64,000 nucleotides of DNA, from contig NZ_CP152002.1 in assembly GCF_038595055.1 (NCBI RefSeq), positions 1,160,501 to 1,224,500 of the forward strand. Reading direction: 5' to 3'. Source of the DNA: Paenibacillus sp. FSL R7-0345 (lineage in GTDB: Bacteria; Bacillota; Bacilli; Paenibacillales; Paenibacillaceae). Position 1 is the first letter of the stretch, and the number at the start of each line of letters is the position of its first letter. Under the pieces are notes generated by a model. It did not search any database and was not told the DNA's origin. It worked only from the letters and a program-made list of their open reading frames with translations. The translations under genes and the position numbers were made by a program. Shown one piece after another: positions 1 through 64,000 of this stretch.

Positions 1-1
1 G

Positions 2-658
2 AAGGGAATTACGATTACGGTCGAAGGCGACTCCAATGACTATGTAGGTAAAGGATTGTCCGGCGGCAAGCTGATTATCAAGCCGTCACCTAAGGCTACC
101 TTTGCTGCAGAAGACAACATCATTATCGGAAATACGGCGCTCTACGGGGCAACCGGCGGTGAAGCGTATATCAACGGTATCGCTGGTGAACGGTTTGCTG
201 TGCGTAACTCCGGCGCGAACGTAGTTGTTGAAGGCGCGGGCGACCACGGCTGTGAATATATGACCGGCGGCCGCGTAGTCGTACTGGGTGCGACCGGCCG
301 CAACTTCGCGGCAGGGATGTCCGGCGGTATCGCCTATGTCTATGATCCGGAGAACAGCTTCATCAAACGCTGCAACCTGGAAATGGTTCTGCTGGAGCGT
401 GTTGAGGAGGCTGACGAAGCAGCCGAGCTGCACAAGCTGATCTCGCGCCATGCTGAGCTTACCGGCAGTGCTGTTGCAGGCCGGATTCTCGACAGCTGGG
501 AAGCTGCCCTGCCTAAGTTCATCCGTGTCATTCCGAAGGACTACAAACGGATGCTTGAGCAGATCCGCAAGGTGGAGCAGACCGGCCTGACCGGCGAAGC
601 TGCCCTGATGGCTGCTTTTGAAGCCAATATGCGCGAACTTGCGCGTGTCGGAGGCTAA
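2..658 (+). CDS. gltB: Glutamate synthase large subunit, C-terminal part (cut by window edge)
   Basis: The reading frame is open from base 2 and enters the window inside a gene. The translation carries the glycine-rich repeats of the C-terminal GltB beta-helix domain (a [15 protein letters not shown] motif at the start, then [20 protein letters not shown] and [13 protein letters not shown]). GltB makes glutamate from glutamine and 2-oxoglutarate together with GltD. About 218 codons are visible out of roughly 1,500 in the family; the amidotransferase, FMN and Fe-S parts lie outside. The in-frame TTG at 56 is internal and not a start. No gltD follows on this side; a terminator lies 43 bases downstream. 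Identification is firm. Confidence 0.93.
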
Positions 659-700
659 ATTAAACCTGCTGTGTTAAGCAGCTTGGTGTAATAAAGAGTA

Positions 701-744
701 AAGGGCTGTATTCTTCCGCTTGGCGGAGGATACAGCCCTTTTTT
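701..744 (+). terminator. Rho-independent terminator after gltB
   Basis: A long near-perfect stem (arms about 701-717 and 722-740) closes a short loop and runs into a T tract. It ends the gltB transcript. Confidence 0.85.
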
Positions 745-851
745 ATACCGGTATAGATGATGCTATCCCTCCATCCATGATAAACAGCTGGTAATGGATT
801 AACTAAATTAAAGCAGACCTGTCTGCTCAGCCCAAACTGCATGATTGGATG

Positions 852-1142
852 AATAAAGGGAAAAGTCCCATTAAACATCCACAAAGTAGGCAGGAAGAGC
901 GGTAATAGAGGGAAAAATCCCATTAAACATCCACAAAGTAGGCAGGAAGAGCGGTAATAAAGGGAAAAATCCCATTAAACATCCACAAAGTAGGCAGGAA
1001 GAGCGGCAATAAAGGGAAAAATCCCATTAAACATCCACAAAGTAGGCAGGAAGAGCGGTAATAAAGGGAAAAATCCCATTAAACATCCACAAAGTAGGCA
1101 GGATGAGCAAAAATAAAGGGAAGGATCCATTACTTAGGCAGG
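852..1142. repeat. Tandem array of a 52-bp unit, five copies plus a decayed sixth
   Basis: The unit start recurs at 852, 904, 956, 1008 and 1060, exactly 52 bases apart, with only a few differences between copies. A degraded partial copy follows to about 1142. Each unit contains the short palindrome GGGAAAAATCCC followed by a purine-rich tail (AGTAGGCAGGAAGAGCGG). No ribosome binding site or conserved frame is seen, so I regard it as non-coding. A related 52-bp array lies at 53464-53660. Confidence 0.9.
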
Positions 1143-1390
1143 TTTGGAAGGCGGCAGTTAAATTAAAGTTTGTTAAGCCATTAAGGGATTTCTTTTAAAA
1201 TTTTTTATATATGCAGTGTTACCGTCCTATTAAATCGTCTAATAGTTGGTTAGCTCTTCCTTTTCCCCCTGTTTTCAGGAAAAAGGCAGGATGTGGTAAT
1301 ATGAAAAATATATAAAATGAAATGGTTATATAGCTTGAACTTGGAAATTAAGTTAAGGGAAAAGTGGTGGAGGGGAATTTTGGAACTGTA

Positions 1391-1437
1391 GGAGCGGTAG
1401 CGTCCGCCTGAAAGCTTTTCGCAGAAAAGCTCGCTAC
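1391..1437. repeat. Nested inverted repeat, possible dispersed (REP-like) element
   Basis: An 8-bp perfect stem with a 3-base loop (1413-1420 with 1424-1431) is nested in a second stem (1397-1402 with 1432-1437). It lies in the gene-free stretch 1143-1613 before the ABC transporter operon, in which I see no other clear feature. There is no T tract, so it is not a standard terminator. Whether it is repeated elsewhere in the genome cannot be told from here. Confidence 0.45.
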
Positions 1438-1613
1438 GGAAGCATAGGCAGTCTGCGGATTTCCACCGCAAGCAGCGATATAAATAAAGAAATCTGCAGA
1501 CAACAGCGGCCGGAAGTCCAAATATTCTCTGGAGTCACGACTAATCCCAAAACAGGATATTTCTTTGTTCAATGAGCATTTCATTTTATAAACAAACGAA
1601 AGGAAGTGAAGGT

Positions 1614-2543
1614 ATGCCACTTACAGCAGAATCAGCGAACAAGCCTGTAGCCAGCCTGATGGGGGTGACTAAAAAAATAGGCTCCAAAACGCTGGTCAGT
1701 GATCTGACGCTGGATATTCCGCCCGGACAGATCTTCGGGTTCCTTGGTCCCAACGGGGCCGGCAAAACGACTACGATCCGCATGATGGTTGGTCTGATCT
1801 CGATCAGCCGCGGCGATATTCTGATCTGCGGACGAAGCATCAAGGATCACTTTGAAGAAGCAGTCGCCAATATCGGGGCAATCGTCGAAAATCCCGAAAT
1901 GTACAAGTTCCTGAGCGGCTACCAGAATCTGCGCCAGTATGCCCGGATGGTACCCGGCGTTACGAAGCAGCGGATTGATGAGGTTGTGCAGCTGGTCGGG
2001 CTGGGCCAGAGAATTAACGATAAAGTCAAAACCTACTCGCTCGGCATGCGCCAGCGGCTGGGCGTAGCCCAGGCCCTGCTGCACCGGCCCAAACTGCTGA
2101 TTCTAGACGAGCCTACAAACGGGCTTGACCCGCAGGGCATCCGGGAGCTGCGCGATTATTTGCGGCGGCTGTGCCAGGAGGAAGGAACGACCGTGTTTGT
2201 CTCCAGTCATCTGCTGTCTGAGATGGAATTAATGTGCGATAGCGTAGCGATTATCCAGAACGGCCGGCTGGTGGATGTCAAGCAGCTCAAAGCTGTAGGA
2301 GATACTGTACTGCCGGTCACGGAGACGCTGTTTGAGGTTAATGATCCTGAAGGAGCACTGGCCTTGCTTGGCCGGGGCGTGTTAAAGAGCGGGGGAGTCT
2401 CCCTGGAGGCCGGACGTGAAGAGATTGCCGAGCTGAATGCGGCACTTGTGGCAGCCGGCTTCAAAGTGTACAGTATCAGAGCGTTGTCCCGCTCACTGGA
2501 AGATCAATTCCTGGAAATTACCGGAGGTGAAGGCATTGGGTGA
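1614..2543 (+). CDS. ABC transporter ATP-binding protein
   Basis: A 309-residue nucleotide-binding subunit of an ABC exporter; it hydrolyses ATP on the cytoplasmic face to drive the permease encoded next. Walker A is GPNGAGKTT, the signature region is YSLGMRQRLG and Walker B is LLILDEPTNGLDP, with a switch histidine in VFVSSHLLSE. The roughly 90-residue C-terminal tail is typical of bacitracin/lantibiotic- and YxlF-type ATPases. The start at 1614 is chosen over an in-frame ATG at 1572 because AGGAAGTGAAGG precedes it. Its stop overlaps the permease start by 8 bases, so translation is probably coupled. The substrate cannot be read from the sequence. Confidence 0.9.
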   Translation: MPLTAESANKPVASLMGVTKKIGSKTLVSDLTLDIPPGQIFGFLGPNGAGKTTTIRMMVGLISISRGDILICGRSIKDHFEEAVANIGAIVENPEMYKFLSGYQNLRQYARMVPGVTKQRIDEVVQLVGLGQRINDKVKTYSLGMRQRLGVAQALLHRPKLLILDEPTNGLDPQGIRELRDYLRRLCQEEGTTVFVSSHLLSEMELMCDSVAIIQNGRLVDVKQLKAVGDTVLPVTETLFEVNDPEGALALLGRGVLKSGGVSLEAGREEIAELNAALVAAGFKVYSIRALSRSLEDQFLEITGGEGIG

Positions 2544-3318
2544 GTTTACAGCTCTCGTACATAATGAGAACATCAAGATTTACAGCCGGGTCCGCACATG
2601 GGTGATGCTGTTTATTTTGGGGCTCATGAGTGCAATGTTTCCGGCACTGATCTATTTTACAAGCAATTCTGATCCGGTTGGAGTGTGGGATAATTTTCAG
2701 CTGACGGTTACAATCTCCTTCTTTTTGAATACCATCTTTACGGTGGTGATTGCTTCTGATGCTGTGGCTGGTGAATTTTCCTGGGGAACCATCAAGCTGC
2801 TGCTGATCCGTCCGTGGAGCCGCTCCAAAATTCTGCTCTCGAAATACATCTCGATGATCCTGTTCAGTCTGCTCAGTACCGCTGTGCTGGTTGCCTTCGG
2901 ATATGCGTCATCACTCATTTTCTCCGGGCAGGATACCTCTGATGTAACCAATCTGATGTCCTGGACCCCGGCGGAATACTCATTGATGGATTTGCTCTGC
3001 CGCTACATTGAGCTGTTCCTGACAGCGGCTCTTGCCTTTATGGTCTCCAGTGTCTTCCGGGCAAGCGGGCTGGCGATCGGTCTGTCGCTGTTTATCATGT
3101 TCACCAAAAATATTTTTGTCCAGATTTTTAATCCTGAACGCTTCGAGTGGGCCAAGTATCTGATCTTTACCCATATGGACCTGAGGGGCTATTTGCTCAG
3201 CGATACAGGTCCGGGCGGGGTCAGTCTAGGTTTCTCGGTCGCAGTGCTGGCTGCCTACTATGTGCTGTTCCTGGCCGTTTCCTGGTTTGTCTTCAGTAAA
3301 AGGGACGTAGCCGCATAA
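2536..3318 (+). CDS. ABC-2 type transporter permease
   Basis: A 260-residue polytopic membrane protein with about six hydrophobic segments, the first near residues 17-40 and the last at the C-terminus. The stretch EFSWGTIKLLLIRPWSRSK is the typical ABC-2 motif after the second helix. Translation starts at TTG 2536, preceded by GGAGGTGA at 2523-2530; the longer open frame upstream lies inside the ATPase gene and lacks such a site. It pairs with the preceding ATPase to form an exporter of unknown substrate (antimicrobial peptide, lipid or drug are usual for the family). Confidence 0.87.
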   Translation: MGEFTALVHNENIKIYSRVRTWVMLFILGLMSAMFPALIYFTSNSDPVGVWDNFQLTVTISFFLNTIFTVVIASDAVAGEFSWGTIKLLLIRPWSRSKILLSKYISMILFSLLSTAVLVAFGYASSLIFSGQDTSDVTNLMSWTPAEYSLMDLLCRYIELFLTAALAFMVSSVFRASGLAIGLSLFIMFTKNIFVQIFNPERFEWAKYLIFTHMDLRGYLLSDTGPGGVSLGFSVAVLAAYYVLFLAVSWFVFSKRDVAA

Positions 3319-3334
3319 CCGGGGCATCTGATGC

Positions 3335-3374
3335 AAAAAAAAGTGAGGCTAAGCGGGCACTGCCCGCTTAGCCT
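3335..3374 (-). terminator. Terminator of the M23-bactofilin operon
   Basis: A perfect 14-bp inverted repeat (3346-3359 with 3361-3374) is followed on the minus strand by eight T residues. One arm overlaps the last codons of the bactofilin gene. Confidence 0.85.
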
Positions 3375-3817
3375 GCTTCGCGTTTACCCTGCTGCTTGGA
3401 TCTGCGCTTGCCTGCTTTTTCTGTAACCTGTGCTCCGGCGGAAACATCTGACAGCAGGCCGGCGGACTGTTCGGCGGTAGCGATAGAGCCGTTCAGCACA
3501 CTGCCTTCCATAATGCTCAGCGTGCCGGCCATAATGCTGCCGTGAAGCTGGCCGGTGCCGGTCATGGTCAGCCGCTGGTCGGCGGTGACGTCTCCGAACA
3601 CTTTTCCGGCAATGATAATTTCTCTTGCTTTGATAGTGGAATGTGCAGTTCCCTGTTCACCGATTGTAACCGTACCCTGACACTGGATTTCACCGCTGAA
3701 GTTTCCTTCAATCCGCAGATTTGTATCACACTGCACCTTGCCCTCCAGATTGCCGCCGCGGCCGATCAGCGAATCGGTTGACCGGAACGGCGCTGCCTGC
3801 TTACGCTTCTTCCACAT
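3368..3817 (-). CDS. Bactofilin (polymer-forming cytoskeletal protein)
   Basis: A 149-residue protein with the bactofilin beta-helix core (about residues 18-115), seen as repeated short hydrophobic strands with glycines such as GKVQCDTNLRIEGNFSGEI and IIAGKVFGDVTADQRL. The flanking tails are short, basic and disordered-looking, as usual in the family. Bactofilins polymerise without nucleotide at the membrane and position cell-wall enzymes. The start is supported by AGGAGG upstream. It is the second gene after an M23 peptidase 24 bases upstream, a pairing known for bactofilins that recruit or regulate a LytM-type hydrolase. Confidence 0.88.
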   Translation of the reverse strand: MWKKRKQAAPFRSTDSLIGRGGNLEGKVQCDTNLRIEGNFSGEIQCQGTVTIGEQGTAHSTIKAREIIIAGKVFGDVTADQRLTMTGTGQLHGSIMAGTLSIMEGSVLNGSIATAEQSAGLLSDVSAGAQVTEKAGKRRSKQQGKREAG

Positions 3818-3841
3818 AGTATAACCTCCTCATATCATGTT

Positions 3842-5035
3842 CTACGGTTTGACATAACCTAAAGGATTGACCGCTGTATTCTGCTTGAGCACCTGAAAAT
3901 GAAGATGCGGCCCTGTACTGCGTCCGGTATTGCCGAGTGTACCGATTTGCTCGCCTTTGCTGACCTTATCCCCGGCAGAGACTTCCATGCTGTTCAGATG
4001 CATGTACCAGGTTTCCAGGCCGCTCGCATGCTTGATAATAATATACTTGCCTCTGGCCCCCATCTGGTCGGATGCGGTAACTTCACCGTCCATGGCCGCA
4101 TAAACCGGGTCGCCGATGCTGCCGGCAATATCGATTCCCGAGTGATAGGCGGAGACCCCCTTAAAGGGGTCAGAGCGGTAGCCGAAGCTGGAGGTAATGA
4201 CTTTGGACTGGGTAGGCCAGAGAACAGCCGGCGCCAGCCGGGCCTTTTCTGCAAGGGCCTGCTTGGCCTGAAGCTGGGCTTCTGCGTGTTGAACCTCTTT
4301 TGCCTCTGTAATCGTGGCGGAAAGGCTGGTAAGCATCTCATCCAGCAGGCTGCGGATCTCTGCGTAGTCATCCCGCGCCTCCTGAACCATTCCAAGAGGG
4401 TCATCCTGATAGACGGCGATATATTCACCGCCAACCTGAGGGGTTACCGTGCTGCTGATTGCTCCTGAAATCGCCCCCAGACGGAAGCGGACGGCAGGCA
4501 GGGAAGAGACAGCAGGGCTGGACTGCAGTCTGGCTGCACTGTAGCTAATGGACGGGGCTGCAGCTGTGTACGCGGCGAATGCACTAGCTGATGCCGGCTC
4601 TGTGCTGATCCCGGAAATAGAAGCGGAGTCCTTAACCGAATCCGAATCTGAATCAGCATTTTCTTCTGTATCAATCAGCGACTGCAGCTGGGCTTCAAGC
4701 TCGCTTACGCTTTTCAGCTTGTCTTTGATCACCTCGGCTTCTTCAGACAATTCCGTTACCTGGCTGCGGAGCTGCTGCAGCGTCTGATCCTTGTCGGCTA
4801 CCTTAACCTCCATCCGGAGATTGGCCAGCGACAGGGAGGCGGCCTCAGCCTCCAGCTCTGCGATGGAGCGTGAGGAATGAATATGCATGGAAGTAACCAG
4901 ACTGGAAATAGAAAGCGCGGCAGCGGCCGGAAGAGCCAGGGCCAGCGGCCTGGACAGCTGAAGCTGTCTGACCGGACGTCCGGCTTCGCGGACAACGAGC
5001 AGGGTAATCCGGTTATCCTTTGGCTGGGTTTTCAT
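3842..5035 (-). CDS. Membrane-anchored M23 (LytM-type) peptidase with coiled coil
   Basis: A 397-residue protein with a short basic cytoplasmic start, one membrane segment around residues 27-48, a coiled coil rich in E, L and Q (about 55-118), a Ser/Ala-rich linker, a second helical stretch and a C-terminal peptidase_M23 domain (about 275-395). The Zn ligands are present: H and D in YHSGIDIAG, and HLH in GPHLHFQV. It should cleave peptide cross-links of peptidoglycan, or be a scaffold if inactive, although the catalytic residues look intact. It is the first gene of a two-gene operon with a bactofilin, suggesting a role in cell shape or sporulation envelope assembly. Confidence 0.88.
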   Translation of the reverse strand: MKTQPKDNRITLLVVREAGRPVRQLQLSRPLALALPAAAALSISSLVTSMHIHSSRSIAELEAEAASLSLANLRMEVKVADKDQTLQQLRSQVTELSEEAEVIKDKLKSVSELEAQLQSLIDTEENADSDSDSVKDSASISGISTEPASASAFAAYTAAAPSISYSAARLQSSPAVSSLPAVRFRLGAISGAISSTVTPQVGGEYIAVYQDDPLGMVQEARDDYAEIRSLLDEMLTSLSATITEAKEVQHAEAQLQAKQALAEKARLAPAVLWPTQSKVITSSFGYRSDPFKGVSAYHSGIDIAGSIGDPVYAAMDGEVTASDQMGARGKYIIIKHASGLETWYMHLNSMEVSAGDKVSKGEQIGTLGNTGRSTGPHLHFQVLKQNTAVNPLGYVKP

Positions 5036-5279
5036 AGCTTCTCCTCTCTGCGGCTGTACAGCCGCCTTGTACTTGGCTGTGAATCCGGCATTCCTGTAAT
5101 CAGCGGGCTCATCCGATTTGTCCTATTACTCTATGTATTCCGGCTTTTGGATGAACATGACAACGGTTTGCCTGAATAAAGAGGGAGAGTTACGGCAAAA
5201 CCTGTACTAGAATCAGTTTGTCCGGAGCAGCAGCTTGAGGCTGCCGGACCTGCCTGGTGTGATCCCTGGAGGTGACGGT

Positions 5280-6713
5280 TTGAATATCATTGCACTCTTA
5301 TTGGCTCTTTTTGTGCTGCAGACTGCAGCTATCCTGCTGCTTGAATACCGCCGTCCGCAAAGGGCGCTGGCCTGGTTATTCCTCAGCTTCTGCTGCCCTC
5401 CGGCAGGTCTTGCGCTATATTATTTCCTGGGGCGCGATTACTGGCAGAGACGCAGAATCGGCAAACGCTGCACTCCGGCGCGGCGCAGTGAAATCCGCAC
5501 CCATGTCAGCAGCAAAATCAAAATCATCAAAAAAACAGAGGAGTGCGGAAATGCTAAATTTGCCGGCCGGGGAAGTCTGCTCCGTCTGCTTTCCGGACTG
5601 ACCGATATGAAGATTACCGGACGCAACCGCTGCCGGGTCCTGCCGAACGCCGGGGCTGCTTATGCGGCTATGCTGGAGGCGATGGAGGGTGCGCGGGAGC
5701 ATATCCATCTGGAGTTTTATATTTTCCGTGATGACGAGATTGGTGACCAGTTTCAGGATGTCATGGTCCGCAAGGCCCGTCAGGGGGTCAAGGTCCGCCT
5801 TTTATGCGATGGCCTGGGCAGTCACGCGCTCAGCAAAAGGTTTATCCGGAGTCTGAAAAATGCCGGTGTGGAGGTTCATTTCTTTTTGCCGCCGCTGGTG
5901 TCGCTGCTGGAGCGCCGGTTCAATTACCGGAATCACCGCAAAATTATGGTGGTTGACGGACTGGTCGGGTTTACGGGCGGAATGAATGTCGGAGATGACT
6001 ATCTGGGCAAAGATCCCAAGATGGGCTACTGGCGCGATACACATTTAAGGCTGGAGGGAGATGCAGTATATGACCTGCAGTATGTATTTCTGAAGGACTG
6101 GAAGCTGGCGGCAGGAGAATGGCTGAGCCATCCGCGGTTTTTTCCGGATCATCAATGCAGCGGGGAGGAGTCTGTGCTGATTGTGGCCAGCGGGCCGGAC
6201 GGGGCGGTGGATGCATCACAGGAGATGTTTTTTGGCGCACTCGCGGCAGCCAGAAAGCGGATCTGGATCACCTCGCCTTATTTTATACCGGACCCCACAA
6301 TTTGCCGGGCACTGAAAAATGCGGTGCTGAGCGGAGTGGACGTCCGGATCATTATTCCAGCCAAACCGGATAATAAGCTGGTCTATGCTGCATCCTTATC
6401 GTATCTTGAGAATCTGCAGGACGCCGGAGTGAAGTTTTACCGCTACACAGCGGGCTTTATGCATGCCAAGGTGATGATTATTGATGAGCTGCTGGCGACG
6501 GCCGGCAGTGCCAATCTGGATATGCGCAGCTTTTATTCCAACTTTGAGCTGACAGCGGTGCTGCTGGCCCCCGATATGGTTACCCGGCTGGCGGATGCTT
6601 TTGAGAAGGATTTGAAGCACAGCGAGTATATTGATCCTGATAAATTCATGAGCCGGGGCAGAAATGTCAAGTTGATTCAAGGTCTTTGTCAGCTGTTATC
6701 TCCGCTTTTATGA
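5280..6713 (+). CDS. cls: Cardiolipin synthase (phospholipase D family)
   Basis: A 477-residue membrane enzyme that condenses two phosphatidylglycerols into cardiolipin. Two N-terminal membrane helices (about residues 2-22 and 30-50) are followed by two PLD domains with HKD motifs: HRKIMVVDG near residue 222 and HAKVMIIDE near residue 400. The start is taken at TTG 5280 because GGAGGTGA ends five bases before it and the protein then begins with the first helix; an earlier TTG at 5235 has no such site. Length matches Bacillus Cls. It is divergent from the M23 gene and monocistronic. Confidence 0.92.
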   Translation: MNIIALLLALFVLQTAAILLLEYRRPQRALAWLFLSFCCPPAGLALYYFLGRDYWQRRRIGKRCTPARRSEIRTHVSSKIKIIKKTEECGNAKFAGRGSLLRLLSGLTDMKITGRNRCRVLPNAGAAYAAMLEAMEGAREHIHLEFYIFRDDEIGDQFQDVMVRKARQGVKVRLLCDGLGSHALSKRFIRSLKNAGVEVHFFLPPLVSLLERRFNYRNHRKIMVVDGLVGFTGGMNVGDDYLGKDPKMGYWRDTHLRLEGDAVYDLQYVFLKDWKLAAGEWLSHPRFFPDHQCSGEESVLIVASGPDGAVDASQEMFFGALAAARKRIWITSPYFIPDPTICRALKNAVLSGVDVRIIIPAKPDNKLVYAASLSYLENLQDAGVKFYRYTAGFMHAKVMIIDELLATAGSANLDMRSFYSNFELTAVLLAPDMVTRLADAFEKDLKHSEYIDPDKFMSRGRNVKLIQGLCQLLSPLL

Positions 6714-6770
6714 CCAAAAATAGGACTAAACCTTAACTTTTCTAAGGCGCGAATATGTTCCATCCCTTAT

Positions 6771-6798
6771 TTGACCGTCTTTTATGATATAATATAAG
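6771..6798 (+). promoter_or_regulatory. Sigma-A-type promoter of the yitT-like gene
   Basis: TTGACC and TATAAG separated by 16 bases, about 85 bases before the start codon. Confidence 0.55.
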
Positions 6799-6880
6799 TA
6801 CGAGAAGAAATATAAGAAAGTATATCTTAAACCTTATGCTTTCAGTTATTCTTTGGACACTTATTTATAGGGGGAGTTCT

Positions 6881-7792
6881 ATGACTGTGAGCCAGCAAAT
6901 CTTTACGAATGAGGATCAGAAGAAGCCGCAGAAAGCATCCTTGAAGACCGCCAGACTGCGGTTTGCCCAACGGGTGGTTATGATGGTGCTGGGTGCATCG
7001 ATGATGGCGGTGGCCCTGGAAATATTTCTGGTTCCCAATGAGTTGATTGACGGCGGAATAACCGGTATTTCGATTATGCTATCCCATATTTTTCATATTC
7101 CTCTCGGCATTCTGCTGACCCTGCTCAACCTGCCGTTCCTGATTATCGGCTACAAGCAGATCGGCAAGACCTTTGCCTTATCCACTTTATTTGCTGTTAT
7201 TATCATGTCTGTCGGGACGCAGCTGCTTCATCCTGTTAATCCGATTACAGTCGAGCCGCTGCTGGCAGCCGTGTTCGGCGGGGTTATTCTGGGTGTCGGG
7301 GTCGGGCTTGTTGTAAGATACGGCGGATCGCTTGACGGTACGGAGATCGTGGCCATTCTGGTTGCGAAGAAGCTGCCCTTCTCTGTCGGAGAAGTAGTCA
7401 TGTTCTTCAACTTTTTTATTCTTTCCGGAGCGGGCTTTGTGTTCGGCTGGAATAACGCCATGTTTTCCCTGATTGCTTATTACATTGCCTTTAAGATGAT
7501 TGATGTTACACTCGAGGGTCTGGACCAGTCGAAATCGGTCTGGATTATCAGCGACAAGTTCCGTGATATCGGGGAAGCGCTGACGGAGCGTCTCGGACGC
7601 GGGGTGACGTATCTTGATGGCGAGGGCGGTTTTTCCGGTGAAAATAAAAAAGTGATCTTTGTAGTCATTACACGTCTGGAAGAAGCAAAGCTCAAATCCA
7701 TTGTAGAAGACTGGGATTCTGACGCGTTTATTGCGATCGGCAACATCCATGATGTAAAAGGCGGCCGCTTCAAAAAGAAATCCATTCACTAG
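6881..7792 (+). CDS. YitT family membrane protein (DUF161 + DUF2179)
   Basis: A 303-residue integral membrane protein. After a roughly 30-residue soluble start come five or six membrane helices (about residues 35-190), then a soluble C-terminal DUF2179 domain (about 215-295). The segment NELIDGGITGISIMLSHI is the typical signature of the family. The start at 6881 follows AGGGGGAG; the ATG 15 codons upstream has none. Family members are widespread in Firmicutes, and no transport substrate is firmly established to my knowledge. The gene stands alone between cls and the convergent NHEJ operon. Confidence 0.88.
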   Translation: MTVSQQIFTNEDQKKPQKASLKTARLRFAQRVVMMVLGASMMAVALEIFLVPNELIDGGITGISIMLSHIFHIPLGILLTLLNLPFLIIGYKQIGKTFALSTLFAVIIMSVGTQLLHPVNPITVEPLLAAVFGGVILGVGVGLVVRYGGSLDGTEIVAILVAKKLPFSVGEVVMFFNFFILSGAGFVFGWNNAMFSLIAYYIAFKMIDVTLEGLDQSKSVWIISDKFRDIGEALTERLGRGVTYLDGEGGFSGENKKVIFVVITRLEEAKLKSIVEDWDSDAFIAIGNIHDVKGGRFKKKSIH

Positions 7793-7926
7793 CGTAATCC
7801 GGGGGAACGGGTGCGCTGACCGAAGGAAGGTATATTTACGAAAGTCAGAGCAATCAATCCGGTATCTGCAGCAGGCTGTGCCGAATTCTCATCTATAATA
7901 CCTTCCGTCCGTAAGCTGGACGCCTG

Positions 7927-7965
7927 ATAAGCCCGCAGCCGGTTAGAGGCATTGCGGGCTTATTG
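7927..7965. terminator. Hairpin between convergent yitT-like and NHEJ genes
   Basis: An 11-bp perfect stem (7927-7937 with 7953-7963). The T tract is poor on both strands, so efficiency is uncertain, but its position between convergent genes fits a shared terminator. The rest of 7793-7997 shows nothing else. Confidence 0.5.
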
Positions 7966-7997
7966 CTGTCTGTATGCTGTCGTGCAATCACGATAGG

Positions 7998-8882
7998 TTA
8001 GGGCAGCTTTGCCGCAATCTCGCCTACAGGCTGTGGTGCTACCCTGGCAATGAGATCCCCCGTGCGGTTCAGCCGTTCTTCAATATTCAGCAGGTGAAAA
8101 TCAAGCGGTGATACGTTGCGGGCAACCTCCTCCCACAGAAGCGGGGTGGATACGGTAGCTCCCGGACGGGCCCTCGGAGTATAAGGGGCAGCCAGTGTTT
8201 TGCCGCCGTAGTGCTGGAGATAATCGAAGTATATTCGATCGCCGCGGTGCTTTTTCAGGCGCTCCAGTGTGAACAGATCGGGGCGCTTCTCCGTGACATA
8301 TCGCCCGATGAAATGTCCGGTTTTGCGCAGCTCTTCAAAAGTAATGCCCTGCTGCACCGGGACAATAATCTGCACGCCTGTTGCCCCGGAGGTTTTGGGA
8401 ACCGAGGCCAGCCCCAGTGATTTGAGCACATCGCCGACCAGGGCCGCGGCTTCCATAATGCGCGGTTCCACCTCCAGGGAAGGATCGAGGTCAATCATCC
8501 ATTCACAGGGCAGGCTGCTTCCGGCGTAATGCAGAGAAGGATGGAACTCCAGCGCAGCCAGATTCCCCAGCCATAGCAGCTCCGGCAAGCCGTGCAGCAC
8601 AATATATTCGATCCCGTCCTGCACGGCAGTCCTGATAAATCCGGGCCGCGGCTGCGGGGCATTTTTCTGGTAAAAAGACATTCCGGGCACGCCGTGCGGG
8701 TAACGGATCACGGTCAGCAGCCGGTTTTTGCAATAGGTCAGCAGGTAGGGTGAAAGGGCGGCCAGCTTCTGCAGATAGATCCGTTTGGTAATGCCCATCT
8801 CCGGCCAGAGCGGCTTCTCGGGATTCGTAACGGTAAGCTCCTGGCCGTCAATGGTAATTGTGCCTTTAAGCGTTGCCGGCAT
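7998..8882 (-). CDS. Stand-alone LigD-type DNA polymerase/primase (NHEJ)
   Basis: A 294-residue archaeo-eukaryotic primase-type polymerase, equivalent to the polymerase domain of LigD. The catalytic acidic pair is seen in MIDLDPS, the fold is supported by SGATGVQIIVP (SGxxGxHxxVP in most relatives, with Q replacing H here) and the late GDRIYFDYLQ motif. It fills gaps and adds ribonucleotides at double-strand breaks. A strong AGGAGGTGAG site precedes the start. It is the last gene of an operon ku - ligase - polymerase; in B. subtilis ligase and polymerase are fused, here they are separate. Confidence 0.9.
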   Translation of the reverse strand: MPATLKGTITIDGQELTVTNPEKPLWPEMGITKRIYLQKLAALSPYLLTYCKNRLLTVIRYPHGVPGMSFYQKNAPQPRPGFIRTAVQDGIEYIVLHGLPELLWLGNLAALEFHPSLHYAGSSLPCEWMIDLDPSLEVEPRIMEAAALVGDVLKSLGLASVPKTSGATGVQIIVPVQQGITFEELRKTGHFIGRYVTEKRPDLFTLERLKKHRGDRIYFDYLQHYGGKTLAAPYTPRARPGATVSTPLLWEEVARNVSPLDFHLLNIEERLNRTGDLIARVAPQPVGEIAAKLP

Positions 8883-8909
8883 ACAGACTCACCTCCTGTA
8901 AAATGATGC

Positions 8910-9863
8910 TCAGCCCCTCTGCTCCAGGCGGCAGGCTTCCGGCGGCAGATCTACCTGTGTCTGGATGACCGGCTGGCGCAGCGTGCCGGAGGGGTTCCAC
9001 TCCATAAAATGCAGCTTGAACACCAGGCTAGGCCTGATCCATACCGCGTCCTTGCTGCGCTCAGGCATTGCTGCAAAGGGCGATGCAGACATGGTCAGGT
9101 TGTGGGCCTGTGCAGTCAGATTACGCCAGTCCATGGCGGTCATTCTGCCGGCTCCGGCATGTCCGATATAGTGCAGCCGGCCCTCTTCATCGTAAAGGCC
9201 GAGCAGCAGGGCGTTAACAATGCCGTCCCGGAAGGTGACCCCTCCGGCTACAGCGGTTACGTCCAGGATGATTTTGCGTTTTTGCCAGCGTTTATCCTTG
9301 CCTCCCAGGGCATAGGTGCTGTTGATGTCTTTGCAGACAATCCCCTCTAACCCTCCGCTGCTGGCAGCGGTAAACAGCTGCACCGGATCGGTATAGCTTG
9401 GCACATTCTGCACATGGGGATGGGGCAGCAGCATATCCTGCAGCATCTGCTGACGCCTGGACAAAGGCTGATCCAGCAGCCACAGCCCGTTGCAGTACAG
9501 CATGTCAAAAACCATATAGAGCACCGGAACCTGCGGCAGCACGGCCCGGACGGCGGCTTCGCTTCTCACGCCGTCACGGCGCATGACCTCATGGAAGGAT
9601 GGCTTGCCCCCGCTTAGGGCAATGATTTCACCGTCAAGGATGAAGCTGTCTGCCCGGCAATAGCGGTCTTGGACAGTCAGCTCGGGATATTGCATCGTAC
9701 GCCGGTTGCCCCGGCGGTTAACAAGCTCTATGCGGCCGCCGTCGTAATAGGAAAGCATACGGACCCCGTCCCACTTGATCTGGGCGATCCACTGGCTGCC
9801 GGAAGGAAGCTGCGCAGCAAGTACAGGCTCAAACGGCGTAACAGGCTTCAGCTTGAAATCCAT
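8910..9863 (-). CDS. ATP-dependent DNA ligase (LigD ligase domain type)
   Basis: A 317-residue ligase. The adenylated lysine lies in motif I (QIKWDGVR, about residue 28), followed by motif III (DGEIIAL), motif IV (EGIVCKD) and motif V (WQKRKI). The OB-fold follows with the FRDGIVNALLLGLYDEEG stretch. It seals breaks held by Ku. The ATG at 9863 is preferred to the overlapping TTG at 9866 because AAGGAGG lies seven bases before it. It sits between ku (33 bases) and the polymerase gene (27 bases) on one transcript. Confidence 0.9.
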   Translation of the reverse strand: MDFKLKPVTPFEPVLAAQLPSGSQWIAQIKWDGVRMLSYYDGGRIELVNRRGNRRTMQYPELTVQDRYCRADSFILDGEIIALSGGKPSFHEVMRRDGVRSEAAVRAVLPQVPVLYMVFDMLYCNGLWLLDQPLSRRQQMLQDMLLPHPHVQNVPSYTDPVQLFTAASSGGLEGIVCKDINSTYALGGKDKRWQKRKIILDVTAVAGGVTFRDGIVNALLLGLYDEEGRLHYIGHAGAGRMTAMDWRNLTAQAHNLTMSASPFAAMPERSKDAVWIRPSLVFKLHFMEWNPSGTLRQPVIQTQVDLPPEACRLEQRG

Positions 9864-9896
9864 CAAACCGCCTCCTTGGGAGCTGGACCGTTCACG

Positions 9897-10868
9897 TTAA
9901 GAGACGGTCTCTTTGCTTTTTGTACTGCGCCGTTTGGCTTTGGGGGCAATGACCGGAATAGGTCCGGTTGCTTCGCTGAGGACCGGAGTTCCGGCTGCAG
10001 CTTCAGCGCCGCTGGCTTTGGCTGTTCTTTTCCGCGTGCCGGCAGCCGTCTTAGGCTTGCCTGCAGCGGCGGCGGGAGCAGTCCCGGGATCGCTCGGGAT
10101 ATGCTGAACCGCCTCGATGCTGGCCTGCAGCGCGGCCATCAGGTCAATCACATTGTTCTCCTGGCGGGCCGGGGCAATATGGAATTCCTCGCCGGAAATT
10201 TTATGCGAGATCAGATCCAGCATCCGCTGGCGGTAGTCATCGGTGTACTTGGCCGGCTCAAACGGAGTGGACAGCTGGGAGATCAGCAGCTTGGCCATTT
10301 CCAGCTCCTTGTCGCTGACCAGGCCTGCTTCCGGCAGTCCCGGAACCTGTGTCACCGGGCGAACCTCATCCGGATAAAAAATCGTCTCAATCGCCAGGCA
10401 GTTCTCCAGCACCCGGATCGCCGCCAGGCTGCTTTTGGAGCGGATGGAAATTTTGGCGATACCAATCTTACCTGTCTGGCGCATTGCCTCCATCAGCAGC
10501 CGGTAAGCATTACTGCCGGCCTGGTCGGGGGACAGGTAGTAGGTTTTTTGAAAATAAATCGGGTCGATCTCCGTCAAATCCACGAAATCCAGAATGGTGA
10601 TGCTTTTGCTGCTCTCCTCGGTCAGCTGCTCCAGCTCCTCCTTATCGAACAGGACAAATTTGCCCTTTTCATACTCATAGCCCTTGCCGATCTCTTCCCA
10701 GTTCACTTCCTTTTCACATACAGGACATTTACGCACATAGGACAGCGGGCTTCCGCATTCCTTATGGATGTAACGGAGTGAAATGTCTTTATCCTCGGTG
10801 GCCGAGAACATTTTGACCGGGACATGCACAAGGCCGAAGCTGATGGCCCCTTTCCAAACGGTATGCAT
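9897..10868 (-). CDS. ku: Ku protein, double-strand break end-binding
   Basis: A 323-residue bacterial Ku; homodimeric rings thread onto broken DNA ends and recruit the ligase. The N-terminus MHTVWKGAISFGLVHVPVK is diagnostic, and the CxxxxxxxxxCPVC stretch (residues about 37-51) is conserved. The C-terminal 70 residues are a Lys/Arg/Ala/Pro-rich tail as in other long bacterial Ku proteins, expected to bind DNA. The start at 10868 follows AGGAGG with an eight-base gap; a longer frame to 10925 has no conserved sequence. In B. subtilis the counterparts are sporulation genes; see the finding on a possible sigma-G box. Confidence 0.93.
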   Translation of the reverse strand: MHTVWKGAISFGLVHVPVKMFSATEDKDISLRYIHKECGSPLSYVRKCPVCEKEVNWEEIGKGYEYEKGKFVLFDKEELEQLTEESSKSITILDFVDLTEIDPIYFQKTYYLSPDQAGSNAYRLLMEAMRQTGKIGIAKISIRSKSSLAAIRVLENCLAIETIFYPDEVRPVTQVPGLPEAGLVSDKELEMAKLLISQLSTPFEPAKYTDDYRQRMLDLISHKISGEEFHIAPARQENNVIDLMAALQASIEAVQHIPSDPGTAPAAAAGKPKTAAGTRKRTAKASGAEAAAGTPVLSEATGPIPVIAPKAKRRSTKSKETVS

Positions 10869-11076
10869 CGATATCGCCTCCTGAGTAATAAAAGCTGGAT
10901 AAGTGCTGTACGAGCTAAATTCCATAATGTAATTACTGTTTAGTATGGTGTGCGGGCACAGTTTCTACCCTGATGCATTTTTTGCGAGCCTTGGGAAAAA
11001 ATAAAGCCGGATTTGAAAAGAGCTGCCATTCTGGCATGTATTTGTCCTGTATGAATAATGCGGAGGGAGGGCGAAC

Positions 11077-11250
11077 ATGGATAATGGACGCAAGGAATGG
11101 CTGGACGATCTGTCGGAGCAGGATATTCCCGCCGAGGTTGTAGATTGGGCCAATATTGTCGGCGACCCGGATGACTGGGGAGCTGGCCCGGAGAGCGGAT
11201 ATCTCGATGCTGAAGATACGATTGGTGAGCCGGAGGCGGATGAGGTGTAG
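11077..11250 (+). CDS. Small acidic hypothetical protein (57 aa)
   Basis: An open frame of 57 residues with ATG preceded by GGAGGGAGGG, ending 63 bases before sspH. It is strongly acidic (many D and E, few basic residues) and has no membrane segment, Cys or signal peptide. I do not recognise a family. The excellent ribosome binding site, acidic bias and position between ku and sspH suggest a real, perhaps spore-related gene, possibly co-transcribed with sspH. Confidence 0.6.
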   Translation: MDNGRKEWLDDLSEQDIPAEVVDWANIVGDPDDWGAGPESGYLDAEDTIGEPEADEV

Positions 11251-11313
11251 CAGGCTGATTGGAACGGTATTAAATGGTGCAGATAATATACAAACTTTAA
11301 GGAGAGCTAAATC

Positions 11314-11496
11314 ATGGACGTAAAACGGGCAAAGGACATATATGCTTCCAAGGAGATGATCCCGGTTCATCTGGACGGGGAGTCGGTATGGATTGAGCGG
11401 GTGGATGAGGAGAACGGTATGGCAACAGTGCAGGTGGGCTCACGTCCAACCAACACGCATACAGTGGGAGTAGAGCGGCTGGAGGAGGGCAAATAG
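11314..11496 (+). CDS. sspH: H-type small acid-soluble spore protein
   Basis: A 60-residue protein starting MDVKRAKDIYASKEMIPVHLDG with a central WIERVDEENGMATV, which matches the SspH family (minor SASP of the forespore). AAGGAGAG precedes the ATG. Such proteins are made in the forespore under sigma-G and lost during germination. It shows that the organism makes endospores. Confidence 0.88.
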   Translation: MDVKRAKDIYASKEMIPVHLDGESVWIERVDEENGMATVQVGSRPTNTHTVGVERLEEGK

Positions 11497-11499
11497 CTG

Positions 11500-11690
11500 C
11501 AATTTGTGCAGTTAAAAGTAGCGTGATACGGTATCTGCACCGGGATCACTGCAGTTTGTACAACTAAATCTGCAGATTATGATTAATAGTATGATTATCC
11601 CGACTTCCATTTGCACAGAATACAGTTAAAGTGACTTGTGACGGTAAAATAGCCCGTTTTAACTGCACAGAGTGCAGCCAATGCGGATGG
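11500..11690. repeat. Degenerate repeats related to TGCAGTTTGTACAACTAAA
   Basis: Several diverged copies occur in both orientations: around 11499-11516 (GCAATTTGTGCAGTTAAAA), 11549-11568 (TGCAGTTTGTACAACTAAA), 11608-11632 and 11658-11680. They follow sspH and carry no open frame of note. They look like a decayed array of one intergenic element. Confidence 0.5.
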
Positions 11691-11730
11691 CGAGCGGATT
11701 TTATCGGGTTTAAAATGGTTCTATCGGTGG

Positions 11731-11774
11731 CAGAGCAGCGTTGTCCGGATACGGAATGGCTGCTCTGTTTTGTT
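11731..11774 (+). terminator. Probable terminator of the sspH transcript
   Basis: CAGAGCAG (11731-11738) pairs with CTGCTCTG (11760-11767) and is followed by TTTTGTTGT. The loop is long (about 21 bases). Confidence 0.5.
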
Positions 11775-11926
11775 GTGTCGTTTAACTGGCGTGCTGCTGC
11801 AGGATGTTTGCACCTCCGGTTGCATTCGGGAAGAGGGGCGGCCGCCTTCCTCCAGTTCGAGCTGCCGTACAGCTGACACAAGGGTTGACGCTTGCGGCAG
11901 TCTGCTCCTATATTGGGGAGGTGAAT

Positions 11927-12943
11927 TTGAGGAAAAGAGTGATGAGCGTGCGTCCTATATTACTTGGTGTCTGTTCGGCGCTGTTTTTTGCGGTGACCTT
12001 TGTGCTTAACCGGCGGATGGAGCTGTCAGGAGGAAGCTGGGCCTGGAGCGCCTCGCTGCGTTATCTGTTTACGCTGCCGTTTCTGGTGGCGATTGTCGCC
12101 GGGCGGGGCCGGCTGAAGCCGCTGCTGGCAGCGATGAAGGAGCGCCCCGGTTCCTGGCTGCTCTGGGGAACAGTCGGCTTTGGCCTGTTCTACGCGCCAA
12201 TCTGCTTCGCGGCTGCCTATGCACCAGGCTGGCTGACCGCCGGAACCTGGCAGATTACCATTATCTCCGGTTCACTCCTGGCCCCGTTCTTCGGGCAATG
12301 GGTAGCCGGAAGCGGAGGAGCACTGGTCTATAAACGCGGGCGGATTCCGCTGCGCGGCCTTGGGCTGTCCCTGATTATTCTGGCTGGTGTAGTACTGCTC
12401 CAGGCAGACCATGCCCGTGAACTGGCACCGTCCCAGGTGCTGCTTGGCATCATTCCTGTCCTGATCGCTTCCTTCGCGTATCCGCTTGGAAACCGCAAGA
12501 CCATGGAACTGTGCGGGGGCCGGCTGGATGTGTTCCAGCGTGTTCTGGGCATGACACTGGCCAGCCTGCCGTTCTGGATTATCTTATCGCTCATCGGTTT
12601 CGCAGATACCGGGCTGCCCTCCGGCTCCCAGGTTGGACAGTCCGTCATAGTCGCTTTATCATCCGGTGTTATTGCGACTGTATTGTTTTTCCGGGCTACG
12701 GACATGGTCCGCAGCAGCATGAGCGGAATGGCTGCGGTGGAAGCCACCCAGTCGCTTGAGGTACTGTTCGCTCTGGCCGGTGAAATGCTGATTCTGTCCG
12801 CTCCGCTGCCTTCCCTGCTGTCCTGGACCGGCATTGCTGTCATTATCGCCGGAATGGTGCTGCACAGCCTGTTTTCCCGTCACTCCCCGGACAAAAAACA
12901 ACGGCAGCTGCGCTCCTCACTTCCTGCAGAGGTCAGGGAATAG
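11927..12943 (+). CDS. Drug/metabolite-type transporter (EamA/EmrE-like), ten membrane helices
   Basis: A 338-residue membrane protein with about ten hydrophobic segments in two repeats, as in DMT-superfamily multidrug-efflux-type proteins. The first helix (ILLGVCSALFFAVTFVLNRRM) and the terminal helix are typical. Translation is taken from TTG 11927, preceded by GGGGAGGTGA; ATG 11942 is an alternative and the long upstream extension in the same frame is not conserved-looking. The substrate is unknown. It stands alone just before the tsaE promoter. Confidence 0.82.
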   Translation: MRKRVMSVRPILLGVCSALFFAVTFVLNRRMELSGGSWAWSASLRYLFTLPFLVAIVAGRGRLKPLLAAMKERPGSWLLWGTVGFGLFYAPICFAAAYAPGWLTAGTWQITIISGSLLAPFFGQWVAGSGGALVYKRGRIPLRGLGLSLIILAGVVLLQADHARELAPSQVLLGIIPVLIASFAYPLGNRKTMELCGGRLDVFQRVLGMTLASLPFWIILSLIGFADTGLPSGSQVGQSVIVALSSGVIATVLFFRATDMVRSSMSGMAAVEATQSLEVLFALAGEMLILSAPLPSLLSWTGIAVIIAGMVLHSLFSRHSPDKKQRQLRSSLPAEVRE

Positions 12944-12952
12944 AGGGGGTTG

Positions 12953-12981
12953 TTGCGGGACAAGTAGCATACCGATATAAT
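12953..12981 (+). promoter_or_regulatory. Promoter of the tsaE operon
   Basis: TTGCGG and a perfect TATAAT are separated by 17 bases, about 66 bases before the tsaE start. Confidence 0.6.
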
Positions 12982-13047
12982 TAAAAGTAATGCAATGCTA
13001 TGTCGGTTCATGTCTAAAAAGGATACTATATAAGGTGGAGTTGCAGC

Positions 13048-13551
13048 TTGGACAATAATGTTGAAACGGTATTTACGTACCGTTCGCACAGCCTTCAGGA
13101 AACAGAGCTGCTTGCAGCTGCGATCGCCGGCGCGGCATCAGAGGGCATGGTGATCGGCCTCGATGGTGACCTGGGTGCCGGCAAGACGGCTTTTTCGCAG
13201 GCTTTTGCACGCCATCTGGGTGTAGAGGGGATTGTGAACAGTCCTACATTTACTATTATCAAAGAATACAACGGGCGCCTGCCGCTGTACCATATGGATG
13301 TGTACCGGATTTCCCCGCAGGAAGCGGACGAGCTGGGGCTTGATGAATATTTCTACGGGCAGGGAGTCTGCCTGGTGGAATGGAGCAGTATCATTACAGA
13401 TTTGATGCCGCAGCGGCATCTGCATCTATACATGGAGAACGCCGGACCGGAGGAACGCCTGATTACGGTGACGGCGGCCGGTGAGCCTTATGGCGGAATA
13501 TGCCGCGAGCTGATCCAGAAGTGGGGTAACGAAGATGATGAACTTAAATAA
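13048..13551 (+). CDS. tsaE: tRNA t6A biosynthesis ATPase TsaE
   Basis: A 167-residue P-loop ATPase that works with TsaB and TsaD to place threonylcarbamoyl on A37 of ANN-decoding tRNAs. Walker A is GDLGAGKT (about residues 40-47), followed by the family motif NSPTFTIIKEY and LYHMDVYR. It starts at TTG with AAGGTGGAG seven bases before. It overlaps tsaB by 17 bases. The order tsaE-tsaB-rimI-tsaD is the usual Firmicute operon. Confidence 0.95.
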   Translation: MDNNVETVFTYRSHSLQETELLAAAIAGAASEGMVIGLDGDLGAGKTAFSQAFARHLGVEGIVNSPTFTIIKEYNGRLPLYHMDVYRISPQEADELGLDEYFYGQGVCLVEWSSIITDLMPQRHLHLYMENAGPEERLITVTAAGEPYGGICRELIQKWGNEDDELK

Positions 13552-14368
13552 CGGGCCGCGCAAGCGGCTTTTGGCGCTGGATACCGCAACGGCCATCCTG
13601 GGCGTTGCGGTTACAGAAGACGGCAGGGTGCTGAATGAGATTAATGCTTCCGGGGAGCGGAATCATTCCGTACATCTGCTGCCGATTATTGAGCAGGTGA
13701 TGCAGGCTAGCGGGACTGAGGCATCGATGCTGAAGGGGATCGCTGTCGGTGTCGGACCAGGGTCTTACACCGGAACACGCATTGCGGTATCCGCGGCCAA
13801 GACACTGGCCTGGGCCTGGAAGGTGCCGGTTGCCGGCGTTTCCAGCCTGCATGCGCTGGCTTGGGGCGGGTATGCTGCCGCGCAGGAGCAACTGGCGGCA
13901 GAGCCGGCTTCAGCGGCAGCGGAAGCCGGCGGTTTCGGCCCGGACTGGATTGTGCCGCTGATCGATGCGCGCCGCGGACAAGCCTATACCGGGCTGTTTG
14001 CAGCTGACGGGTCTGATGCGCCGCAGCAGCTGGAGCCGGACGCGATCCGGCTGATGGCCGATTGGGTAGAGCACCTGGCCGGACGGCTGATTCAGGCGGA
14101 GGCAGAGGGCGGCAAACCTCGTACGGTGTGGTTTGTCGGCGAAACTGCACAGCATGGCAGCGATGCTGCCCTTGAGCCATTGCTCGGCGAGGTTGAGGTG
14201 CGGCCGGTTCCATATGAACTGGAGGGCCGCTGGGCAGGATTTCTGGGAGAGGCCAGGCTGCTTGCGGGCAGTGATGATATCCACGGGTTAATCCCGAACT
14301 ATACCCAGCTTTCCGAGGCGGAAGCCAATCTGCGCCGGAGCAGAGAAGGGAGTACAGGCCGCGTATGA
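13535..14368 (+). CDS. tsaB: tRNA t6A biosynthesis protein TsaB
   Basis: A 277-residue ASKHA-fold protein that dimerises with TsaD. The N-terminal LALDTATAILGVAV and the PGSYTGTRI motif (about residues 73-84) are diagnostic, as is the later YGGxxAxxxQ-like region. Compared with TsaD it lacks the metal-binding histidines. It overlaps tsaE upstream and rimI downstream by 4 bases (ATGA), which implies coupled translation. Confidence 0.94.
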   Translation: MMNLNNGPRKRLLALDTATAILGVAVTEDGRVLNEINASGERNHSVHLLPIIEQVMQASGTEASMLKGIAVGVGPGSYTGTRIAVSAAKTLAWAWKVPVAGVSSLHALAWGGYAAAQEQLAAEPASAAAEAGGFGPDWIVPLIDARRGQAYTGLFAADGSDAPQQLEPDAIRLMADWVEHLAGRLIQAEAEGGKPRTVWFVGETAQHGSDAALEPLLGEVEVRPVPYELEGRWAGFLGEARLLAGSDDIHGLIPNYTQLSEAEANLRRSREGSTGRV

Positions 14369-14889
14369 TGGAATCTAAGCCAGCGGGAGAACAGGGTAAT
14401 GAGCTTGTTTTTCGCTTGATGAAGCTTGAAGATATCCCGGAAATTCTCGTAATTGAGCGGGAGGCCTTTACTATGCCATGGACAGAGGAAGCGTTCCGCA
14501 ATGAGCTTACGCATAACCATTTTGCCAAATATATGGTGATGGAGCGGGAAGGCCTCATTATCGGATACGCCGGGATGTGGGCCATTGTTGACGAGGCGCA
14601 TGTGACGAACATTGCACTGCTGGAAGCTTACCGGGGACGCAAATGGGGCGAGCGGCTGCTGGATGAGCTGATGAAAACGGCGGGCTTCCTCGGCATGAAA
14701 TCAATTACACTTGAGGTCAGAGTTTCAAATGAGGTGGCCCAGAATCTGTACCGCAAAAAAGGCTTCCATCCGGCGGGAACCCGCAAGGGCTACTATTCAG
14801 ACAACCGTGAGGATGCGCTGATTATGTGGGCGGATCTGCCGGCTTACGGGGAGCAGGGACTGATGGAAGGAAGAGTGGATCTGAAATGA
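14365..14889 (+). CDS. rimI: Ribosomal protein S18-alanine N-acetyltransferase RimI
   Basis: A 174-residue GNAT acetyltransferase. The acetyl-CoA loop is at GRKWGERLL (about residues 89-97, the usual RGxGxG being altered to RGRKWG), with VTNIALL before it and NLYRKKGFHPAGTRKGYY at the C-terminus, the RimI signature. It sits inside the t6A operon with 4-base overlaps on both sides. An alternative is a different N-terminal acetyltransferase, but operon position favours RimI. Confidence 0.9.
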   Translation: MMESKPAGEQGNELVFRLMKLEDIPEILVIEREAFTMPWTEEAFRNELTHNHFAKYMVMEREGLIIGYAGMWAIVDEAHVTNIALLEAYRGRKWGERLLDELMKTAGFLGMKSITLEVRVSNEVAQNLYRKKGFHPAGTRKGYYSDNREDALIMWADLPAYGEQGLMEGRVDLK

Positions 14890-15935
14890 ATACAGAAGCG
14901 GGCGCAGCTGCGCCTGTACTTATATTGGCTATCGAGACGAGCTGTGATGAGACCTCGGTAGCTGTTGTCAAAGACGGCTGTGAGGTGCTGGCAAACATCA
15001 TCTCCAGCCAGATTGAAACCCACCGCGCCTTCGGCGGTGTTGTTCCGGAGGTTGCCTCCCGCAAGCATGTGGAGGTTATTACACTTGTAATTGAAGAGGC
15101 AATGGCAGCGGCAGGTGTAGAGCCGCAGGAGCTTACGGCCATTGCGGTAACACAGGGCCCGGGTCTGGTCGGTGCACTGCTGGTCGGTGTTGTAGCCGCC
15201 AAAAGTCTCGCCCTGGCCTGGGGCAAGCCGCTGATCGGCACGCATCACATCGCCGGGCATATTTATGCCAACCGTCTGGTTAAGGAGCTGCAGTATCCGT
15301 GCATGACGCTGGTTGTATCCGGCGGACACACGGAGCTGGTGAACATGGAGCGCGAAGGGGAGTTCCGGATTATCGGACGCACCCGTGATGATGCAGTGGG
15401 CGAAGCCTATGACAAAGTCGCGCGCGCCCTGGGCTTCCCGTATCCGGGCGGCCCCCATGTCGACCGGCTGGCTCACGAGGCGGAGGAGGCCGTAGCCCTG
15501 CCGCGGGTCTGGCTGGAGCCGAATTCGTATGATTTCAGCTTCAGCGGTTTGAAATCAGCTGTGCTGAATGTAGTCAACCAGAGCAAGATGAAAGGCCTGA
15601 CTCCGGATGTGGCCGGCATTGCCCGCGGCTTCCAGGAGTCGGTGGTCGAGGTGCTGGTAGAGAAGGCCGTACGCGCCGTCAAAGCCAACCAAGCTAAGCA
15701 GCTGCTGCTCTGCGGCGGGGTAGCCGCCAACAAAGGGCTGCGCGAAGCACTGGTGTCCCGTTGTGAACGGGAAGGCATTGAGCTGATCATTCCTCCGGCG
15801 GTATACTGCACGGACAATGCGGCGATGATCGGTGCGGCAGCCTATGTGAAATGGCGTCATGACGGCAGTACACCGCTCGATATGGTGGCCGATCCCGGCT
15901 TATCGCTGGAGCAGTGGTCCGTTTCTGCCTATTGA
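14886..15935 (+). CDS. tsaD: tRNA t6A transferase TsaD
   Basis: A 349-residue metalloenzyme that transfers threonylcarbamoyl from TC-AMP to tRNA A37. It carries AIETSCDETSVAVV at the start, the HxxxH metal site (HHIAGH, about residues 120-125) and GGVAANKGLR. The start at ATG 14886 overlaps the rimI stop; an upstream in-frame GTG at 14826 lies inside rimI. The last codon and stop overlap the -35 box of the promoter of the T-box leader that follows. Confidence 0.96.
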   Translation: MNTEAGAAAPVLILAIETSCDETSVAVVKDGCEVLANIISSQIETHRAFGGVVPEVASRKHVEVITLVIEEAMAAAGVEPQELTAIAVTQGPGLVGALLVGVVAAKSLALAWGKPLIGTHHIAGHIYANRLVKELQYPCMTLVVSGGHTELVNMEREGEFRIIGRTRDDAVGEAYDKVARALGFPYPGGPHVDRLAHEAEEAVALPRVWLEPNSYDFSFSGLKSAVLNVVNQSKMKGLTPDVAGIARGFQESVVEVLVEKAVRAVKANQAKQLLLCGGVAANKGLREALVSRCEREGIELIIPPAVYCTDNAAMIGAAAYVKWRHDGSTPLDMVADPGLSLEQWSVSAY

Positions 15936-15961
15936 CATCCTTGGAACGGGAAGAGTATAAT
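15932..15961 (+). promoter_or_regulatory. Strong sigma-A promoter overlapping the tsaD stop codon
   Basis: Perfect TTGACA and perfect TATAAT with an 18-base spacer. The -35 hexamer includes the TGA stop of tsaD. It should drive the T-box leader and leuA. Confidence 0.85.
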
Positions 15962-15983
15962 CAACCCAATTCAAAACATTAAA

Positions 15984-16356
15984 CGCGATGAAGAGAAGCA
16001 GTAAGGTCATTCCGGGTTAAGAGAACTGCGGGTAGGTGCGACGCAGTCGAAGGAATCCTGAACTCGTCTTGGAGCGGAGCGGTGGAAGCGGGATGTTTCA
16101 TCCGGATGCATTTCCGGAAGAGAACACTAAGCGGCATGTAAGCATGCCGGTCCTTTCGTACACCGGCTACGGGTAACCTCCGTGAGAGGGTGGTCAGACA
16201 AGTGCAGGGTGATGCTGATGTCATCCGGATAATCTTGCCTGACTGTTGAGTGGATATTCTGCGAAAGCCTGATAGGGGTGAACCGGGATATCAACAAGAG
16301 TGGTACCGCGAAGGTGAACAGCCTGTCGTCTCTTGAATGAGACGGCAGGCTTTTTT
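15984..16356 (+). promoter_or_regulatory. Leucine T-box riboswitch, first copy
   Basis: The leader has the stem I start (GATGAAGAGAAGCAGTAA), the AG-bulge/distal loop region (GAGAACTGCGGGTAGGTGCG), a specifier CTC at 16063-16065, the conserved T-box AGAGTGGTACCGCG (about 16297-16310) and an overlapping terminator (16321-16332 with 16339-16350, then T6). CTC pairs with the GAG anticodon of tRNA-Leu. Uncharged tRNA-Leu would stabilise the antiterminator and permit readthrough to the second T-box and leuA. Confidence 0.93.
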
Positions 16357-16375
16357 GTATGCTTATAAGGATTAA

Positions 16376-16684
16376 ATGCGATGAACGGGAGTAGTAGATG
16401 ATGAAGGTGTACAGAGAGCTGCGGGTTGGTGCGACGCAGTCACCTGAGAAGCATTGAATCTCGCCCGGGAGCGGAGCGGCGGAAGGAAGGATGTACGCTG
16501 CCACGGAAGTCCCCGTTACCGGACACCTGTACTTGTCTGACCCTGCCTGCAAGGGGTGAAGCCAAGTATGGGGTGAGCTGGACGCAGCTTGCGGTTCCTG
16601 ATAATCAGGAACCGGATGCGTCAAAAAGAGTGGTACCGCGGAGGGGTGACCCGCCGTCTCTTTATAGAGACGGCGGGTCTTTTT
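16376..16684 (+). promoter_or_regulatory. Leucine T-box riboswitch, second copy in tandem
   Basis: A second complete T-box follows within about 20 bases: stem I start (GATGAACGGGAGTAGTAG), GAGAGCTGCGGGTTGGTGCGA, specifier CTC at 16460-16462 in the same alignment as in the first copy, AGAGTGGTACCGCG (about 16627-16640) and a terminator (16649-16660 with 16667-16678, then a T-rich tail). Both copies therefore read tRNA-Leu. It lies 190 bases before leuA. Confidence 0.93.
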
Positions 16685-16874
16685 GTCTTATCAGAAGTTA
16701 TGCAGAGGATTTAGCGTTGTTTTGCAGTTAACCGGGCTTGAAGCCCGGAACTTGACTGCGTTTGGATCGGGTGCTGCCGGCAGCAGTGGGCGGGAATAGA
16801 AGCAGGGTGCAAGTCGACGTGTGCCCCGTACAGTGGAAGAACAGCTTATATCAACTTACATTTCAGGAGGGTTC

Positions 16875-18434
16875 ATGATGATTATTCCGGTAAAAAAACG
16901 TATTCAGATTTTTGACACGACACTGCGCGACGGCGAGCAGGCACCTGGAGCGAGCCTGACCCCTGAGCAAAAGATTGTTCTGGCCCACAAGCTTGCCGGG
17001 CTGGGAGTGGATGTACTGGAGCCTGGCTTTCCCGTTTCAAGCCCCGGTGATTTTGCCGCTGTAGAGACCATTTCACGCAAGGTGCAGGGCGTAGAAATCT
17101 GCGGCTTTGCCCGCGCGGTCCGCGGGGATATTGATGCGGCTGTCCGGGCGACCCGGGATGCGGCGCGGCGGCGGATTCACCTGTTCATTTCCTCCTCGGA
17201 TATTCACCTGCAGCATCAGCTGCGGAAGAGCCGGCCTGAAGTGGTTGCGGCGGCACGCGAGATGACAGCTTACGCCCGGCAGTTCTGCGATGTGGTGGAG
17301 TTCACCGCGATGGACGCGGCCCGGACGGGAATCGATGATCTGATTGAAATGGTTGAAGCGGTCATTGAGGAGGGCGCTACTATCATTAACCTGCCGGATA
17401 CAGTCGGCTACGCGCTGCCGCAGGAATACGGCGAGATGTTCCGGCGGGTACGCCTTGGAGCCCGGGGCGGCCAGAATGTAAGCTTCAGCGCCCATTGTCA
17501 CAATGATCTGGGCCTGGCCGTTGCAAACAGCCTGGCCGCGATTGAAGGCGGGGCAACGCAAATCGAAGTAACGGTGAACGGTGTCGGTGAGCGTACCGGA
17601 AACTGTGCTTTGGAGGAGCTGGTTATGGCGCTTGAGACCAGAGGAGATGTGCTTGGTGCGGAGACGGGAATTGTGCTGGATAAGCTGTATGATACCTCAC
17701 GGCTGATCAGCGGGGCAATGCATTTCCCGATCGCCTTCAACAAGCCGGTCGTCGGCCGGAATGCCTTCCAGCATGAATCCGGCATCCATCAGGACGGTCT
17801 GCTGAAGGACCGCAGCACCTATGAGATTATGGACCCAGAACGGCTGGGAATTCCGCGCAGCATGATTATTCTGGGCAAGCACTCCGGCCGGCATGCGCTG
17901 AAGGACCGCGCCGCCAAATACGGCGTTGCCCTGGACGCGGCAGAGCTGGATGCGCTCTACGAATCCTTCAAGGAGAAGGCAGACCGCCAGAAAGCGGTCA
18001 GCGACGACGAGCTGCTGCGCATGGTCAGCAGTACGACGGGACAGCAGGCCCAATTCTATGAGCTGGGCGATGTCCAGGTGCTTGCCGGCAGCGCGCCGCG
18101 CCGGGTGGCGGCAGTTACCGTGCGCAATCTGCAGAGCGGTACGGAGGAAGCCTACACGAGCACAGGCAGCGGTCCGCTGGAAGCAGTCATTTCAGCAATT
18201 GGCCTGGGGATTGCTGAAAGTATCGGCTTCGCCGGCCTTGAGCTGCATTCGCTGGGCAGCGGGGAACAGGCCCAGGCTGAAGCTGCGGTTATGGTGGAAT
18301 GGGGCGGCGACAAGTTCAGAGGCACAGCCATTCATCAGGATATAGTGATGGCGGCCGGGATTGCCTATGTGGCCGCCTGCAATGCGGCGCTGCTCTCCGC
18401 CCGCGTGGAAACAGCCGGGGAGACAGCTGTGTAG
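16875..18434 (+). CDS. leuA: 2-isopropylmalate synthase
   Basis: A 519-residue enzyme condensing acetyl-CoA and 2-oxoisovalerate, the first step of leucine synthesis. The catalytic domain shows FDTTLRDGEQAPGASL (about residues 11-26), the metal-binding HCHNDLGLA and the GERTGNCALEE motif; a C-terminal regulatory domain for leucine feedback follows (about 390-510). AGGAGG precedes ATG 16875 (ATG 16878 is equally spaced). No leuBCD follows, so this is a lone leuA inserted between tsaD and the ABC-F gene when compared with B. subtilis. The two leucine T-boxes support the assignment over homocitrate or citramalate synthase. Confidence 0.92.
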   Translation: MMIIPVKKRIQIFDTTLRDGEQAPGASLTPEQKIVLAHKLAGLGVDVLEPGFPVSSPGDFAAVETISRKVQGVEICGFARAVRGDIDAAVRATRDAARRRIHLFISSSDIHLQHQLRKSRPEVVAAAREMTAYARQFCDVVEFTAMDAARTGIDDLIEMVEAVIEEGATIINLPDTVGYALPQEYGEMFRRVRLGARGGQNVSFSAHCHNDLGLAVANSLAAIEGGATQIEVTVNGVGERTGNCALEELVMALETRGDVLGAETGIVLDKLYDTSRLISGAMHFPIAFNKPVVGRNAFQHESGIHQDGLLKDRSTYEIMDPERLGIPRSMIILGKHSGRHALKDRAAKYGVALDAAELDALYESFKEKADRQKAVSDDELLRMVSSTTGQQAQFYELGDVQVLAGSAPRRVAAVTVRNLQSGTEEAYTSTGSGPLEAVISAIGLGIAESIGFAGLELHSLGSGEQAQAEAAVMVEWGGDKFRGTAIHQDIVMAAGIAYVAACNAALLSARVETAGETAV

Positions 18435-18504
18435 AAGCAATTGCTCACGATAAAGTGTTTTGTCTGAAAAAGTAGAAATTTAGCGAATGCTGGTTTTGTC
18501 AAGC

Positions 18505-18763
18505 TGTGGACAACGTTATCCACATATTCCGCCTTTGTTGTGTAAAAACCGTGTAAAATCAGCAATAACGCCTGTTTCGTGCACCTCTCAGATGTGGAGT
18601 TTTTGGATGTTAGGTTTATGTGGAAAATGTGGATAATGTGGATAATTCGGTGGATAAAAAGTGCTTGACAAATGAAATGCTGATTTTATGCATAAAAAAA
18701 GCCCCCTAAGGGCTTTTTTTATTTGAGGTTATACACGAAAACTGTGGATGAGCATGTGGATAA
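18505..18763. promoter_or_regulatory. Cluster of DnaA-box 9-mers
   Basis: Perfect TTATCCACA sites (either strand) lie at 18516-18524, 18628-18636, 18637-18645 and 18755-18763. One-mismatch sites lie at 18505-18513, 18619-18627, 18649-18657, 18729-18737 and 18743-18751. The three at 18619-18645 are directly adjacent with a 9-base period, and 18505-18524 forms a near-palindrome of two opposed boxes. There is no AT-rich unwinding region or dnaA gene, so it is a binding cluster rather than an origin. Confidence 0.75.
18694..18720. terminator. Bidirectional terminator between leuA and the ABC-F gene
   Basis: Seven A residues, GCCC, a five-base loop, GGGC and seven T residues form a symmetrical hairpin that serves both convergent genes. 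It lies inside the DnaA-box cluster. Confidence 0.8.
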
Positions 18764-18818
18764 CTAATTATGAACAAATCTGGAACAGTTAAAAAATATT
18801 TTTTTAATGCCATTTACA

Positions 18819-20774
18819 TTATTCGTCAGCGAGCTGCTCCCATTCGTCAAACTGCTGGCCAAGCTGCTCTTTCTTCTCCTTCAGATCCTTTTCATGCTGC
18901 TGAAGCGCCATATAATCCTGATAAACCTCAGGTTTTGTCATTTCATTCTCAATGAAGGCAATCTCCTCCTCAAGGCGGGCAATGGTTTCTTCCAGCTCGG
19001 AAATCCGCCGCAGGCGGTTACGCTCTTCCCGTTTAGCCGCTTTGTCCGCTTCAAAAGAGGAGGCGCTGCCTTTGTCGGCAGACGCTGCTTCAGCATCAGC
19101 AATCCGTGCGGCTTTGGCTGCAACCAGCCCGGCTTCCTCCAGGGCAATGGCCTCGAGCTCTTTTTTCTTATCAATATAATCATCGTAGTTGCCGAGATAC
19201 TGGTCAATGCCGCCTGGATGCAGCTCCAGGACACGTTCGGCCATCTTGTTCAGGAAATAACGGTCATGGGAAATGAACAACAGGGTACCTTCAAAATCAA
19301 TCAGCGCCGCCTCAAGCACCTCACGGCTGACCAGGTCCAGATGGTTGGTAGGCTCATCGAGAATGAGCATATTGGCGCCGCGCAGCATCAGCTTGGACAG
19401 CGCCACCCTGGCTTTTTCCCCGCCGCTCAGCGCAGCAATCTTCTTCAGGACATCTTCGCCGCTGAACAGGAAATTGCCGAGAATGGTGCGGATACGTGCT
19501 TCTTCCAGCATCGGATATTCACTCCACAGCTCTTCCAGTACGGTGTTGCGCGGGTTAAGCCGTGTCTGTTCCTGATCGTAATAAGCGATCTTGACCTTGG
19601 CTCCCCAGTTGACGGTTCCGGCGGACGGCTGGCGGGTGCCGGTGAGGCACTGCAGCAGCGTCGATTTACCAATCCCGTTCGGCCCGATCAGTGCAGCTGT
19701 CTCGCCGCGCCGCAGCTCGAAGGAGGCATTGCGGAACAGCGGTGCTGATGCCTCGTTAAAGGATACGGCAACGTCCCGCAACTGCAGGACTTCCTTGCCG
19801 GACATAAAATCAGGCTCGAAGGAGAAGTTGGCCTTTTTGAGATCGCCCATTGGCTTGTCAATACGGTCCATCTTCTCCAGTGCCTTGCGCCGGCTCTGCG
19901 CACGCTTGGTTGTAGAAGCGCGGACGATATTGCGCTGAACGAAATCCTCCATCCGGGAGATTTCATCCTGCTGCTTCTCGTACTGTTTCATGCGGATCTC
20001 GTACTCCGCCGCCTTCAGCTCCATGTAGCGGCTGTAATTACCGGTGTACCGCCGGGACTGGTGGCGTTCAATTTCGACGATCGTTGTGACCAGCCGGTCG
20101 AGGAAATACCGGTCATGGGAAACGACCAGAATACCGCCGGCATAGCCGCGCAGATAATCCTCCAGCCAGGTCAGTGTCTCAATGTCCAGATGGTTCGTTG
20201 GCTCATCCAGCATAAGCAGGTCGGGAGCCTGGAGCAGAATACGGGCGAGTGCCAGCCGTGTCTTCTGTCCGCCGCTAAGTGTGGAGATGGGGGTGTCCGG
20301 CGCAAAATCCCCGAAGCCCATACCATGAAGCACACTGCGGATCCGGGTATTCATTTCATAGCCGCCGTGGTCCTTGAACCAGTCTGAGCGCTTGGCGTAA
20401 CGCTCCAGCAGATCCTCGTAACGCTTCTGATCATCGGCAAGCTTGGGGTCGGCGATGTCCGACTCCATCTGCCGCAGCTCCGCCTCCGCTTCAATTAATG
20501 GGGCAAACACAGCCAGCATTTCCTCCTGAATGGTTTTGTCTGATTGCAGACCGCTGTTCTGGGCCAGGTAGCCGACGGTCGTCTCTTTGGATTTATGAAT
20601 TTGTCCGCTGTCGAAGGACATTTCACCTGCGATAATCTGTAAAAAGGTGGACTTGCCGGCCCCGTTGACACCGACCAGTCCGACCCGTTCCTTCTCATTC
20701 ACCTGCAGGCTGATGCCGTCCAGCACGCTTTGGATACCATATGATTTCGAAATTCCTGTCGCTTGAAGAAGCAT
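18819..20774 (-). CDS. ABC-F family ATPase (YdiF-type)
   Basis: A 651-residue soluble protein with two ABC domains and no membrane segments. The first has Walker A GVNGAGKST and LSGGQKTRLALA; the second has GPNGIGKST and LSGGEKARVALS. Between them is the helical linker (about residues 230-310) and at the C-terminus a long charged coiled coil (about 530-645), as in B. subtilis YdiF and Uup. ABC-F proteins bind the ribosomal E site and rescue or regulate translation, or confer antibiotic resistance; which applies here cannot be told. The gene neighbours tsaD in B. subtilis; here leuA intervenes. Confidence 0.92.
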   Translation of the reverse strand: MLLQATGISKSYGIQSVLDGISLQVNEKERVGLVGVNGAGKSTFLQIIAGEMSFDSGQIHKSKETTVGYLAQNSGLQSDKTIQEEMLAVFAPLIEAEAELRQMESDIADPKLADDQKRYEDLLERYAKRSDWFKDHGGYEMNTRIRSVLHGMGFGDFAPDTPISTLSGGQKTRLALARILLQAPDLLMLDEPTNHLDIETLTWLEDYLRGYAGGILVVSHDRYFLDRLVTTIVEIERHQSRRYTGNYSRYMELKAAEYEIRMKQYEKQQDEISRMEDFVQRNIVRASTTKRAQSRRKALEKMDRIDKPMGDLKKANFSFEPDFMSGKEVLQLRDVAVSFNEASAPLFRNASFELRRGETAALIGPNGIGKSTLLQCLTGTRQPSAGTVNWGAKVKIAYYDQEQTRLNPRNTVLEELWSEYPMLEEARIRTILGNFLFSGEDVLKKIAALSGGEKARVALSKLMLRGANMLILDEPTNHLDLVSREVLEAALIDFEGTLLFISHDRYFLNKMAERVLELHPGGIDQYLGNYDDYIDKKKELEAIALEEAGLVAAKAARIADAEAASADKGSASSFEADKAAKREERNRLRRISELEETIARLEEEIAFIENEMTKPEVYQDYMALQQHEKDLKEKKEQLGQQFDEWEQLADE

Positions 20775-20921
20775 ACTGATTGAACCCTCCGCCCTTGCTT
20801 ATTCGCCCGGGCGCTATGGCCCGGCTGTATATCTTGCTTATACTACAGTTTACATGAAAAGCTTCTGCGGCGCGAGGGGGAGGGTTTCTCCGATTCGCCT
20901 AACAAGGAAAATGATCCAACC

Positions 20922-20951
20922 TTGGCGAACCGGCGAGAAGAGTGGTAAACT
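20922..20951 (+). promoter_or_regulatory. Probable promoter of the 5-FCL/moaC genes
   Basis: TTGGCG and TAAACT with an 18-base spacer, about 50 bases before the start codon. Confidence 0.45.
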
Positions 20952-21002
20952 GAGTTTACAAACGATAATAAGACTGGCAAAAACAAACGGGAGGCGGCTG
21001 CA

Positions 21003-21644
21003 ATGACAGGCCAAAGTGCCCGGCCCGCTGATTGGAAACGGGAGCTGCGTGCAGCGGCTGCCGCTGCACGCAGCATACTGCCGGAGGACCAGAGAGTGCG
21101 GCTGTCTTCTCTGGTCTGCAGGCATGCAGCGGAACGGCTGGCTGGGGAAGATGTGAAGACACTGCTTGCCTATGTCCCTTTCCGTTCGGAGCTGGACAGC
21201 CGTCCGCTGATTGACGGCGCCTGGGCAGCGGGCTGCACTGTACTGCTGCCCCGTGTGATACAAGCCACAGGAATGATGAGCCTGCATCCGGTAAACTCTT
21301 GGAAGGAGCTTGCACCGGGAGCATACGGCATACTGGAGCCTGCAGCTGCTTCCGCAGACAGTGAGGGGCGGCTGCCCCGGCCGGATATTATATTCGTACC
21401 CGGACTGGCCTTTGACCGGCGGGGCGGACGGCTGGGCTACGGACGCGGATATTACGACCGTCTGCGGGCCAGACTGGACGCTGAGGCTCCGCTGCAAGGA
21501 AGGGATCCGTTATGGATTGGTCTGGCTTTCGGCCGGCAGATCGTTGAGGAAGTGCCCATGGATGATCATGACGCTTACATGGACATGGTAATTACGGAAG
21601 ACGGCGTCATGGATTGCCGGAGGGAGAGACAGCATGGAATTTAG
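21003..21644 (+). CDS. 5-formyltetrahydrofolate cyclo-ligase
   Basis: A 213-residue enzyme that converts 5-formyl-THF to 5,10-methenyl-THF with ATP. The substrate region [23 protein letters not shown] (about residues 130-152) is the family signature, and the basic N-terminal helix with R and K fits the phosphate site. In B. subtilis the counterpart (yqgN) lies elsewhere; here it overlaps moaC by 11 bases and is probably translationally coupled to it. Confidence 0.92.
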
Positions 21645-22107
21645 CCATTTTAATGAGCAGGGCCGGGCACGGATGGTGGATGTCAGCGATAAGGAGATCA
21701 CCAAGCGGTCAGCATCTGCGAAGAGCAAGGTAATAATGAATCCTGGAACGCTTGAGGCCATCAGGTCCGGAAGAGTCAGCAAAGGGGATGTTCTGGCAGT
21801 TGCGCAGGTAGCCGGAATCATGGCTGCCAAGCAGACATCGGACTGGATTCCCATGTGCCATCCGCTGCCGCTGACCGGAATTGATATCAGCTTCTCGGAT
21901 AACAGCAAAGATGAACTTTATATAGAAGCAACCGTGAAGACGACCGGAAAGACCGGAGTGGAGATGGAGGCGCTGACAGCCGTTTCGGCAGCGGCGCTGA
22001 CTGTCTATGACATGTGCAAGGCGCTGCAGAAGGATATGGTTATCGGACCTACGATGCTTGTCTCCAAGAGCGGCGGAAAGAACGGGGATTACGAGCTGGA
22101 AGCTTAA
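21634..22107 (+). CDS. moaC: Cyclic pyranopterin monophosphate synthase MoaC
   Basis: A 157-residue enzyme of molybdenum cofactor synthesis acting after MoaA. The conserved [20 protein letters not shown] (about residues 73-82) and the [20 protein letters not shown] block with the active-site region KSGG are all present. The length is usual. Neither moaA nor moaE/D is in the window. It is placed as in the B. subtilis ydiF-moaC-rex-tatA order. Confidence 0.95.
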
Positions 22108-22184
22108 TCACTGCAAGTGAGAAGTGCGGCAAGGCTGCACACTGCGGCCTTCCTTACATAGAACATTAGAGGGAGGAACAACCT

Positions 22185-22670
22185 ATGGCGTGGAAAACAG
22201 CAATCCTGACGGCAAGTGATAAAGGGTCCAGGGGCGAGCGGGAAGATACGAGCGCCCAGGTTATCCGCGAGCTGGTGGAAGAGGAGCTCGGCGGTGAGAT
22301 TATCGAGGTCAGAATTGTACCCGATGAGCAGGATGAGATTATTGCCGCTCTGATCGAGCTTACCGACTACTTTAAGGCGGATCTTGTACTTACGACAGGC
22401 GGAACCGAACTGGCTATCCGCGATGTCACACCGGAGGCGACCCGGCGGGTAATTGAACGGGAGGTGCCCGGAATGTCTGAAGCGATGAGAAGCATAGTTA
22501 TGCAAAAAAACCGGGCAGTCATGCTTTTCCGCGGCATTTGCGGAATCCGCGGACGGACGCTGATTGTCAATCTGCCGGGCACGCCGAAGGGTGTGCATGA
22601 GAATCTGGCGGCCATCATGGATCAGCTGCCGGAGGCGCTGCTTATGGTAACGGGACAATACCGCCAGTAG
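22185..22670 (+). CDS. Molybdopterin adenylyltransferase-like protein (MogA/MoaB family)
   Basis: A 161-residue MoCF-biosynthesis domain protein; family members adenylylate molybdopterin before metal insertion. The core motif reads TTGGTELAIRDVTPEAT (about residues 66-82), where most homologues have GGTG, so a glycine of the substrate loop is replaced by glutamate (GAA at 22407-22409). The later NLPGTPKGVHENL is conserved. GGGAGG precedes the ATG. It occupies the place of rex in the B. subtilis order. Confidence 0.88.
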   Translation: MAWKTAILTASDKGSRGEREDTSAQVIRELVEEELGGEIIEVRIVPDEQDEIIAALIELTDYFKADLVLTTGGTELAIRDVTPEATRRVIEREVPGMSEAMRSIVMQKNRAVMLFRGICGIRGRTLIVNLPGTPKGVHENLAAIMDQLPEALLMVTGQYRQ

Positions 22671-22716
22671 CTGAGGGTGGCCCCGCCTGTGTACCGTCTA
22701 AACTGCTCTAAAGCTG

Positions 22717-22746
22717 TTGGATGTGTGACATAAGTTATGGTATTAT
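22717..22746 (+). promoter_or_regulatory. Probable promoter of tatA
   Basis: TTGGAT and TATTAT separated by 18 bases, about 54 bases before the tatA start. Confidence 0.5.
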
Positions 22747-22799
22747 TAAGCTGCTGCTTAAGTTATCATGAACGGACAAAGGGCGAGGAGGAAAAGCAA

Positions 22800-23042
22800 A
22801 TGCTGAATGGTATTGGTGCTCCCGGAATTATTTTACTGGTGATCCTGGCGCTGCTGCTTTTTGGCCCGAATAAGCTTCCTGAGCTTGGCCGGGCGGTCGG
22901 ACGCACCTTCCGTGAATTCAAGGACGGGGCGCGTGAAATTATCAATGAGCCGGAACAGGCCAAGCGCAGTGAAGCTCCTGCTCCGCCGGCCCCGCAGACA
23001 TTAGCTGCAGATCTTCCGCAGGACCGGAAGCTGCCGGAATAA
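22800..23042 (+). CDS. tatA: Twin-arginine translocase subunit TatA
   Basis: An 80-residue protein with one N-terminal membrane helix, the FGPNKLPELGR hinge and an amphipathic helix (GRTFREFKDGAREI), followed by a short Pro/Ala tail. It forms the pore-forming oligomer of the Tat system for folded proteins. The start at 22800 follows GAGGAGG; the longer frame from 22737 is not family-like. A terminator separates it from tatC. Confidence 0.94.
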   Translation: MLNGIGAPGIILLVILALLLFGPNKLPELGRAVGRTFREFKDGAREIINEPEQAKRSEAPAPPAPQTLAADLPQDRKLPE

Positions 23043-23056
23043 CAGATTTACCACGC

Positions 23057-23109
23057 GGGGGCGTTTCTCTCAGTCTGCTTCAGACCGGGCGGCGCCCCCT
23101 TTTTTTTTG
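23057..23109 (+). terminator. Terminator between tatA and tatC
   Basis: GGGGGCG (23057-23063) pairs with CGCCCCC (23093-23099) around an inner hairpin (GTCTG with CAGAC), followed by nine T residues. It should lower tatC transcription relative to tatA. Confidence 0.8.
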
Positions 23110-23164
23110 TAACAGGCCGTGTATGGGCCGGAATTCTACATATGTTATTTGGGTGGTGTCAGTC

Positions 23165-23935
23165 ATGTCTCTGGAAGCGGAAGAAATGTCAGTGGTTGAT
23201 CATCTCACCGAGCTGCGCAGAAGAATTATCTATGTGCTGATTGTGTTCACTGCCGGCTTAATCGGTGGATTGTTTGTGGCTAAACCGGTGTACCTGTATC
23301 TGATTAATGCTGATCAGGCCCAGGGCTTTGTACTGCATGCCTTTTCCTTCTGGGACGGCATCGGGATGTATATGAAGATAGCTATGGCTGTCTCGCTGGC
23401 CGTCTCCCTGCCGTTCATTGTGTATCAGCTGTGGGCGTTCATCAGCCCGGGGCTGCGGCAGGAGGAGCGGAGTGCGGCGCTGCGATATGTGCCTTATGTT
23501 GCCGTTTTGTTTATACTCGGCCTCTTATTCGCTTACTACATTGTATTTCCTATGGCTTTGTCCTTTACCATCACGATTACCCGGAGCATGGGGCTGGAGG
23601 AGACGTACGGAATTACCGAGTACTTCAGCTTTATGTTCAGCCTGTGCATTCCGTTGGCGCTGCTGTTTGAGCTGCCGCTGATTGTGATGTTCTTGACCAA
23701 GCTGCGGATTCTGAATCCGCTGCGGCTGCGCCGGATGCGGCGTTATGCTTATTTTGCGCTTGTGTTTATTGCCGTTGTTATTACGCCGCCGGACTTTATC
23801 TCGGATTTTCTCGTTACGATCCCGCTGCTTGTCCTATATGAGTTCAGTGTGTTTCTGTCGGCGCTGGTCTACCGCAGACAGCTGGCAGAGGATGCGGCGC
23901 GGGAGGCGCGTTATGTGAAGCAGGAAGATCACTGA
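23165..23935 (+). CDS. tatC: Twin-arginine translocase subunit TatC
   Basis: A 256-residue membrane protein with six helices that recognises twin-arginine signal peptides. It starts MSLEAEEMSVVDHLTELRRRI, the conserved N-terminal motif, and contains FISPGLRQEER and the late VVITPPDFISD. ATG 23165 is chosen because GGGTGGTG precedes it; the frame is open to 23123. It is encoded just after tatA, together making a minimal TatAC system with no tatB, as in other Firmicutes. Confidence 0.94.
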   Translation: MSLEAEEMSVVDHLTELRRRIIYVLIVFTAGLIGGLFVAKPVYLYLINADQAQGFVLHAFSFWDGIGMYMKIAMAVSLAVSLPFIVYQLWAFISPGLRQEERSAALRYVPYVAVLFILGLLFAYYIVFPMALSFTITITRSMGLEETYGITEYFSFMFSLCIPLALLFELPLIVMFLTKLRILNPLRLRRMRRYAYFALVFIAVVITPPDFISDFLVTIPLLVLYEFSVFLSALVYRRQLAEDAAREARYVKQEDH

Positions 23936-23956
23936 TAGCGTGACGACCGGTTTGGG

Positions 23957-23985
23957 CACCGGGAGGCATATTTTGCCTCCCGGTG
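23957..23985 (+). terminator. Hairpin after tatC
   Basis: A perfect 12-bp stem with a five-base loop lies just after the stop codon. It has no T tract, so it may stabilise the 3' end rather than terminate. Confidence 0.45.
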
Positions 23986-24069
23986 GATAGAATGTATGTG
24001 AGTGTGCGCAAAGACAACCCTGTCAGCCATATTTTTCCGCATTAAGGATCTGATTTTACGTAAAAGGAC

Positions 24070-24098
24070 TTGAAATCCGGCTTCAAGTTGAGTATCAT
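24070..24098 (+). promoter_or_regulatory. Promoter of groESL
   Basis: TTGAAA and TATCAT with a 17-base spacer. The predicted transcription start lies just before the CIRCE element. Confidence 0.65.
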
Positions 24099-24109
24099 AA
24101 AAATTGTTG

Positions 24110-24136
24110 TTAGCACTGAAGCAGGTTGAGTGCTAA
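24110..24136. promoter_or_regulatory. CIRCE operator (HrcA binding site)
   Basis: TTAGCACTG, nine bases, GAGTGCTAA: the consensus inverted repeat with a single change at the last base of the left arm (C to G). It lies over the expected transcription start of groESL, so HrcA should repress the operon until heat shock. Confidence 0.93.
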
Positions 24137-24274
24137 CGTTGCCGGAGCATACGGAATTGGCAGGCAAAAGCTTCGTCAAACGATTGTTGTTCCGGCCGGG
24201 TGAATCGCGTATTCTCCGGTATTCCAATTTTGTTTTCAAGCTAAACCACATAATTTCAAAGGAGGCTATTTTTC

Positions 24275-24556
24275 ATGATCAGACCATTAGGTGAACGCGT
24301 ATTGGTAGAAGCAAGCGAGCAACAGGAAACCACTTCTTTCGGTATCGTGCTTCCGGACTCTTCCAAAGAGAAACCGCAGGAAGGCAAAATTATCGCAGTA
24401 GGTAGCGGAGCTCTGAAAGACGGAGTGCGTGTACCGCTGGAAGTTAAAGAAGGCGACCGCGTGATCTTCTCGAAATATGCCGGAACCGAAATCAAATACG
24501 AAGGCAAAGAATATTTGATTATGAAAGAAAGCGACATTCACGCGATTCTTGACTAA
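24275..24556 (+). CDS. groES: Co-chaperonin GroES
   Basis: A 93-residue protein beginning [12 protein letters not shown], with a mobile loop ([17 protein letters not shown]) and the C-terminal [13 protein letters not shown]. It caps the GroEL barrel. AAGGAGG precedes the ATG. The roof residues and length are those of Bacillus GroES. It is the first gene of the CIRCE-controlled operon, 141 bases before groEL. Confidence 0.97.
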
Positions 24557-24667
24557 GCAGAGTGTTTATAAGGATAGCGGTAAATATACTTAAGTTTTAG
24601 CGCACGTAACACAAAGCAGGTATATGCTTTCGAAGCTAGTTTGTTCGATGCATATTCCCAGAAGTAA

Positions 24668-26329
<1,662 letters not shown>

Positions 26330-26342
26330 GACGATTTACCCG

Positions 26343-26384
26343 AAACCTTGAGAGGCCTGTTTACAGGCTTCTCAAGGTTTTTTT
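26343..26384 (+). terminator. Terminator of groESL
   Basis: A long stem (26343-26360 with 26363-26380, one bulge) followed by a run of seven T. Confidence 0.9.
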
Positions 26385-26414
26385 GTTTTAAGCGCAGCCT
26401 GAGTTGGGAAAATC

Positions 26415-26610
26415 TATCTAAGTGGAAAAACGCTATCTAATTCCCCGGTGAACCCCGTTCCCGGGAAACTAAGTGGAAAAGTGCTACTTGATTTTCCCGA
26501 AATCGCTCCAGAAGCGGTAGACCGTCCGAAATAGATGACGTTTATCCAACTAGTTGTCTTAAATGTCGGGAAATAGTTAAACTAAGTGCCGAAAATCCAA
26601 CTAATTTAGC
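26415..26610. repeat. Four copies of an AACTAAGTGGAAAAACG-type element
   Basis: Related 27-30-base units lie at about 26417-26442 (+), 26467-26493 (+), 26529-26556 (reverse) and 26580-26609 (+, diverged). The same element recurs at 63190-63325. Between units sits a G/C palindrome (CCCGTTCCCGGG). No open frame is supported here. Confidence 0.7.
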
Positions 26611-26686
26611 AGGCTGAGATGATCGCTGTTAACTAATTATAATAATGAAGCCGAAGTCTGCCCTGCCCCGCCCCGCACAAAAAGCT

Positions 26687-26730
26687 AAGCCTTTCGCAGT
26701 CCATCTGGACATGCGGGAGGCTTTATTTTA
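26687..26730 (+). terminator. Terminator-like hairpin before the holin-like cassette
   Basis: AAGCCT (26687-26692) pairs with AGGCTT (26718-26723), with an inner stem GTCCA/TGGAC, then TTATTTTATTT. No gene precedes it directly, so it may be a left-over of a lost gene. Confidence 0.5.
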
Positions 26731-26783
26731 TTTCTGCTGGATTACCCAAACCATTCTAGCAATGAAAGAATAGAGTATAGCAG

Positions 26784-26811
26784 TTGATCCTGCGGCAGTA
26801 GCTCCTATAGT
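26784..26811 (+). promoter_or_regulatory. Possible promoter of the holin-like cassette
   Basis: TTGATC and TATAGT with a 16-base spacer, about 85 bases before the first start codon. Confidence 0.4.
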
Positions 26812-26896
26812 TCGCGGCCTCGGGATGGACAGGTTCACCCGGTTACAAACTACCCTGACCACAGGAAATCAGACCACAATAAACGGGGTGATATGG

Positions 26897-27163
26897 ATGG
26901 ATTTTACTGCATTGACTGAACTGTTCGCTAATAATAACGGCTCAGTCGTGCTAAATGTCCTTTTATCGGTTGCTCTAATCTGGGCTATCAGGCAGATCGC
27001 CGGCAAAGAGAAGGTCATTCAGAATTACCAGAAACGGGATGAGGAGAATGAGAAGCAGCTGAACGAGTATAACCGTTCTTTGGTCAAGCTTTTAATTGAA
27101 CGGGAGACCCGGGAGCGGGAGAAATCCGATAAAACCAATAGTGAGGAGGTCGTCAACAAGTGA
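26897..27163 (+). CDS. Small holin-like membrane protein (BhlA/UviB-like layout)
   Basis: An 88-residue protein with a single membrane segment near the N-terminus (about residues 16-35) followed by a highly charged coiled coil (about 38-80). This is the layout of BhlA/UviB-type holin-like proteins, though I cannot show homology. ATG 26897 is preceded by GGGGTGA; the frame extends upstream to 26825 without a binding site. It overlaps the next gene by 4 bases. No endolysin is nearby, so a lytic role is unproven. Confidence 0.5.
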   Translation: MDFTALTELFANNNGSVVLNVLLSVALIWAIRQIAGKEKVIQNYQKRDEENEKQLNEYNRSLVKLLIERETREREKSDKTNSEEVVNK

Positions 27164-27336
27164 AGCTCCTCGATCTTTTTAAGAAAAATGTAATCAAGCC
27201 CAGCTCCGTAAAGCGGGAGATTGAGAACCTGGGCAGAATCCGGGAGGCCTATGAAATGAATGATCTGGAAAGTCTGTTAGACCTGCACCAAAACGGCCTG
27301 GGCAAGAGAGGAGATGATTTACATGGTCATCGTTGA
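27160..27336 (+). CDS. Small hypothetical protein of the holin-like cassette (58 aa)
   Basis: A 58-residue frame starting at GTG, overlapping the stop of the preceding gene by 4 bases, with GAGGAGGT nine bases before it. The product is basic at the N-terminus and helical, with no membrane segment or Cys. I do not recognise a family. The tight packing with both neighbours (14-base overlap with the next start) is the main evidence that it is real. Confidence 0.6.
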   Translation: MKLLDLFKKNVIKPSSVKREIENLGRIREAYEMNDLESLLDLHQNGLGKRGDDLHGHR

Positions 27337-27655
27337 TTTGATTCTTATTACGCTGGAAATAGCTGTTTTTATCGTGTTTGCTGCTTATGTACTGCGGTAC
27401 CGCAAATTTTTTATCGGAAAAGGGCCGAACCGCACGTATAACCTGTATCTCCGGAGTGTATGGATAACGTATTGCACGGTTTCGCTGCTGTGCCTTAACC
27501 TGTTGTGGGGCCGGCTGAATATTGTATTTGGCTATAATATCGACAGCTTGTCCAATACGATCAGAGAACTTGTAATGATTCTGACGCTCATCCTGCTCCT
27601 GTTTGCGGGGCTGATGCATAAGGATCTGTGGGATATCAACGAGAAGGATAACTGA
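27323..27655 (+). CDS. Hypothetical membrane protein of the holin-like cassette (110 aa)
   Basis: A 110-residue protein with three hydrophobic segments (about residues 2-22, 45-65 and 80-98) and a charged C-terminus. ATG 27323 is preceded by AGAGGAG; ATG 27314 is an alternative. It overlaps the preceding small gene. Size and layout resemble small phage or bacteriocin-type membrane proteins, but I do not recognise the family. A terminator follows. Confidence 0.6.
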   Translation: MVIVDLILITLEIAVFIVFAAYVLRYRKFFIGKGPNRTYNLYLRSVWITYCTVSLLCLNLLWGRLNIVFGYNIDSLSNTIRELVMILTLILLLFAGLMHKDLWDINEKDN

Positions 27656-27667
27656 GCGTGAAAATAG

Positions 27668-27705
27668 AGCAGCGGTCCTCCCGGAACAGGAAAACCGCTG
27701 CTTTG
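27668..27705. terminator. Terminator between cassette and convergent SDR gene
   Basis: AGCAGCGGT (27668-27676) pairs with ACCGCTGCT (27694-27702), followed by TTT on the plus strand. Confidence 0.6.
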
Positions 27706-27745
27706 GCTGTATATGGACTTGGCAGCCGGAAGTGAAGCGGCCCTG

Positions 27746-28975
27746 CTACCTGATCTTTTTAATGGTCTCAAGGTACTCTACCAGCTTGTCCCATGTCTTC
27801 GTAATGCCCTGGAGCATGCCCATAGCAAACACTTTTTGCAGGTCGTCAGGGTGGCTGTTCATTCGCCGTAAATGCCTGCGGAACGCAGCCATTACAAGCA
27901 AATGAACCCCGGCTTGCGTGTACTTATAGAGATACCACGGCAGGGAAGGCAGGTAGTCATGAATCGCAATGATGCATTCGCGGCTGCCGGGGAGCTGCAG
28001 AAATTCCAGCCTGCTTTCAGAGGCGAAAATTTGCTTCGTGAGTACACCGCCGGAAATCCGGTAGACAGTGCTTGCAGCGCTGCTCCGCTCCGACAGATAA
28101 GTCAATTCCAGGATTGCACAGCGGCTGCCCCGCAGACAGATACGATGCAGGTTGTCATCGTTATTATCAATACGGATCAGCGGCTTCAGGAGACTGCCCA
28201 GCCATTCAAGATAATAGCGGGCGGTCCAGCCGGCATCCGTATTTCCGGGCAGAACTACGCGCTGGATAGAGCGGACGTCCGGGGCCGGCTTGTGTGTATG
28301 GCCGGCCGGCGGCTTGTCCGGCGCGCCGGGCTGCCTGTCAGGCCGGGTGCCGGCCTCGACCGCAGCAAGCAGCATCCTGCCTGCGTTTGCCAGCTCCGCC
28401 GGAACCGGGTGCGTTCCGGCGGAGCTGGCAGGGAGTCTGGTAGGTATCGTTGTAACAGGCACCCCGTAAGAGCTGAGAATCCGCTCCGTCGCCAGCATGC
28501 TGGCCAGAGAGCTGGCGTGCTGCTTGTGACGGAGATCCCCGGAGTCAAGTCCGTTCAGGCAGACAATGTGCCTGATTCCGTTTGTGCAGGCTGACCGGGC
28601 AAATATATCCGCTTGTATGGCGCTCATGTCGGCAAGGCTTGCCTGTGTCAGCCGGGCCTGCGACATAACAGAATGAGCCAGATAAATAGCATAGTCTGCG
28701 CCTTGCAGCGCTCTAGTGGCAGACTGCAAGGAGAACAGGTCACATTGCCGCCTCTGCATATGCGGGAGCAGATCTGTCTGATCTTTGTACACGTTTCTGC
28801 TATAAGCTCTGTTCCCAGCCAGCACAATGACATCGCAACACTCCATCAGAGACAACAGCAGATCATAATCCATGTATCTGTCTGCACCGGCTATAGCAAT
28901 GACAGGTCTCCAGCCGGGCCTGTTATTCCGGTCAGTGCAGAGTATTATATTATCTGTATTTTTTCCTGAATCCAT
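27746..28975 (-). CDS. YbjT-like Rossmann-fold (atypical SDR) protein
   Basis: A 409-residue protein. The N-terminal 190 residues resemble NmrA/YbjT-type atypical SDRs: VIAIAGAD at the start, then ADYAIYLAHSVMSQARLTQA and GIRHIVCLNGL, equivalent to the VYFLVHSM and LIFLSSL parts of YbjT. A Pro/Gly-rich linker (about 215-245) leads to a C-terminal START-like domain. The dinucleotide-binding GxxGxxG is lost (AGADRYMDY), so NAD(P) binding is doubtful. The ribosome binding site is weak. Function is unknown. Confidence 0.65.
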   Translation of the reverse strand: MDSGKNTDNIILCTDRNNRPGWRPVIAIAGADRYMDYDLLLSLMECCDVIVLAGNRAYSRNVYKDQTDLLPHMQRRQCDLFSLQSATRALQGADYAIYLAHSVMSQARLTQASLADMSAIQADIFARSACTNGIRHIVCLNGLDSGDLRHKQHASSLASMLATERILSSYGVPVTTIPTRLPASSAGTHPVPAELANAGRMLLAAVEAGTRPDRQPGAPDKPPAGHTHKPAPDVRSIQRVVLPGNTDAGWTARYYLEWLGSLLKPLIRIDNNDDNLHRICLRGSRCAILELTYLSERSSAASTVYRISGGVLTKQIFASESRLEFLQLPGSRECIIAIHDYLPSLPWYLYKYTQAGVHLLVMAAFRRHLRRMNSHPDDLQKVFAMGMLQGITKTWDKLVEYLETIKKIR

Positions 28976-29070
28976 CTCTGATCCCTGCTTCCATCCCGAT
29001 ACATTTCAGTTTGCTCCATTATACAGGTCTCAGGGTAAAGCAAACCAGCCGAGCCTAAAGTACTGTCCAT

Positions 29071-29099
29071 TTGGGGCAAAAAAGAGATTCAGCTATAAT
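29071..29099 (+). promoter_or_regulatory. Promoter of the msrA-msrB fusion gene
   Basis: TTGGGG and a perfect TATAAT separated by 17 bases, 44 bases before the start codon. Confidence 0.6.
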
Positions 29100-29142
29100 G
29101 GGTTCATATATTAATTTTTGAACAACTGGGGAGGCAGGCCGG

Positions 29143-30138
29143 ATGAATGAATTACAGCAAGCAGGGCAGCGGCTGGAGCTCGCCACCTTCGCCGGCGGCT
29201 GCTTCTGGTGTATGGTCAAGCCGTTTGACGAGCTGCCGGGGATTGTTTCTGTGGTGTCAGGCTATACCGGCGGGCATACAGAGAACCCGACTTATACCGA
29301 GGTCGGAACGGAGACGACGGGGCATATAGAAGCGGTACAGATTACCTTTGACCCGGGGCTGTTTCCTTACCGGCGGCTCTTGGATCTTTATTGGCAGCTG
29401 ATTGATCCGACAGACCGCGGCGGCCAGTTTATGGACCGCGGGCATTCCTACAAGACGGCTATCTTTGTGCACAGTGCGGAGCAGCAGGCGGAGGCGGAGG
29501 CTTCCAAGGCTGCACTTCAGGCAGAAAAAAGATTCAAGGGACCGGTTGTAACGGAGATTCTGCCGGCGGCAGCGTTCTATCCGGCTGAAGCGGAGCATCA
29601 GGATTACTATAAGTCGCATCCGCTGGATTACAAGCTGTATCTCAAAGGCTCGGGCCGGGATGATTTTCTGCAGCGGCACTGGCAAAGACACAAAGATGAG
29701 GATCAGCTGCGTTCCCGGCTGACAGCTCTGCAATACGAAGTTGTCCGGAACAAGGGTACAGAGCCGGCGTATGACAATGCATATTGGGATGAACACCGTG
29801 ATGGCATCTATACCGATGTGCTGAATGGTGATCCGCTGTTTAGCTCACTGGACAAATTCGATTCCGGCACCGGCTGGCCGTCCTTCACTGCACCGCTTGA
29901 GCCGGGGCTGATCCGCCGTGAGGCAGACTTAAGCGGCGGGACAGCGCGGACTGTGCTGCGGAGCAGGTTAAGCGGAGCATATCTTGGACAGCTGCTGTAT
30001 GACGGCCCGGAGCCCTCGAAGCTTCACTACCGGGTCAATTCGGCAGCGCTGCGTCTTGTCCCTCTGCAAGAGCTTGCAGTGAACGGGCTGGAGCGTTACA
30101 AGACATTGTTTGCGGCAGGCAATGCCGGCCGTGAATAA
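29143..30138 (+). CDS. MsrA-MsrB fusion with a degenerate MsrB domain
   Basis: A 331-residue fusion. The MsrA half (about residues 10-165) has the catalytic Cys20 in GGCFWC and should reduce methionine-S-sulfoxide. The MsrB half (about 190-315) keeps [19 protein letters not shown] and [17 protein letters not shown], but the catalytic Cys of the normal RYCINSA motif is Arg297 (CGG at 30031-30033), and the HLGH motif reads YLGQ. The R-specific activity is therefore probably lost. The frame is intact and the remaining fold motifs are conserved, so this is not a simple pseudogene. GGGAGG precedes the start. Confidence 0.9.
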
Positions 30139-30187
30139 TCAGCAGCTAAAAGGAAGCCGTCTGACGACGGCACAGGCAAAATATCAG

Positions 30188-30224
30188 GAAACCTGGCCGC
30201 TTATATAGGACCAGGTTTCTTTTT
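30188..30224 (+). terminator. Terminator after the msrA-msrB gene
   Basis: GAAACCTGG (30188-30196) pairs with CCAGGTTTC (30211-30219), followed by five T. Confidence 0.8.
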
Positions 30225-30350
30225 GATCCAGGCAAACTGTAGGCATTGGTTAAAATATGACAAATATTGCGACTTTTCCGGTAGACTTGTGAAATAGGGT
30301 ATAATAGGAGATAAGCATTATTTTTGTGCGTATACTGAAGGAGTGACCCA

Positions 30351-31427
30351 ATGTATACTAATCAGCAAAATGCAGGAGAACGCCTTAAAATGATAGCCGA
30401 GCAGCTTGCAGAAGACGTTACTTTGCGTCAATACGAACGTCAGCCTGATTTAAGGCAGCGCTTTGGTCCTTCCGGGATTGCACGAACCAGACAGGACTCC
30501 CTATATCATTTGCGGTACCTTGCACAAAGCGTGTCGCTGGAAAGTCCGCTTTTGTTCATTAATTATATTATCTGGCTTAAAGTACTGCTCATGCAGTATA
30601 AAATTACGGCTGAGGATCTGCGGATCAATCTGGAATTGATGAAGGATGCCATCAGCACAAAGGTGAAGCCGCCGGATCGAGAGCTGATCCTGAGCTACCT
30701 GGATATGGGCATGTATCATATGCGCGGTGAGGAAAGTGTACCTTCGTTTTTGCAGCCGGACAGGCCGTATTTCCGGGAAGCGGAGCAGTACCTCGGGCTG
30801 CTGCTGGAGGGGCAGCGGCGTCAGGCTGCAGAATTCATAATGAAATTATACGATGACAGCATACCTGTCCAGGATATTTATCTGCACATCTTCCAGCAGA
30901 GCCAGTATGAAATCGGGCGGCTGTGGCAGCTTGGACAAATTACAATAGCCCAGGAGCATTTTTGTACAGCATGCACCCAGAGTATTATCTCCCAGCTCTA
31001 CCCCCGCTGGCTTCAGACGCAGAGCGGCCGCAAAAGGCTGGTGGCAACCGGTGTGGGAGAAGAGCTGCATGAAATCGGCCTGCGGATGCTGACTGATTTT
31101 TTTGAAATGGAGGACTGGAATACCTTCTATTTAGGCTCAAACATGCCTGTGGAAAGCCTGATCCGCTATCTGATGGAGCAGCCTGCCGATCTGCTGGCCG
31201 TTTCGGTTACAATGACCTTTCATGTGTCAGAGGTAGCCCGGCTGATAGAGAAGATCCGCAGTATTAGGGAGCTGGACGGGCTGAAAATTATAGTCGGCGG
31301 AATGCCGTTTAATATAGACGGAGATTTATGGAAAAAGGTTGGCGCAGACGGGTACGCCCCCGATGCCGGGACTGCGCTTGAGGTTGCGGCACAGCTTGTT
31401 CCGGATACCCGGTGCCGGGAGAACTGA
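30351..31427 (+). CDS. B12-binding sensor protein of CarH/light-sensor type, without DNA-binding domain
   Basis: A 358-residue soluble protein. Residues about 50-115 form a helical domain, about 140-215 the helical cap of cobalamin-binding proteins, and about 228-350 the Rossmann B12-binding domain with the lower-ligand His240 in EELHEIG. The cap has W192, nine residues, then E202-H203: the Wx9EH motif of CarH-type adenosylcobalamin photoreceptors. Thermus CarH has a His directly after this Trp (the light-state ligand); here it is Gln193. No MerR domain is present. The hybrid kinase gene starts 21 bases downstream, so the pair probably forms one signalling unit. AAGGAGTGA precedes the ATG. 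Confidence 0.85.
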   Translation: MYTNQQNAGERLKMIAEQLAEDVTLRQYERQPDLRQRFGPSGIARTRQDSLYHLRYLAQSVSLESPLLFINYIIWLKVLLMQYKITAEDLRINLELMKDAISTKVKPPDRELILSYLDMGMYHMRGEESVPSFLQPDRPYFREAEQYLGLLLEGQRRQAAEFIMKLYDDSIPVQDIYLHIFQQSQYEIGRLWQLGQITIAQEHFCTACTQSIISQLYPRWLQTQSGRKRLVATGVGEELHEIGLRMLTDFFEMEDWNTFYLGSNMPVESLIRYLMEQPADLLAVSVTMTFHVSEVARLIEKIRSIRELDGLKIIVGGMPFNIDGDLWKKVGADGYAPDAGTALEVAAQLVPDTRCREN

Positions 31428-31448
31428 TACAGAAGGCGGGATACTACA

Positions 31449-33134
31449 ATGACCGGCAGAGAACAGGAAATCAGCGTTCTGAGAGTAACGATCGAGAATC
31501 TTTCAGAACAGTTAATTGCAGGCAAACACCGGGAAGAACAGGCTTTGTCCGAGTTTTCTGCCATGAACAATGAACTGATTACGATGCACCGGCTACTTGC
31601 CAAGAATAATGCCGAGCTTAAAGCGCTGAAAGAGGAAGCGGAAACTGCGAGCAGGGCAAAAAGCCTGTTTCTGGCAACCGTTAGCCATGAAATCCGGACA
31701 CCGATGAACGGGATCTTGGGCATAACCGAGCTGCTTGAGACAGAAGCCGGTACGGAAGAACAGCAGAATCAACTGCAGGTAATTCGTGAATCAGCACAAT
31801 ATTTGCTGCAGATGATCCGCAATTTGCTCGATTTCTCCAAAATTGAAGCCGGAAAAATGGAAATCAACAGAGTACCCTTCCGCATACAGGAGCTGATTGA
31901 GCATGCGTTAAGGCTGCTCTCACCTGCATCGGCAAAGCGTGAAAATAGCCTAACCTACCGGATTCTGAACGGGGTTGCGGATCAGCTGGAAGGAGACTCA
32001 CCCAAGATTTTGCAGGTGCTCATTAATCTGCTGGGCAATGCGGTGAAGTTTACACAGAACGGGAAAGTTGAGGTTACAGTGAGTCTGGCCGCCGGGGATG
32101 AAGCCAGCCAGCGTCTGCGCTTTGAAGTCCGGGATGAGGGGATTGGCATATCGCCTGAAGATCAGGCATCCCTGTTCCGCCCGTATTCACAGGTAAGCCG
32201 TGATGCAGAGTTGTCTGCTGAGGGAACCGGGCTCGGTTTGTCCATCTGCAAGTCCATGGTGGAGCTGATGGGCGGGACGATTTCGGCCGAAAGTATGCCC
32301 GGAACGGGCTCGGTATTCCGTTTTGAGCTTACGCTGGACAAGCGGGCCAGTCTTCCGGAAACGAAGCCGGCCAGCGGGCCGGGCTTGCCGGAGAGCAGAT
32401 TCAGCACGCTGCCGGTGCTGGTTGCCGAGGACAACGGACTGAACAGCACCGTGCTGCTGCGGCAGCTGCAGAAGCTGGGTGTAACCAACATCCATCTGGT
32501 CGGTAACGGCCAGGAGGCTGTGGAAGCCTGGCAGCAGCAGGAATATGGACTTATTCTGATGGATAGCAGGCTTCCGGTCATGAACGGCCAGGAGGCGGTC
32601 CGCTCCATCCGCCAGCTGGAATCCTCCATGGCAAGGCCGCGGGTTCCGATCATCGGCGTGACCGGGGAGGAAGGTGAGGAGAGCCGCTCGCAATTCATCC
32701 AGGCAGGACTTGATGACTGGACGGTCAAGCCGCTGAGCCTGCAGACACTGGGCAGGCTGCTGGTGAAATGGTACAGCACGGAGCCGTACATTCCTATCCT
32801 GCAGGAGGACACGCTGTCCGGCATCCGGGAGATGGACGGGGAAGACGAGCCTGAGCTGCTGCGCATGCTGGTTGCGATTTTCAAGAAGGATACTCCGCAG
32901 CGCCTGGCTGCCCTGAAGGAAGCTGCAGCCAGGCAGGACCTGCCGGAAATAGCGGCAGCAGCCCACAGCCTGAAATCAGGCAGCCTGAGCATTGGAGCGC
33001 AGTATTTCGCCCATCTGTGCGCCGGGGTGGAGCGCCATGCCAGAGCCGGGGAGTACGATCATACTGTTCAGCTGCTGCCGAAGCTGGAGCCGGCATATGA
33101 TGAAGCTTGCCGGGAGCTGGATAAGCTGCTGTAG
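31449..33134 (+). CDS. Soluble hybrid histidine kinase (HisKA-HATPase-REC-Hpt)
   Basis: A 561-residue protein without membrane segments. A coiled coil (about residues 5-75) leads into HisKA with [12 protein letters not shown] (phospho-His near 79), an HATPase_c domain ([27 protein letters not shown]), a receiver domain (about 315-430, with the phospho-Asp in [13 protein letters not shown]) and a C-terminal Hpt domain ([14 protein letters not shown], about 500-512). It is a complete internal phosphorelay with no sensor domain of its own, so input must come from a partner; the B12-binding protein encoded just upstream is the obvious candidate. The output regulator is not in the window. Confidence 0.9.
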
Positions 33135-33146
33135 AACGGCTGCAGA

Positions 33147-33186
33147 GAGCAGAAGGTACCGGTTGCCGGGACTTCTGCTCTTTTTG
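33147..33186 (+). terminator. Terminator of the B12-sensor/kinase operon
   Basis: GAGCAGAAG (33147-33155) pairs with CTTCTGCTC (33172-33180), followed by five T. Confidence 0.8.
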
Positions 33187-33263
33187 CTGGACACAATCAT
33201 ATATGGGCGGCAGAGGCATACTATTAAATATGGCAGCATCATGGCCAGAAACGGCGACGAAAT

Positions 33264-33356
33264 CAGACTGCACTTATCAGTAATCAGTAATATTGAAGCC
33301 GGTACCTTTTGCTAGGTATGGGCTTTTTCTATTACGCAGAAGCAGGTGAAGCCCAT
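33264..33356 (+). promoter_or_regulatory. Putative RNA switch in the hutH leader
   Basis: Two hairpins compete. The first (33296-33307 with 33314-33325, one mismatch) is followed by T-rich sequence and looks like a terminator. The second pairs ATGGGCTT (33318-33325) with AAGCCCAT (33349-33356), eight perfect pairs that would enclose the ribosome binding site and cover the hutH start codon. Three CAG triplets lie just upstream (33264, 33278, 33285; the last two four bases apart), faintly like the NAG triplets bound by HutP. No hutP gene is in the window. Confidence 0.45.
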
Positions 33357-34908
33357 GCCGGGAAAAAATAGTACTGCAGTAATTGTCCGCGGCCATTCGC
33401 TGACACTGGAGGAAGTGGTTAAGGTAGCACGTTATCACCATCCGGTGGAGCTGGGGGAGGAGAGCTGCCGGAAGGTGGAGCGGACCCGCAAATATGTGGA
33501 GAGGCTGCTGCTGGAGAAAAAAGTGGTATATGGCCTGACTACAGGCTTTGGCAAGTTCAGCGATACGTACATCTCCCCTGACGATACGCAGCAGCTGCAG
33601 CTTAATCTGATCCGCAGTCACAGCTGCGGAATCGGAGCGCCGCTTCCGGAGGAAACGGTCCGGGCTATCCTGCTGCTGCGGATTAATGCCCTGTCCCTTG
33701 GCTATTCCGGCATCCGCCTGGAGGTGATCTCGCTGATGGCCGCCATGCTGAACCGGGGAGTCGTACCGGTGATCCCGGAAAAGGGCTCGCTTGGCGCCAG
33801 CGGCGACCTGGCCCCGCTGTCGCATATGGCGCTGGTTCTGATCGGCGAAGGCGAAGCGGATTATCAGGGCATCCGCCTGCCGGGGGCAGAGGCGCTGGTG
33901 CAGGCCGGACTTGCGCCGATTGTCCTTGAGGCGAAGGAAGGGCTGGCCCTGATCAATGGCACACAGGTCATGACGGCGGTTGGCGTCCTGGCCTGCTGGG
34001 ATGCCATGCGTCTGGCGGACTGGGCGGACTGCACGGCAGCGCTGACCTGTGAAGCGCTGCTGGCGGTGCGGGACGCCTTTGATCCGGCGGCCCATGCTGT
34101 CCGGCCGCATAAAGGCCAGCAGCAGTCAGCAGGCAACATCCGGCACATGACCGCAGGCAGTACCCTGATGACTAATCAGGGGGAGCGGCGGGTGCAGGAT
34201 GCCTATTCGCTGCGCTGCGCACCTCAGGTGCACGGGGCGAGCCGCGATGCGCTGGCATATATCGCCGGGAGGCTGACCACCGAGATGAACTCGGCCACGG
34301 ATAATCCGCTTATCTTCGCTGATGATGAGCGGGTCATCTCCGGCGGGAATTTCCACGGCCAGCCGGTTGCGCTGCCGATGGACCATCTGGCTGTCTGTGC
34401 GGCAGAGCTGGCCAGCATTGCCGAGCGGAGGATCGAGCGGCTGGTGAATCCGCAGCTGAATGAAGGATTGCCGCCGTTTTTGACTGAAAACGGCGGACTG
34501 CAGTCCGGCTTCATGATCGCCCAGTATACAGCTGCCGCTCTTGTATCGGAGAACAAGTCACACGCCCATCCGGCCAGCGTGGACTCCATACCGTCCTCCG
34601 GCAATCAGGAGGACCATGTCAGCATGGGCACCATCGCCGCCCGCAAAGCGCGGCAAATCGTCGATAATGCATATGGCGTGCTGGCGGTTGAGCTGCTGTG
34701 CGCGGCGCAGGCCGCAGAGTTCCGCGGTCCGCAGCAGCTGGGCAGGGGAACGAAGTGGCTGTATGACCGCTGCCGTGAGCTGGCGGCCCCGTTGACGGAA
34801 GACCGGGTGCTTTCCGGAGATTTTGCAGCTGTTGCAGAGTGGATGAAGCAGCCGGGCGTACTGGACAGATTGTTTGCCCGGGTAACTTTTGGCTCCTGCG
34901 CGGAGTGA
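33355..34908 (+). CDS. hutH: Histidine ammonia-lyase
   Basis: A 517-residue enzyme that deaminates histidine to urocanate. The MIO-forming Ala-Ser-Gly is at residues 148-150 ([14 protein letters not shown]), with [12 protein letters not shown] (about 60) and the NQEDHVSMG motif near residue 420 conserved. ATG 33355 lies five bases after AGGTGA; GTG 33346 is an alternative start. It opens the hut operon, followed by hutU after 46 bases. Confidence 0.95.
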
Positions 34909-34954
34909 AGCCGGGGGCGCCGGAAGGATTAAGAAACGGAGGGAAAGCAGTCAT

Positions 34955-36646
34955 ATGAGCCGTAACGAGGAGAGAATCTGCCGCGCTCCGAGAGGGAGCA
35001 AGCTGAATACCAAAGGCTGGACACAGGAAGCTGCGCTGCGGATGCTGATGAACAATCTCGATCCTGAAGTGGCAGAGCATCCGCAGCAGCTGGTTGTCTA
35101 CGGCGGCATCGGCAAAGCGGCCCGCAGCTGGGAAGCTTATGATGTGATTGTCCGGACACTGAAGACACTGGAGAACGACGAGACCCTGCTGATCCAGTCC
35201 GGCAAGCCGGTGGCTGTATTCCGCACCCACCAGGATGCCCCCCGCGTTCTGCTGGCGAATTCCAATCTGGTTCCGGCATGGGCAACCTGGGAGAGCTTCC
35301 ATGAGCTGGACCGCAAGGGCCTGATGATGTACGGGCAGATGACCGCCGGCAGCTGGATCTATATCGGTACTCAGGGCATTGTTCAGGGCACGTATGAGAC
35401 CTTTGCCGAATGTGCCAGACAGCATTTCGGCGGTACCCTGAAAGGAACGATTACGCTTAGCAGCGGCCTGGGGGGCATGGGCGGCGCCCAGCCGCTTGCA
35501 GTGACCATGAACGGCGGAGTGTTCATCGGCATCGAGGTGGACCGGACACGAATCGCGAAGCGGATATCATCCGGGTACTGCGATGTTCAGGCCGGTACGC
35601 TGGAAGAAGCGCTGGCCATGGCGGAAGCAGCCCGCAGCGCGGGCCGTCCGCTCTCTATCGGCCTGCTCGGCAATGCGGCGGAGCTGCTGCCGCAACTAGC
35701 AGCAGGCGGCTTTGTGCCTCATGTCCTGACCGACCAGACCTCCGCCCATGATCCATTGAACGGCTATGTGCCGGCCGGCTTCACGGCTGAAACAGGCCGT
35801 CAGCTGCGCAGCAGCGACCCCCAGGCGTACACTGCTTTGGCCCGGGACAGTATTGCCCGGCATGTTGAGGCGATGCTTGTGCTGCGGCACAAAGGGGCTG
35901 TGACCTTCGATTACGGTAATAATATCCGGCAGGCTGCGTATGATCAGGGCGTCGGCCGGGCCTTTGATTTTCCCGGTTTTGTGCCTGCTTATATCCGCCC
36001 GCAGTTCTGCGAAGGGAAAGGGCCGTTCCGCTGGGTTGCCTTGTCGGGTGATCCGGAGGATATCTATAAAACGGATGCTGCGATTATCCGGGCTTTCCCC
36101 GGGAATGAGGGCCTGCAGCGCTGGATTCGTCTGGCCGGGGAGAAAATCGCCTTCCAGGGCCTGCCGGCCCGGATCTGCTGGCTCGGCTACGGCGAGCGGG
36201 CCGCGTTCGGCAAAATCCTCAACGATATGGTTGCTTCCGGGGAGCTGTCCGCTCCGGTGGTCATCGGCCGGGATCATCTGGACGCCGGCTCCGTGGCCTC
36301 GCCTAACCGGGAGACGGAGCGCATGCTGGACGGCAGCGACGCCGTCTCCGACTGGCCGCTGCTGAATGCGCTGGTCAACACAGCCGCAGGAGCCGGCTGG
36401 GTGTCGCTTCACCACGGGGGCGGAGTGGGGATGGGCTATTCGCAGCATGCCGGAATGGTTGTGGTTGCAGACGGTACGAAGGAGGCGGAGGCCCGGCTTG
36501 AGCGGGTGCTGACAGCAGACCCCGGCATGGGGGTGGTCCGGCATGCAGATGCCGGCTATCCGTTGGCTGCCGAAACCGCCCGGGCTCATGGCATCCAAAT
36601 GCCGATGCTGGACCAGAGGGAGGAGCTGCGGAATGATCCACATTGA
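34955..36646 (+). CDS. hutU: Urocanate hydratase
   Basis: A 563-residue NAD-dependent enzyme giving imidazolonepropionate. It shows [21 protein letters not shown] at the start, the NAD-binding [14 protein letters not shown] (about residues 170-183) and the catalytic [10 protein letters not shown] and [13 protein letters not shown] regions. GAGGG precedes ATG 34955; the longer frame to 34889 overlaps hutH. It overlaps hutI by 14 bases. Confidence 0.96.
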
Positions 36647-37910
36647 TGGCGCCGCGCAGATTGCTACGCTGGGCGGCGCCGGAATGAAGCCGAAGACCCG
36701 CAGGGAGATGTCAGATCTTGGCCTGATTGGGGACGGCGGCATAGTCATTGAGGACGGGAAGTTTGTGTTCGTGGGGAGTAGCGAAGAGGCCAAACGTTAT
36801 GTGGATCAGCACGCCGGGGGCAAGCCGGTTACGGTGCTGTCTGCTGCCGGGAAGACGGTCACTCCGGGCCTCATTGATCCGCATACTCATCTGGTGTTTG
36901 CCGGCTCCCGGGAATTCGAGCTTGGCCTGCGGCTTCAGGGAGCCAAATATCTGGATATCCTCCAGGCCGGAGGCGGAATCCTCTCTACTACAGAGCGGAC
37001 CCGTGAAGCTGGTGAGGAGCAGCTGATCGCTGAAGCGGGGCGGCGGCTGGACCGGTTTCTGGCCCACGGGGTAACGACTGTTGAGGCAAAGAGCGGCTAC
37101 GGGCTGCGGCTGGACGATGAGCTCAAGCAGCTGAGGGTTGTGCAAAAGCTGAATGCGGTGCATCCGGTAGAACTGGTATCCACCTTTATGGGAGCGCATG
37201 CTGTACCGCCGGAGTATAAGGGTAACACGGACGCTTTTGTCCGGACGGTAATAGAGGAAATGATTCCGGCGGTCGCCCGGTCGGGGCTGGCGGAATACTG
37301 CGATGTGTTCTGCGAGGAAGGGGTATTCACCGTGGAGCAGTCCCGGGAAATTCTGCAGGCGGGCAAACGCTGGGGGCTGAAGCCGAAGCTTCATGCTGAC
37401 GAGCTCGTACCCGGGGGAGGGGCTGAGCTGGCCGCTGAGCTGGGTGCTGTCTCCGCCGATCATCTGCTGCATGCTTCACCGGAAGGCATCCGCCGGATGG
37501 CCTTGCGGGGGGTGATCGCCGTGCTGCTGCCGGGTACCGCCTTTTTTCTGATGGTGCCGCCGGCCGATGCGCGTTCGATGATTGACGCCGGGGTACCGGT
37601 CGCCTTGTCAACCGACCGCAATCCGGGCTCCTCGCCGACGGAATCGCTGCCTTTTATTATGAATCTGGCCTGTTTAACGATGAAGATGTCCCCCGCCGAG
37701 GTCCTGACGGCCTGTACCCTTAATGCCGCTCATGCGATTGACCGTGCTGCGGATATCGGCAGTATTGAGGCCGGCAAGCAGGCCGATCTGGTCATCTTTG
37801 ACGCGCCAAACTATCAATACCTGCAATACCACTACGCGGTGAATCTGACGGATACGGTGCTGAAAAAAGGCAGGATTGTCATCCGTGACGGAAAGAGGGT
37901 GACGGCATGA
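36633..37910 (+). CDS. hutI: Imidazolonepropionase
   Basis: A 425-residue amidohydrolase-superfamily enzyme that opens the imidazolone ring to N-formimino-glutamate. Metal ligands are in [17 protein letters not shown] (about residues 78-92), KLHADEL and the Asp of [17 protein letters not shown] 36633 is preceded by GAGGAG inside the end of hutU; the frame is open further upstream. It overlaps the next gene by 4 bases (ATGA). Confidence 0.95.
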
Positions 37911-39172
37911 GCGGGCAGCACGGACATAAACTGCGGATCAATGCGGTCAGGCTGCAAAAAAATATCGAAGCGCTGGCCCGGTTCGGACTGAATGAAGCTA
38001 CGGGAGGCCTGGACCGGACGACCTTTACTGCGGCTGAGCTGGCAGCCCGCGGATGGCTGGAGGAGCAGCTGTTCGGGCTGCAGCTGGAGGTAAGGGTGGA
38101 TGAGGCGGCCAATATCTGGGGCCGGCGGAGCGGGGCGGAAGATACGCTGCCTGTTATTGTCTTTGGTTCCCACATCGATACGGTGCCTAACGGAGGCAAA
38201 TATGACGGTGCGCTTGGTGTACTGCTGGCGCTGGAGGTTATGCAGGTACTGGCGGATAACAACATTGTTACCCGGCATCCGCTGGAGCTTGTGTCCTTCA
38301 GCGCTGAAGAGCCGAACCCCTTCGGGCTGTCCACCTTCGGCAGCCGCGCAGTCAGCGGCAAGCTCAGCCGGGACGATCTTACAGGGGTAAGCAACGGGCA
38401 GGGACAGCTGCTGACTGATGCGCTGCGGCTGGCCGGCGGAAATCCCGGGCGTTTTGAACGGGCCCGGCGCAGTCCGGAGGAGCTGGCAGCCTTCCTTGAG
38501 GTTCATATCGAGCAAGGCAAACGGCTGCTGTCCCGGGCTGTCCCGGTCGGAATCGTGACTGCTATAACCGGGATTTACCGGGAGGAGGTTACCGTCTCAG
38601 GAGAGGCCAATCATGCCGGTACCACCCTCATGGCGGACCGGAGGGATGCGCTGATGGGCGCGTCGGAAATCATGCTGGCCTTTGAGCAGCTCTGCCGCGA
38701 GCATCCGGCGGATGAAGTGGTAGGCACTGTCGGCCGGATCAGCAATGAGCCGAACGCCGCGAACATCATCCCGGGACAGACGGTTTTTCATCTGGAAGTC
38801 AGAGCAGCACAGCAGGAGCAGAAGGACTGGGTCATGGAGGCCTGGGGCCGGCAGGCTGTATCTATTGCAGAGAGCAGAGGGCTGCAGCTGGACCGGCGGC
38901 TTATCCTGGATCAGCCGGCCCAGCCGATGGCCCCGCTGCTGATCCGGCTGTTTGCCGCCCAGGCCGGCAGGCTTGGCATTAAGACCTATGCGCTGGGCAG
39001 CATGGCCGGTCATGATGCCGCGCACATGGCGTCTTTGACCCGCAGCGGCATGCTGTTTGTACCCAGCCTCGGGGGAAAAAGCCACTGTCCCGAAGAAGAA
39101 AGCCGGATAGCGGATATTGAACAGGCCGGTAATGTGCTGCTGCAGTCTATTCTGGCGCTGGATATAGAATGA
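37907..39172 (+). CDS. M20-family Zn amidohydrolase in the hut operon (AllC/HyuC-like)
   Basis: A 421-residue dinuclear metallohydrolase related to allantoate amidohydrolase and N-carbamoyl-amino-acid hydrolase. Ligands are seen in GSHIDTVPNGGKYDGALGV (about residues 84-102), SAEEPNPFG (about 128) and the late AGHDAAHMA; NHAGTTLMADRRDA marks the dimerisation domain. It is coupled to hutI by a 4-base overlap and followed by a HutF-like gene. A plausible role is hydrolysis of N-formyl- or N-formimino-glutamate in place of classical HutG; that is inference from context. An unrelated ureide or hydantoin role is possible. Confidence 0.85.
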   Translation: MSGQHGHKLRINAVRLQKNIEALARFGLNEATGGLDRTTFTAAELAARGWLEEQLFGLQLEVRVDEAANIWGRRSGAEDTLPVIVFGSHIDTVPNGGKYDGALGVLLALEVMQVLADNNIVTRHPLELVSFSAEEPNPFGLSTFGSRAVSGKLSRDDLTGVSNGQGQLLTDALRLAGGNPGRFERARRSPEELAAFLEVHIEQGKRLLSRAVPVGIVTAITGIYREEVTVSGEANHAGTTLMADRRDALMGASEIMLAFEQLCREHPADEVVGTVGRISNEPNAANIIPGQTVFHLEVRAAQQEQKDWVMEAWGRQAVSIAESRGLQLDRRLILDQPAQPMAPLLIRLFAAQAGRLGIKTYALGSMAGHDAAHMASLTRSGMLFVPSLGGKSHCPEEESRIADIEQAGNVLLQSILALDIE

Positions 39173-39202
39173 AACCAATAGATAGGGCAGGGGTGAAGCT
39201 GC

Positions 39203-40525
39203 TTGCGGACATTATATTCGGCGGATATGGTATACACGCAGAACCAGTTCCGGCCAGACCTCGCTGTGCTGGCCGAGAATGGCCTAATAGCAGAGATAGG
39301 CAGCCGGGAGGTGCTGCAGCGGCGGTATCCGGATATCCGGCACATCCGCTGGGATGGCAAGGCGATCGTTCCCGGTACAATCAATGCCCATAACCACTCC
39401 TTTCAAAGCCTGCTGCGCGGGATAGCCATAGATAAGCCTTTTCTGGAATGGCGGGATCAGGCGCTGTACCGCTATTCACCGCTCCTGGATGAGGAGGCGG
39501 TTTATACCGGAGCGCTGCTGGCCTTTGGTGAAATGCTGCGCTATGGAGTGACGACAGTTTGTGATTTCTTTTATGTACACGGCGGCGGAACTTCGCATGA
39601 TGAAGCTGTCATCCGGGCTGCGGGTGATCTGGGCATCCGCCTGGTGTTCGCGCGGACGATGTATGATTGGGCCGGGGCTCCCGCAGCCTACCGCGAAACG
39701 GTACCTGAAGCGGTGGAGCGGACGAGACGGCTGGCGGTTAAATACCAGGGCAATCCGCTGGTTACGGTTCATCCGGCTCCGCACAGCCCGCATGCGGCTT
39801 CCCCGGAAATGATCCGGGCCGGGCACCGGCTGGCCCGGGAGCTGGATACACCGTTTCATATCCATGTTGCCGAGGAAATGTTCGAGGTTGAGGAGACGCT
39901 GCAGACCTACGGGCTTCGGCCAGTACATTATCTGGATTCACTTGGTGTACTTGATGAGAGGATAATCGCTGTTCATCTGGTCTGGCTGGACGACTCCGAG
40001 ATTGAGCTGATCGGCCGGAGAAAAGGCTCGCTCGCCTATTGTCCGTCCAGCAATATGTTTCTGGCGGACGGCGTGACCCGCATCCCTGATCTGCTGAAGG
40101 CCGGTGTCAAGGTGGCGCTCGGTACAGACGGGGGCTGCAGCAACAACCGGATCAGCGTGTTTGAGGAAATGCGCATGTGCTCGCTGCTGCAGAAGGTCAG
40201 CCGGCTGGACGGTACCTGCATTACTGCTGCCCAGGTTTACGAGATGGGAACCTCACGCGCCGGGGAAATGCTGCGGCTGCCGGCCGGCTCCCTGGAAACC
40301 GGACAGTATGCGGACTTTGTGGCCCTTGATCTCCATGATCTGTCCCTTGCCCCGCGGCAGGAGCTGTTTGCCAATATGGTCTATGCCATGCAGCCGGGGG
40401 CGGTCTCTTCAGTGGTTGTGGGCGGCAGGGTTGTGTTTGACGGTGGTAAACTGCTGACGGTACCGGAAGCTGCTATAGGCAGACGGGTGGATGAGCTGTT
40501 CGACAAATGGGGCAGATCAGGGTGA
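39203..40525 (+). CDS. Amidohydrolase, HutF-like (formiminoglutamate deiminase candidate)
   Basis: A 440-residue metal-dependent hydrolase of the cytosine deaminase-like group. Ligands: HNHSF (about residue 58-62), the His of HIHVAEE and the Asp of LGTDGGCSNNR; the DFFYVH segment resembles the EFHYVH part of HutF. It starts at TTG 39203 after AGGGGTGA. It is the last gene of the hut group, 30 bases after the M20 gene. HutF deaminates formiminoglutamate to formylglutamate; this fits the operon but a purine or triazine-type deaminase cannot be excluded. Confidence 0.75.
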   Translation: MRTLYSADMVYTQNQFRPDLAVLAENGLIAEIGSREVLQRRYPDIRHIRWDGKAIVPGTINAHNHSFQSLLRGIAIDKPFLEWRDQALYRYSPLLDEEAVYTGALLAFGEMLRYGVTTVCDFFYVHGGGTSHDEAVIRAAGDLGIRLVFARTMYDWAGAPAAYRETVPEAVERTRRLAVKYQGNPLVTVHPAPHSPHAASPEMIRAGHRLARELDTPFHIHVAEEMFEVEETLQTYGLRPVHYLDSLGVLDERIIAVHLVWLDDSEIELIGRRKGSLAYCPSSNMFLADGVTRIPDLLKAGVKVALGTDGGCSNNRISVFEEMRMCSLLQKVSRLDGTCITAAQVYEMGTSRAGEMLRLPAGSLETGQYADFVALDLHDLSLAPRQELFANMVYAMQPGAVSSVVVGGRVVFDGGKLLTVPEAAIGRRVDELFDKWGRSG

Positions 40526-40690
40526 AATGCTTACTACACAGACTCACTCTTGTTGTTAACAGGGTAGAGCGGCGATCCGGCAGGAGCCGCAGAGCCGCTG
40601 CCCTGCCGGCTTCCCCGTTTCAAAAGTTACGGTCTGCGGCTATAATCTATCTAGATCAGTTGTCCGCCCCGGGCGGAAGAAGGAGCTGTT

Positions 40691-41266
40691 ATGTACATAA
40701 GAATGCTGAATCCGGCCGATGCGGAACCCTACCGGGCCTTGCGGCTGCAGGCCTTGCAGCTTCACCCGGAGGCCTTTCTAAGCTCCTATGAAGAAGAGAA
40801 GGAGCTGCCGCTGGAGGTTACCCGCAGCAGGCTGGAGCCTGCGGAGGACAGGTTTACCCTGGGCGGGTATACAGAGCAGGGGGAGCTGGCCGGCGTGGTT
40901 ACTTTTATCCGGGAGAGCAGGGAAAAGCTTCGCCATAAGGGCAGTGTGTTCGCGATGTATGTGAGTCCCGCTGCGCGCAGGCGGAAGCTGGGGCATTCCC
41001 TGATGAGGGAGCTGATTACGCATGCCGGGCAAATGCCGGGGCTTGTGACGGTGAATCTTACCGTATTTTCGGACAACCAGCCGGCGAAGCGGCTGTATGC
41101 TGCCCTCGGCTTCACTTGCTACGGCACTGAGCGTAAGGCGGTAAAGCTGGACGGGCGGTATCTGGATGAAGACCTTATGACACTGGAGCTGGGGTCCGGA
41201 CAGCAGGAGGAAGAGCAGGAGCAGGATCGGGATAGGCACCAAAAAGCCCGCCCGGTCATAAACTAA
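40691..41266 (+). CDS. GNAT family N-acetyltransferase
   Basis: A 191-residue protein with the GNAT fold: VFAMYVSPAARRRKLGHSLM (acetyl-CoA loop, about residues 88-108), VNLTVFSDNQPAKRLYAALGF and a C-terminal EEEQEQ-rich polar tail of about 25 residues that is not part of the fold. GAAGGAGC precedes the ATG. The substrate is unknown; it resembles RimJ/RimI-like small-molecule or peptide acetylases. Confidence 0.85.
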   Translation: MYIRMLNPADAEPYRALRLQALQLHPEAFLSSYEEEKELPLEVTRSRLEPAEDRFTLGGYTEQGELAGVVTFIRESREKLRHKGSVFAMYVSPAARRRKLGHSLMRELITHAGQMPGLVTVNLTVFSDNQPAKRLYAALGFTCYGTERKAVKLDGRYLDEDLMTLELGSGQQEEEQEQDRDRHQKARPVIN

Positions 41267-41325
41267 GCTGCCCGCCGCATAAATGGGGTCAATGAAATTC
41301 TGTTCTGACAAGAGGAGGAAATAAT

Positions 41326-42057
41326 TTGGAGACTGCGCTGCTAGGCAGCTTTTTATCAGCAATGGCAACGGTGCTTGGTGCGGTACCCATACTGTTCGTG
41401 CGGAAATTGTCCGAGCGCTGGAAGGATATCTTAGTCGCTTTTACCGCGGGCATTATGGTGTCTGCTTCGACCTTCGGCCTGATGCCGCAGGCGATTGAAG
41501 AATCGGGGATTATCGCTCTGACGCTCGGGCTGATCACCGGTGTGCTGCTGCTGGATCTGATTGAGAAAAATATTCCGCATATCGATGTCGAAAACAAACC
41601 CGGCTTTGCCAATATGGATTCCAAGGCACTGCTCGTCATGATTGCGCTGTTTATCCATAACATTCCCGAAGGGCTGAGCACAGGCTTCAGCTATGCCAGC
41701 GAGGAGGCCAGTCTCGGCCCTATGGTGGCGATTGCGATCGGGGCACAGAATATGCCTGAAGGACTGATTCTTGCTGTCTTCATGATGAACTCCAAATTTA
41801 CCCGGTGGAAGGCGCTTGGAGTCGCCACACTGACCGGACTGATGGAGATGGTATCGGCGGTTGTCGGCTATTTCGCAGCAAGCTCACTGCAGCATACGGT
41901 AGGTTACGGGCTGGCTTTTGCCGCAGGTGCGATGCTGTTTATCGTCTACAAGGAACTGATTCCGGAGAGCCACGGCCATGGCTATGAGCGGCCTTCGACC
42001 TATTCGTTTATATTCGGGCTGCTGGCGATGGTGTATATAACGCAATTTTTCAGCTGA
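41326..42057 (+). CDS. ZIP family divalent metal transporter
   Basis: A 243-residue membrane protein with eight helices. The metal-binding HNIPEGLS (helix 4, about residues 109-116) and QNMPEGL (helix 5, where the usual H is Q) are typical of ZupT/GufA-type ZIP proteins. It starts at TTG 41326 with GAGGAGG upstream. It should import zinc, iron or manganese. No regulator or partner is adjacent. Confidence 0.9.
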   Translation: METALLGSFLSAMATVLGAVPILFVRKLSERWKDILVAFTAGIMVSASTFGLMPQAIEESGIIALTLGLITGVLLLDLIEKNIPHIDVENKPGFANMDSKALLVMIALFIHNIPEGLSTGFSYASEEASLGPMVAIAIGAQNMPEGLILAVFMMNSKFTRWKALGVATLTGLMEMVSAVVGYFAASSLQHTVGYGLAFAAGAMLFIVYKELIPESHGHGYERPSTYSFIFGLLAMVYITQFFS

Positions 42058-42145
42058 CGGGGCGGGAGAGCGCCCACATTTGCATCAGGCCCGCAGAGCC
42101 GATATACTGTACGCATTCGAAGGCTTAAGATAGGGAGTGGACAGG

Positions 42146-42439
42146 ATGGACAGACTTATACAGCAAGCTTCGTTATCTTTTGTTCTATTAATCCTTTCAT
42201 ATCTCAGTGTCTATTACGCGTTGCCCAAACGCACGTCTTTTACGCGCTATAGTGTACTGGTGTTGCTGATAGCCAGCGGCACTCCGCTTGCAATCCTGCT
42301 GGTGCAGGAAAGTCTCAGGGAGGCTGCGGACGCGAACATCGGATTGGGGATGGCTTTTTTGCTGACCTGGGCGATTACGGGACTGGTGTTTCTGGTGTCG
42401 CTGGTGTTCTGGATTCTCCGTTTGCGGAAAAAATCGTAG
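42146..42439 (+). CDS. Small membrane protein of unknown function (97 aa)
   Basis: Three hydrophobic segments (about residues 9-26, 36-54 and 66-90) and a basic C-terminus (RLRKKS). GGGAGTGG precedes ATG 42146; GTG 42137 is an in-frame alternative. I do not recognise a family. It is not obviously linked to the ZIP gene 88 bases upstream. Confidence 0.65.
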   Translation: MDRLIQQASLSFVLLILSYLSVYYALPKRTSFTRYSVLVLLIASGTPLAILLVQESLREAADANIGLGMAFLLTWAITGLVFLVSLVFWILRLRKKS

Positions 42440-42479
42440 CAAGTGTTCAGAAACGTTGCCGGATTAACCCGCTGTAGCT

Positions 42480-42715
42480 TAAAAAGAGGGCGCTATTCAG
42501 CTTGTAATGCCGTTTCGCGAACCTAACGGACTGTAATGACGCTATTTGTTCATTCGGGTATCCTTTTGCAGGCTAACGGACCGTAGCGCCTTTATTTCCC
42601 TGTAAAACAGCCATTATTGGGCGAATGTGTGCACATAAGAGCGCTGGTGTCCGTTAGCTTGTGAGAATGCCGGTTTTGCCGCAGATAACGGCATCTCAGT
42701 CCGTTAGCTTGGAGA
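42480..42715. repeat. Four copies of a CTAACGGAC-type element in both orientations
   Basis: Cores lie at 42523-42531 and 42583-42591 (direct) and at 42649-42657 and 42699-42707 (inverted, GTCCGTTAG). Each is followed by a related stretch such as TGTAATGACGCTATT or CGTAGCGCC. Opposed copies could fold into a large cruciform. No gene is seen in 42440-42925. Confidence 0.65.
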
Positions 42716-42754
42716 AGAGGCCCGGCAGTTATCAGCAGGTGTATAGTAAAAAAG

Positions 42755-42809
42755 CACAAAACAGGCTATCCCGTAGCTGTACTTCGCAGCAGGGATAGCC
42801 TGTTTTGTG
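42755..42809. terminator. Long bidirectional hairpin before the aldo/keto reductase gene end
   Basis: An 18-bp perfect stem (42755-42772 with 42792-42809) whose ends are A- and T-rich on either strand. Confidence 0.8.
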
Positions 42810-42925
42810 TACTGGTTGGCTCTGGTCTGCTTGTTCGCCGGAAAGGCTAGTTATGCCGGCTTACTAAACTCGTCTAAGCCTGGCAGTAGACGGTGGAGAG
42901 GCTAGCACCACTAGCACCACTAAGC

Positions 42926-43834
42926 CTAGCGGTGCGCCGCATAGACGCTTGCCTTGCTGGCCTGGCGGACAGCGTCAGCTTCGGCAGCGGTGAGCGGCGC
43001 TGCTTCGGCGGCAGCGATATTCAGCCGTAGCTGCTCAAGGCTGCTCGCCCCCGGAATGACAGCCGCAACCGCCGGCTGTGACAGCGGGTAGTGCAGCGCG
43101 GTCTGCGTAACGGTCCGGGAAGCGGAAGCCTGCAGTGTCAGCTTGTCCTGCAGCGCAGCCAGCTCCGGCACCGAATAATCCAGATACTCCTTGTCCAGCC
43201 TGGAGCGGCCGTTATCGGTCAGGATGCCGCGCGCCAGCGGTCCGCGGGCAATAAGGCTGATGCCATGCTGCTCAAGCAGCGGCAGAATGGATTCTTCCGG
43301 CCGCCGGTCAAGAATGCTGTATTGGCTCATCACACTTACAATATTGGAGTGTTTTACATATTCGCGGACCACAGCGGGACGGATGGAGGAGATGCCGTAA
43401 TAACGGATTAATCCCTCCTGCTTCAGCTCTTCAAAAGCCTCAATTGCCTCACCGATATTGTCTTCCATCGTTCCGCCATGCAGCTGATATAGGTCGATAT
43501 AGTCGGTCTGCAGCCTGCGGAGGCTGTCATGGATTGCGGATTTGATATAGGCTTTGGACGCATCCCATGACCAGCCTTCCCGGCCGGGAATCCGCCGGTT
43601 GCCCACCTTAGTCGCCAGAACAACATCGCTGCGGCGGCCGTGTATGGCTTTGCCTACGATTTCTTCATTGCGTCCCGCATCATACAGGTCGGCTGTATCA
43701 AGGAAATTGATGCCGAGCTCCAGTGCTTCGTGGATGATGGATACAGCCGGCGCTTCCTCTGTTCCAAGAGACATGCAGCCCAGCCCCATAGCGCTTATAT
43801 ATAAGTCGGATTTGCCTAACCGGTTCTTGTTCAT
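42926..43834 (-). CDS. Aldo/keto reductase (YqkF-like)
   Basis: A 302-residue NADPH-dependent oxidoreductase with the (beta/alpha)8 fold. The catalytic tetrad is visible: Asp and Tyr in NFLDTADLYDAG (about residues 43-54), Lys in VLATKVG, and His in LYQLHGGT. The C-terminal cofactor part reads AAVIPGASSLEQL. AAGGAGAT precedes the ATG. Another aldo/keto reductase gene of a different subfamily lies upstream on the same strand. The substrate is unknown. Confidence 0.9.
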   Translation of the reverse strand: MNKNRLGKSDLYISAMGLGCMSLGTEEAPAVSIIHEALELGINFLDTADLYDAGRNEEIVGKAIHGRRSDVVLATKVGNRRIPGREGWSWDASKAYIKSAIHDSLRRLQTDYIDLYQLHGGTMEDNIGEAIEAFEELKQEGLIRYYGISSIRPAVVREYVKHSNIVSVMSQYSILDRRPEESILPLLEQHGISLIARGPLARGILTDNGRSRLDKEYLDYSVPELAALQDKLTLQASASRTVTQTALHYPLSQPAVAAVIPGASSLEQLRLNIAAAEAAPLTAAEADAVRQASKASVYAAHR

Positions 43835-43888
43835 GATGCATCTCCTTCGGTGACGTTATGTGTCCATTATAGCATCCCTGATGCAGAA

Positions 43889-43943
43889 GACGGCAAATGT
43901 CCCCGTCCGGCCTTCCGGCCGTGCAGGTTCATTTGCCGTCTTT
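43889..43943. terminator. Hairpin between the two aldo/keto reductase genes
   Basis: An 11-bp perfect stem (43889-43899 with 43930-43940) encloses a second G/C hairpin. It lies downstream of the second reductase gene on the minus strand. Confidence 0.6.
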
Positions 43944-43985
43944 ATCATGCCTATTCTGCAGTCATCCTTGCGGTTATTCCCGCAA

Positions 43986-44975
43986 TCAGCCCCGCAGAAT
44001 AGCTTCGATCTGCTCCAGCTCTTCCGCACTCAGCTCGGGAGCATTCAGGGAGGCTACCGCATCCTCAATCTGGCTCACCTTGCTTGCGCCGATCAGCGCC
44101 GAGGTTACTTTGCCGCCGCGCAGTACCCAGGAGAGGGCGAGCTGCGACATTTTCTGTCCGCGGGCTGCAGCAATGTCATTCAGCTTGCGTACCTTGCCGA
44201 TAACCTCCTCGGTGATCTCCTTTTCGGAGAGGAACACGCTTGGTCCGGCTGCACGGGAATCTGCGGAAATTCCGTTCAGGTAGCGGTCGGTCAGGATGCC
44301 TTTGTACAGCGGCGAGAAAGCGATGGTGCCGATGCCTTCTTCAGCCAGCACATCCTGCAGCTCGTCCTCAATCCAGCGCGACATCATCGAGTAGTTCGGC
44401 TGGTGGATCAGGCAAGGCGTACCCAGACGGCGGAGAATCTGCGCCGCTTCACGGGCTTCGGCCGGACGGTAGTTGGAAATGCCGACATATAGCGCCTTAC
44501 CCTGGCGGACAATGAGATCAAGAGCGGCCATGGTTTCTTCCAGCGGCGTATTCGGGTCCGGACGGTGATGGTAATAAATGTCGACATAATCAAGACCCAG
44601 CCGTTTCAGACTCTGGTCGAGGCTCGACACCAGGTTTTTCTTGGAGCCCCATTCGCCGTATGGCCCGGGCCACATGTAATAACCGGCTTTGGTGGAGATG
44701 ATCAGCTCATCACGGTAAGCGGCGAGATCCTGGCGGAGAATCCGTCCGAAGTTCTCTTCAGCGGAGCCGGGAGGCGGTCCGTAGTTGTTGGCCAGGTCGA
44801 AATGGGTGATACCCAGATCAAAGGCGCGGCGCACCATGGCCCGTCCGTTCTCGAACAGGTCATTACCGCCGAAATTGTGCCACAATCCAAGCGAGATCGC
44901 GGGCAGAAGCAGGCCGCTGCGGCCGGTACGGTTATATTTCATCTGGTCATAACGTTCAGGACTGGCGATATACAT
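43986..44975 (-). CDS. Aldo/keto reductase, L-glyceraldehyde-3-phosphate reductase type (YghZ-like)
   Basis: A 329-residue enzyme. It begins MKYNRTGRSGLLLPAISLGLW after a 12-residue lead and carries the tetrad in HFDLANNYGPPPGSAE, STKAGY and YYHHRPDP. GPYGEWGSKKNL and the wide loop around residues 100-115 are typical of the YghZ/YajO-type group that reduces methylglyoxal and glyceraldehyde 3-phosphate. AGGAGG precedes the ATG. Confidence 0.88.
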   Translation of the reverse strand: MYIASPERYDQMKYNRTGRSGLLLPAISLGLWHNFGGNDLFENGRAMVRRAFDLGITHFDLANNYGPPPGSAEENFGRILRQDLAAYRDELIISTKAGYYMWPGPYGEWGSKKNLVSSLDQSLKRLGLDYVDIYYHHRPDPNTPLEETMAALDLIVRQGKALYVGISNYRPAEAREAAQILRRLGTPCLIHQPNYSMMSRWIEDELQDVLAEEGIGTIAFSPLYKGILTDRYLNGISADSRAAGPSVFLSEKEITEEVIGKVRKLNDIAAARGQKMSQLALSWVLRGGKVTSALIGASKVSQIEDAVASLNAPELSAEELEQIEAILRG

Positions 44976-45105
44976 GTTAATCCTCCTAAGGGTTTGAATG
45001 GTTGTTCCTTATGATTACTCATAGCGGAAGCGTTTACGATTGAAGTGGACATGTTCTATTGTAGCGGAACCGCCAGGCAAAAGCGTATGTCAGCATGGAA
45101 GATAT

Positions 45106-45954
45106 TTATAGCACAATGTCGTTATTCGCATGCCGGCTGCGGTAGTCTTTGGGAGAACAGCCCTTAACTCTTTTGAACATCCGTGAAAATAGCAACGGGT
45201 CCTGGTAGCCGACGGAGCGGGCGATTTCACCGACAGTACAGCTGCTCTCGGCGAGCAGCTCACAGGCTTTGGCGATGCGGAAATTCAGCAGATACTGCTG
45301 CGGCGGCAGACCGACCGTCCGTTTGAACAGGGCGGACAAATACTTGCGGTCCAGCTTCAGGGAAGCCGACATCATCTCTACAGTGATATTTTCACAGTAA
45401 TGGGCATGCAGGAAATGCAGACATTCCTCAACATACAAGCTTTTGGCCCGCGGGAGCCTTGCACTGTCCTTCGCCTCCGGAGCGGTACGCAGCAGAAGCG
45501 CAAAAAACTCATACATAATCGCTTTAAGCGGCAGGTCAAGCCCCTCAGCCGAATCAGATGCTGCTGTCAGCCGGTCGTAGAGGGCAGGCATCAGCTGCTG
45601 ATCCATCGGAAATACAGGCTGCTCGGGCGACAGCGAGGTCCGGGACAAAAGGGATTCAATCTCTTCTCCGGTAAAAGCGACCCAGGAATAGGTCCACGGC
45701 TCCGTGCTGTCCGCTGCATAATAAGTCACGATATGGGGATAGGTCAAAAAAGCCTGTCCGGCCTGCAGCTTATGCTCGGTTTCCCCGACGGCAACCCTGC
45801 CGGTGCCTGCATGGATAAAGTGGATTTTGTAAAGGTCGCGCACGCCGGGACCGACGGTATGGCCGGGAGCACAACGCTCGAAGCCCCAGTAATGCAGATG
45901 CAGATCCGGGCTGCTGCGCAGCGGGCGCTGCGGATTATATTTAAATATGGCCAT
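45106..45954 (-). CDS. AraC family transcriptional regulator
   Basis: A 282-residue regulator. The N-terminal cupin-like sensor (about residues 15-150) has HFIHAGTGRVAVGE and a TYPHIVTYYAADSTEPWTY pattern typical of sugar-binding AraC proteins; the C-terminal double helix-turn-helix (about 180-275) ends with GYQDPLLFSRMFKRVKGCSPKDYR. No sugar operon is adjacent. The two aldo/keto reductase genes downstream on the same strand are possible targets, but the gaps are large and the link is speculative. Confidence 0.9.
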   Translation of the reverse strand: MAIFKYNPQRPLRSSPDLHLHYWGFERCAPGHTVGPGVRDLYKIHFIHAGTGRVAVGETEHKLQAGQAFLTYPHIVTYYAADSTEPWTYSWVAFTGEEIESLLSRTSLSPEQPVFPMDQQLMPALYDRLTAASDSAEGLDLPLKAIMYEFFALLLRTAPEAKDSARLPRAKSLYVEECLHFLHAHYCENITVEMMSASLKLDRKYLSALFKRTVGLPPQQYLLNFRIAKACELLAESSCTVGEIARSVGYQDPLLFSRMFKRVKGCSPKDYRSRHANNDIVL

Positions 45955-46049
45955 CCTTCAGCCTCTTTTCCTGTGTAAAGTGGTCTTGGATAATAAGTGC
46001 GTATGTATTCACCATTATACAATAGTTTTGCAGCGGCGTAAGACAGCGC

Positions 46050-46098
46050 AAAAAGTCCCTGCGCCCTTCCGGGAACGGTGAGGGACGGGGACTTTTTT
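46050..46098 (-). terminator. Terminator of the [2Fe-2S] protein gene
   Basis: AAAAAGTCCC (46050-46059) pairs with GGGGACTTTTTT around an inner G/C stem. It lies 50 bases after the stop codon on the minus strand. Confidence 0.6.
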
Positions 46099-46148
46099 AC
46101 ATGGAACGCCTTATGTTACGGAAAAAGACACAGTACAGCGCTATAACG

Positions 46149-46460
46149 TCAGGCTTCCATTTTCAGCATAACCAGCTCATCCACCGGTTCGCCGCCTACC
46201 AGATGCCCTTCCACAATGCGCGGAACGTCATCCGTTGTTACATTGTAATACCAGACGCCGTCGGGGTAGACGAGAACAAACGGTCCGTTCCCGCACAGCC
46301 CGAGACAGCTTGTTTTGTTGATTTTCACAGTTTTATGGATGCCCTGTTCGACCAGCTGCTCCTTGAACGCCTGCATCACATCCTCGACCTCCTGGTTGTT
46401 GCAGTGCTCGCTGCAGCAGAACAGGAGATGCTTTTTTAATATCTTTAATCGCATATTCAT
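46149..46460 (-). CDS. Thioredoxin-like [2Fe-2S] ferredoxin domain protein
   Basis: A 103-residue protein. Four cysteines fit a shethna/NuoE-like [2Fe-2S] site: CCSEHC near residues 15-20, then CLGLCGNGP (about 52-56), where the CxxxC with following GP is characteristic. FVLVYPDGVWYYNVTTDDVPRIVEGHL is the usual family ending. AAGGAGGG precedes the ATG. It probably transfers electrons or clusters; partners are not shown. Confidence 0.85.
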   Translation of the reverse strand: MNMRLKILKKHLLFCCSEHCNNQEVEDVMQAFKEQLVEQGIHKTVKINKTSCLGLCGNGPFVLVYPDGVWYYNVTTDDVPRIVEGHLVGGEPVDELVMLKMEA

Positions 46461-46669
46461 AGGTAACCCTCCTTCGTCATGTGAAAAGGACTGACATACT
46501 TTACGAGGAGTATAGTCTTTTTTAACGGTGGTGTAACGGGGTTCCAGCTATTGTTCCTAAAGGCTTAACAAATGGGCTGATGCCGTAATTTATGTGTGAT
46601 AATACCTTACTTTTGCGGGATAGATGTGATGGGAATGTGTCTGAGGATAGGATTTCCAGCAAGATTTCT

Positions 46670-46693
46670 GTTTCGAAAATTTAATTGGGGAAT
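46670..46693 (+). promoter_or_regulatory. Sigma-B-like promoter of the stress protein gene
   Basis: GTTTCG and GGGAAT separated by 12 bases fit the general stress sigma factor pattern (GTTT, 12-15 bases, GGGWAW). It lies about 105 bases before the start codon. The only other feature noted in 46461-46800 is AT-rich sequence. Confidence 0.4.
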
Positions 46694-46800
46694 CACGTAA
46701 AAATGTACAATTTCCAGTTTAGCAGATAAGGGTTTGGTTAATTAAGAAATGTGAAAGAGTGACCACAAAAATAAAAAAAAGCTATCAGGAGGGAATCGTT

Positions 46801-47985
46801 ATGAATAAGAAAATTGTAGGTGTGTTCCATACCGAATATGAGGCTTCACAGGCTATTGAAGATCTGAAAAGTCACGGATTTCTGACAGAGGACATCTCCG
46901 TGATTGCGCGAAATAAACGAGATGTCGAAGCGATTAATGAAGAAACAGGTACGAAAGCGCCGGAAGGCATGGCCTCTGGTGCAGCAACGGGCGGACTGCT
47001 CGGCGGAGTAACCGGCCTCTTGGCAGGGATCGGTGCCTTGGCTATTCCGGGAATCGGTCCGATCATTGCTGCCGGTCCAATCGCCGCCACACTGACAGGT
47101 GCAGCCATTGGAGCAGGCACAGGCGGCCTGGTAGGCGGCTTGATTGGTCTCGGCATTCCGGAGGATGAAGCGGAAAGCTATGAAAACTATGTAGACGAGG
47201 GACGGATCCTGGTCATGGTCGATGCGGATGATACGCGTGTCAGCGATGTGTACAGCGTATTCCGTAACCATAATTCAGCTAACGCCGAAAGATATATTGA
47301 AGATACCAATGTGACGGGAGCCCGCAGAGAGGCGGCGGATCGTTCTGTATCGGATGTTACGGATGCCGCGTTTAACGGATCAGGTCTGGAAGGCCGGAAC
47401 GACACCGGGTTAGACACGATGAATTCTGCTCCGGTGCATGATCTGCCTGCTGACAGAGCGCAGGAGGATCTCAACCGGCCGGGGATGAAGGCTGATCTGT
47501 ACTCCGGCACACCTGACGGCATAGGAGATGTGGACAACCGCAGCTCTCTTGCTTTTGAGGGGGAGGACGAAGAGGCCCGCAAGCTCCGCCTGCGTGAAGA
47601 GCAGCTGGATGTGTCCAAAAACAGGGTTCAGGCCGGTGAAGTTAGTGTACGCAAGGAAATAATCGAGGATCAGAAGACCATTAATGTCCCTGTATCTCAT
47701 GAGGAAATTGTAATCGAGCGGCGCTCGGTCAACAATGATTCCAGCGCGACGCCAATCGGAGGCGATGAAACCATCCGCATTCCGGTCAGCGAAGAGCAGG
47801 TAGAGGTTCACAAGAATACGGTCGTTACCGGTGAAGTGGACATTCACAAGCGTGAGGTTCAGGGCACTGAGCAGGTAAAAGATACCGTGAAACGTGAAGA
47901 AGCCCGGATCGATAAGACCGGTGACGTTAAGGTCAACGGCAGCAACGAGCTGCTGAGAGACAGAGACCACAGCCGCACGCGTTAA
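46801..47985 (+). CDS. General stress protein: YflT domain, glycine zipper, DUF2382
   Basis: A 394-residue protein. The N-terminus (MNKKIVGVFHTEYEASQAIEDLKSHG) is a YflT/GSP17M domain, with a hydrophobic Gly/Ala-rich segment (about residues 65-125) that could insert in or lie against a membrane. A polar linker (about 170-250) leads to a DUF2382 domain (about 260-385: RLREEQLDVSKNRVQAGEV, repeated beta-rich units with VxxEEIVIER) as in YsnF. CAGGAGGG precedes the ATG. Family members respond to general stress; function is not known. The upstream sigma-B-like box fits. Confidence 0.85.
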   Translation: MNKKIVGVFHTEYEASQAIEDLKSHGFLTEDISVIARNKRDVEAINEETGTKAPEGMASGAATGGLLGGVTGLLAGIGALAIPGIGPIIAAGPIAATLTGAAIGAGTGGLVGGLIGLGIPEDEAESYENYVDEGRILVMVDADDTRVSDVYSVFRNHNSANAERYIEDTNVTGARREAADRSVSDVTDAAFNGSGLEGRNDTGLDTMNSAPVHDLPADRAQEDLNRPGMKADLYSGTPDGIGDVDNRSSLAFEGEDEEARKLRLREEQLDVSKNRVQAGEVSVRKEIIEDQKTINVPVSHEEIVIERRSVNNDSSATPIGGDETIRIPVSEEQVEVHKNTVVTGEVDIHKREVQGTEQVKDTVKREEARIDKTGDVKVNGSNELLRDRDHSRTR

Positions 47986-48020
47986 GCGGCGGTATAGGCC
48001 GATAGTTCGTTATTACTGAT

Positions 48021-48067
48021 AAAAGGGTTTGCCCGGGTCCTGCTGGACCCCGGGCAAACCCTTTTTT
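48021..48067. terminator. Bidirectional terminator, stress protein gene and glpX
   Basis: A near-perfect 20-bp stem (48021-48040 with 48045-48065) with T tract on the plus strand and A-derived T tract on the minus strand, between convergent genes. Confidence 0.88.
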
Positions 48068-48114
48068 GCTGAACTGTATGCGCTAAGCTTCCGGGCTTCG
48101 CGGCAGCTTACACC

Positions 48115-49110
48115 TTACATAAAAGCAACGTTCTGCCGGTCAGATGCGCCTTGCGGAATATCCTTGCCGGGCAGAAAATGAATGCTGCGGATGTAGCGGA
48201 TCGTCCGGCTCTGTGCCCGCATAATGACCGAATGCGTCTCGGCGCGCTCCTTGCCGATGAAACGCACACCATTCAGAAACTCGCCGGAGGTAACGCCGGT
48301 AGCCGCAAAGATCACATCGCCGGTGCCGACCATATCCTCCATCGACAGCACGCGGGCCGGATCATCGAGCCCCATCATCAGGCAGCGCTGCAGCTCGAAC
48401 GGGCCTTCCGGCAGGAGCCGGCCCTGCAGCTCGCCGCCGAGGCATTTCAGGGCAGCGGCGGCCAGTACGCCTTCCGGCGCTCCGCCGCTGCCCATGTACA
48501 GATCGACATCGCTGTCGGGCAGTGCTGCAGCGATGGCTCCGGCCACATCGCCGTGGCCGAGCAGCTTGATCCGCACGCCCAGCTGGCGCAGGGTGCTGAT
48601 CAGATCTTCATGGCGCTTGCGGTCGAGCACCATCACGGTCAGCTCGGACAGCGCTTTGCCTGTAATCATGCTCGCTTTGCGCAGCGTAACCTCGGCGGAA
48701 TCGTCCAGGCTGAGCTTGCCGGCCAGCTCGGGGCCGCAGGCCAGCTTCTCCATGTAGATATCCGGCGCATGCAGCAGGCTGCCGCGGTCGGCAATCGCGA
48801 TAACCGACTGGGCGTTATGCAGCCCGCAGGCTACGACCTCTGTTCCTTCAAGCGGGTCAACGGCTACATCTACAGCAGGGCCGTTTTTGGTACCAACACG
48901 CTCGCCGATATAGAGCATCGGTGCCTCATCCATTTCGCCTTCGCCGATCACGACGGTTCCGTCAATGGAGACGGAATCAAACATGGAACGAATGGCTGTT
49001 GTGGCGGCATCATCCGCCGCGTTCTTGTCGCCCCGGCCAATCCAGCGTGCTGAGGATAAAGCGCCCAGTTCCGTTACCCGTACAATCTCCAGTGCCAATT
49101 CGCGTTCCAT
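48115..49110 (-). CDS. glpX: Fructose-1,6-bisphosphatase class II (GlpX)
   Basis: A 331-residue gluconeogenic phosphatase. Metal- and substrate-binding motifs are seen: IGEGEMDEAPMLYIGE (about residues 56-71), VDVAVDPLEGTEVV (about 80-93) and MGSGGAPEGVLAAAALKCLGG (about 206-226). GGAGGG precedes the ATG. It lies directly downstream of the PPDK regulator and ccpN genes on the same strand (65-base gap), which gives the group a gluconeogenesis theme. Confidence 0.93.
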   Translation of the reverse strand: MERELALEIVRVTELGALSSARWIGRGDKNAADDAATTAIRSMFDSVSIDGTVVIGEGEMDEAPMLYIGERVGTKNGPAVDVAVDPLEGTEVVACGLHNAQSVIAIADRGSLLHAPDIYMEKLACGPELAGKLSLDDSAEVTLRKASMITGKALSELTVMVLDRKRHEDLISTLRQLGVRIKLLGHGDVAGAIAAALPDSDVDLYMGSGGAPEGVLAAAALKCLGGELQGRLLPEGPFELQRCLMMGLDDPARVLSMEDMVGTGDVIFAATGVTSGEFLNGVRFIGKERAETHSVIMRAQSRTIRYIRSIHFLPGKDIPQGASDRQNVAFM

Positions 49111-49175
49111 ATGTGTTTCCCTCCATTTGTAGGTTATAGGTTTGATATCTACTATCTCTGCCAGCGGCTTCGGGG

Positions 49176-49976
49176 TTATAGATGGCCCATAATGATGCCG
49201 GCGGTTTCCTCTATTGCCTTATCGGTGATGTCAATTACTGGACAGCCCAGCTTCTTGAACAGCACCGCGGCGTATTCCATTTCTTCATGAATCCGCTCCA
49301 GGCTGGCGTATTGTGACCCGGCAGGCAGGCCCAGCATCTTCAGGCGCTCGGAGCGGATCTTCAGCATATATTCCGGCTTCATCGTCAGGCCGATAATCCG
49401 GCTCGGCGGCAGGCTCAGAAGCTGCTGCGGCGGAGCAATCTCCGGTACGACCGGATAATTGACAACCTTTTTACCGCGGTGGGCCAGGAAAATGCTGAGC
49501 GGTGTCTTGGAGGTGCGGGACATGCCCAGCAGCACGATATCGGCCTTCAGCATCGCGCCCAGGTCACGGCCGTCATCGCAGGCAACGGTGAACTCGATAG
49601 CCTCGATCCGCCGGAAATAGTTCTCATCAAGCTGGTGCAGCAGCCCGGGGCGGGCCTGCGGCGCATCATCGAAGGTATCGATGAAGGCCTGCATCATCGG
49701 GCCCATAATGTCCACAATCCGCAGGTCCAGCCGGACCGCTTCCTCGCGGATCATCTCCCGCAGCTCAGGCTGCACCAGTGTATAAGCGACAAAACCCTGC
49801 AGCTGCGCCGTTTCCTCCATCAGCTTGCGGAGTTCATCCTCATGCCTTACATTGCCGTATCTCCTGATCGTGACACGCTGATTCTGGAACTGGTGAATAA
49901 CGGCCTGCACTACTGCTTCTGCCGTATCGCCTATTGAATCCGAGCATATCGTGATGTAGTGCGAAGATTGCTCCAT
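49176..49976 (-). CDS. PPDK regulatory protein (bifunctional kinase/phosphorylase, DUF299)
   Basis: A 266-residue protein that phosphorylates and dephosphorylates pyruvate phosphate dikinase (or PEP synthase). The P-loop-like GMSRTSKTPLSIFLA (about residues 151-165) and the start SDSIGDTAEAVVQA are diagnostic; KVVNYPVVPEIAPP follows. It sits just after ccpN (18 bases), exactly as yqfL follows ccpN in B. subtilis. The gene for the target enzyme is not in the window. Confidence 0.93.
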   Translation of the reverse strand: MEQSSHYITICSDSIGDTAEAVVQAVIHQFQNQRVTIRRYGNVRHEDELRKLMEETAQLQGFVAYTLVQPELREMIREEAVRLDLRIVDIMGPMMQAFIDTFDDAPQARPGLLHQLDENYFRRIEAIEFTVACDDGRDLGAMLKADIVLLGMSRTSKTPLSIFLAHRGKKVVNYPVVPEIAPPQQLLSLPPSRIIGLTMKPEYMLKIRSERLKMLGLPAGSQYASLERIHEEMEYAAVLFKKLGCPVIDITDKAIEETAGIIMGHL

Positions 49977-49994
49977 GCGGTTCTAGTCCTCCCG

Positions 49995-50651
49995 TTATCC
50001 TTTGGCTTCGAGATCGAGGAGCAGCTTAACAATGGAAGTTTTGGTCAGCCGTCCGGTTACTGCAAGTCCAGGGACAGAATCTTCCGTGCCGCCCGGTACG
50101 ACTACCGGCAAGCTGTCTACCTCGTGAAAAATCATTTTATGTGCAGCATCCAGCACCGGCTCATCAGGCGATACCGTTACTACCTTGGGCACCCGGGTCA
50201 TGACCATGCTGATCGGCATGGATACCGCACCTGGATTGCCGAGCGTTACCTTCAGAAAATCCTTGCGCGAAGCGACTCCGGCCAGCCTGCCGTCCCCGTC
50301 GCAGATAATCAGGGTGCCGACATCCTGCAGGAACAGGGTAACGACAGCATCCTGGATCGTGGTTGTCTCACGGATGACTACCGGGATACTCTGAATATCC
50401 TTGACCTTCGTTTCACGCAGCAGATAGCCGCTGCCCAGATGTGCGACAGAGCGCTGGCCGGGAAAATAGCCGACCTTTGGCTTGGCGTCGATGTATTCCA
50501 GCATGACCAGAATGGACAGGTCATTGCGGATCGTCGGGCGGCTGAGGTTCAGGCTTTCGGCGATCTGGTCGCCGGAGATGGGTGCTCGTTTTTTTACAAT
50601 TTCAATAATTTGCAGTTGCCGGGATGTCAGTTCGATTGCGGGTCCCTCCAT
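49995..50651 (-). CDS. ccpN: Control catabolite protein of gluconeogenesis CcpN
   Basis: A 218-residue repressor. A helix-turn-helix (about residues 8-60: LTSRQLQIIEIVKKRAPISGDQIAESL) is followed by two CBS domains (about 85-205). In Bacillus CcpN represses gapB and pckA on glycolytic carbon. The start is uncertain: ATG 50651 has no good site (GGAGAG lies 18 bases before), while a GGAGGG lies just inside the frame. The regulator is in the expected operon with the PPDK regulator, and glpX next to it may be a target. Confidence 0.92.
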   Translation of the reverse strand: MEGPAIELTSRQLQIIEIVKKRAPISGDQIAESLNLSRPTIRNDLSILVMLEYIDAKPKVGYFPGQRSVAHLGSGYLLRETKVKDIQSIPVVIRETTTIQDAVVTLFLQDVGTLIICDGDGRLAGVASRKDFLKVTLGNPGAVSMPISMVMTRVPKVVTVSPDEPVLDAAHKMIFHEVDSLPVVVPGGTEDSVPGLAVTGRLTKTSIVKLLLDLEAKG

Positions 50652-50827
50652 TTTCCGGATATTATCAGGTCTCTCCTATGGGAAAAGGAGTGCTGTCGCC
50701 GATTCCCCCTCTCAATCAGACGTCTTATTAGTAATAATATCCCTTAACTTGTTTATATAATACGCAATAATGATCATTAATGCAACATATAGTACGTCAT
50801 AAATAAATTTATCAGGTGGAAATAGCT

Positions 50828-51778
50828 TTATTCCTGCGCAGCAGCATCGAGTTGCGGAACGGGAAGGACGGCGGGCTGGCGTTTCTTTTTAAACAATAGC
50901 TCTTTCAGCGCACCGGCGTTCACGAGCACCGTTCCGGCGATGATGGTGAACACGCCAAGCAGCGTAATCCAGGTCACGGCCTCATTGTAGAACAGATAAC
51001 CCACACCAACGGCAATCGGCGGCGAGATGTACAGCCAGGTGGACGGGAAGACGGGATTTGTCTTGGCGACCAGCCAGTAGAACAGGGTATGTCCAACCAT
51101 GGAGCCGATTACGGTCAGGTAGAGCAGAGAGCCGGTGGTTGTGAGCGAGAGCAGGACCTCAGGATGCCATTGTTCAGTAGCCAGCGACAAAATGAACAGC
51201 AGAACACCTCCGTACATCATCTGTGCGGCATTCAAGGCAACGGGCGAGACACCGGAAAAGGCAGTGATCACTTTTTTCGAATAAATGGCTCCGGCTGCGT
51301 AACAGCATTCTCCGATTAGTACGACAATACAGCCGGTGATCCATAGCGGGGACACGTCCACCACAAGGCTTGGCAGTACGAGCAGCAGTACGCCAGTGAA
51401 GCCGATGATGCAGCCGTACAGAGAGTAGGAGGGTGCTTTTTGGCGGAGAAAAGCGGTCTGCATCAGCAGGATCATCATCGGCCCGGTAGCCGACAGCACG
51501 GCGGCGAGTCCTGACGATACATATTGCTCGGCCCAGTAGAGTGCGGAGAAGGTACCGAAGGTGAGGGCGGCGCCGGTAATCAGCATTTCTTTGCGCAGGA
51601 GCAGGGAGAAGCTGGCTTTGCCTTTGATGACCATCCAGAGAAACAGGACGGCACCGGCCAGAAAGAAGCGGATTCCGGCAGAGAAGAAGGGCGGTAATCC
51701 GGCGTCTACACCGATTTTGATCGCGAGAAAGGTAGTACCGAAAATCAGACAGACGAGTGAATAAGCAAGCATAATCAT
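50828..51778 (-). CDS. EamA/DMT family transporter
   Basis: A 316-residue membrane protein with ten helices in two EamA repeats. The start MIMLAYSLVCLIFGTTFLAIKIG and the late TWLYISPPIAVGVGYLFYNE are typical of the family (RhaT/YdcZ-like permeases, often amino acid or metabolite exporters). ATG 51778 follows AAGGGGAA; the open frame further upstream is not part of the fold. It is divergent from a MocR regulator, which often controls such a neighbour. Confidence 0.87.
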   Translation of the reverse strand: MIMLAYSLVCLIFGTTFLAIKIGVDAGLPPFFSAGIRFFLAGAVLFLWMVIKGKASFSLLLRKEMLITGAALTFGTFSALYWAEQYVSSGLAAVLSATGPMMILLMQTAFLRQKAPSYSLYGCIIGFTGVLLLVLPSLVVDVSPLWITGCIVVLIGECCYAAGAIYSKKVITAFSGVSPVALNAAQMMYGGVLLFILSLATEQWHPEVLLSLTTTGSLLYLTVIGSMVGHTLFYWLVAKTNPVFPSTWLYISPPIAVGVGYLFYNEAVTWITLLGVFTIIAGTVLVNAGALKELLFKKKRQPAVLPVPQLDAAAQE

Positions 51779-52001
51779 ATAAAATTCCCCTTTGCGGTTG
51801 TAATGTGGCACTCTGGTGAAGCAGTTTGGATAATCATAAGGGCAACGGCACAGAACAGTTAATAAGTAACAGAACAGATGAAGGGCGGGATGCTGTACAA
51901 TAGGGAAAACAACAAGAGCTACGGTGGGCAATGGGTGGGCAGTAACGCTGTCTCCGTAGAGGATACGGCTGCGGAAATTGCTGAGGGGAGTGCATACGCT
52001 T

Positions 52002-53420
52002 ATGAAACAACCGGTCAACATGGAGCAGAATCATCCGCTTTTCCGGCAGGTTTATGATTATATGGTGAACCGGATTATGCGGGAGGAATGGAGGGTGCAT
52101 GACAAGCTGCCGTCGATCCGGATGCTGGCTGAGGAGCTGCAGGTGCACCGGCTGACTGTTTTTAAGGCGTACCGGGAGCTGGCCAGCAGCGGCAGAGTCT
52201 ATGTAAAAGACAAATCCGGCTATTATGTGGCGCCTGCCGGCATGCTGCGGGAGGAGCCTGCGGCCGAAGCAGCTGCCGGGGGGCCCGCTTATTCGCTGAC
52301 CAATCCCATGTCCGATATTCAGCGGATGCCGGTCCAGTACCAGTTCTCGCAGGCGCTGATCGATCCGGGTCTGCTGCCGAACCTGTTTCTGTCTGATTAT
52401 GTTAAAAAAGTGTTCGACCTCTATCCCAAGGTCATGGGCACGTATTCTTCTGTTCAGGGCGATCTTGAGCTGCGCGGCGTGCTGAGCCGGCATTATCAGG
52501 AGCACTTCAAGCTGCAGCTGTCGCCTGCTGAACTGCTGATTACCTCAGGGGCCCAGCAGGCGATCAATCTGATTGCCGGTCTGGTGCTCGGGCCGATGGA
52601 TTATGTGCTGGTGGAGCGGCCGACGTATAGTGTGGCCCTGGATATTTTCCGCCGGGCGGGTGCCCGGCTGCTGCCGGTTACGATCACGCCGGAGGGCTAT
52701 GACCTGGAGGCGGTCGAGGAGCTGATGCGCACCTGCCGGCCGCGGATGTTCTACATCAACCCGACCCATCATAATCCGACCGGCTACACCGTGCCGGCGC
52801 GCCAGCGTAAGCTGCTGGTGGAGCTGGCCGAGCGGTACCGCTGCCTGCTGGTCGAGGATGACCCTTTCCGCGACATCTATTTCGGCGAGGCGCCGCCGGC
52901 GCCGTTCTTCGCCTACGATACGGAAGGCTGGGTCATCTACATCAGCAGCTTCAGCAAATACGTGGCGCCGGGCCTGCGGATCTGCGCGGTGGCCTGCCGC
53001 CATCCGTTCATGGAGCGGCTGATTACGGCCAAGTCGATGGCCGACAACGGCTCGCCGCTGCTGAACCAGAAAATCTTCCTGCACTACTACACCTCGCCGC
53101 GCCTGCAGCAGCATCTGGGCAAGCTGCGGATTGCGCTGCAGGTGCATAAGGAGATTATGGAGGAGGAGCTGGCCGGCAGCGGCTGGGAGTGGAGCGCGCC
53201 GGAGGGCGGGCTGAACCTGTGGATTAAGCTGCCGGAGTCCGTCTCCGCTGCCGCGCTGTTCCAGCACAGCATGGAGCAGTCCATCTCCTTCGTTCCGGGT
53301 GAGCTGTGCGACCCGCTCGGGGAGATGACCTCCTGGCTGCGGCTCAGCTATTCCTTCGCCAGTGAGAACGTGCTGCGCGAGGGGATGCGCAAGCTGGTGC
53401 GGCTGGCGCGGGAGCTGTGA
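52002..53420 (+). CDS. MocR-family (GntR-aminotransferase) transcriptional regulator
   Basis: A 472-residue protein. A winged helix-turn-helix (about residues 8-75: LFRQVYDYMVNRIMREEW, LPSIRMLAEELQVHRLTVFKAYRELASSG) is joined to a fold-type I aminotransferase domain (about 110-470) with the PLP lysine in SSFSKYVAPGLR and NPTHHNPTG. Members bind PLP and regulate vitamin B6, GABA or transport genes. ATG 52002 follows GGGGAG; TTG 51978 is an alternative. It is divergent from the EamA transporter gene (223-base gap), which it may control. The 223-base gap shows no clear promoter. Confidence 0.9.
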   Translation: MKQPVNMEQNHPLFRQVYDYMVNRIMREEWRVHDKLPSIRMLAEELQVHRLTVFKAYRELASSGRVYVKDKSGYYVAPAGMLREEPAAEAAAGGPAYSLTNPMSDIQRMPVQYQFSQALIDPGLLPNLFLSDYVKKVFDLYPKVMGTYSSVQGDLELRGVLSRHYQEHFKLQLSPAELLITSGAQQAINLIAGLVLGPMDYVLVERPTYSVALDIFRRAGARLLPVTITPEGYDLEAVEELMRTCRPRMFYINPTHHNPTGYTVPARQRKLLVELAERYRCLLVEDDPFRDIYFGEAPPAPFFAYDTEGWVIYISSFSKYVAPGLRICAVACRHPFMERLITAKSMADNGSPLLNQKIFLHYYTSPRLQQHLGKLRIALQVHKEIMEEELAGSGWEWSAPEGGLNLWIKLPESVSAAALFQHSMEQSISFVPGELCDPLGEMTSWLRLSYSFASENVLREGMRKLVRLAREL

Positions 53421-53463
53421 CCGTTCGGCGTCCGACGGGAGGACTGTTGGATGGGCCGGGAGC

Positions 53464-53660
53464 CGGGCTAGGGAGTGAAATCAAAGGCAAAAATGCCTTT
53501 GAATTGGCCTGGAAGTGGGCTAGGGAGTGAAATCAAAGGCAAAAATGCCTTTGAATTGGCTGGAAGTGGGCTTTGGGGTGGAATCAAAGGCAAAAATGCC
53601 TTTGAATTGGCCTGGAAGTGGGCTAGGGAGTGGAATCAAAGGGAAAAATCCCTTTGATCC
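53464..53660. repeat. Tandem array of a 52-bp hairpin unit, four copies
   Basis: TCAAAGG recurs at 53481, 53533, 53584 and 53636 (spacing 52, 51 and 52). Each unit holds a perfect hairpin, arms TCAAAGGCA and TGCCTTTGA around AAA. In the fourth copy both arms change together (TCAAAGGGA with TCCCTTTGA). The frame varies with spacing, so the small open frames across it are chance. The flanking AGTGGGCTAGGGAG tail resembles that of the array at 852-1142. Confidence 0.88.
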
Positions 53661-53787
53661 ATAATCCATCTGCTTGCTGCCCGCTAGCCCGCAAAACGAA
53701 ATGAATCTGAGCCAAACAATAGTAGTAGCTCCCTATCTAAAACTTGCTATTCCTCGGAGTAGCACTCCATACCAAGTAACCAGCCAC

Positions 53788-53834
53788 AAACAAAGCGCGC
53801 CCTGTCTGGATGAGCAGACAGGGCGCGCTTTGTT
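53788..53834. terminator. Strong terminator of the cysC operon
   Basis: A perfect stem of about 19 bp (53788-53807 with 53816-53834) with A-rich and T-rich ends, immediately after the cysC stop on the minus strand. Confidence 0.88.
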
Positions 53835-54640
53835 TATTGATTTAGTTTTAGAGAAGTGTGTTCCGTAAGCCAGGCTAATAGTGTGTTAACACTTTCCTCC
53901 GGCGTCTGACCGGCTGTGTGGAGCGTCAGCTCGGGACCGGGCGGTATCTCATAAGGATCGGAAATACCGGTGAACGAGGGAATTTCGCTGCGGCGGGCTT
54001 TGGCATACAGTCCCTTGACGTCCCGGGATTCGCAGACCTCTAATGCACAGTCTACATAGACTTCAGCGAAACGCGGAAGAGTCTGACGGGCATAGTCACG
54101 CATCTCCGTGTAAGGGCTGATGAGTGAGACTACAGTAACCACACCATGACGGTTAAGCATGTCAGCAAGGTACACCGCCCGGCGGATATTCTCGAACCGG
54201 TCCTCCCGGCTGAAGCCGAGTCCTTTGCCGAGCGCGCGTCTCAGTTCGTCTCCGTCCAGCCACTCAGCGGCAATGCCTAATTTGGTCAGCCTGTCCGTCA
54301 GCATAGAGGCAATGGTCGATTTGCCAGCGCCGGACAGACCGGTCAGCCAGATTGTCATGCCTTGATCAGCGACGCCGGTTGTCCTCCCGTCACAAGTCAC
54401 TCCAGCCCCAACATCCGCCCGGCTTACCGAACCATCTGTAGTCACTCCAGCCCCAACATCCGGCCAGTTGGACGCGACAGCAGTTCCGTCATCAACCCGG
54501 TATGCAGCATCATCGTGAGCCGCTCCTGACTCATCATTTCCTTGAGCTGCCGCCTGATCGCAAACCGCCCCAGTCCTATCATCTGCTACAGCCGCTGCAC
54601 CGACCTGAGCTATTCCGGAACTTTCACCATCTGCTCTCAT
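53834..54640 (-). CDS. cysC: Adenylylsulfate kinase with long low-complexity N-terminus
   Basis: A 268-residue protein. Residues 95-268 are a CysC APS kinase: Walker A GLSGAGKST (from residue 101), DGDELRRAL, GFSREDRFENIRR and VKGLYAKARR. It should make PAPS from APS. The first 94 residues are Ala/Gly/Asp-rich with a 15-residue duplication (DVGAGVT units; 45-bp DNA repeats at 54395 and 54440). The long start is supported by GGAGGTGA before ATG 54640 and a 4-base overlap with the radical SAM gene; no good site exists before Met95. No cysD/N, cysH or sulfate genes are near, so it probably serves the operon's product. Confidence 0.88.
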   Translation of the reverse strand: MRADGESSGIAQVGAAAVADDRTGAVCDQAAAQGNDESGAAHDDAAYRVDDGTAVASNWPDVGAGVTTDGSVSRADVGAGVTCDGRTTGVADQGMTIWLTGLSGAGKSTIASMLTDRLTKLGIAAEWLDGDELRRALGKGLGFSREDRFENIRRAVYLADMLNRHGVVTVVSLISPYTEMRDYARQTLPRFAEVYVDCALEVCESRDVKGLYAKARRSEIPSFTGISDPYEIPPGPELTLHTAGQTPEESVNTLLAWLTEHTSLKLNQ

Positions 54641-55509
54641 ACTCTCACCTCCGTTATCCCATAAGGGATCCGCTCAAGCAGACCCCGGCCGTATACCTGC
54701 TCCAGCTGGAGTTCGGGCATATGGATGTATCCGATGTAGCAGTCGCAGACCTTCATCCGGCAGCTCCGTTCAGCAGCGAGTCCCTCAAGTCCGTCGCGGT
54801 AAAGATTGCCGATGACACCACGGTCTTTATAACAGCGTTTTACGGTGCCGGCGCCCTGGACATAAAAAACATGTTTGCCGGCATTGCAGCTTCTGCCCAG
54901 GCTGTCATAGTCGGCGGCATTAATACGAAAATGCGGATCAATACCGCTAAGAAAAGCGAGATCCTCAGGTGTATAGTAATCCGGCTTGTCTTTGTAGGCG
55001 TTCACCCACAGGTAGACTTCGTCCGGCAGGGCGGCCCGCAGCGAAGCAATCGCCGGAAAAGCGCTGCGGATGCCCACACTGCCCACACTAAGCGGAACCC
55101 CCTGCCGATGGACAGCCATGCACTGGGCCAGAAATTTATCCTCACTAACCTGTCCCGGGTGATAGGTAGCCCAGAAGGAGGCTTTGGCAGGGTTCAGTTC
55201 CGGCAGAAAAGCAAGGTTAGCCGACAAATTGGTCTGAATCGCAACCTTGTCTACATGCGGGAGGCGGGAAAGGGTAACAAGCGCATCTCTGTACCAGCGG
55301 TGGATCAAGCCTTCGCCATAAGGATTAAAAAAGATAGACAGCCGGTGCCCCGCTTCACCCTGCTCCGCAGCCCACCGGACAAAGGCCTCAACGCCTTCGC
55401 GGTCTTTGGCCAGTGTTGCTGCGCTGTCTCTGGTTTTGCCGAACGGGCAGTAGGGGCAGTCATAATTGCAGGAGGTGAGGGCTCCTCTATAGTAGAGCAC
55501 CGCATTCAT
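54637..55509 (-). CDS. Radical SAM protein, STM4011 family
   Basis: A 290-residue radical SAM enzyme with the [4Fe-4S] cysteines 14, 18 and 21 (CNYDCPYC). A C-terminal Cys group (SCNAGKHV, RCYKD, SCRMKVCDC) could bind a second cluster. It matches the annotation group called STM4011 family after a Salmonella locus. The function is unknown. It overlaps both the STM4012-type gene upstream and cysC downstream by 4 bases. Confidence 0.82.
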   Translation of the reverse strand: MNAVLYYRGALTSCNYDCPYCPFGKTRDSAATLAKDREGVEAFVRWAAEQGEAGHRLSIFFNPYGEGLIHRWYRDALVTLSRLPHVDKVAIQTNLSANLAFLPELNPAKASFWATYHPGQVSEDKFLAQCMAVHRQGVPLSVGSVGIRSAFPAIASLRAALPDEVYLWVNAYKDKPDYYTPEDLAFLSGIDPHFRINAADYDSLGRSCNAGKHVFYVQGAGTVKRCYKDRGVIGNLYRDGLEGLAAERSCRMKVCDCYIGYIHMPELQLEQVYGRGLLERIPYGITEVRV

Positions 55510-57017
55510 GGCAAAATAAATCCTTCCATACGCTCCCGGATGTCCCCCGAGATAAACCAGTCACCGATCGAGTCGGAGTAACCCAGCCCCTCAGGGGTTA
55601 ACCGCAGAATATCATTCTGGTCCCCGCGCTGAGCATCACGGTGTTCATCATCCTGAATAGTATCCCGTGCATCATTCTGAGTCACACCCTGATCCCCGTG
55701 CTGGTCCTCAAGCAGCTCCACACTCCGGTCCTCATACTGCAGCTCACCCAAACCGCTCTCCAGCAGCAGGCCAAGCTCGGGATAGTCGTCCCACAGCGAA
55801 GTTGAGAAGCGTTCGCTGTAATCAGCCAGCCGCAGCCCCTCGCTGTGCAGGATGGCCTTCAGAATGAACCGCCGCTTCTGCTCGGCGAGACTCAGCACGA
55901 TGCCGTAATCTGCCGTGTCATAACGCTCCGCTGACACGTAGTCGGCAATGATGCTCTCCGTGGCCTTGCGGCTGACCCCATAGCGGGAGGCGTAATGCAC
56001 CTCCCGCGTGTAGGAGCGGGCGCCGCAGCCGAGCCCGACCATGCCTTCCTCCTGGCAGCTGTAGTCGAGGATGGCCTTGTCCGTGCCGGCCTCTTCTTTG
56101 GCGAACCGCCGCATCGAATACTGGCGGTAGCCATGCTCAGCGAGCAGGCGGCAGGCGGCAATATAGCACTCATGCCGCAGATCCTCGTGACGCAGCAAAT
56201 CGCCCGGCTTCACGATCGTATGCTCGCGGGTGTAGAGCGGATAGATAAAAATCTCCTGCGGTTCATGCAGCAGCGCCTGTCCCAGCGAGTACAGCCAGGA
56301 ATCCACCGTCTGGCCCGGCAGCCCGTAGATCAGGTCGAGATTGAGGATCGGGAACTGGTACCTCCCGAGCAGCTCCAGTGCCTGGTATACCACCTCAGGA
56401 TTTTGCGGACGGTAAATAGCTGCCGATTCGGCTGCGACAAAGCTCTGAATCCCCATGCTGACGCGGTCGACGGTGTTGTCTTTGAGGATAGACAGCTTTT
56501 CTTCCGTAATCGTCTCAGGAGAGGTTTCCACCGAGATCGAAGCCCGGGAGGTGTCCAGGCCCATAATTTCCCGGGCAATCCGGAACAGCCGGCTCAGCTG
56601 CGGTGCAGCCAGCAGGGTCGGCGTACCGCCGCCGATGGCAAACCGGGCATAAGGCTTATGGCCGGTAAAGGCCGACCACTGCCGGGCCTGCCGCTCCAGC
56701 GCATCAACATAGCGGGCATGAACATCAGCACGCTTGTCCGGCAGGGTGAACAGGTTGCAGAAGCCGCAGCGTGCGCCGCAGAACGGGATATGCATATATA
56801 GAAAGAACGTTTCCGCAGGCTCATTGAGCCACAGCTGCTCCAGAGAAACGGGCGGCTGGAAATCGCGGTACGCGGTTTTGTGCGGATAAGAGTAGAGATA
56901 ATTGCGGTACGGATTAGCGGTGATCTGCTGTTTCCATTGCTCGGCCTCCCCCGAAGAGAGAGACGGTCTTACGTCATTTGTACTGGGTTGCTGCAAAAAG
57001 TTGCCGGTAGACGTCAT
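55506..57017 (-). CDS. Radical SAM protein, STM4012 family (HemW-like)
   Basis: A 503-residue protein with the HemN/HemW layout: YMHIPFCGARCGFCNLF (cysteines 80, 84, 87), AIGGGTPTLL, SVETSPETI and LDLIYGLPGQT. HemW-like proteins bind haem; whether this one does is unknown. Near the C-terminus (about residues 437-470) is a D/Q/R-rich low-complexity insert (VTQNDARDTIQDDEHRDAQ) before LTPEGLGYSD. It belongs to the STM4012 group of uncharacterised cluster proteins. Confidence 0.82.
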   Translation of the reverse strand: MTSTGNFLQQPSTNDVRPSLSSGEAEQWKQQITANPYRNYLYSYPHKTAYRDFQPPVSLEQLWLNEPAETFFLYMHIPFCGARCGFCNLFTLPDKRADVHARYVDALERQARQWSAFTGHKPYARFAIGGGTPTLLAAPQLSRLFRIAREIMGLDTSRASISVETSPETITEEKLSILKDNTVDRVSMGIQSFVAAESAAIYRPQNPEVVYQALELLGRYQFPILNLDLIYGLPGQTVDSWLYSLGQALLHEPQEIFIYPLYTREHTIVKPGDLLRHEDLRHECYIAACRLLAEHGYRQYSMRRFAKEEAGTDKAILDYSCQEEGMVGLGCGARSYTREVHYASRYGVSRKATESIIADYVSAERYDTADYGIVLSLAEQKRRFILKAILHSEGLRLADYSERFSTSLWDDYPELGLLLESGLGELQYEDRSVELLEDQHGDQGVTQNDARDTIQDDEHRDAQRGDQNDILRLTPEGLGYSDSIGDWFISGDIRERMEGFILP

Positions 57018-57056
57018 ACGTTTCTCCTTTCATCCGGATTGAACCGGTGTACCAGG

Positions 57057-57842
57057 CTAGAGGATAAACTCCCGGTAAGGGACATTCCAAACCGTCTCAT
57101 GTGCCAGCCGGTGCCCCTCATAGCCATCTTCCCCGTAGGCGGTGCCATGGTCTGAAAAAGCCATGCAAAAAACCGGATTGTCGCGTTCCCGGAACCGCGC
57201 GAACAACCGTCCCAGCTCCCCGTCGGCATAACGCAGGGCGGCGCGCTGGCTGTCTACGGAATCCTTCCGGGCACCCGGCAGGAACATGTGGTTAGGCCCG
57301 TGAATGGCAGACACGTTGAGGAACAGGAACAGCCGCTGATCCAGCGGGGTGTTGTCCAGCACCTTCAAGGCATGATTCACCTGATGCTCCGTGGAGCGCG
57401 GATTCGTGACACCGAAGGTCATCCGCCAGTAGCTTTGCTGGAAGTAACCGGGCAGGATGCGAGCTAAGGGCACTTTTTTGGTGAAAAAAATAACCCCGCC
57501 GATGCACACTGTACGATAGCCCTCTCCGGCAAGTCCGGATACAAGATCCGGGGTGTCGAACAGCCAGGTGTGGGGATGGGTTTTCATCCCGGTGTTTTTG
57601 GAATGGAACAGCCGCACATGGGAGGCTTTGTCCGTGTTAGCGGGAGTCGGCAGGAAGCCGCCGAAAAAGGCATGGTGTGCGGCGTAGGTGAAGCTGCCGG
57701 GGGTGTGCCTTTTTTCCCAGGAGCCGGTGCCGCAAAGGTTAGGGCAGTTACCTTCCTCCAGCACGGCAGCATCATAACGCAGGGTATCGAGCGTAATCAT
57801 CAGAATATCATGGGTGCCGACAATGGCATTCATATCAGTCAT
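57057..57842 (-). CDS. Sulfatase-fold protein, STM4013/SEN3800 family
   Basis: A 261-residue protein of the alkaline phosphatase/sulfatase superfamily: ILMITLDTLRYDA (metal Asp), an internal NVSAIHGPNHMF and the late FSDHGTAYGEDGYEGHRLAHE (metal Asp-His). It lacks a clear CxPxR sulfatase motif and a signal peptide, so it may be a cytoplasmic phosphatase, sulfatase or transferase. It follows the ATP-grasp gene in the operon (22-base gap). Confidence 0.8.
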   Translation of the reverse strand: MTDMNAIVGTHDILMITLDTLRYDAAVLEEGNCPNLCGTGSWEKRHTPGSFTYAAHHAFFGGFLPTPANTDKASHVRLFHSKNTGMKTHPHTWLFDTPDLVSGLAGEGYRTVCIGGVIFFTKKVPLARILPGYFQQSYWRMTFGVTNPRSTEHQVNHALKVLDNTPLDQRLFLFLNVSAIHGPNHMFLPGARKDSVDSQRAALRYADGELGRLFARFRERDNPVFCMAFSDHGTAYGEDGYEGHRLAHETVWNVPYREFIL

Positions 57843-57864
57843 GATCGTTAATATAGCACCCTTT

Positions 57865-59181
57865 CTAAGTGGATAAAGTCCGGTATTCCGTCAGTTTTTT
57901 CATTTCCCATTCGTAAGTGCCGAGGCCTTCATATTCAACATCGTACAGCAGGTCGCCAAAAGGGTTCACATCAGCCACATAAGTGCGCTTTACGCCGCCT
58001 GACCCGGAAGAGACAAGAACATCGATTCCTGCGACCGCCGAGCGGGGGAAAGCGGCCAGTGCCTGCACGGCTGTGCGCCGTACCTGTTCCTGCTCCGCTT
58101 CCGTCAGTCCGGCCTCCAGCGGTGTCATCCGCCGGCTGCGCAGGTGCAGGTTAGTAATCGGTGTCGTGCTGACCCGGGCTACAGAATGGCCGGCTTCACC
58201 AAGGACGACCAGCTGGCGGATATCAAAGGAACCTCCTGCTAATCCGGCCTTGGGAATCCATTGCTCGGCATATGCGCCGTGACTGTAGAGCCAGTTAATG
58301 ATTTCCTTCAGGACTGCAGAGTCCGTGTAGCGCCGCAGCTTACCGGCATTATAGTACACTGGGGGACGGGTAATGTACTGCTCGACCCCGATGGTAGTCA
58401 CAGCCAGCTCAGCCCCCGTGGTTGGATTAATCTGATAAGCAACCACGCCGGAAGCGGCTGAGCCGCAAGCCAGCTTGATGAAGACCCGGTGCATCCGCTC
58501 CGCCAGCATCAGCTCCCTGAGCGATTCATATCCGCTCGGCGGCTGGCTGCCGCCAAGCGGCCGGGGAACCGGAACGCCGGCCGCTGCCAGAAGCTGCTGC
58601 GTCCGGCGCTTGTCCGTCATCCCGGCAATATCGCCGGGATGATTCTGCCAGCGGGCGGCCGGCAGCAGTGCGGCGGCTTCGCGCTGAAGCCTGGCCAGCA
58701 GCCGGCAGTAGCCGCGGAACCACTGGGACGGGTGGTGTAGCACACCCGGCGTATCCTTCAGCCGTCCGGCGGCCCGGACGCTGAGCGGGTAGGGATCGCA
58801 CTGCTGCCCGAAGGGGTGCAGCGAATCATCCTGCTCCCCGGTATCCGGGGCGCCGAGAGCAATAAGGGCCCGCTCGGCTTCGAAGCTGCCGCCGGGCGAC
58901 TCCAGCCGCAGCAGCGGGACAGCCTGTGCGGCTGGCATTTGCTGCTCTGCTTGCCCAGCCGTCAGTCCGCCCAGTGCTTGCCGCTCCAGCAGCTCCGCTA
59001 CCCGGCCGCCTTGTGCCTGGCGCTCCAGCAGCTCCGCCAGCGAAGCACCCTGCAGCAGCTCATGGTACGAAATGAGCAGAGCAGGGGGCAGCCCAAGCCT
59101 GCTGCGTGCCTGCTGAATCCCGGCCGAACGCTTGTCGCCGGGGCTGCACAGCAGGACCAGCGGCTGCGCTTCCTGCATCAT
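57865..59181 (-). CDS. ATP-grasp protein, STM4014 family
   Basis: A 438-residue protein with an ATP-grasp domain in its C-terminal half: VFIKLACGSAASGVVAY (about residues 235-250), FDIRQLVVLGE, NLHLRSRR and VADVNPFGDLL (metal site). Such enzymes ligate a carboxylate to an amine or thiol. The N-terminal part has an in-frame tandem duplication (AELLERQAQGGRV then AELLERQALGGLT, 39-bp DNA period at 58982 and 59021). It overlaps the upstream LRR gene by 4 bases. Confidence 0.82.
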   Translation of the reverse strand: MMQEAQPLVLLCSPGDKRSAGIQQARSRLGLPPALLISYHELLQGASLAELLERQAQGGRVAELLERQALGGLTAGQAEQQMPAAQAVPLLRLESPGGSFEAERALIALGAPDTGEQDDSLHPFGQQCDPYPLSVRAAGRLKDTPGVLHHPSQWFRGYCRLLARLQREAAALLPAARWQNHPGDIAGMTDKRRTQQLLAAAGVPVPRPLGGSQPPSGYESLRELMLAERMHRVFIKLACGSAASGVVAYQINPTTGAELAVTTIGVEQYITRPPVYYNAGKLRRYTDSAVLKEIINWLYSHGAYAEQWIPKAGLAGGSFDIRQLVVLGEAGHSVARVSTTPITNLHLRSRRMTPLEAGLTEAEQEQVRRTAVQALAAFPRSAVAGIDVLVSSGSGGVKRTYVADVNPFGDLLYDVEYEGLGTYEWEMKKLTEYRTLST

Positions 59182-60023
59182 TCAGTGATGGACGGATAAC
59201 GCCAGTCTTCGTCGTCATCGCTTTTTTGCTGGTCGCTGACATTAACCGGCAGGCCGGTGGCTTTCCAGCGGGCTATCATCTCATCCGACATATAATGATG
59301 GCTTAAGTCCAGTGTCTGCAGGCCTTTGATCCGCTCAATGGCCAGCAGCGCCTCCGCGCCCTTGTCACTAAGCGTTCCAAGCGACAGGTCAAGCGTATGA
59401 AGCTGATCGAGGATAGGTGCATTAGCCAGCGCCTCGGCGATCTCATCCTCAATTTCACTATTTTTTAGCCCGAGATAGGTCAGCTTCGGAAACTTCTCCG
59501 GTTGGATCAGCGGCAGGAGATCTTCGAGACTTCCGTCAAATCCATAATTATCGACGCCGAGGTAGAGCTCCAGCTTGCGCAGATTCGGCAAAGAGCCGGC
59601 TGCGATCTCGGCGAGCACTTTTTTACTGAGACCGCCTGTAATAATAATCAGTTCCTCCAGCTTGTCATGCTGCAGCTTGCTGAGGCCAAGATCGGTCCCG
59701 CCTTGTATGGTGAGTGATTGAAGCTCCGGGTAGGCAGGGAGCAGGGGGGAGAGATCGGTCTGCGTTATCCACGAAATTTCACATTCCTCGTAGCTCATGT
59801 CTCCGATAAACAGCTTGCGCAGGGCCGGAAAGCTTCCGCTGTGCTTAACAAGCGCCTCCACAACCTCATCCGAGCTGTTCTCGTAGGCCTGGCCCCAATC
59901 CCCGATGATGAGGCTGGTCAGCTGCGCAGCCTCAGGGCTGGCGCTAAGGCGCTCAATCTCCGTATTCATTCGTTGGCCGTCTTCATATTCATCGTATCCG
60001 ACAGCAAGCTTTACTTCCGTCAT
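59178..60023 (-). CDS. Leucine-rich-repeat protein, STM4015 family
   Basis: A 281-residue soluble protein with at least six LRR-like units (ALRKLFIGDMS, ELQSLTIQGG, KLEELIIITGG, NLRKLELYLGV, KLTYLGLKNSE, QLHTLDLSLGT, GLQTLDLSHHY). It has no catalytic motif; a scaffold or substrate-recognition role is likely. Its C-terminus is acidic. GGGAGGG precedes the ATG. It is the first gene of the six-gene operon. Confidence 0.82.
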   Translation of the reverse strand: MTEVKLAVGYDEYEDGQRMNTEIERLSASPEAAQLTSLIIGDWGQAYENSSDEVVEALVKHSGSFPALRKLFIGDMSYEECEISWITQTDLSPLLPAYPELQSLTIQGGTDLGLSKLQHDKLEELIIITGGLSKKVLAEIAAGSLPNLRKLELYLGVDNYGFDGSLEDLLPLIQPEKFPKLTYLGLKNSEIEDEIAEALANAPILDQLHTLDLSLGTLSDKGAEALLAIERIKGLQTLDLSHHYMSDEMIARWKATGLPVNVSDQQKSDDDEDWRYPSITE

Positions 60024-60059
60024 CAGTAATCCCTCCCGGAAAATGTTGGATTCAGTTTC

Positions 60060-60088
60060 ACCCTAACATCTGGGCAAAAAGGAGTCAA
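60060..60088 (-). promoter_or_regulatory. Possible promoter of the STM4015-cysC operon
   Basis: On the minus strand TTGACT and TAGGGT are separated by 17 bases, about 37 bases before the STM4015-type start. The -10 match is weak. Confidence 0.35.
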
Positions 60089-60129
60089 ATTCGGGATCAT
60101 AAAGCATCTGAATGGATACAAATTAACGC

Positions 60130-60169
60130 AAAAACACCCGCCACTCTCAGTTACGGGAGAAGCGGATGT
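60130..60169 (-). terminator. Terminator of the feoAB operon
   Basis: An interrupted stem (arms near 60133-60147 and 60156-60169) runs into five T residues on the minus strand, 11 bases after the FeoB stop. Confidence 0.75.
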
Positions 60170-60179
60170 ATATGAATAC

Positions 60180-61589
60180 TCAGGCCCAGCCGAGCAGCCG
60201 GACGATCTGTGCGATGGCAAAGGTGACGCCGATGGCGATACCGAGCGGAATGACGGCGGAGAGCACCGCCCATTTCAGGCTTTTGGTCTCTTTGTAGATA
60301 TTGACCAGCGTGGTGCCGCACGGATAGTGAAGCAACGAGAACAGCATCATATTCAGCGCGGTCAGCCAGGTCCAGCCGTGGCTCAGAAACAGCTCCTTGA
60401 TGCTGCCGATGCCCTCAACGTCAACCATTGCGCCAGAGGACATGTAGCCCATGAGCAGGATCGGCAGCACAATTTCGTTGGCAGGCAGCCCGAGAATGAA
60501 CGCCATAATGATGAAGCCGTCCAGACCGAGCAGCTGGGCAAAAGGATCAAAAAATGCCGCCATATGATTAAGCACACTGTCCCCGCCGATAACCACATTG
60601 CCAAGTATCCAGGTGAGAATGCCGGCCGGAGCGGCAACGACAATGGCTCGGGTCAGCACGTTCAGTGATTTTTCCTTGGAGGAGCGGACAATCGTCTTCC
60701 AGATCTGCGGGCGGCGGTACGGCGGCAGCTCAAGGGTGTAGTGGGTCGGCACGCCGCGCAGCATCGTTTTGGACATGACCCAGGATACAGTCAGGGTAAC
60801 GGTGATGCCTACCAGTACGATTCCCATTAGAACAAGCGCAGTGGAGAAGGTGCGCAGCGCACCTGTTGCTGAGGCACCGACCATAAATAAGGAGGACAGC
60901 AGGATCAGCGTCGGCCAGCGCCCGTTACAAGGCACGAAATTATTGGTCAGAATCGCCAGCATCCGCTCGCGCGGCGACTCGATAATCCGGGTGGAGAGAA
61001 TGGCGGCAGCGTTACAGCCGAATCCCATCGACATGGTCAGGGCCTGCTTGCCGTGTCCGCCGGATTTTTTGAACAGACGGTCCATATTAAAAGCGACCCG
61101 CGGCAGATAGCCGAAATTCTCCAGCAGCGCAAACACGGGGAAAAAGATCATCATCGGCGGCAGCATGACGCTAATAACCCAGGAGGTACCGCGGTACAGT
61201 CCGAGAACAAGTACGCCGTGCAGCCATGAAGGTGCACTAACAGCTTCAAAGCCGGCAGTCAGATAGCCCTCAATCCAGCCGAAAAAAGAAGCCAGCCAGC
61301 TTGACGGATAATTCGCCCCGGCAATCGTAATCCAGAACACCAGGCCAAGCCCGGCGAGCATAATCGGGAAACCCCAGAGCTTCGAGGTGACGATCCGGTC
61401 AAGCTTGTAGGTGCTGCCCAGCTTCTTTTTATCCTGATAGGAGACAGCTTCACGGCAAATGCCTGCTGATACCCCGTATATGCCGGTGACAATCTCATCG
61501 CGGATTGCGCCCTTGTCGGCCAGATTTCGGGCTGCTGTCAGCAGGGAATCCAGCGGATCGGTACCTTTAATGGCATGCAGTGACTCCAT
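60180..61589 (-). CDS. feoB: FeoB membrane domain, encoded as a separate protein
   Basis: A 469-residue membrane protein equal to the C-terminal permease part of FeoB: two Gate motifs (GFGCNAAAILSTRIIESPRER and LPANEIVLPI) and about ten helices. It starts at ATG 61589 inside the 3' end of the G-domain gene, with AAGGAGGT eight bases before. The product begins with the last part of the cytosolic helical domain (SLHAIKGTDPLDSLL). Together with the other half it imports Fe(II). Confidence 0.9.
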   Translation of the reverse strand: MESLHAIKGTDPLDSLLTAARNLADKGAIRDEIVTGIYGVSAGICREAVSYQDKKKLGSTYKLDRIVTSKLWGFPIMLAGLGLVFWITIAGANYPSSWLASFFGWIEGYLTAGFEAVSAPSWLHGVLVLGLYRGTSWVISVMLPPMMIFFPVFALLENFGYLPRVAFNMDRLFKKSGGHGKQALTMSMGFGCNAAAILSTRIIESPRERMLAILTNNFVPCNGRWPTLILLSSLFMVGASATGALRTFSTALVLMGIVLVGITVTLTVSWVMSKTMLRGVPTHYTLELPPYRRPQIWKTIVRSSKEKSLNVLTRAIVVAAPAGILTWILGNVVIGGDSVLNHMAAFFDPFAQLLGLDGFIIMAFILGLPANEIVLPILLMGYMSSGAMVDVEGIGSIKELFLSHGWTWLTALNMMLFSLLHYPCGTTLVNIYKETKSLKWAVLSAVIPLGIAIGVTFAIAQIVRLLGWA

Positions 61590-62298
61590 GTCCGGCTACC
61601 TCCTTATGCGCAGGGCTTGTGCTGCGCCCCATATGGCTTTTGAGTGAGCTCAGCAGACTGCTGTCACCGTCCAGAAGCCGCAGGGCAATCCAGCGGGCGG
61701 GATAACGTGAGCCTAACGTCTGCTCCACCAGCGGCAGCAGCTCGGCAATACCCTGCTCAATCTCATTGCTATAAGTAATCTTCAGCGGCTTGCCGGTGAA
61801 GACGCCTGTCGCCACGCGCTCCAGCTGGTCCAGCAGTGCCCCGATTCCGGTCTGATTGCGTGCCGAGATGGCCACGACCGGAACACCGAGCTGCCTCGCG
61901 ATGGCTTTCAGGTTAATATCGATGCCAAGCTTCTTCGCTTCATCGATCAGGTTGATGCACACTACGGCCCGGCCTGTAATCTCCAGCACCTGAAGGGCGA
62001 GATTCAGGTTACGCTCAAGCGACGTGGCATCCAGCACAACCAGCGTCACATCCGGCTGCTCAAAAATAATATAATCCCGGGCAGCCTCCTCATCAGCGGA
62101 GTTAGAGTACAGTGAGTAAGTACCCGGCAGATCAACAGCACGGTAGACATGCTGATTATGGGTGAACTCTCCCTCGGCGGTAGTGACCGTCTTGCCCGCC
62201 CAGTTGCCGGTATGCTGGCGCAGTCCGGTCAGCAGGTTGAATAGGGTGCTTTTACCAGTGTTAGGATTGCCGGCAAAAGCGACAGTATAATGGCTCAT
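61567..62298 (-). CDS. feoB: FeoB GTPase domain, encoded as a separate protein
   Basis: A 243-residue protein with G1 GNPNTGKST, G3 VDLPGTYS, G4 NLID and G5 SARN, and part of the helical GDI domain. It ends about where the helical domain should continue, with HKEVAGHG encoded by the ribosome binding site of the next gene. Its start overlaps the feoA stop by 4 bases. The GTPase half and the membrane half overlap by 23 bases. Two functional start signals make a genuine split more likely than a sequencing frameshift. Confidence 0.9.
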   Translation of the reverse strand: MSHYTVAFAGNPNTGKSTLFNLLTGLRQHTGNWAGKTVTTAEGEFTHNQHVYRAVDLPGTYSLYSNSADEEAARDYIIFEQPDVTLVVLDATSLERNLNLALQVLEITGRAVVCINLIDEAKKLGIDINLKAIARQLGVPVVAISARNQTGIGALLDQLERVATGVFTGKPLKITYSNEIEQGIAELLPLVEQTLGSRYPARWIALRLLDGDSSLLSSLKSHMGRSTSPAHKEVAGHGVTACH

Positions 62299-62549
62299 GC
62301 TTCCCCACCTCCAAGCAGTACCCCGTAAATCAGCGAGCTTTCTTCCCGGCGCAGGGCGATCGTTGTATTGCTTACCCGGAAAGCGACAGGATCTCCAAGC
62401 GGGCTGCGCCGCAGCACTTCCACGGTATTGCCTACAACAAACCCGAGATCAAGCAGCCTTCTGCGCAGGATGCCCTGAACGTCAATGCCGCTGATGCGCA
62501 GCGTGCTGCCGTTTAATGCTTCAGACAAGGAAATAGCGGCTACAGCCAT
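62295..62549 (-). CDS. feoA: Ferrous iron transport protein A
   Basis: An 84-residue SH3-like protein with MAVAAISLSEALNGSTLRISGI, RRRLLDLGFVVGNTVEVLRRSPLGDPVAF and a C-terminal REESSLIYGVLL. ATG 62549 is taken because GAAGGA precedes it; the frame runs on to 62675 without family sequence. It assists FeoB. No clear Fur box is seen upstream. Confidence 0.9.
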   Translation of the reverse strand: MAVAAISLSEALNGSTLRISGIDVQGILRRRLLDLGFVVGNTVEVLRRSPLGDPVAFRVSNTTIALRREESSLIYGVLLGGGEA

Positions 62550-62689
62550 AGCAGTTCCTTCTTTCATATGTTTTATCTGGATTGATCTTAAATAAGTCTC
62601 CATTATGCACATGCAATAAAAAATTGTTCTTTGCCACAATATTAGTATATGTAAACAACTTTGTCCCTGGAACAAAAAAGTTTCCGTTG

Positions 62690-62960
62690 GGAAAGAAGGA
62701 GCGCTTGGAGGGAGATAGTCGGGAGTTTAGGGGAGTGTAGAGAGTGTAGAGATTGTGGGAGATGGGGAGATGGGGACAGAGTCAGAGACGTGGAGAATGG
62801 AATGACAGGAGCGACTCTTGGCACGGCACGAGTGGCGGAATGGCGAGGCTGGAGGGGAGAAGAGTATGGTTAGGGCATGAGTAGCAGGATGGCGAGGTGA
62901 TGGGGAAAAACGGCTTCTGTTTCTGGTCTGAGTGGCGGAATGGCGTGGTTGAAGGGGAAG
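62690..62960. repeat. Purine-rich low-complexity stretch with degenerate repeats
   Basis: Strong G/A bias on the plus strand (GGGAGATGGGGAGATGGGGAC and similar). Diverged copies of GAGTGGCGGAATGGCGAGGC occur at about 62831, 62883 and 62932, each followed by GGAGGGGA-like sequence. I see no supported gene. Confidence 0.6.
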
Positions 62961-63149
62961 CGGGATTATGATTCCGGGCTAACGTAGCGAAATGAATATC
63001 CTGAACGGCAAAAGTTACTTGCTGCCGGGACAGGTACAACTGGGGGTGCAGGTGGAAACAAAGTTTAATGCCTTCATGCGGAATGTTCTAGCGGATAAAC
63101 ATGAAGCGAGCTGGTGCAGACGTCCGGTCATGGAGTTAGTTGGATTTTT

Positions 63150-63330
63150 GCTATCTATTTGTTTGTATTATTTGCTGCAATTAAATTTAGTTGGAAAAAC
63201 GCCACCTAATTCGCACGAAATGCTGCTTTGTGGGCAGAATCGGCTGATTTAAGTAGCATTTTTCCATCTAGTGTTCTCGGTATGGCCGATTTCGCTGATT
63301 TAGGTGACGTTTTTCCACTTAGTTGTTGTG
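63150..63330. repeat. Three copies of the AACTAAGTGGAAAAACG-type element
   Basis: One direct copy (about 63189-63216, TTAGTTGGAAAAACGCCACC) and two inverted copies (about 63247-63274 and 63297-63325, ending TTTTTCCACTTAGTTG). They share the core with 26415-26610. An 86-codon open frame crossing the area (62992-63252) has no support. Confidence 0.7.
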
Positions 63331-63382
63331 GAGCGCCAGCCGGGTGGGAAGGTTAGCTCCAAAACAGTGTTCCTTGCTCAAG

Positions 63383-63765
63383 CGCACACGTAAACTGTAC
63401 AACCAGCTGCTACCACACACGTAAACTGTACAACCAGCTGCTACCACACACGTAAACTGTACAACCAGCTGCTACCACACCTGTAAAGTGTATACTGAAT
63501 CGCTCTACCGTACTTGTAAAATTTACAACTGACAGCTCACCCGCACCGTAAACTGACACCTGGCCGCTGACCCGCACTCGTAAACTGACAATAGACCTGC
63601 TCACCCGTACCTACCATCGGTACAACCAGTCGTCCACCCGCATCCGTAACTATACACCGACCTGCACACCCGCTCCCGTAAGCTCTACACCTGGCCACTC
63701 ACCCGCATACGTAACCTATACACCGATCTGCTTAGCTCCACCCGTAAACCATACAACCAACCATA
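63383..63765. repeat. Decaying tandem array, unit about 31 bp
   Basis: Three identical 31-bp units start at 63389, 63420 and 63451 (CGTAAACTGTACAACCAGCT core). They are followed by about eight increasingly diverged units of 30-36 bp, recognised by CGTAAAC or CGTAAC near their start. No open frame is conserved across units. Confidence 0.75.
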
Positions 63766-63787
63766 TCCCTGTCAGCACAACCGGCAC

Positions 63788-64000
63788 TCAGCCGCCAAAA
63801 TCCAGCGTTCTGCCGGTTTCGGCCAGTGTCTTCATGTTGCTGAGGATCTGCCACCAGGCGCTGTCGCTTGGCCCGTATGAGGGATCATCCGGATGCCAGC
63901 CGTCGTGAATCAGCGTCAGCCTGGTGCAGCCGCCAACCGGCGTCAGCAGCCAGGAGATGACAGATTCATAATCCTTGCCGTCCTTCACATAGGAAGGACC
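63788..64000 (-). CDS. SRPBCC/AHSA1-domain protein, C-terminal part (cut by window edge)
   Basis: The frame is open to the window end, so the start lies outside; 70 codons are visible. LLTPVGGCTRLTLIHDGWHPDDPSYG and WWQILSNMKTLAETG fit the last strand and long C-terminal helix of the AHSA1-type START fold. Such proteins bind hydrophobic ligands; many Paenibacillus genomes have several. The specific role cannot be read from this fragment. Confidence 0.75.
   Translation of the reverse strand, partial: GPSYVKDGKDYESVISWLLTPVGGCTRLTLIHDGWHPDDPSYGPSDSAWWQILSNMKTLAETGRTLDFGG

Follow-up and report, generated by a model that had tools for sequence, protein, structure and literature searches.

A conserved STM4011-STM4015 operon with an APS kinase gene in Paenibacillus: a possible carrier-protein-based modification system

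Introduction

What does an operon make or modify if its first five genes are named only after Salmonella loci, and why should it end with cysC, a gene for APS kinase? We addressed this question in Paenibacillus sp. FSL R7-0345, in a stretch of 64,000 nucleotides of contig NZ_CP152002.1 (the window). In the literature searched, the STM locus names occur in two papers and there only as single table rows, STM4013.S in a Salmonella table of sigma-54 sites (PMC3844500) and STM4015 as a hypothetical Salmonella entry (PMC2784778); the family names STM4011-4015 gave no match. A search for an ATP-grasp/radical SAM/LRR/WGR system matched a single paper, PMC4275035.

Results and Discussion

Operon layout and gene families

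The six genes are real and lie on the minus strand at the positions reported in the initial annotation, in the order 4015-4014-4013-4012-4011-cysC:

59178..60023, minus strand: STM4015-family leucine-rich-repeat (LRR) protein of 281 aa, put forward as carrier or substrate (NF038076; LRR Pfam matches)
59178..59201, minus strand: STM4015 C-terminal tail R-Y-P-S-I-T-E with its stop codon; the last Glu is where modification or attachment is proposed (tail conservation)
57865..59181, minus strand: STM4014-family ATP-grasp ligase with predicted LysX/ArgX/RimK-like fold (NCBIfam; predicted structure)
57057..57842, minus strand: STM4013-family alkaline-phosphatase-superfamily protein, Thr52 at the nucleophile position (NF038075, PF00884)
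55506..57017, minus strand: STM4012-family HemN-like radical SAM enzyme (NF006067, PF04055, HemN_C)
54637..55509, minus strand: STM4011-family radical SAM enzyme whose C-terminal part is rich in Cys (NF038073; sub-threshold PF04055 and SPASM)
53834..54640, minus strand: cysC, encoding an APS kinase that is extended at the N-terminus by about 90 low-complexity residues (TIGR00455, PF01583)
53788..53835, no strand assigned: hairpin of 20 pairs at the stop codon of cysC, probably the terminator of the operon (terminator scan, consensus match)

Four-base overlaps, earlier placed at four junctions, occur at three of the five (4015/4014, 4012/4011 and 4011/cysC). At 4014/4013 and 4013/4012 the genes are 22 and 39 bases apart, respectively, which leaves no room between the six genes for a dedicated short precursor gene of the kind that the initial annotation had proposed to look for. 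Seven terminator-like sites were found in the region against 5.8 expected; the hairpin at 53788-53835 has by far the longest stem, and its position is consistent with cysC being the final gene of the unit.

In profile searches all five STM proteins exceeded the curated NCBIfam cut-offs: STM4015 with 370 bits (cut-off 275), STM4014 with 382 (175), STM4013 with 394 (250), STM4012 with 560 (380) and STM4011 with 389 (200). These models denote loci, however, not functions, and many Paenibacillaceae versions of the set gain cysC. The sixth protein scored 208.1 bits with the ApsK model TIGR00455 (cut-off 138.7). No protease, transporter or release enzyme is apparent among the six proteins in NCBIfam and Pfam.

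The order of the five genes is kept in 73 of 74 fetched Paenibacillaceae loci, the exception (L110) ending at a contig edge, and the arrangement is therefore not due to chance; the 74 loci were drawn from the 80 top matches out of at least 573 and are thus biased towards close relatives. One of the genomes with the operon is a P. polymyxa (locus L091). The same order is found on Paenibacillus, Methylobacterium, Deinococcus and Streptomyces plasmids, and the genes were met in Paenibacillaceae, a clostridial MAG, Actinomycetota, Deinococcota, Alphaproteobacteria, Myxococcota and Cyanobacteria. On some plasmids DUF6745 and extra STM4015 copies lie beside the operon; none were seen at this locus. 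A Rhizobium gene named STM4012, not accompanied by the other four, adjoins a pseudoazurin gene and was left out. Clustering of neighbouring open reading frames (at least 60 aa) revealed no conserved accessory gene, as no non-core cluster exceeds 19 of the 74 Paenibacillaceae neighbourhoods; this clustering undercounts cysC and STM4013 themselves, owing to their variable start choice and length.

A conserved protein tail beside a predicted LysX/RimK-like ligase

The end of STM4015 is near-invariant and consists of an acidic linker followed by R-[Y/F]-x-x-[V/I/L]-x-E and the stop codon. In the window the linker reads SDDDEDW and the tail RYPSITE, in an LRR protein that has a single Cys. Arg at position -7 and Glu at -1 occur in 87/88 homologues (76 from Paenibacillaceae, 12 from six phyla) and in all 120 further matches (Streptomyces where named). 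The Tyr is replaced by Phe in 7/88 and by Ser in 2/88, and an Oscillatoria copy (L117) carries extra residues beyond the tail. A genome search with the strict pattern found the tail in 18/18 carriers (once each, twice in G082) and in 0/4 non-carriers, leaving out carrier G017, in which a deviating tail (RYTTIAE) had been seen previously. Of 30 genus loci, 27 showed the tail; it did not appear in the stretches fetched for the other three.

The predicted structure of STM4014 has a whole-length ATP-grasp fold of the LysX/ArgX/RimK group, its nearest solved folds being LysX/ArgX (3vpb, 5k2m) and RimK (5zk6). RimK structures, including the RimK-RpsF complex, score within 1 Z unit of LysX/ArgX; next in rank, no more than about 2.5 Z units away, are PurK, glutathione synthetase, inositol-pyrophosphate kinase and D-Ala ligases. 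In the Foldseek list, inositol-pyrophosphate kinases and the graspetide ligase PsnB are interspersed with LysX/ArgX. The ATP-grasp fold alone does not fix the substrate. LysX/ArgX and RimK are ligases that act on the C-terminal Glu of a protein, in the case of RimK on ribosomal protein S6 (RpsF). Since the nearest folds are ligases of this kind, STM4015 is by analogy probably a substrate or carrier protein in the manner of LysW, and its own C-terminal tail is the likely substrate. With LysW-type amino-group carriers STM4015 shares the final Glu, whereas the EDWGE motif and the small Cys-rich zinc domain are absent from it.

An alkaline-phosphatase-fold protein and two radical SAM enzymes

The initial annotation had called STM4013 a sulfatase-fold protein. 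The fold holds: the predicted model (pLDDT 86.4) matches sulfatases and PEtN transferases, and the alkaline phosphatase superfamily fold comes with the conserved Asp/His metal ligands. Type I formylglycine sulfatases carry the motif C/S-x-P/A-x-R where the nucleophile helix begins. In STM4013, by contrast, the helix of the model starts at Thr52 (SFTYAAH), which is invariant in 35/35 sequences, as are D19, D231, H232, H181, H244 and H248. Because the formylglycine position holds an invariant Thr, with no Cys/Ser motif, we reject a role as sulfatase. STM4013 also has weak sequence similarity to nucleotide pyrophosphatase/phosphodiesterase.

STM4012 matches PF04055 and HemN_C, and its matches among solved sequences include HemN (1olt, E 4e-28) and the methyltransferase NocN (9p2u). 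A CX3CX2C motif is present in 84/84 STM4012 and in 82/82 STM4011 sequences.

APS kinase accompanies the system at the genome level

The operon cysC encodes a true-looking APS kinase, to judge from its intact Walker A, LDGD and FTGI motifs and its TIGR00455 score, and is the sole APS kinase match of a profile search in this genome. In the genus, cysC occurs in 42/42 STM4013-bearing genomes versus 9/58 without STM4013, APS kinase matches of 1e-9 or weaker being excluded; the 42 include two genomes with split or partial STM4013 only (G053 and G044, the latter with a partial cysC as well), so that 40/40 lie over the cut-off. Restricting the comparison to genomes of at least 6.4 Mb gives 39/39 carriers versus 4/24 non-carriers. 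Across 245 Paenibacillaceae, a full-length APS kinase is present in 94/94 STM4013-bearing versus 75/151 STM4013-free genomes, with a best match worse than 1e-15 (21/190 genomes) scored as absent. The genus and family samples overlap by at least 32 genomes, and relatedness inflates such co-occurrence tests. On this sequence basis, the sampled carrier genomes could make PAPS.

The gene is nevertheless absent from most of the operons themselves. It is linked to the operon in 34 of the 42 genus genomes, but lies inside it in only 29 of 73 judgeable Paenibacillaceae loci (L110 set aside) and in 0/9 loci outside the family, three of which show a partial five-gene set. The constancy of cysC in carrier genomes despite its absence from most operons points to a dependence at the genome, not the operon, level. 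The initial view of cysC as part of the system thus stands for genomes and fails for operons, most homologous clusters being without it. Operons without a visible cysC were followed up for 20 of 50 genome-contig loci (14/44 Paenibacillaceae, 6/6 others); one of the 20, Thiomargarita G313, gave a weak APS kinase match only, and its 11-kb contig has STM4013 without the other genes.

Proposed mechanism and its rivals

Together, the conserved tail, the LysX/RimK-like ligase and the strict association with APS kinase provide a concrete, testable hypothesis for this orphan operon. Our tentative reading, to which we give somewhat less than an even chance, is that the operon is a carrier-protein-based modification or biosynthesis system with STM4015 as carrier or substrate and with a need for PAPS made by CysC. 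It starts from the gene content, the conservation of the tail, the Thr at the nucleophile position of STM4013 and the genome-level association with APS kinase, together with the relation of the modelled STM4014 fold to LysX, ArgX and RimK. From these we infer covalent loading of the tail, an order of steps, a tethered molecule and a user of PAPS. The LRR body of STM4015 would serve as recognition scaffold and its Glu-ended tail as worksite. STM4014 would activate the terminal Glu as an acyl phosphate in an ADP-forming reaction and join an amino compound to it. The radical SAM enzymes STM4012 (HemN-like) and STM4011 would next alter the tethered unit or the tail, and STM4013, with Thr as nucleophile, would transfer or hydrolyse a phosphoryl, nucleotidyl or sulfuryl group there. 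CysC would provide PAPS as co-substrate or group donor.

The closest known systems share parts of this logic. The LysW/LysX (ArgX) system, too, pairs an ATP-grasp ligase of this fold with a protein whose acidic tail ends in a conserved Glu. Its carrier, however, is a small zinc protein with EDWGE, here replaced by a 281-residue LRR protein ending in R-Y-P-S-I-T-E, and it lacks the two radical SAM enzymes, the alkaline-phosphatase-fold protein and the APS kinase association. Pearlin units, according to PMC9303977, are placed at a carrier C-terminus and altered there, once by a radical SAM enzyme. The likeness lies in the proposed logic of an amino unit that is put on a carrier C-terminus and then modified; the pearlin ligase, in contrast, is a tRNA-dependent PEARL enzyme, whereas the operon ligase is an ATP-grasp protein and the six proteins have no PEARL-type Pfam match.

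RimK and RpsF offer the leading alternative, which we hold to be rather unlikely. STM4014, a ligase of the same fold as RimK, would extend the C-terminus of STM4015 by Glu or other amino acids and thereby regulate the LRR protein, itself the end product with a role in binding or sensing; the radical SAM enzymes and STM4013 would modify it further, and no small molecule would be released. LRR proteins are usually binding proteins, and the closeness of the RimK structures (RimK-RpsF included) in the fold comparison, the apparent absence of a protease, transporter or release enzyme among the six proteins and the lack of a non-core gene common to more than 19/74 neighbourhoods all agree with such a protein product. 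The substrate would here be an LRR protein instead of RpsF, accompanied by radical SAM partners and APS kinase. Against this alternative, two radical SAM enzymes plus PAPS far exceed the needs of RimK. Protein product and tethered metabolite are not separated by the present data.

For the carrier-based reading, the user of PAPS is the next question. Ordinary sulfate assimilation is an unlikely reason for cysC. As the initial annotation had noted, no other sulfate genes are near the operon, and the sole ATP-sulfurylase match lies about 5.1 Mb off in contig coordinates. Sat is present in 22/22 genomes checked, with or without cysC; CysH of this genome scores as an APS reductase; and Sat-CysH lies elsewhere in the genome, with no adjoining cysC seen within 3.6 kb. 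CysH might nonetheless use PAPS.

The initial annotation had pointed to PAPS-dependent sulfation, or else phospho-adenylyl chemistry, on a small molecule or peptide. In a conventional form of such sulfation, PAPS from CysC would feed a sulfotransferase elsewhere in the genome that acts on the product or on the tail tyrosine. The constancy of APS kinase with the system (42/42, 94/94) and the aromatic tail residue in its acidic context would suit this. So would the gene neighbourhoods: among the nine genus genomes with cysC and without the system, cysC adjoins a sulfotransferase gene in four (L128, L132, L134, L135) and CysQ in one (L129), and sulfotransferase-like genes were seen in a further three carriers at least, next to a second copy of cysC in G087 (L126; PF00685) and G067 (L137, by similarity) and next to cysC in G326 (L153; PF06990 and PF03567). 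Against it, the nearby sulfotransferase that had been suggested as a check is missing from the operon, and Sulfotransfer_1, Sulfotransfer_3 and Stf0 gave no match in any of the 16 carriers searched out of the genus total of 42, the Stf0 search having run without a responding positive control. Sulfation of the tail tyrosine as the reason for cysC is weakened by the Phe and Ser variants, and the Phe-tailed carriers L062 (G327) and L065 (G329) keep cysC. We consider conventional sulfation improbable.

The PAPS consumer may instead lie inside the operon. In its most specific form, our reading has the LRR protein hold a growing molecule on its C-terminal Glu while an operon enzyme, most likely STM4013 through Thr52, acts as a new PAPS-dependent transferase (sulfuryl or 3'-phosphoadenylyl) outside the known sulfotransferase families. 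This extension is a doubtful one. If an operon enzyme does consume PAPS, it would represent a new class of PAPS chemistry.

We take Cj1415 of Campylobacter to be a cytidine diphosphoramidate kinase and a CysC homologue. PMC11800397, which cites the cytidine diphosphoramidate kinase paper, counts Cj1415 as one of the enzymes making CDP-phosphoramidate 3'-phosphate. By this precedent the operon CysC could phosphorylate some other nucleotide-like intermediate, with PAPS uninvolved, and the resemblance of STM4013 to nucleotide pyrophosphatase/phosphodiesterase would fit. The probability appears low, as the protein keeps its APS kinase motifs and passes TIGR00455. Furthermore, in a CysC tree the carriers hold cysC of several lineages (seven intact carriers of the genus have their cysC outside the operon, and five of these cysC loci, L118-L122, were fetched; the very long rows OTH_L125 and OTH_L127 of the first tree were dropped from the second). 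Unlinked cysC of other lineages appears sufficient in other carriers, and a shared metabolite such as PAPS fits this better than a pathway-specific kinase.

The group with most operon copies, defined after inspection of the tree, has weak support and includes non-operon copies. A test placing all 31 operon CysC rows in one clade gave a borderline AU p of 0.0499, against p 0.477 without L104 and L157, which suggests, without proving it, that cysC entered the operon independently. Coincidental linkage, with cysC as a passenger and both features common in large-genome soil Paenibacillaceae, has the position of cysC outside the operon in most clusters and the relatedness of all genomes tested in its favour, but is very improbable in the face of the contrasts within one genus (42/42 vs 9/58) and among its larger genomes (39/39 vs 4/24), the several cysC lineages of the carriers and their possibly independent, if borderline, entry into the operon.

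Results and Discussion

Our analysis bears out the six-gene operon of the initial annotation in gene order as well as in family matches. In a profile search all five STM proteins exceeded their NCBIfam cut-offs, and the sixth, the APS kinase CysC, exceeded that of TIGR00455. The tight packing by 4-base overlaps holds at three of the five junctions only; at the other two, 22 and 39 bases separate the genes. A hairpin of 20 pairs lies at the cysC stop codon. The operon cysC is the only APS kinase match in the genome, which consists of one contig of 6.98 Mb.

Features of the operon and its surroundings
50828-52021, minus strand: drug/metabolite-exporter-like gene (YedA-type, below cut-off), downstream of the operon
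51978-53420, plus strand: MocR-like regulator (PdxR-type, below cut-off), downstream of the operon
53834-60023, minus strand: six collinear genes STM4015, STM4014, STM4013, STM4012, STM4011 and APS kinase (window gene calls)
60180-62675: FeoA-like ORF and FeoB, the latter apparently in two overlapping ORFs (GTPase part 61567-62298, permease part 60180-61589)

The two-ORF FeoB, either a split feoB or a frameshift, is preceded by an ORF that resembles FeoA and scores under the curated cut-off. The product of cysC (53834-54640) is extended at its N-terminus by about 90 residues of low complexity; in Paenibacillus the open frames of linked cysC copies range from 175 to 346 residues.

STM4013 was found in 42 of 100 sampled Paenibacillus genomes; it exceeds the cut-off in 40 and is split or partial in two. 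Each of these 42 carriers, i.e. genomes with STM4013, possesses an APS kinase, compared to 9 of 58 non-carriers (Fisher 1e-19, uncorrected for kinship), and in 34 of the 42 its gene shares the strand of STM4013 and is no more than 6 kb away from it. Among genomes of at least 6.4 Mb the counts are 39/39 and 4/24, respectively. The Paenibacillaceae sample of 245 genomes, which shares at least 32 genomes with the former, shows an APS kinase better than 1e-15 in 94/94 genomes with STM4013 over cut-off (spread over seven genera) versus 75/151 without. At the genome level the initial annotation was thus right to assign cysC to the system; at the operon level most clusters lack it. Counting the best 80 of at least 573 matches plus plasmid loci, cysC is the last operon gene in 29 of 73 judgeable Paenibacillaceae operons and in none of nine loci from outside the family, three of which (L112, L114, L117) show the five genes only partly. 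A strong APS kinase is encoded elsewhere in 19 of 20 examined genomes whose named loci show no operon cysC (14 Paenibacillaceae, six others), the exception being a Thiomargarita assembly in which a short contig bears STM4013. Outside the family cysC presence is uninformative, because cysC has other uses there.

The sole ATP-sulfurylase match of the window genome lies about 5.1 Mb from the operon (contig coordinates) and adjoins a CysH that scored above the cut-off of TIGR02055 for APS reductases (252 bits vs 235.3) and below that of TIGR02057 for PAPS reductases (219.7 vs 254.2). ATP-sulfurylase was present in all 22 Paenibacillus genomes checked, 16 of them without STM4013 over cut-off and without a strong cysC match. 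Sulfate assimilation in the genus can thus probably proceed without APS kinase.

In a tree of 68 CysC sequences most operon copies fell into one weakly supported group, which also holds non-operon copies, and the operon CysC of loci L104 and L157 formed a separate starred pair. Unlinked copies of carriers were scattered over several lineages. Constraining all operon copies together was only just rejected (AU p 0.0499). At four loci a cysC nested with the operon type adjoins GFO/IDH/MocA oxidoreductase genes, which Pfam identifies at L131, L139 and L151 and gene layout only at L136. L131 also shows two sulfatase genes; this is possibly a separate sulfated-sugar locus. In four carriers whose cysC lies apart from the operon (L118:7698-8324, L120, L121 and L122), one neighbour of cysC encodes a conserved protein of some 175-208 residues (no Pfam or NCBIfam match for the L118 and L121 copies), and on the opposite side three of them have a short-chain dehydrogenase.

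From the operon cysC the initial annotation had proposed PAPS-dependent sulfation or phospho-adenylyl chemistry. Of the nine Paenibacillus genomes with cysC and without STM4013, four have a sulfotransferase next to cysC: Stf0 at L128 and L134 (Pfam) and at L135 (similarity), and Sulfotransfer_1 at L132. In one more, L129, the neighbour is of the Inositol_P (CysQ-type) kind. Among carriers, the second cysC copies of G087 (L126) and G067 (L137) adjoin a Sulfotransfer_1-type gene, and the cysC of G326 (L153) adjoins a PF06990/PF03567 match. In the five examined of the seven intact Paenibacillus carriers with cysC outside the operon, no sulfotransferase was seen among the scanned cysC neighbours. 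Sixteen carriers, none of them G087, G067 or G326, were searched genome-wide for three sulfotransferase families: Sulfotransfer_1 and Sulfotransfer_3 gave no match, while two control genomes did match, and Stf0 gave none in a search without positive control (both Stf0 proteins scanned by Pfam also match Sulfotransfer_3). A conventional sulfotransferase is thus unsupported in these 16 carriers, for which the operon is the natural place to seek a PAPS consumer, although CysH, too, might accept PAPS; nor did the operon show a short precursor peptide gene. An association with PAPS for which the 16 carriers show no evident consumer is an addition to the initial annotation.

The LRR protein STM4015 has about 280 residues in Paenibacillaceae; versions from elsewhere are longer, and in Myxococcus the start looks WGR-like by eye. 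STM4015 ends in a variable acidic linker followed by R-[Y/F]-x-x-[V/I/L]-x-E and the stop. Among 88 homologues (76 Paenibacillaceae, 12 others) 87 have Arg at -7 and 87 have Glu as last residue, the single exception being an Oscillatoria copy with extra residues beyond the tail; both residues recur in 120/120 further sequences, the best of 3469 matches (Streptomyces where named). A strict DNA pattern of the Paenibacillus-type tail plus stop matched 18/18 carrier genomes versus 0/4 non-carriers, its reversed control gave no match, and carrier G082 holds a second match elsewhere. The tail of carrier G017, a genome outside those 18, is RYTTIAE and departs from the pattern. Because C-terminal ends are usually a protein's least conserved part, conservation of the final residue behind a linker that itself varies suggests that the tail serves as a worksite or as a recognition tag. 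This LysW-like tail together with a ligase is likewise an added finding.

The best explanation combines these elements in one scheme: the ATP-grasp ligase STM4014 would attach an amino unit to the C-terminal Glu of STM4015, both radical SAM enzymes and the alkaline-phosphatase-fold STM4013 would act on the unit tethered at the tail, and CysC would supply PAPS to one of these steps. The main rival shares the STM4014 ligase step, but the modified STM4015 would itself be the end product, by analogy to RimK and S6.

In the open-access literature, the main scope of our search, the STM4011-4015 family names were not mentioned and the STM locus names appeared in two papers, each time in a single table row; earlier work in subscription journals is possible. 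On plasmids, DUF6745 genes accompany the STM operon in Methylobacterium (L004:4004-5026), Deinococcus (L005:10276-11277) and Streptomyces (L006:2314-3381), and STM4015 is duplicated on the latter two.
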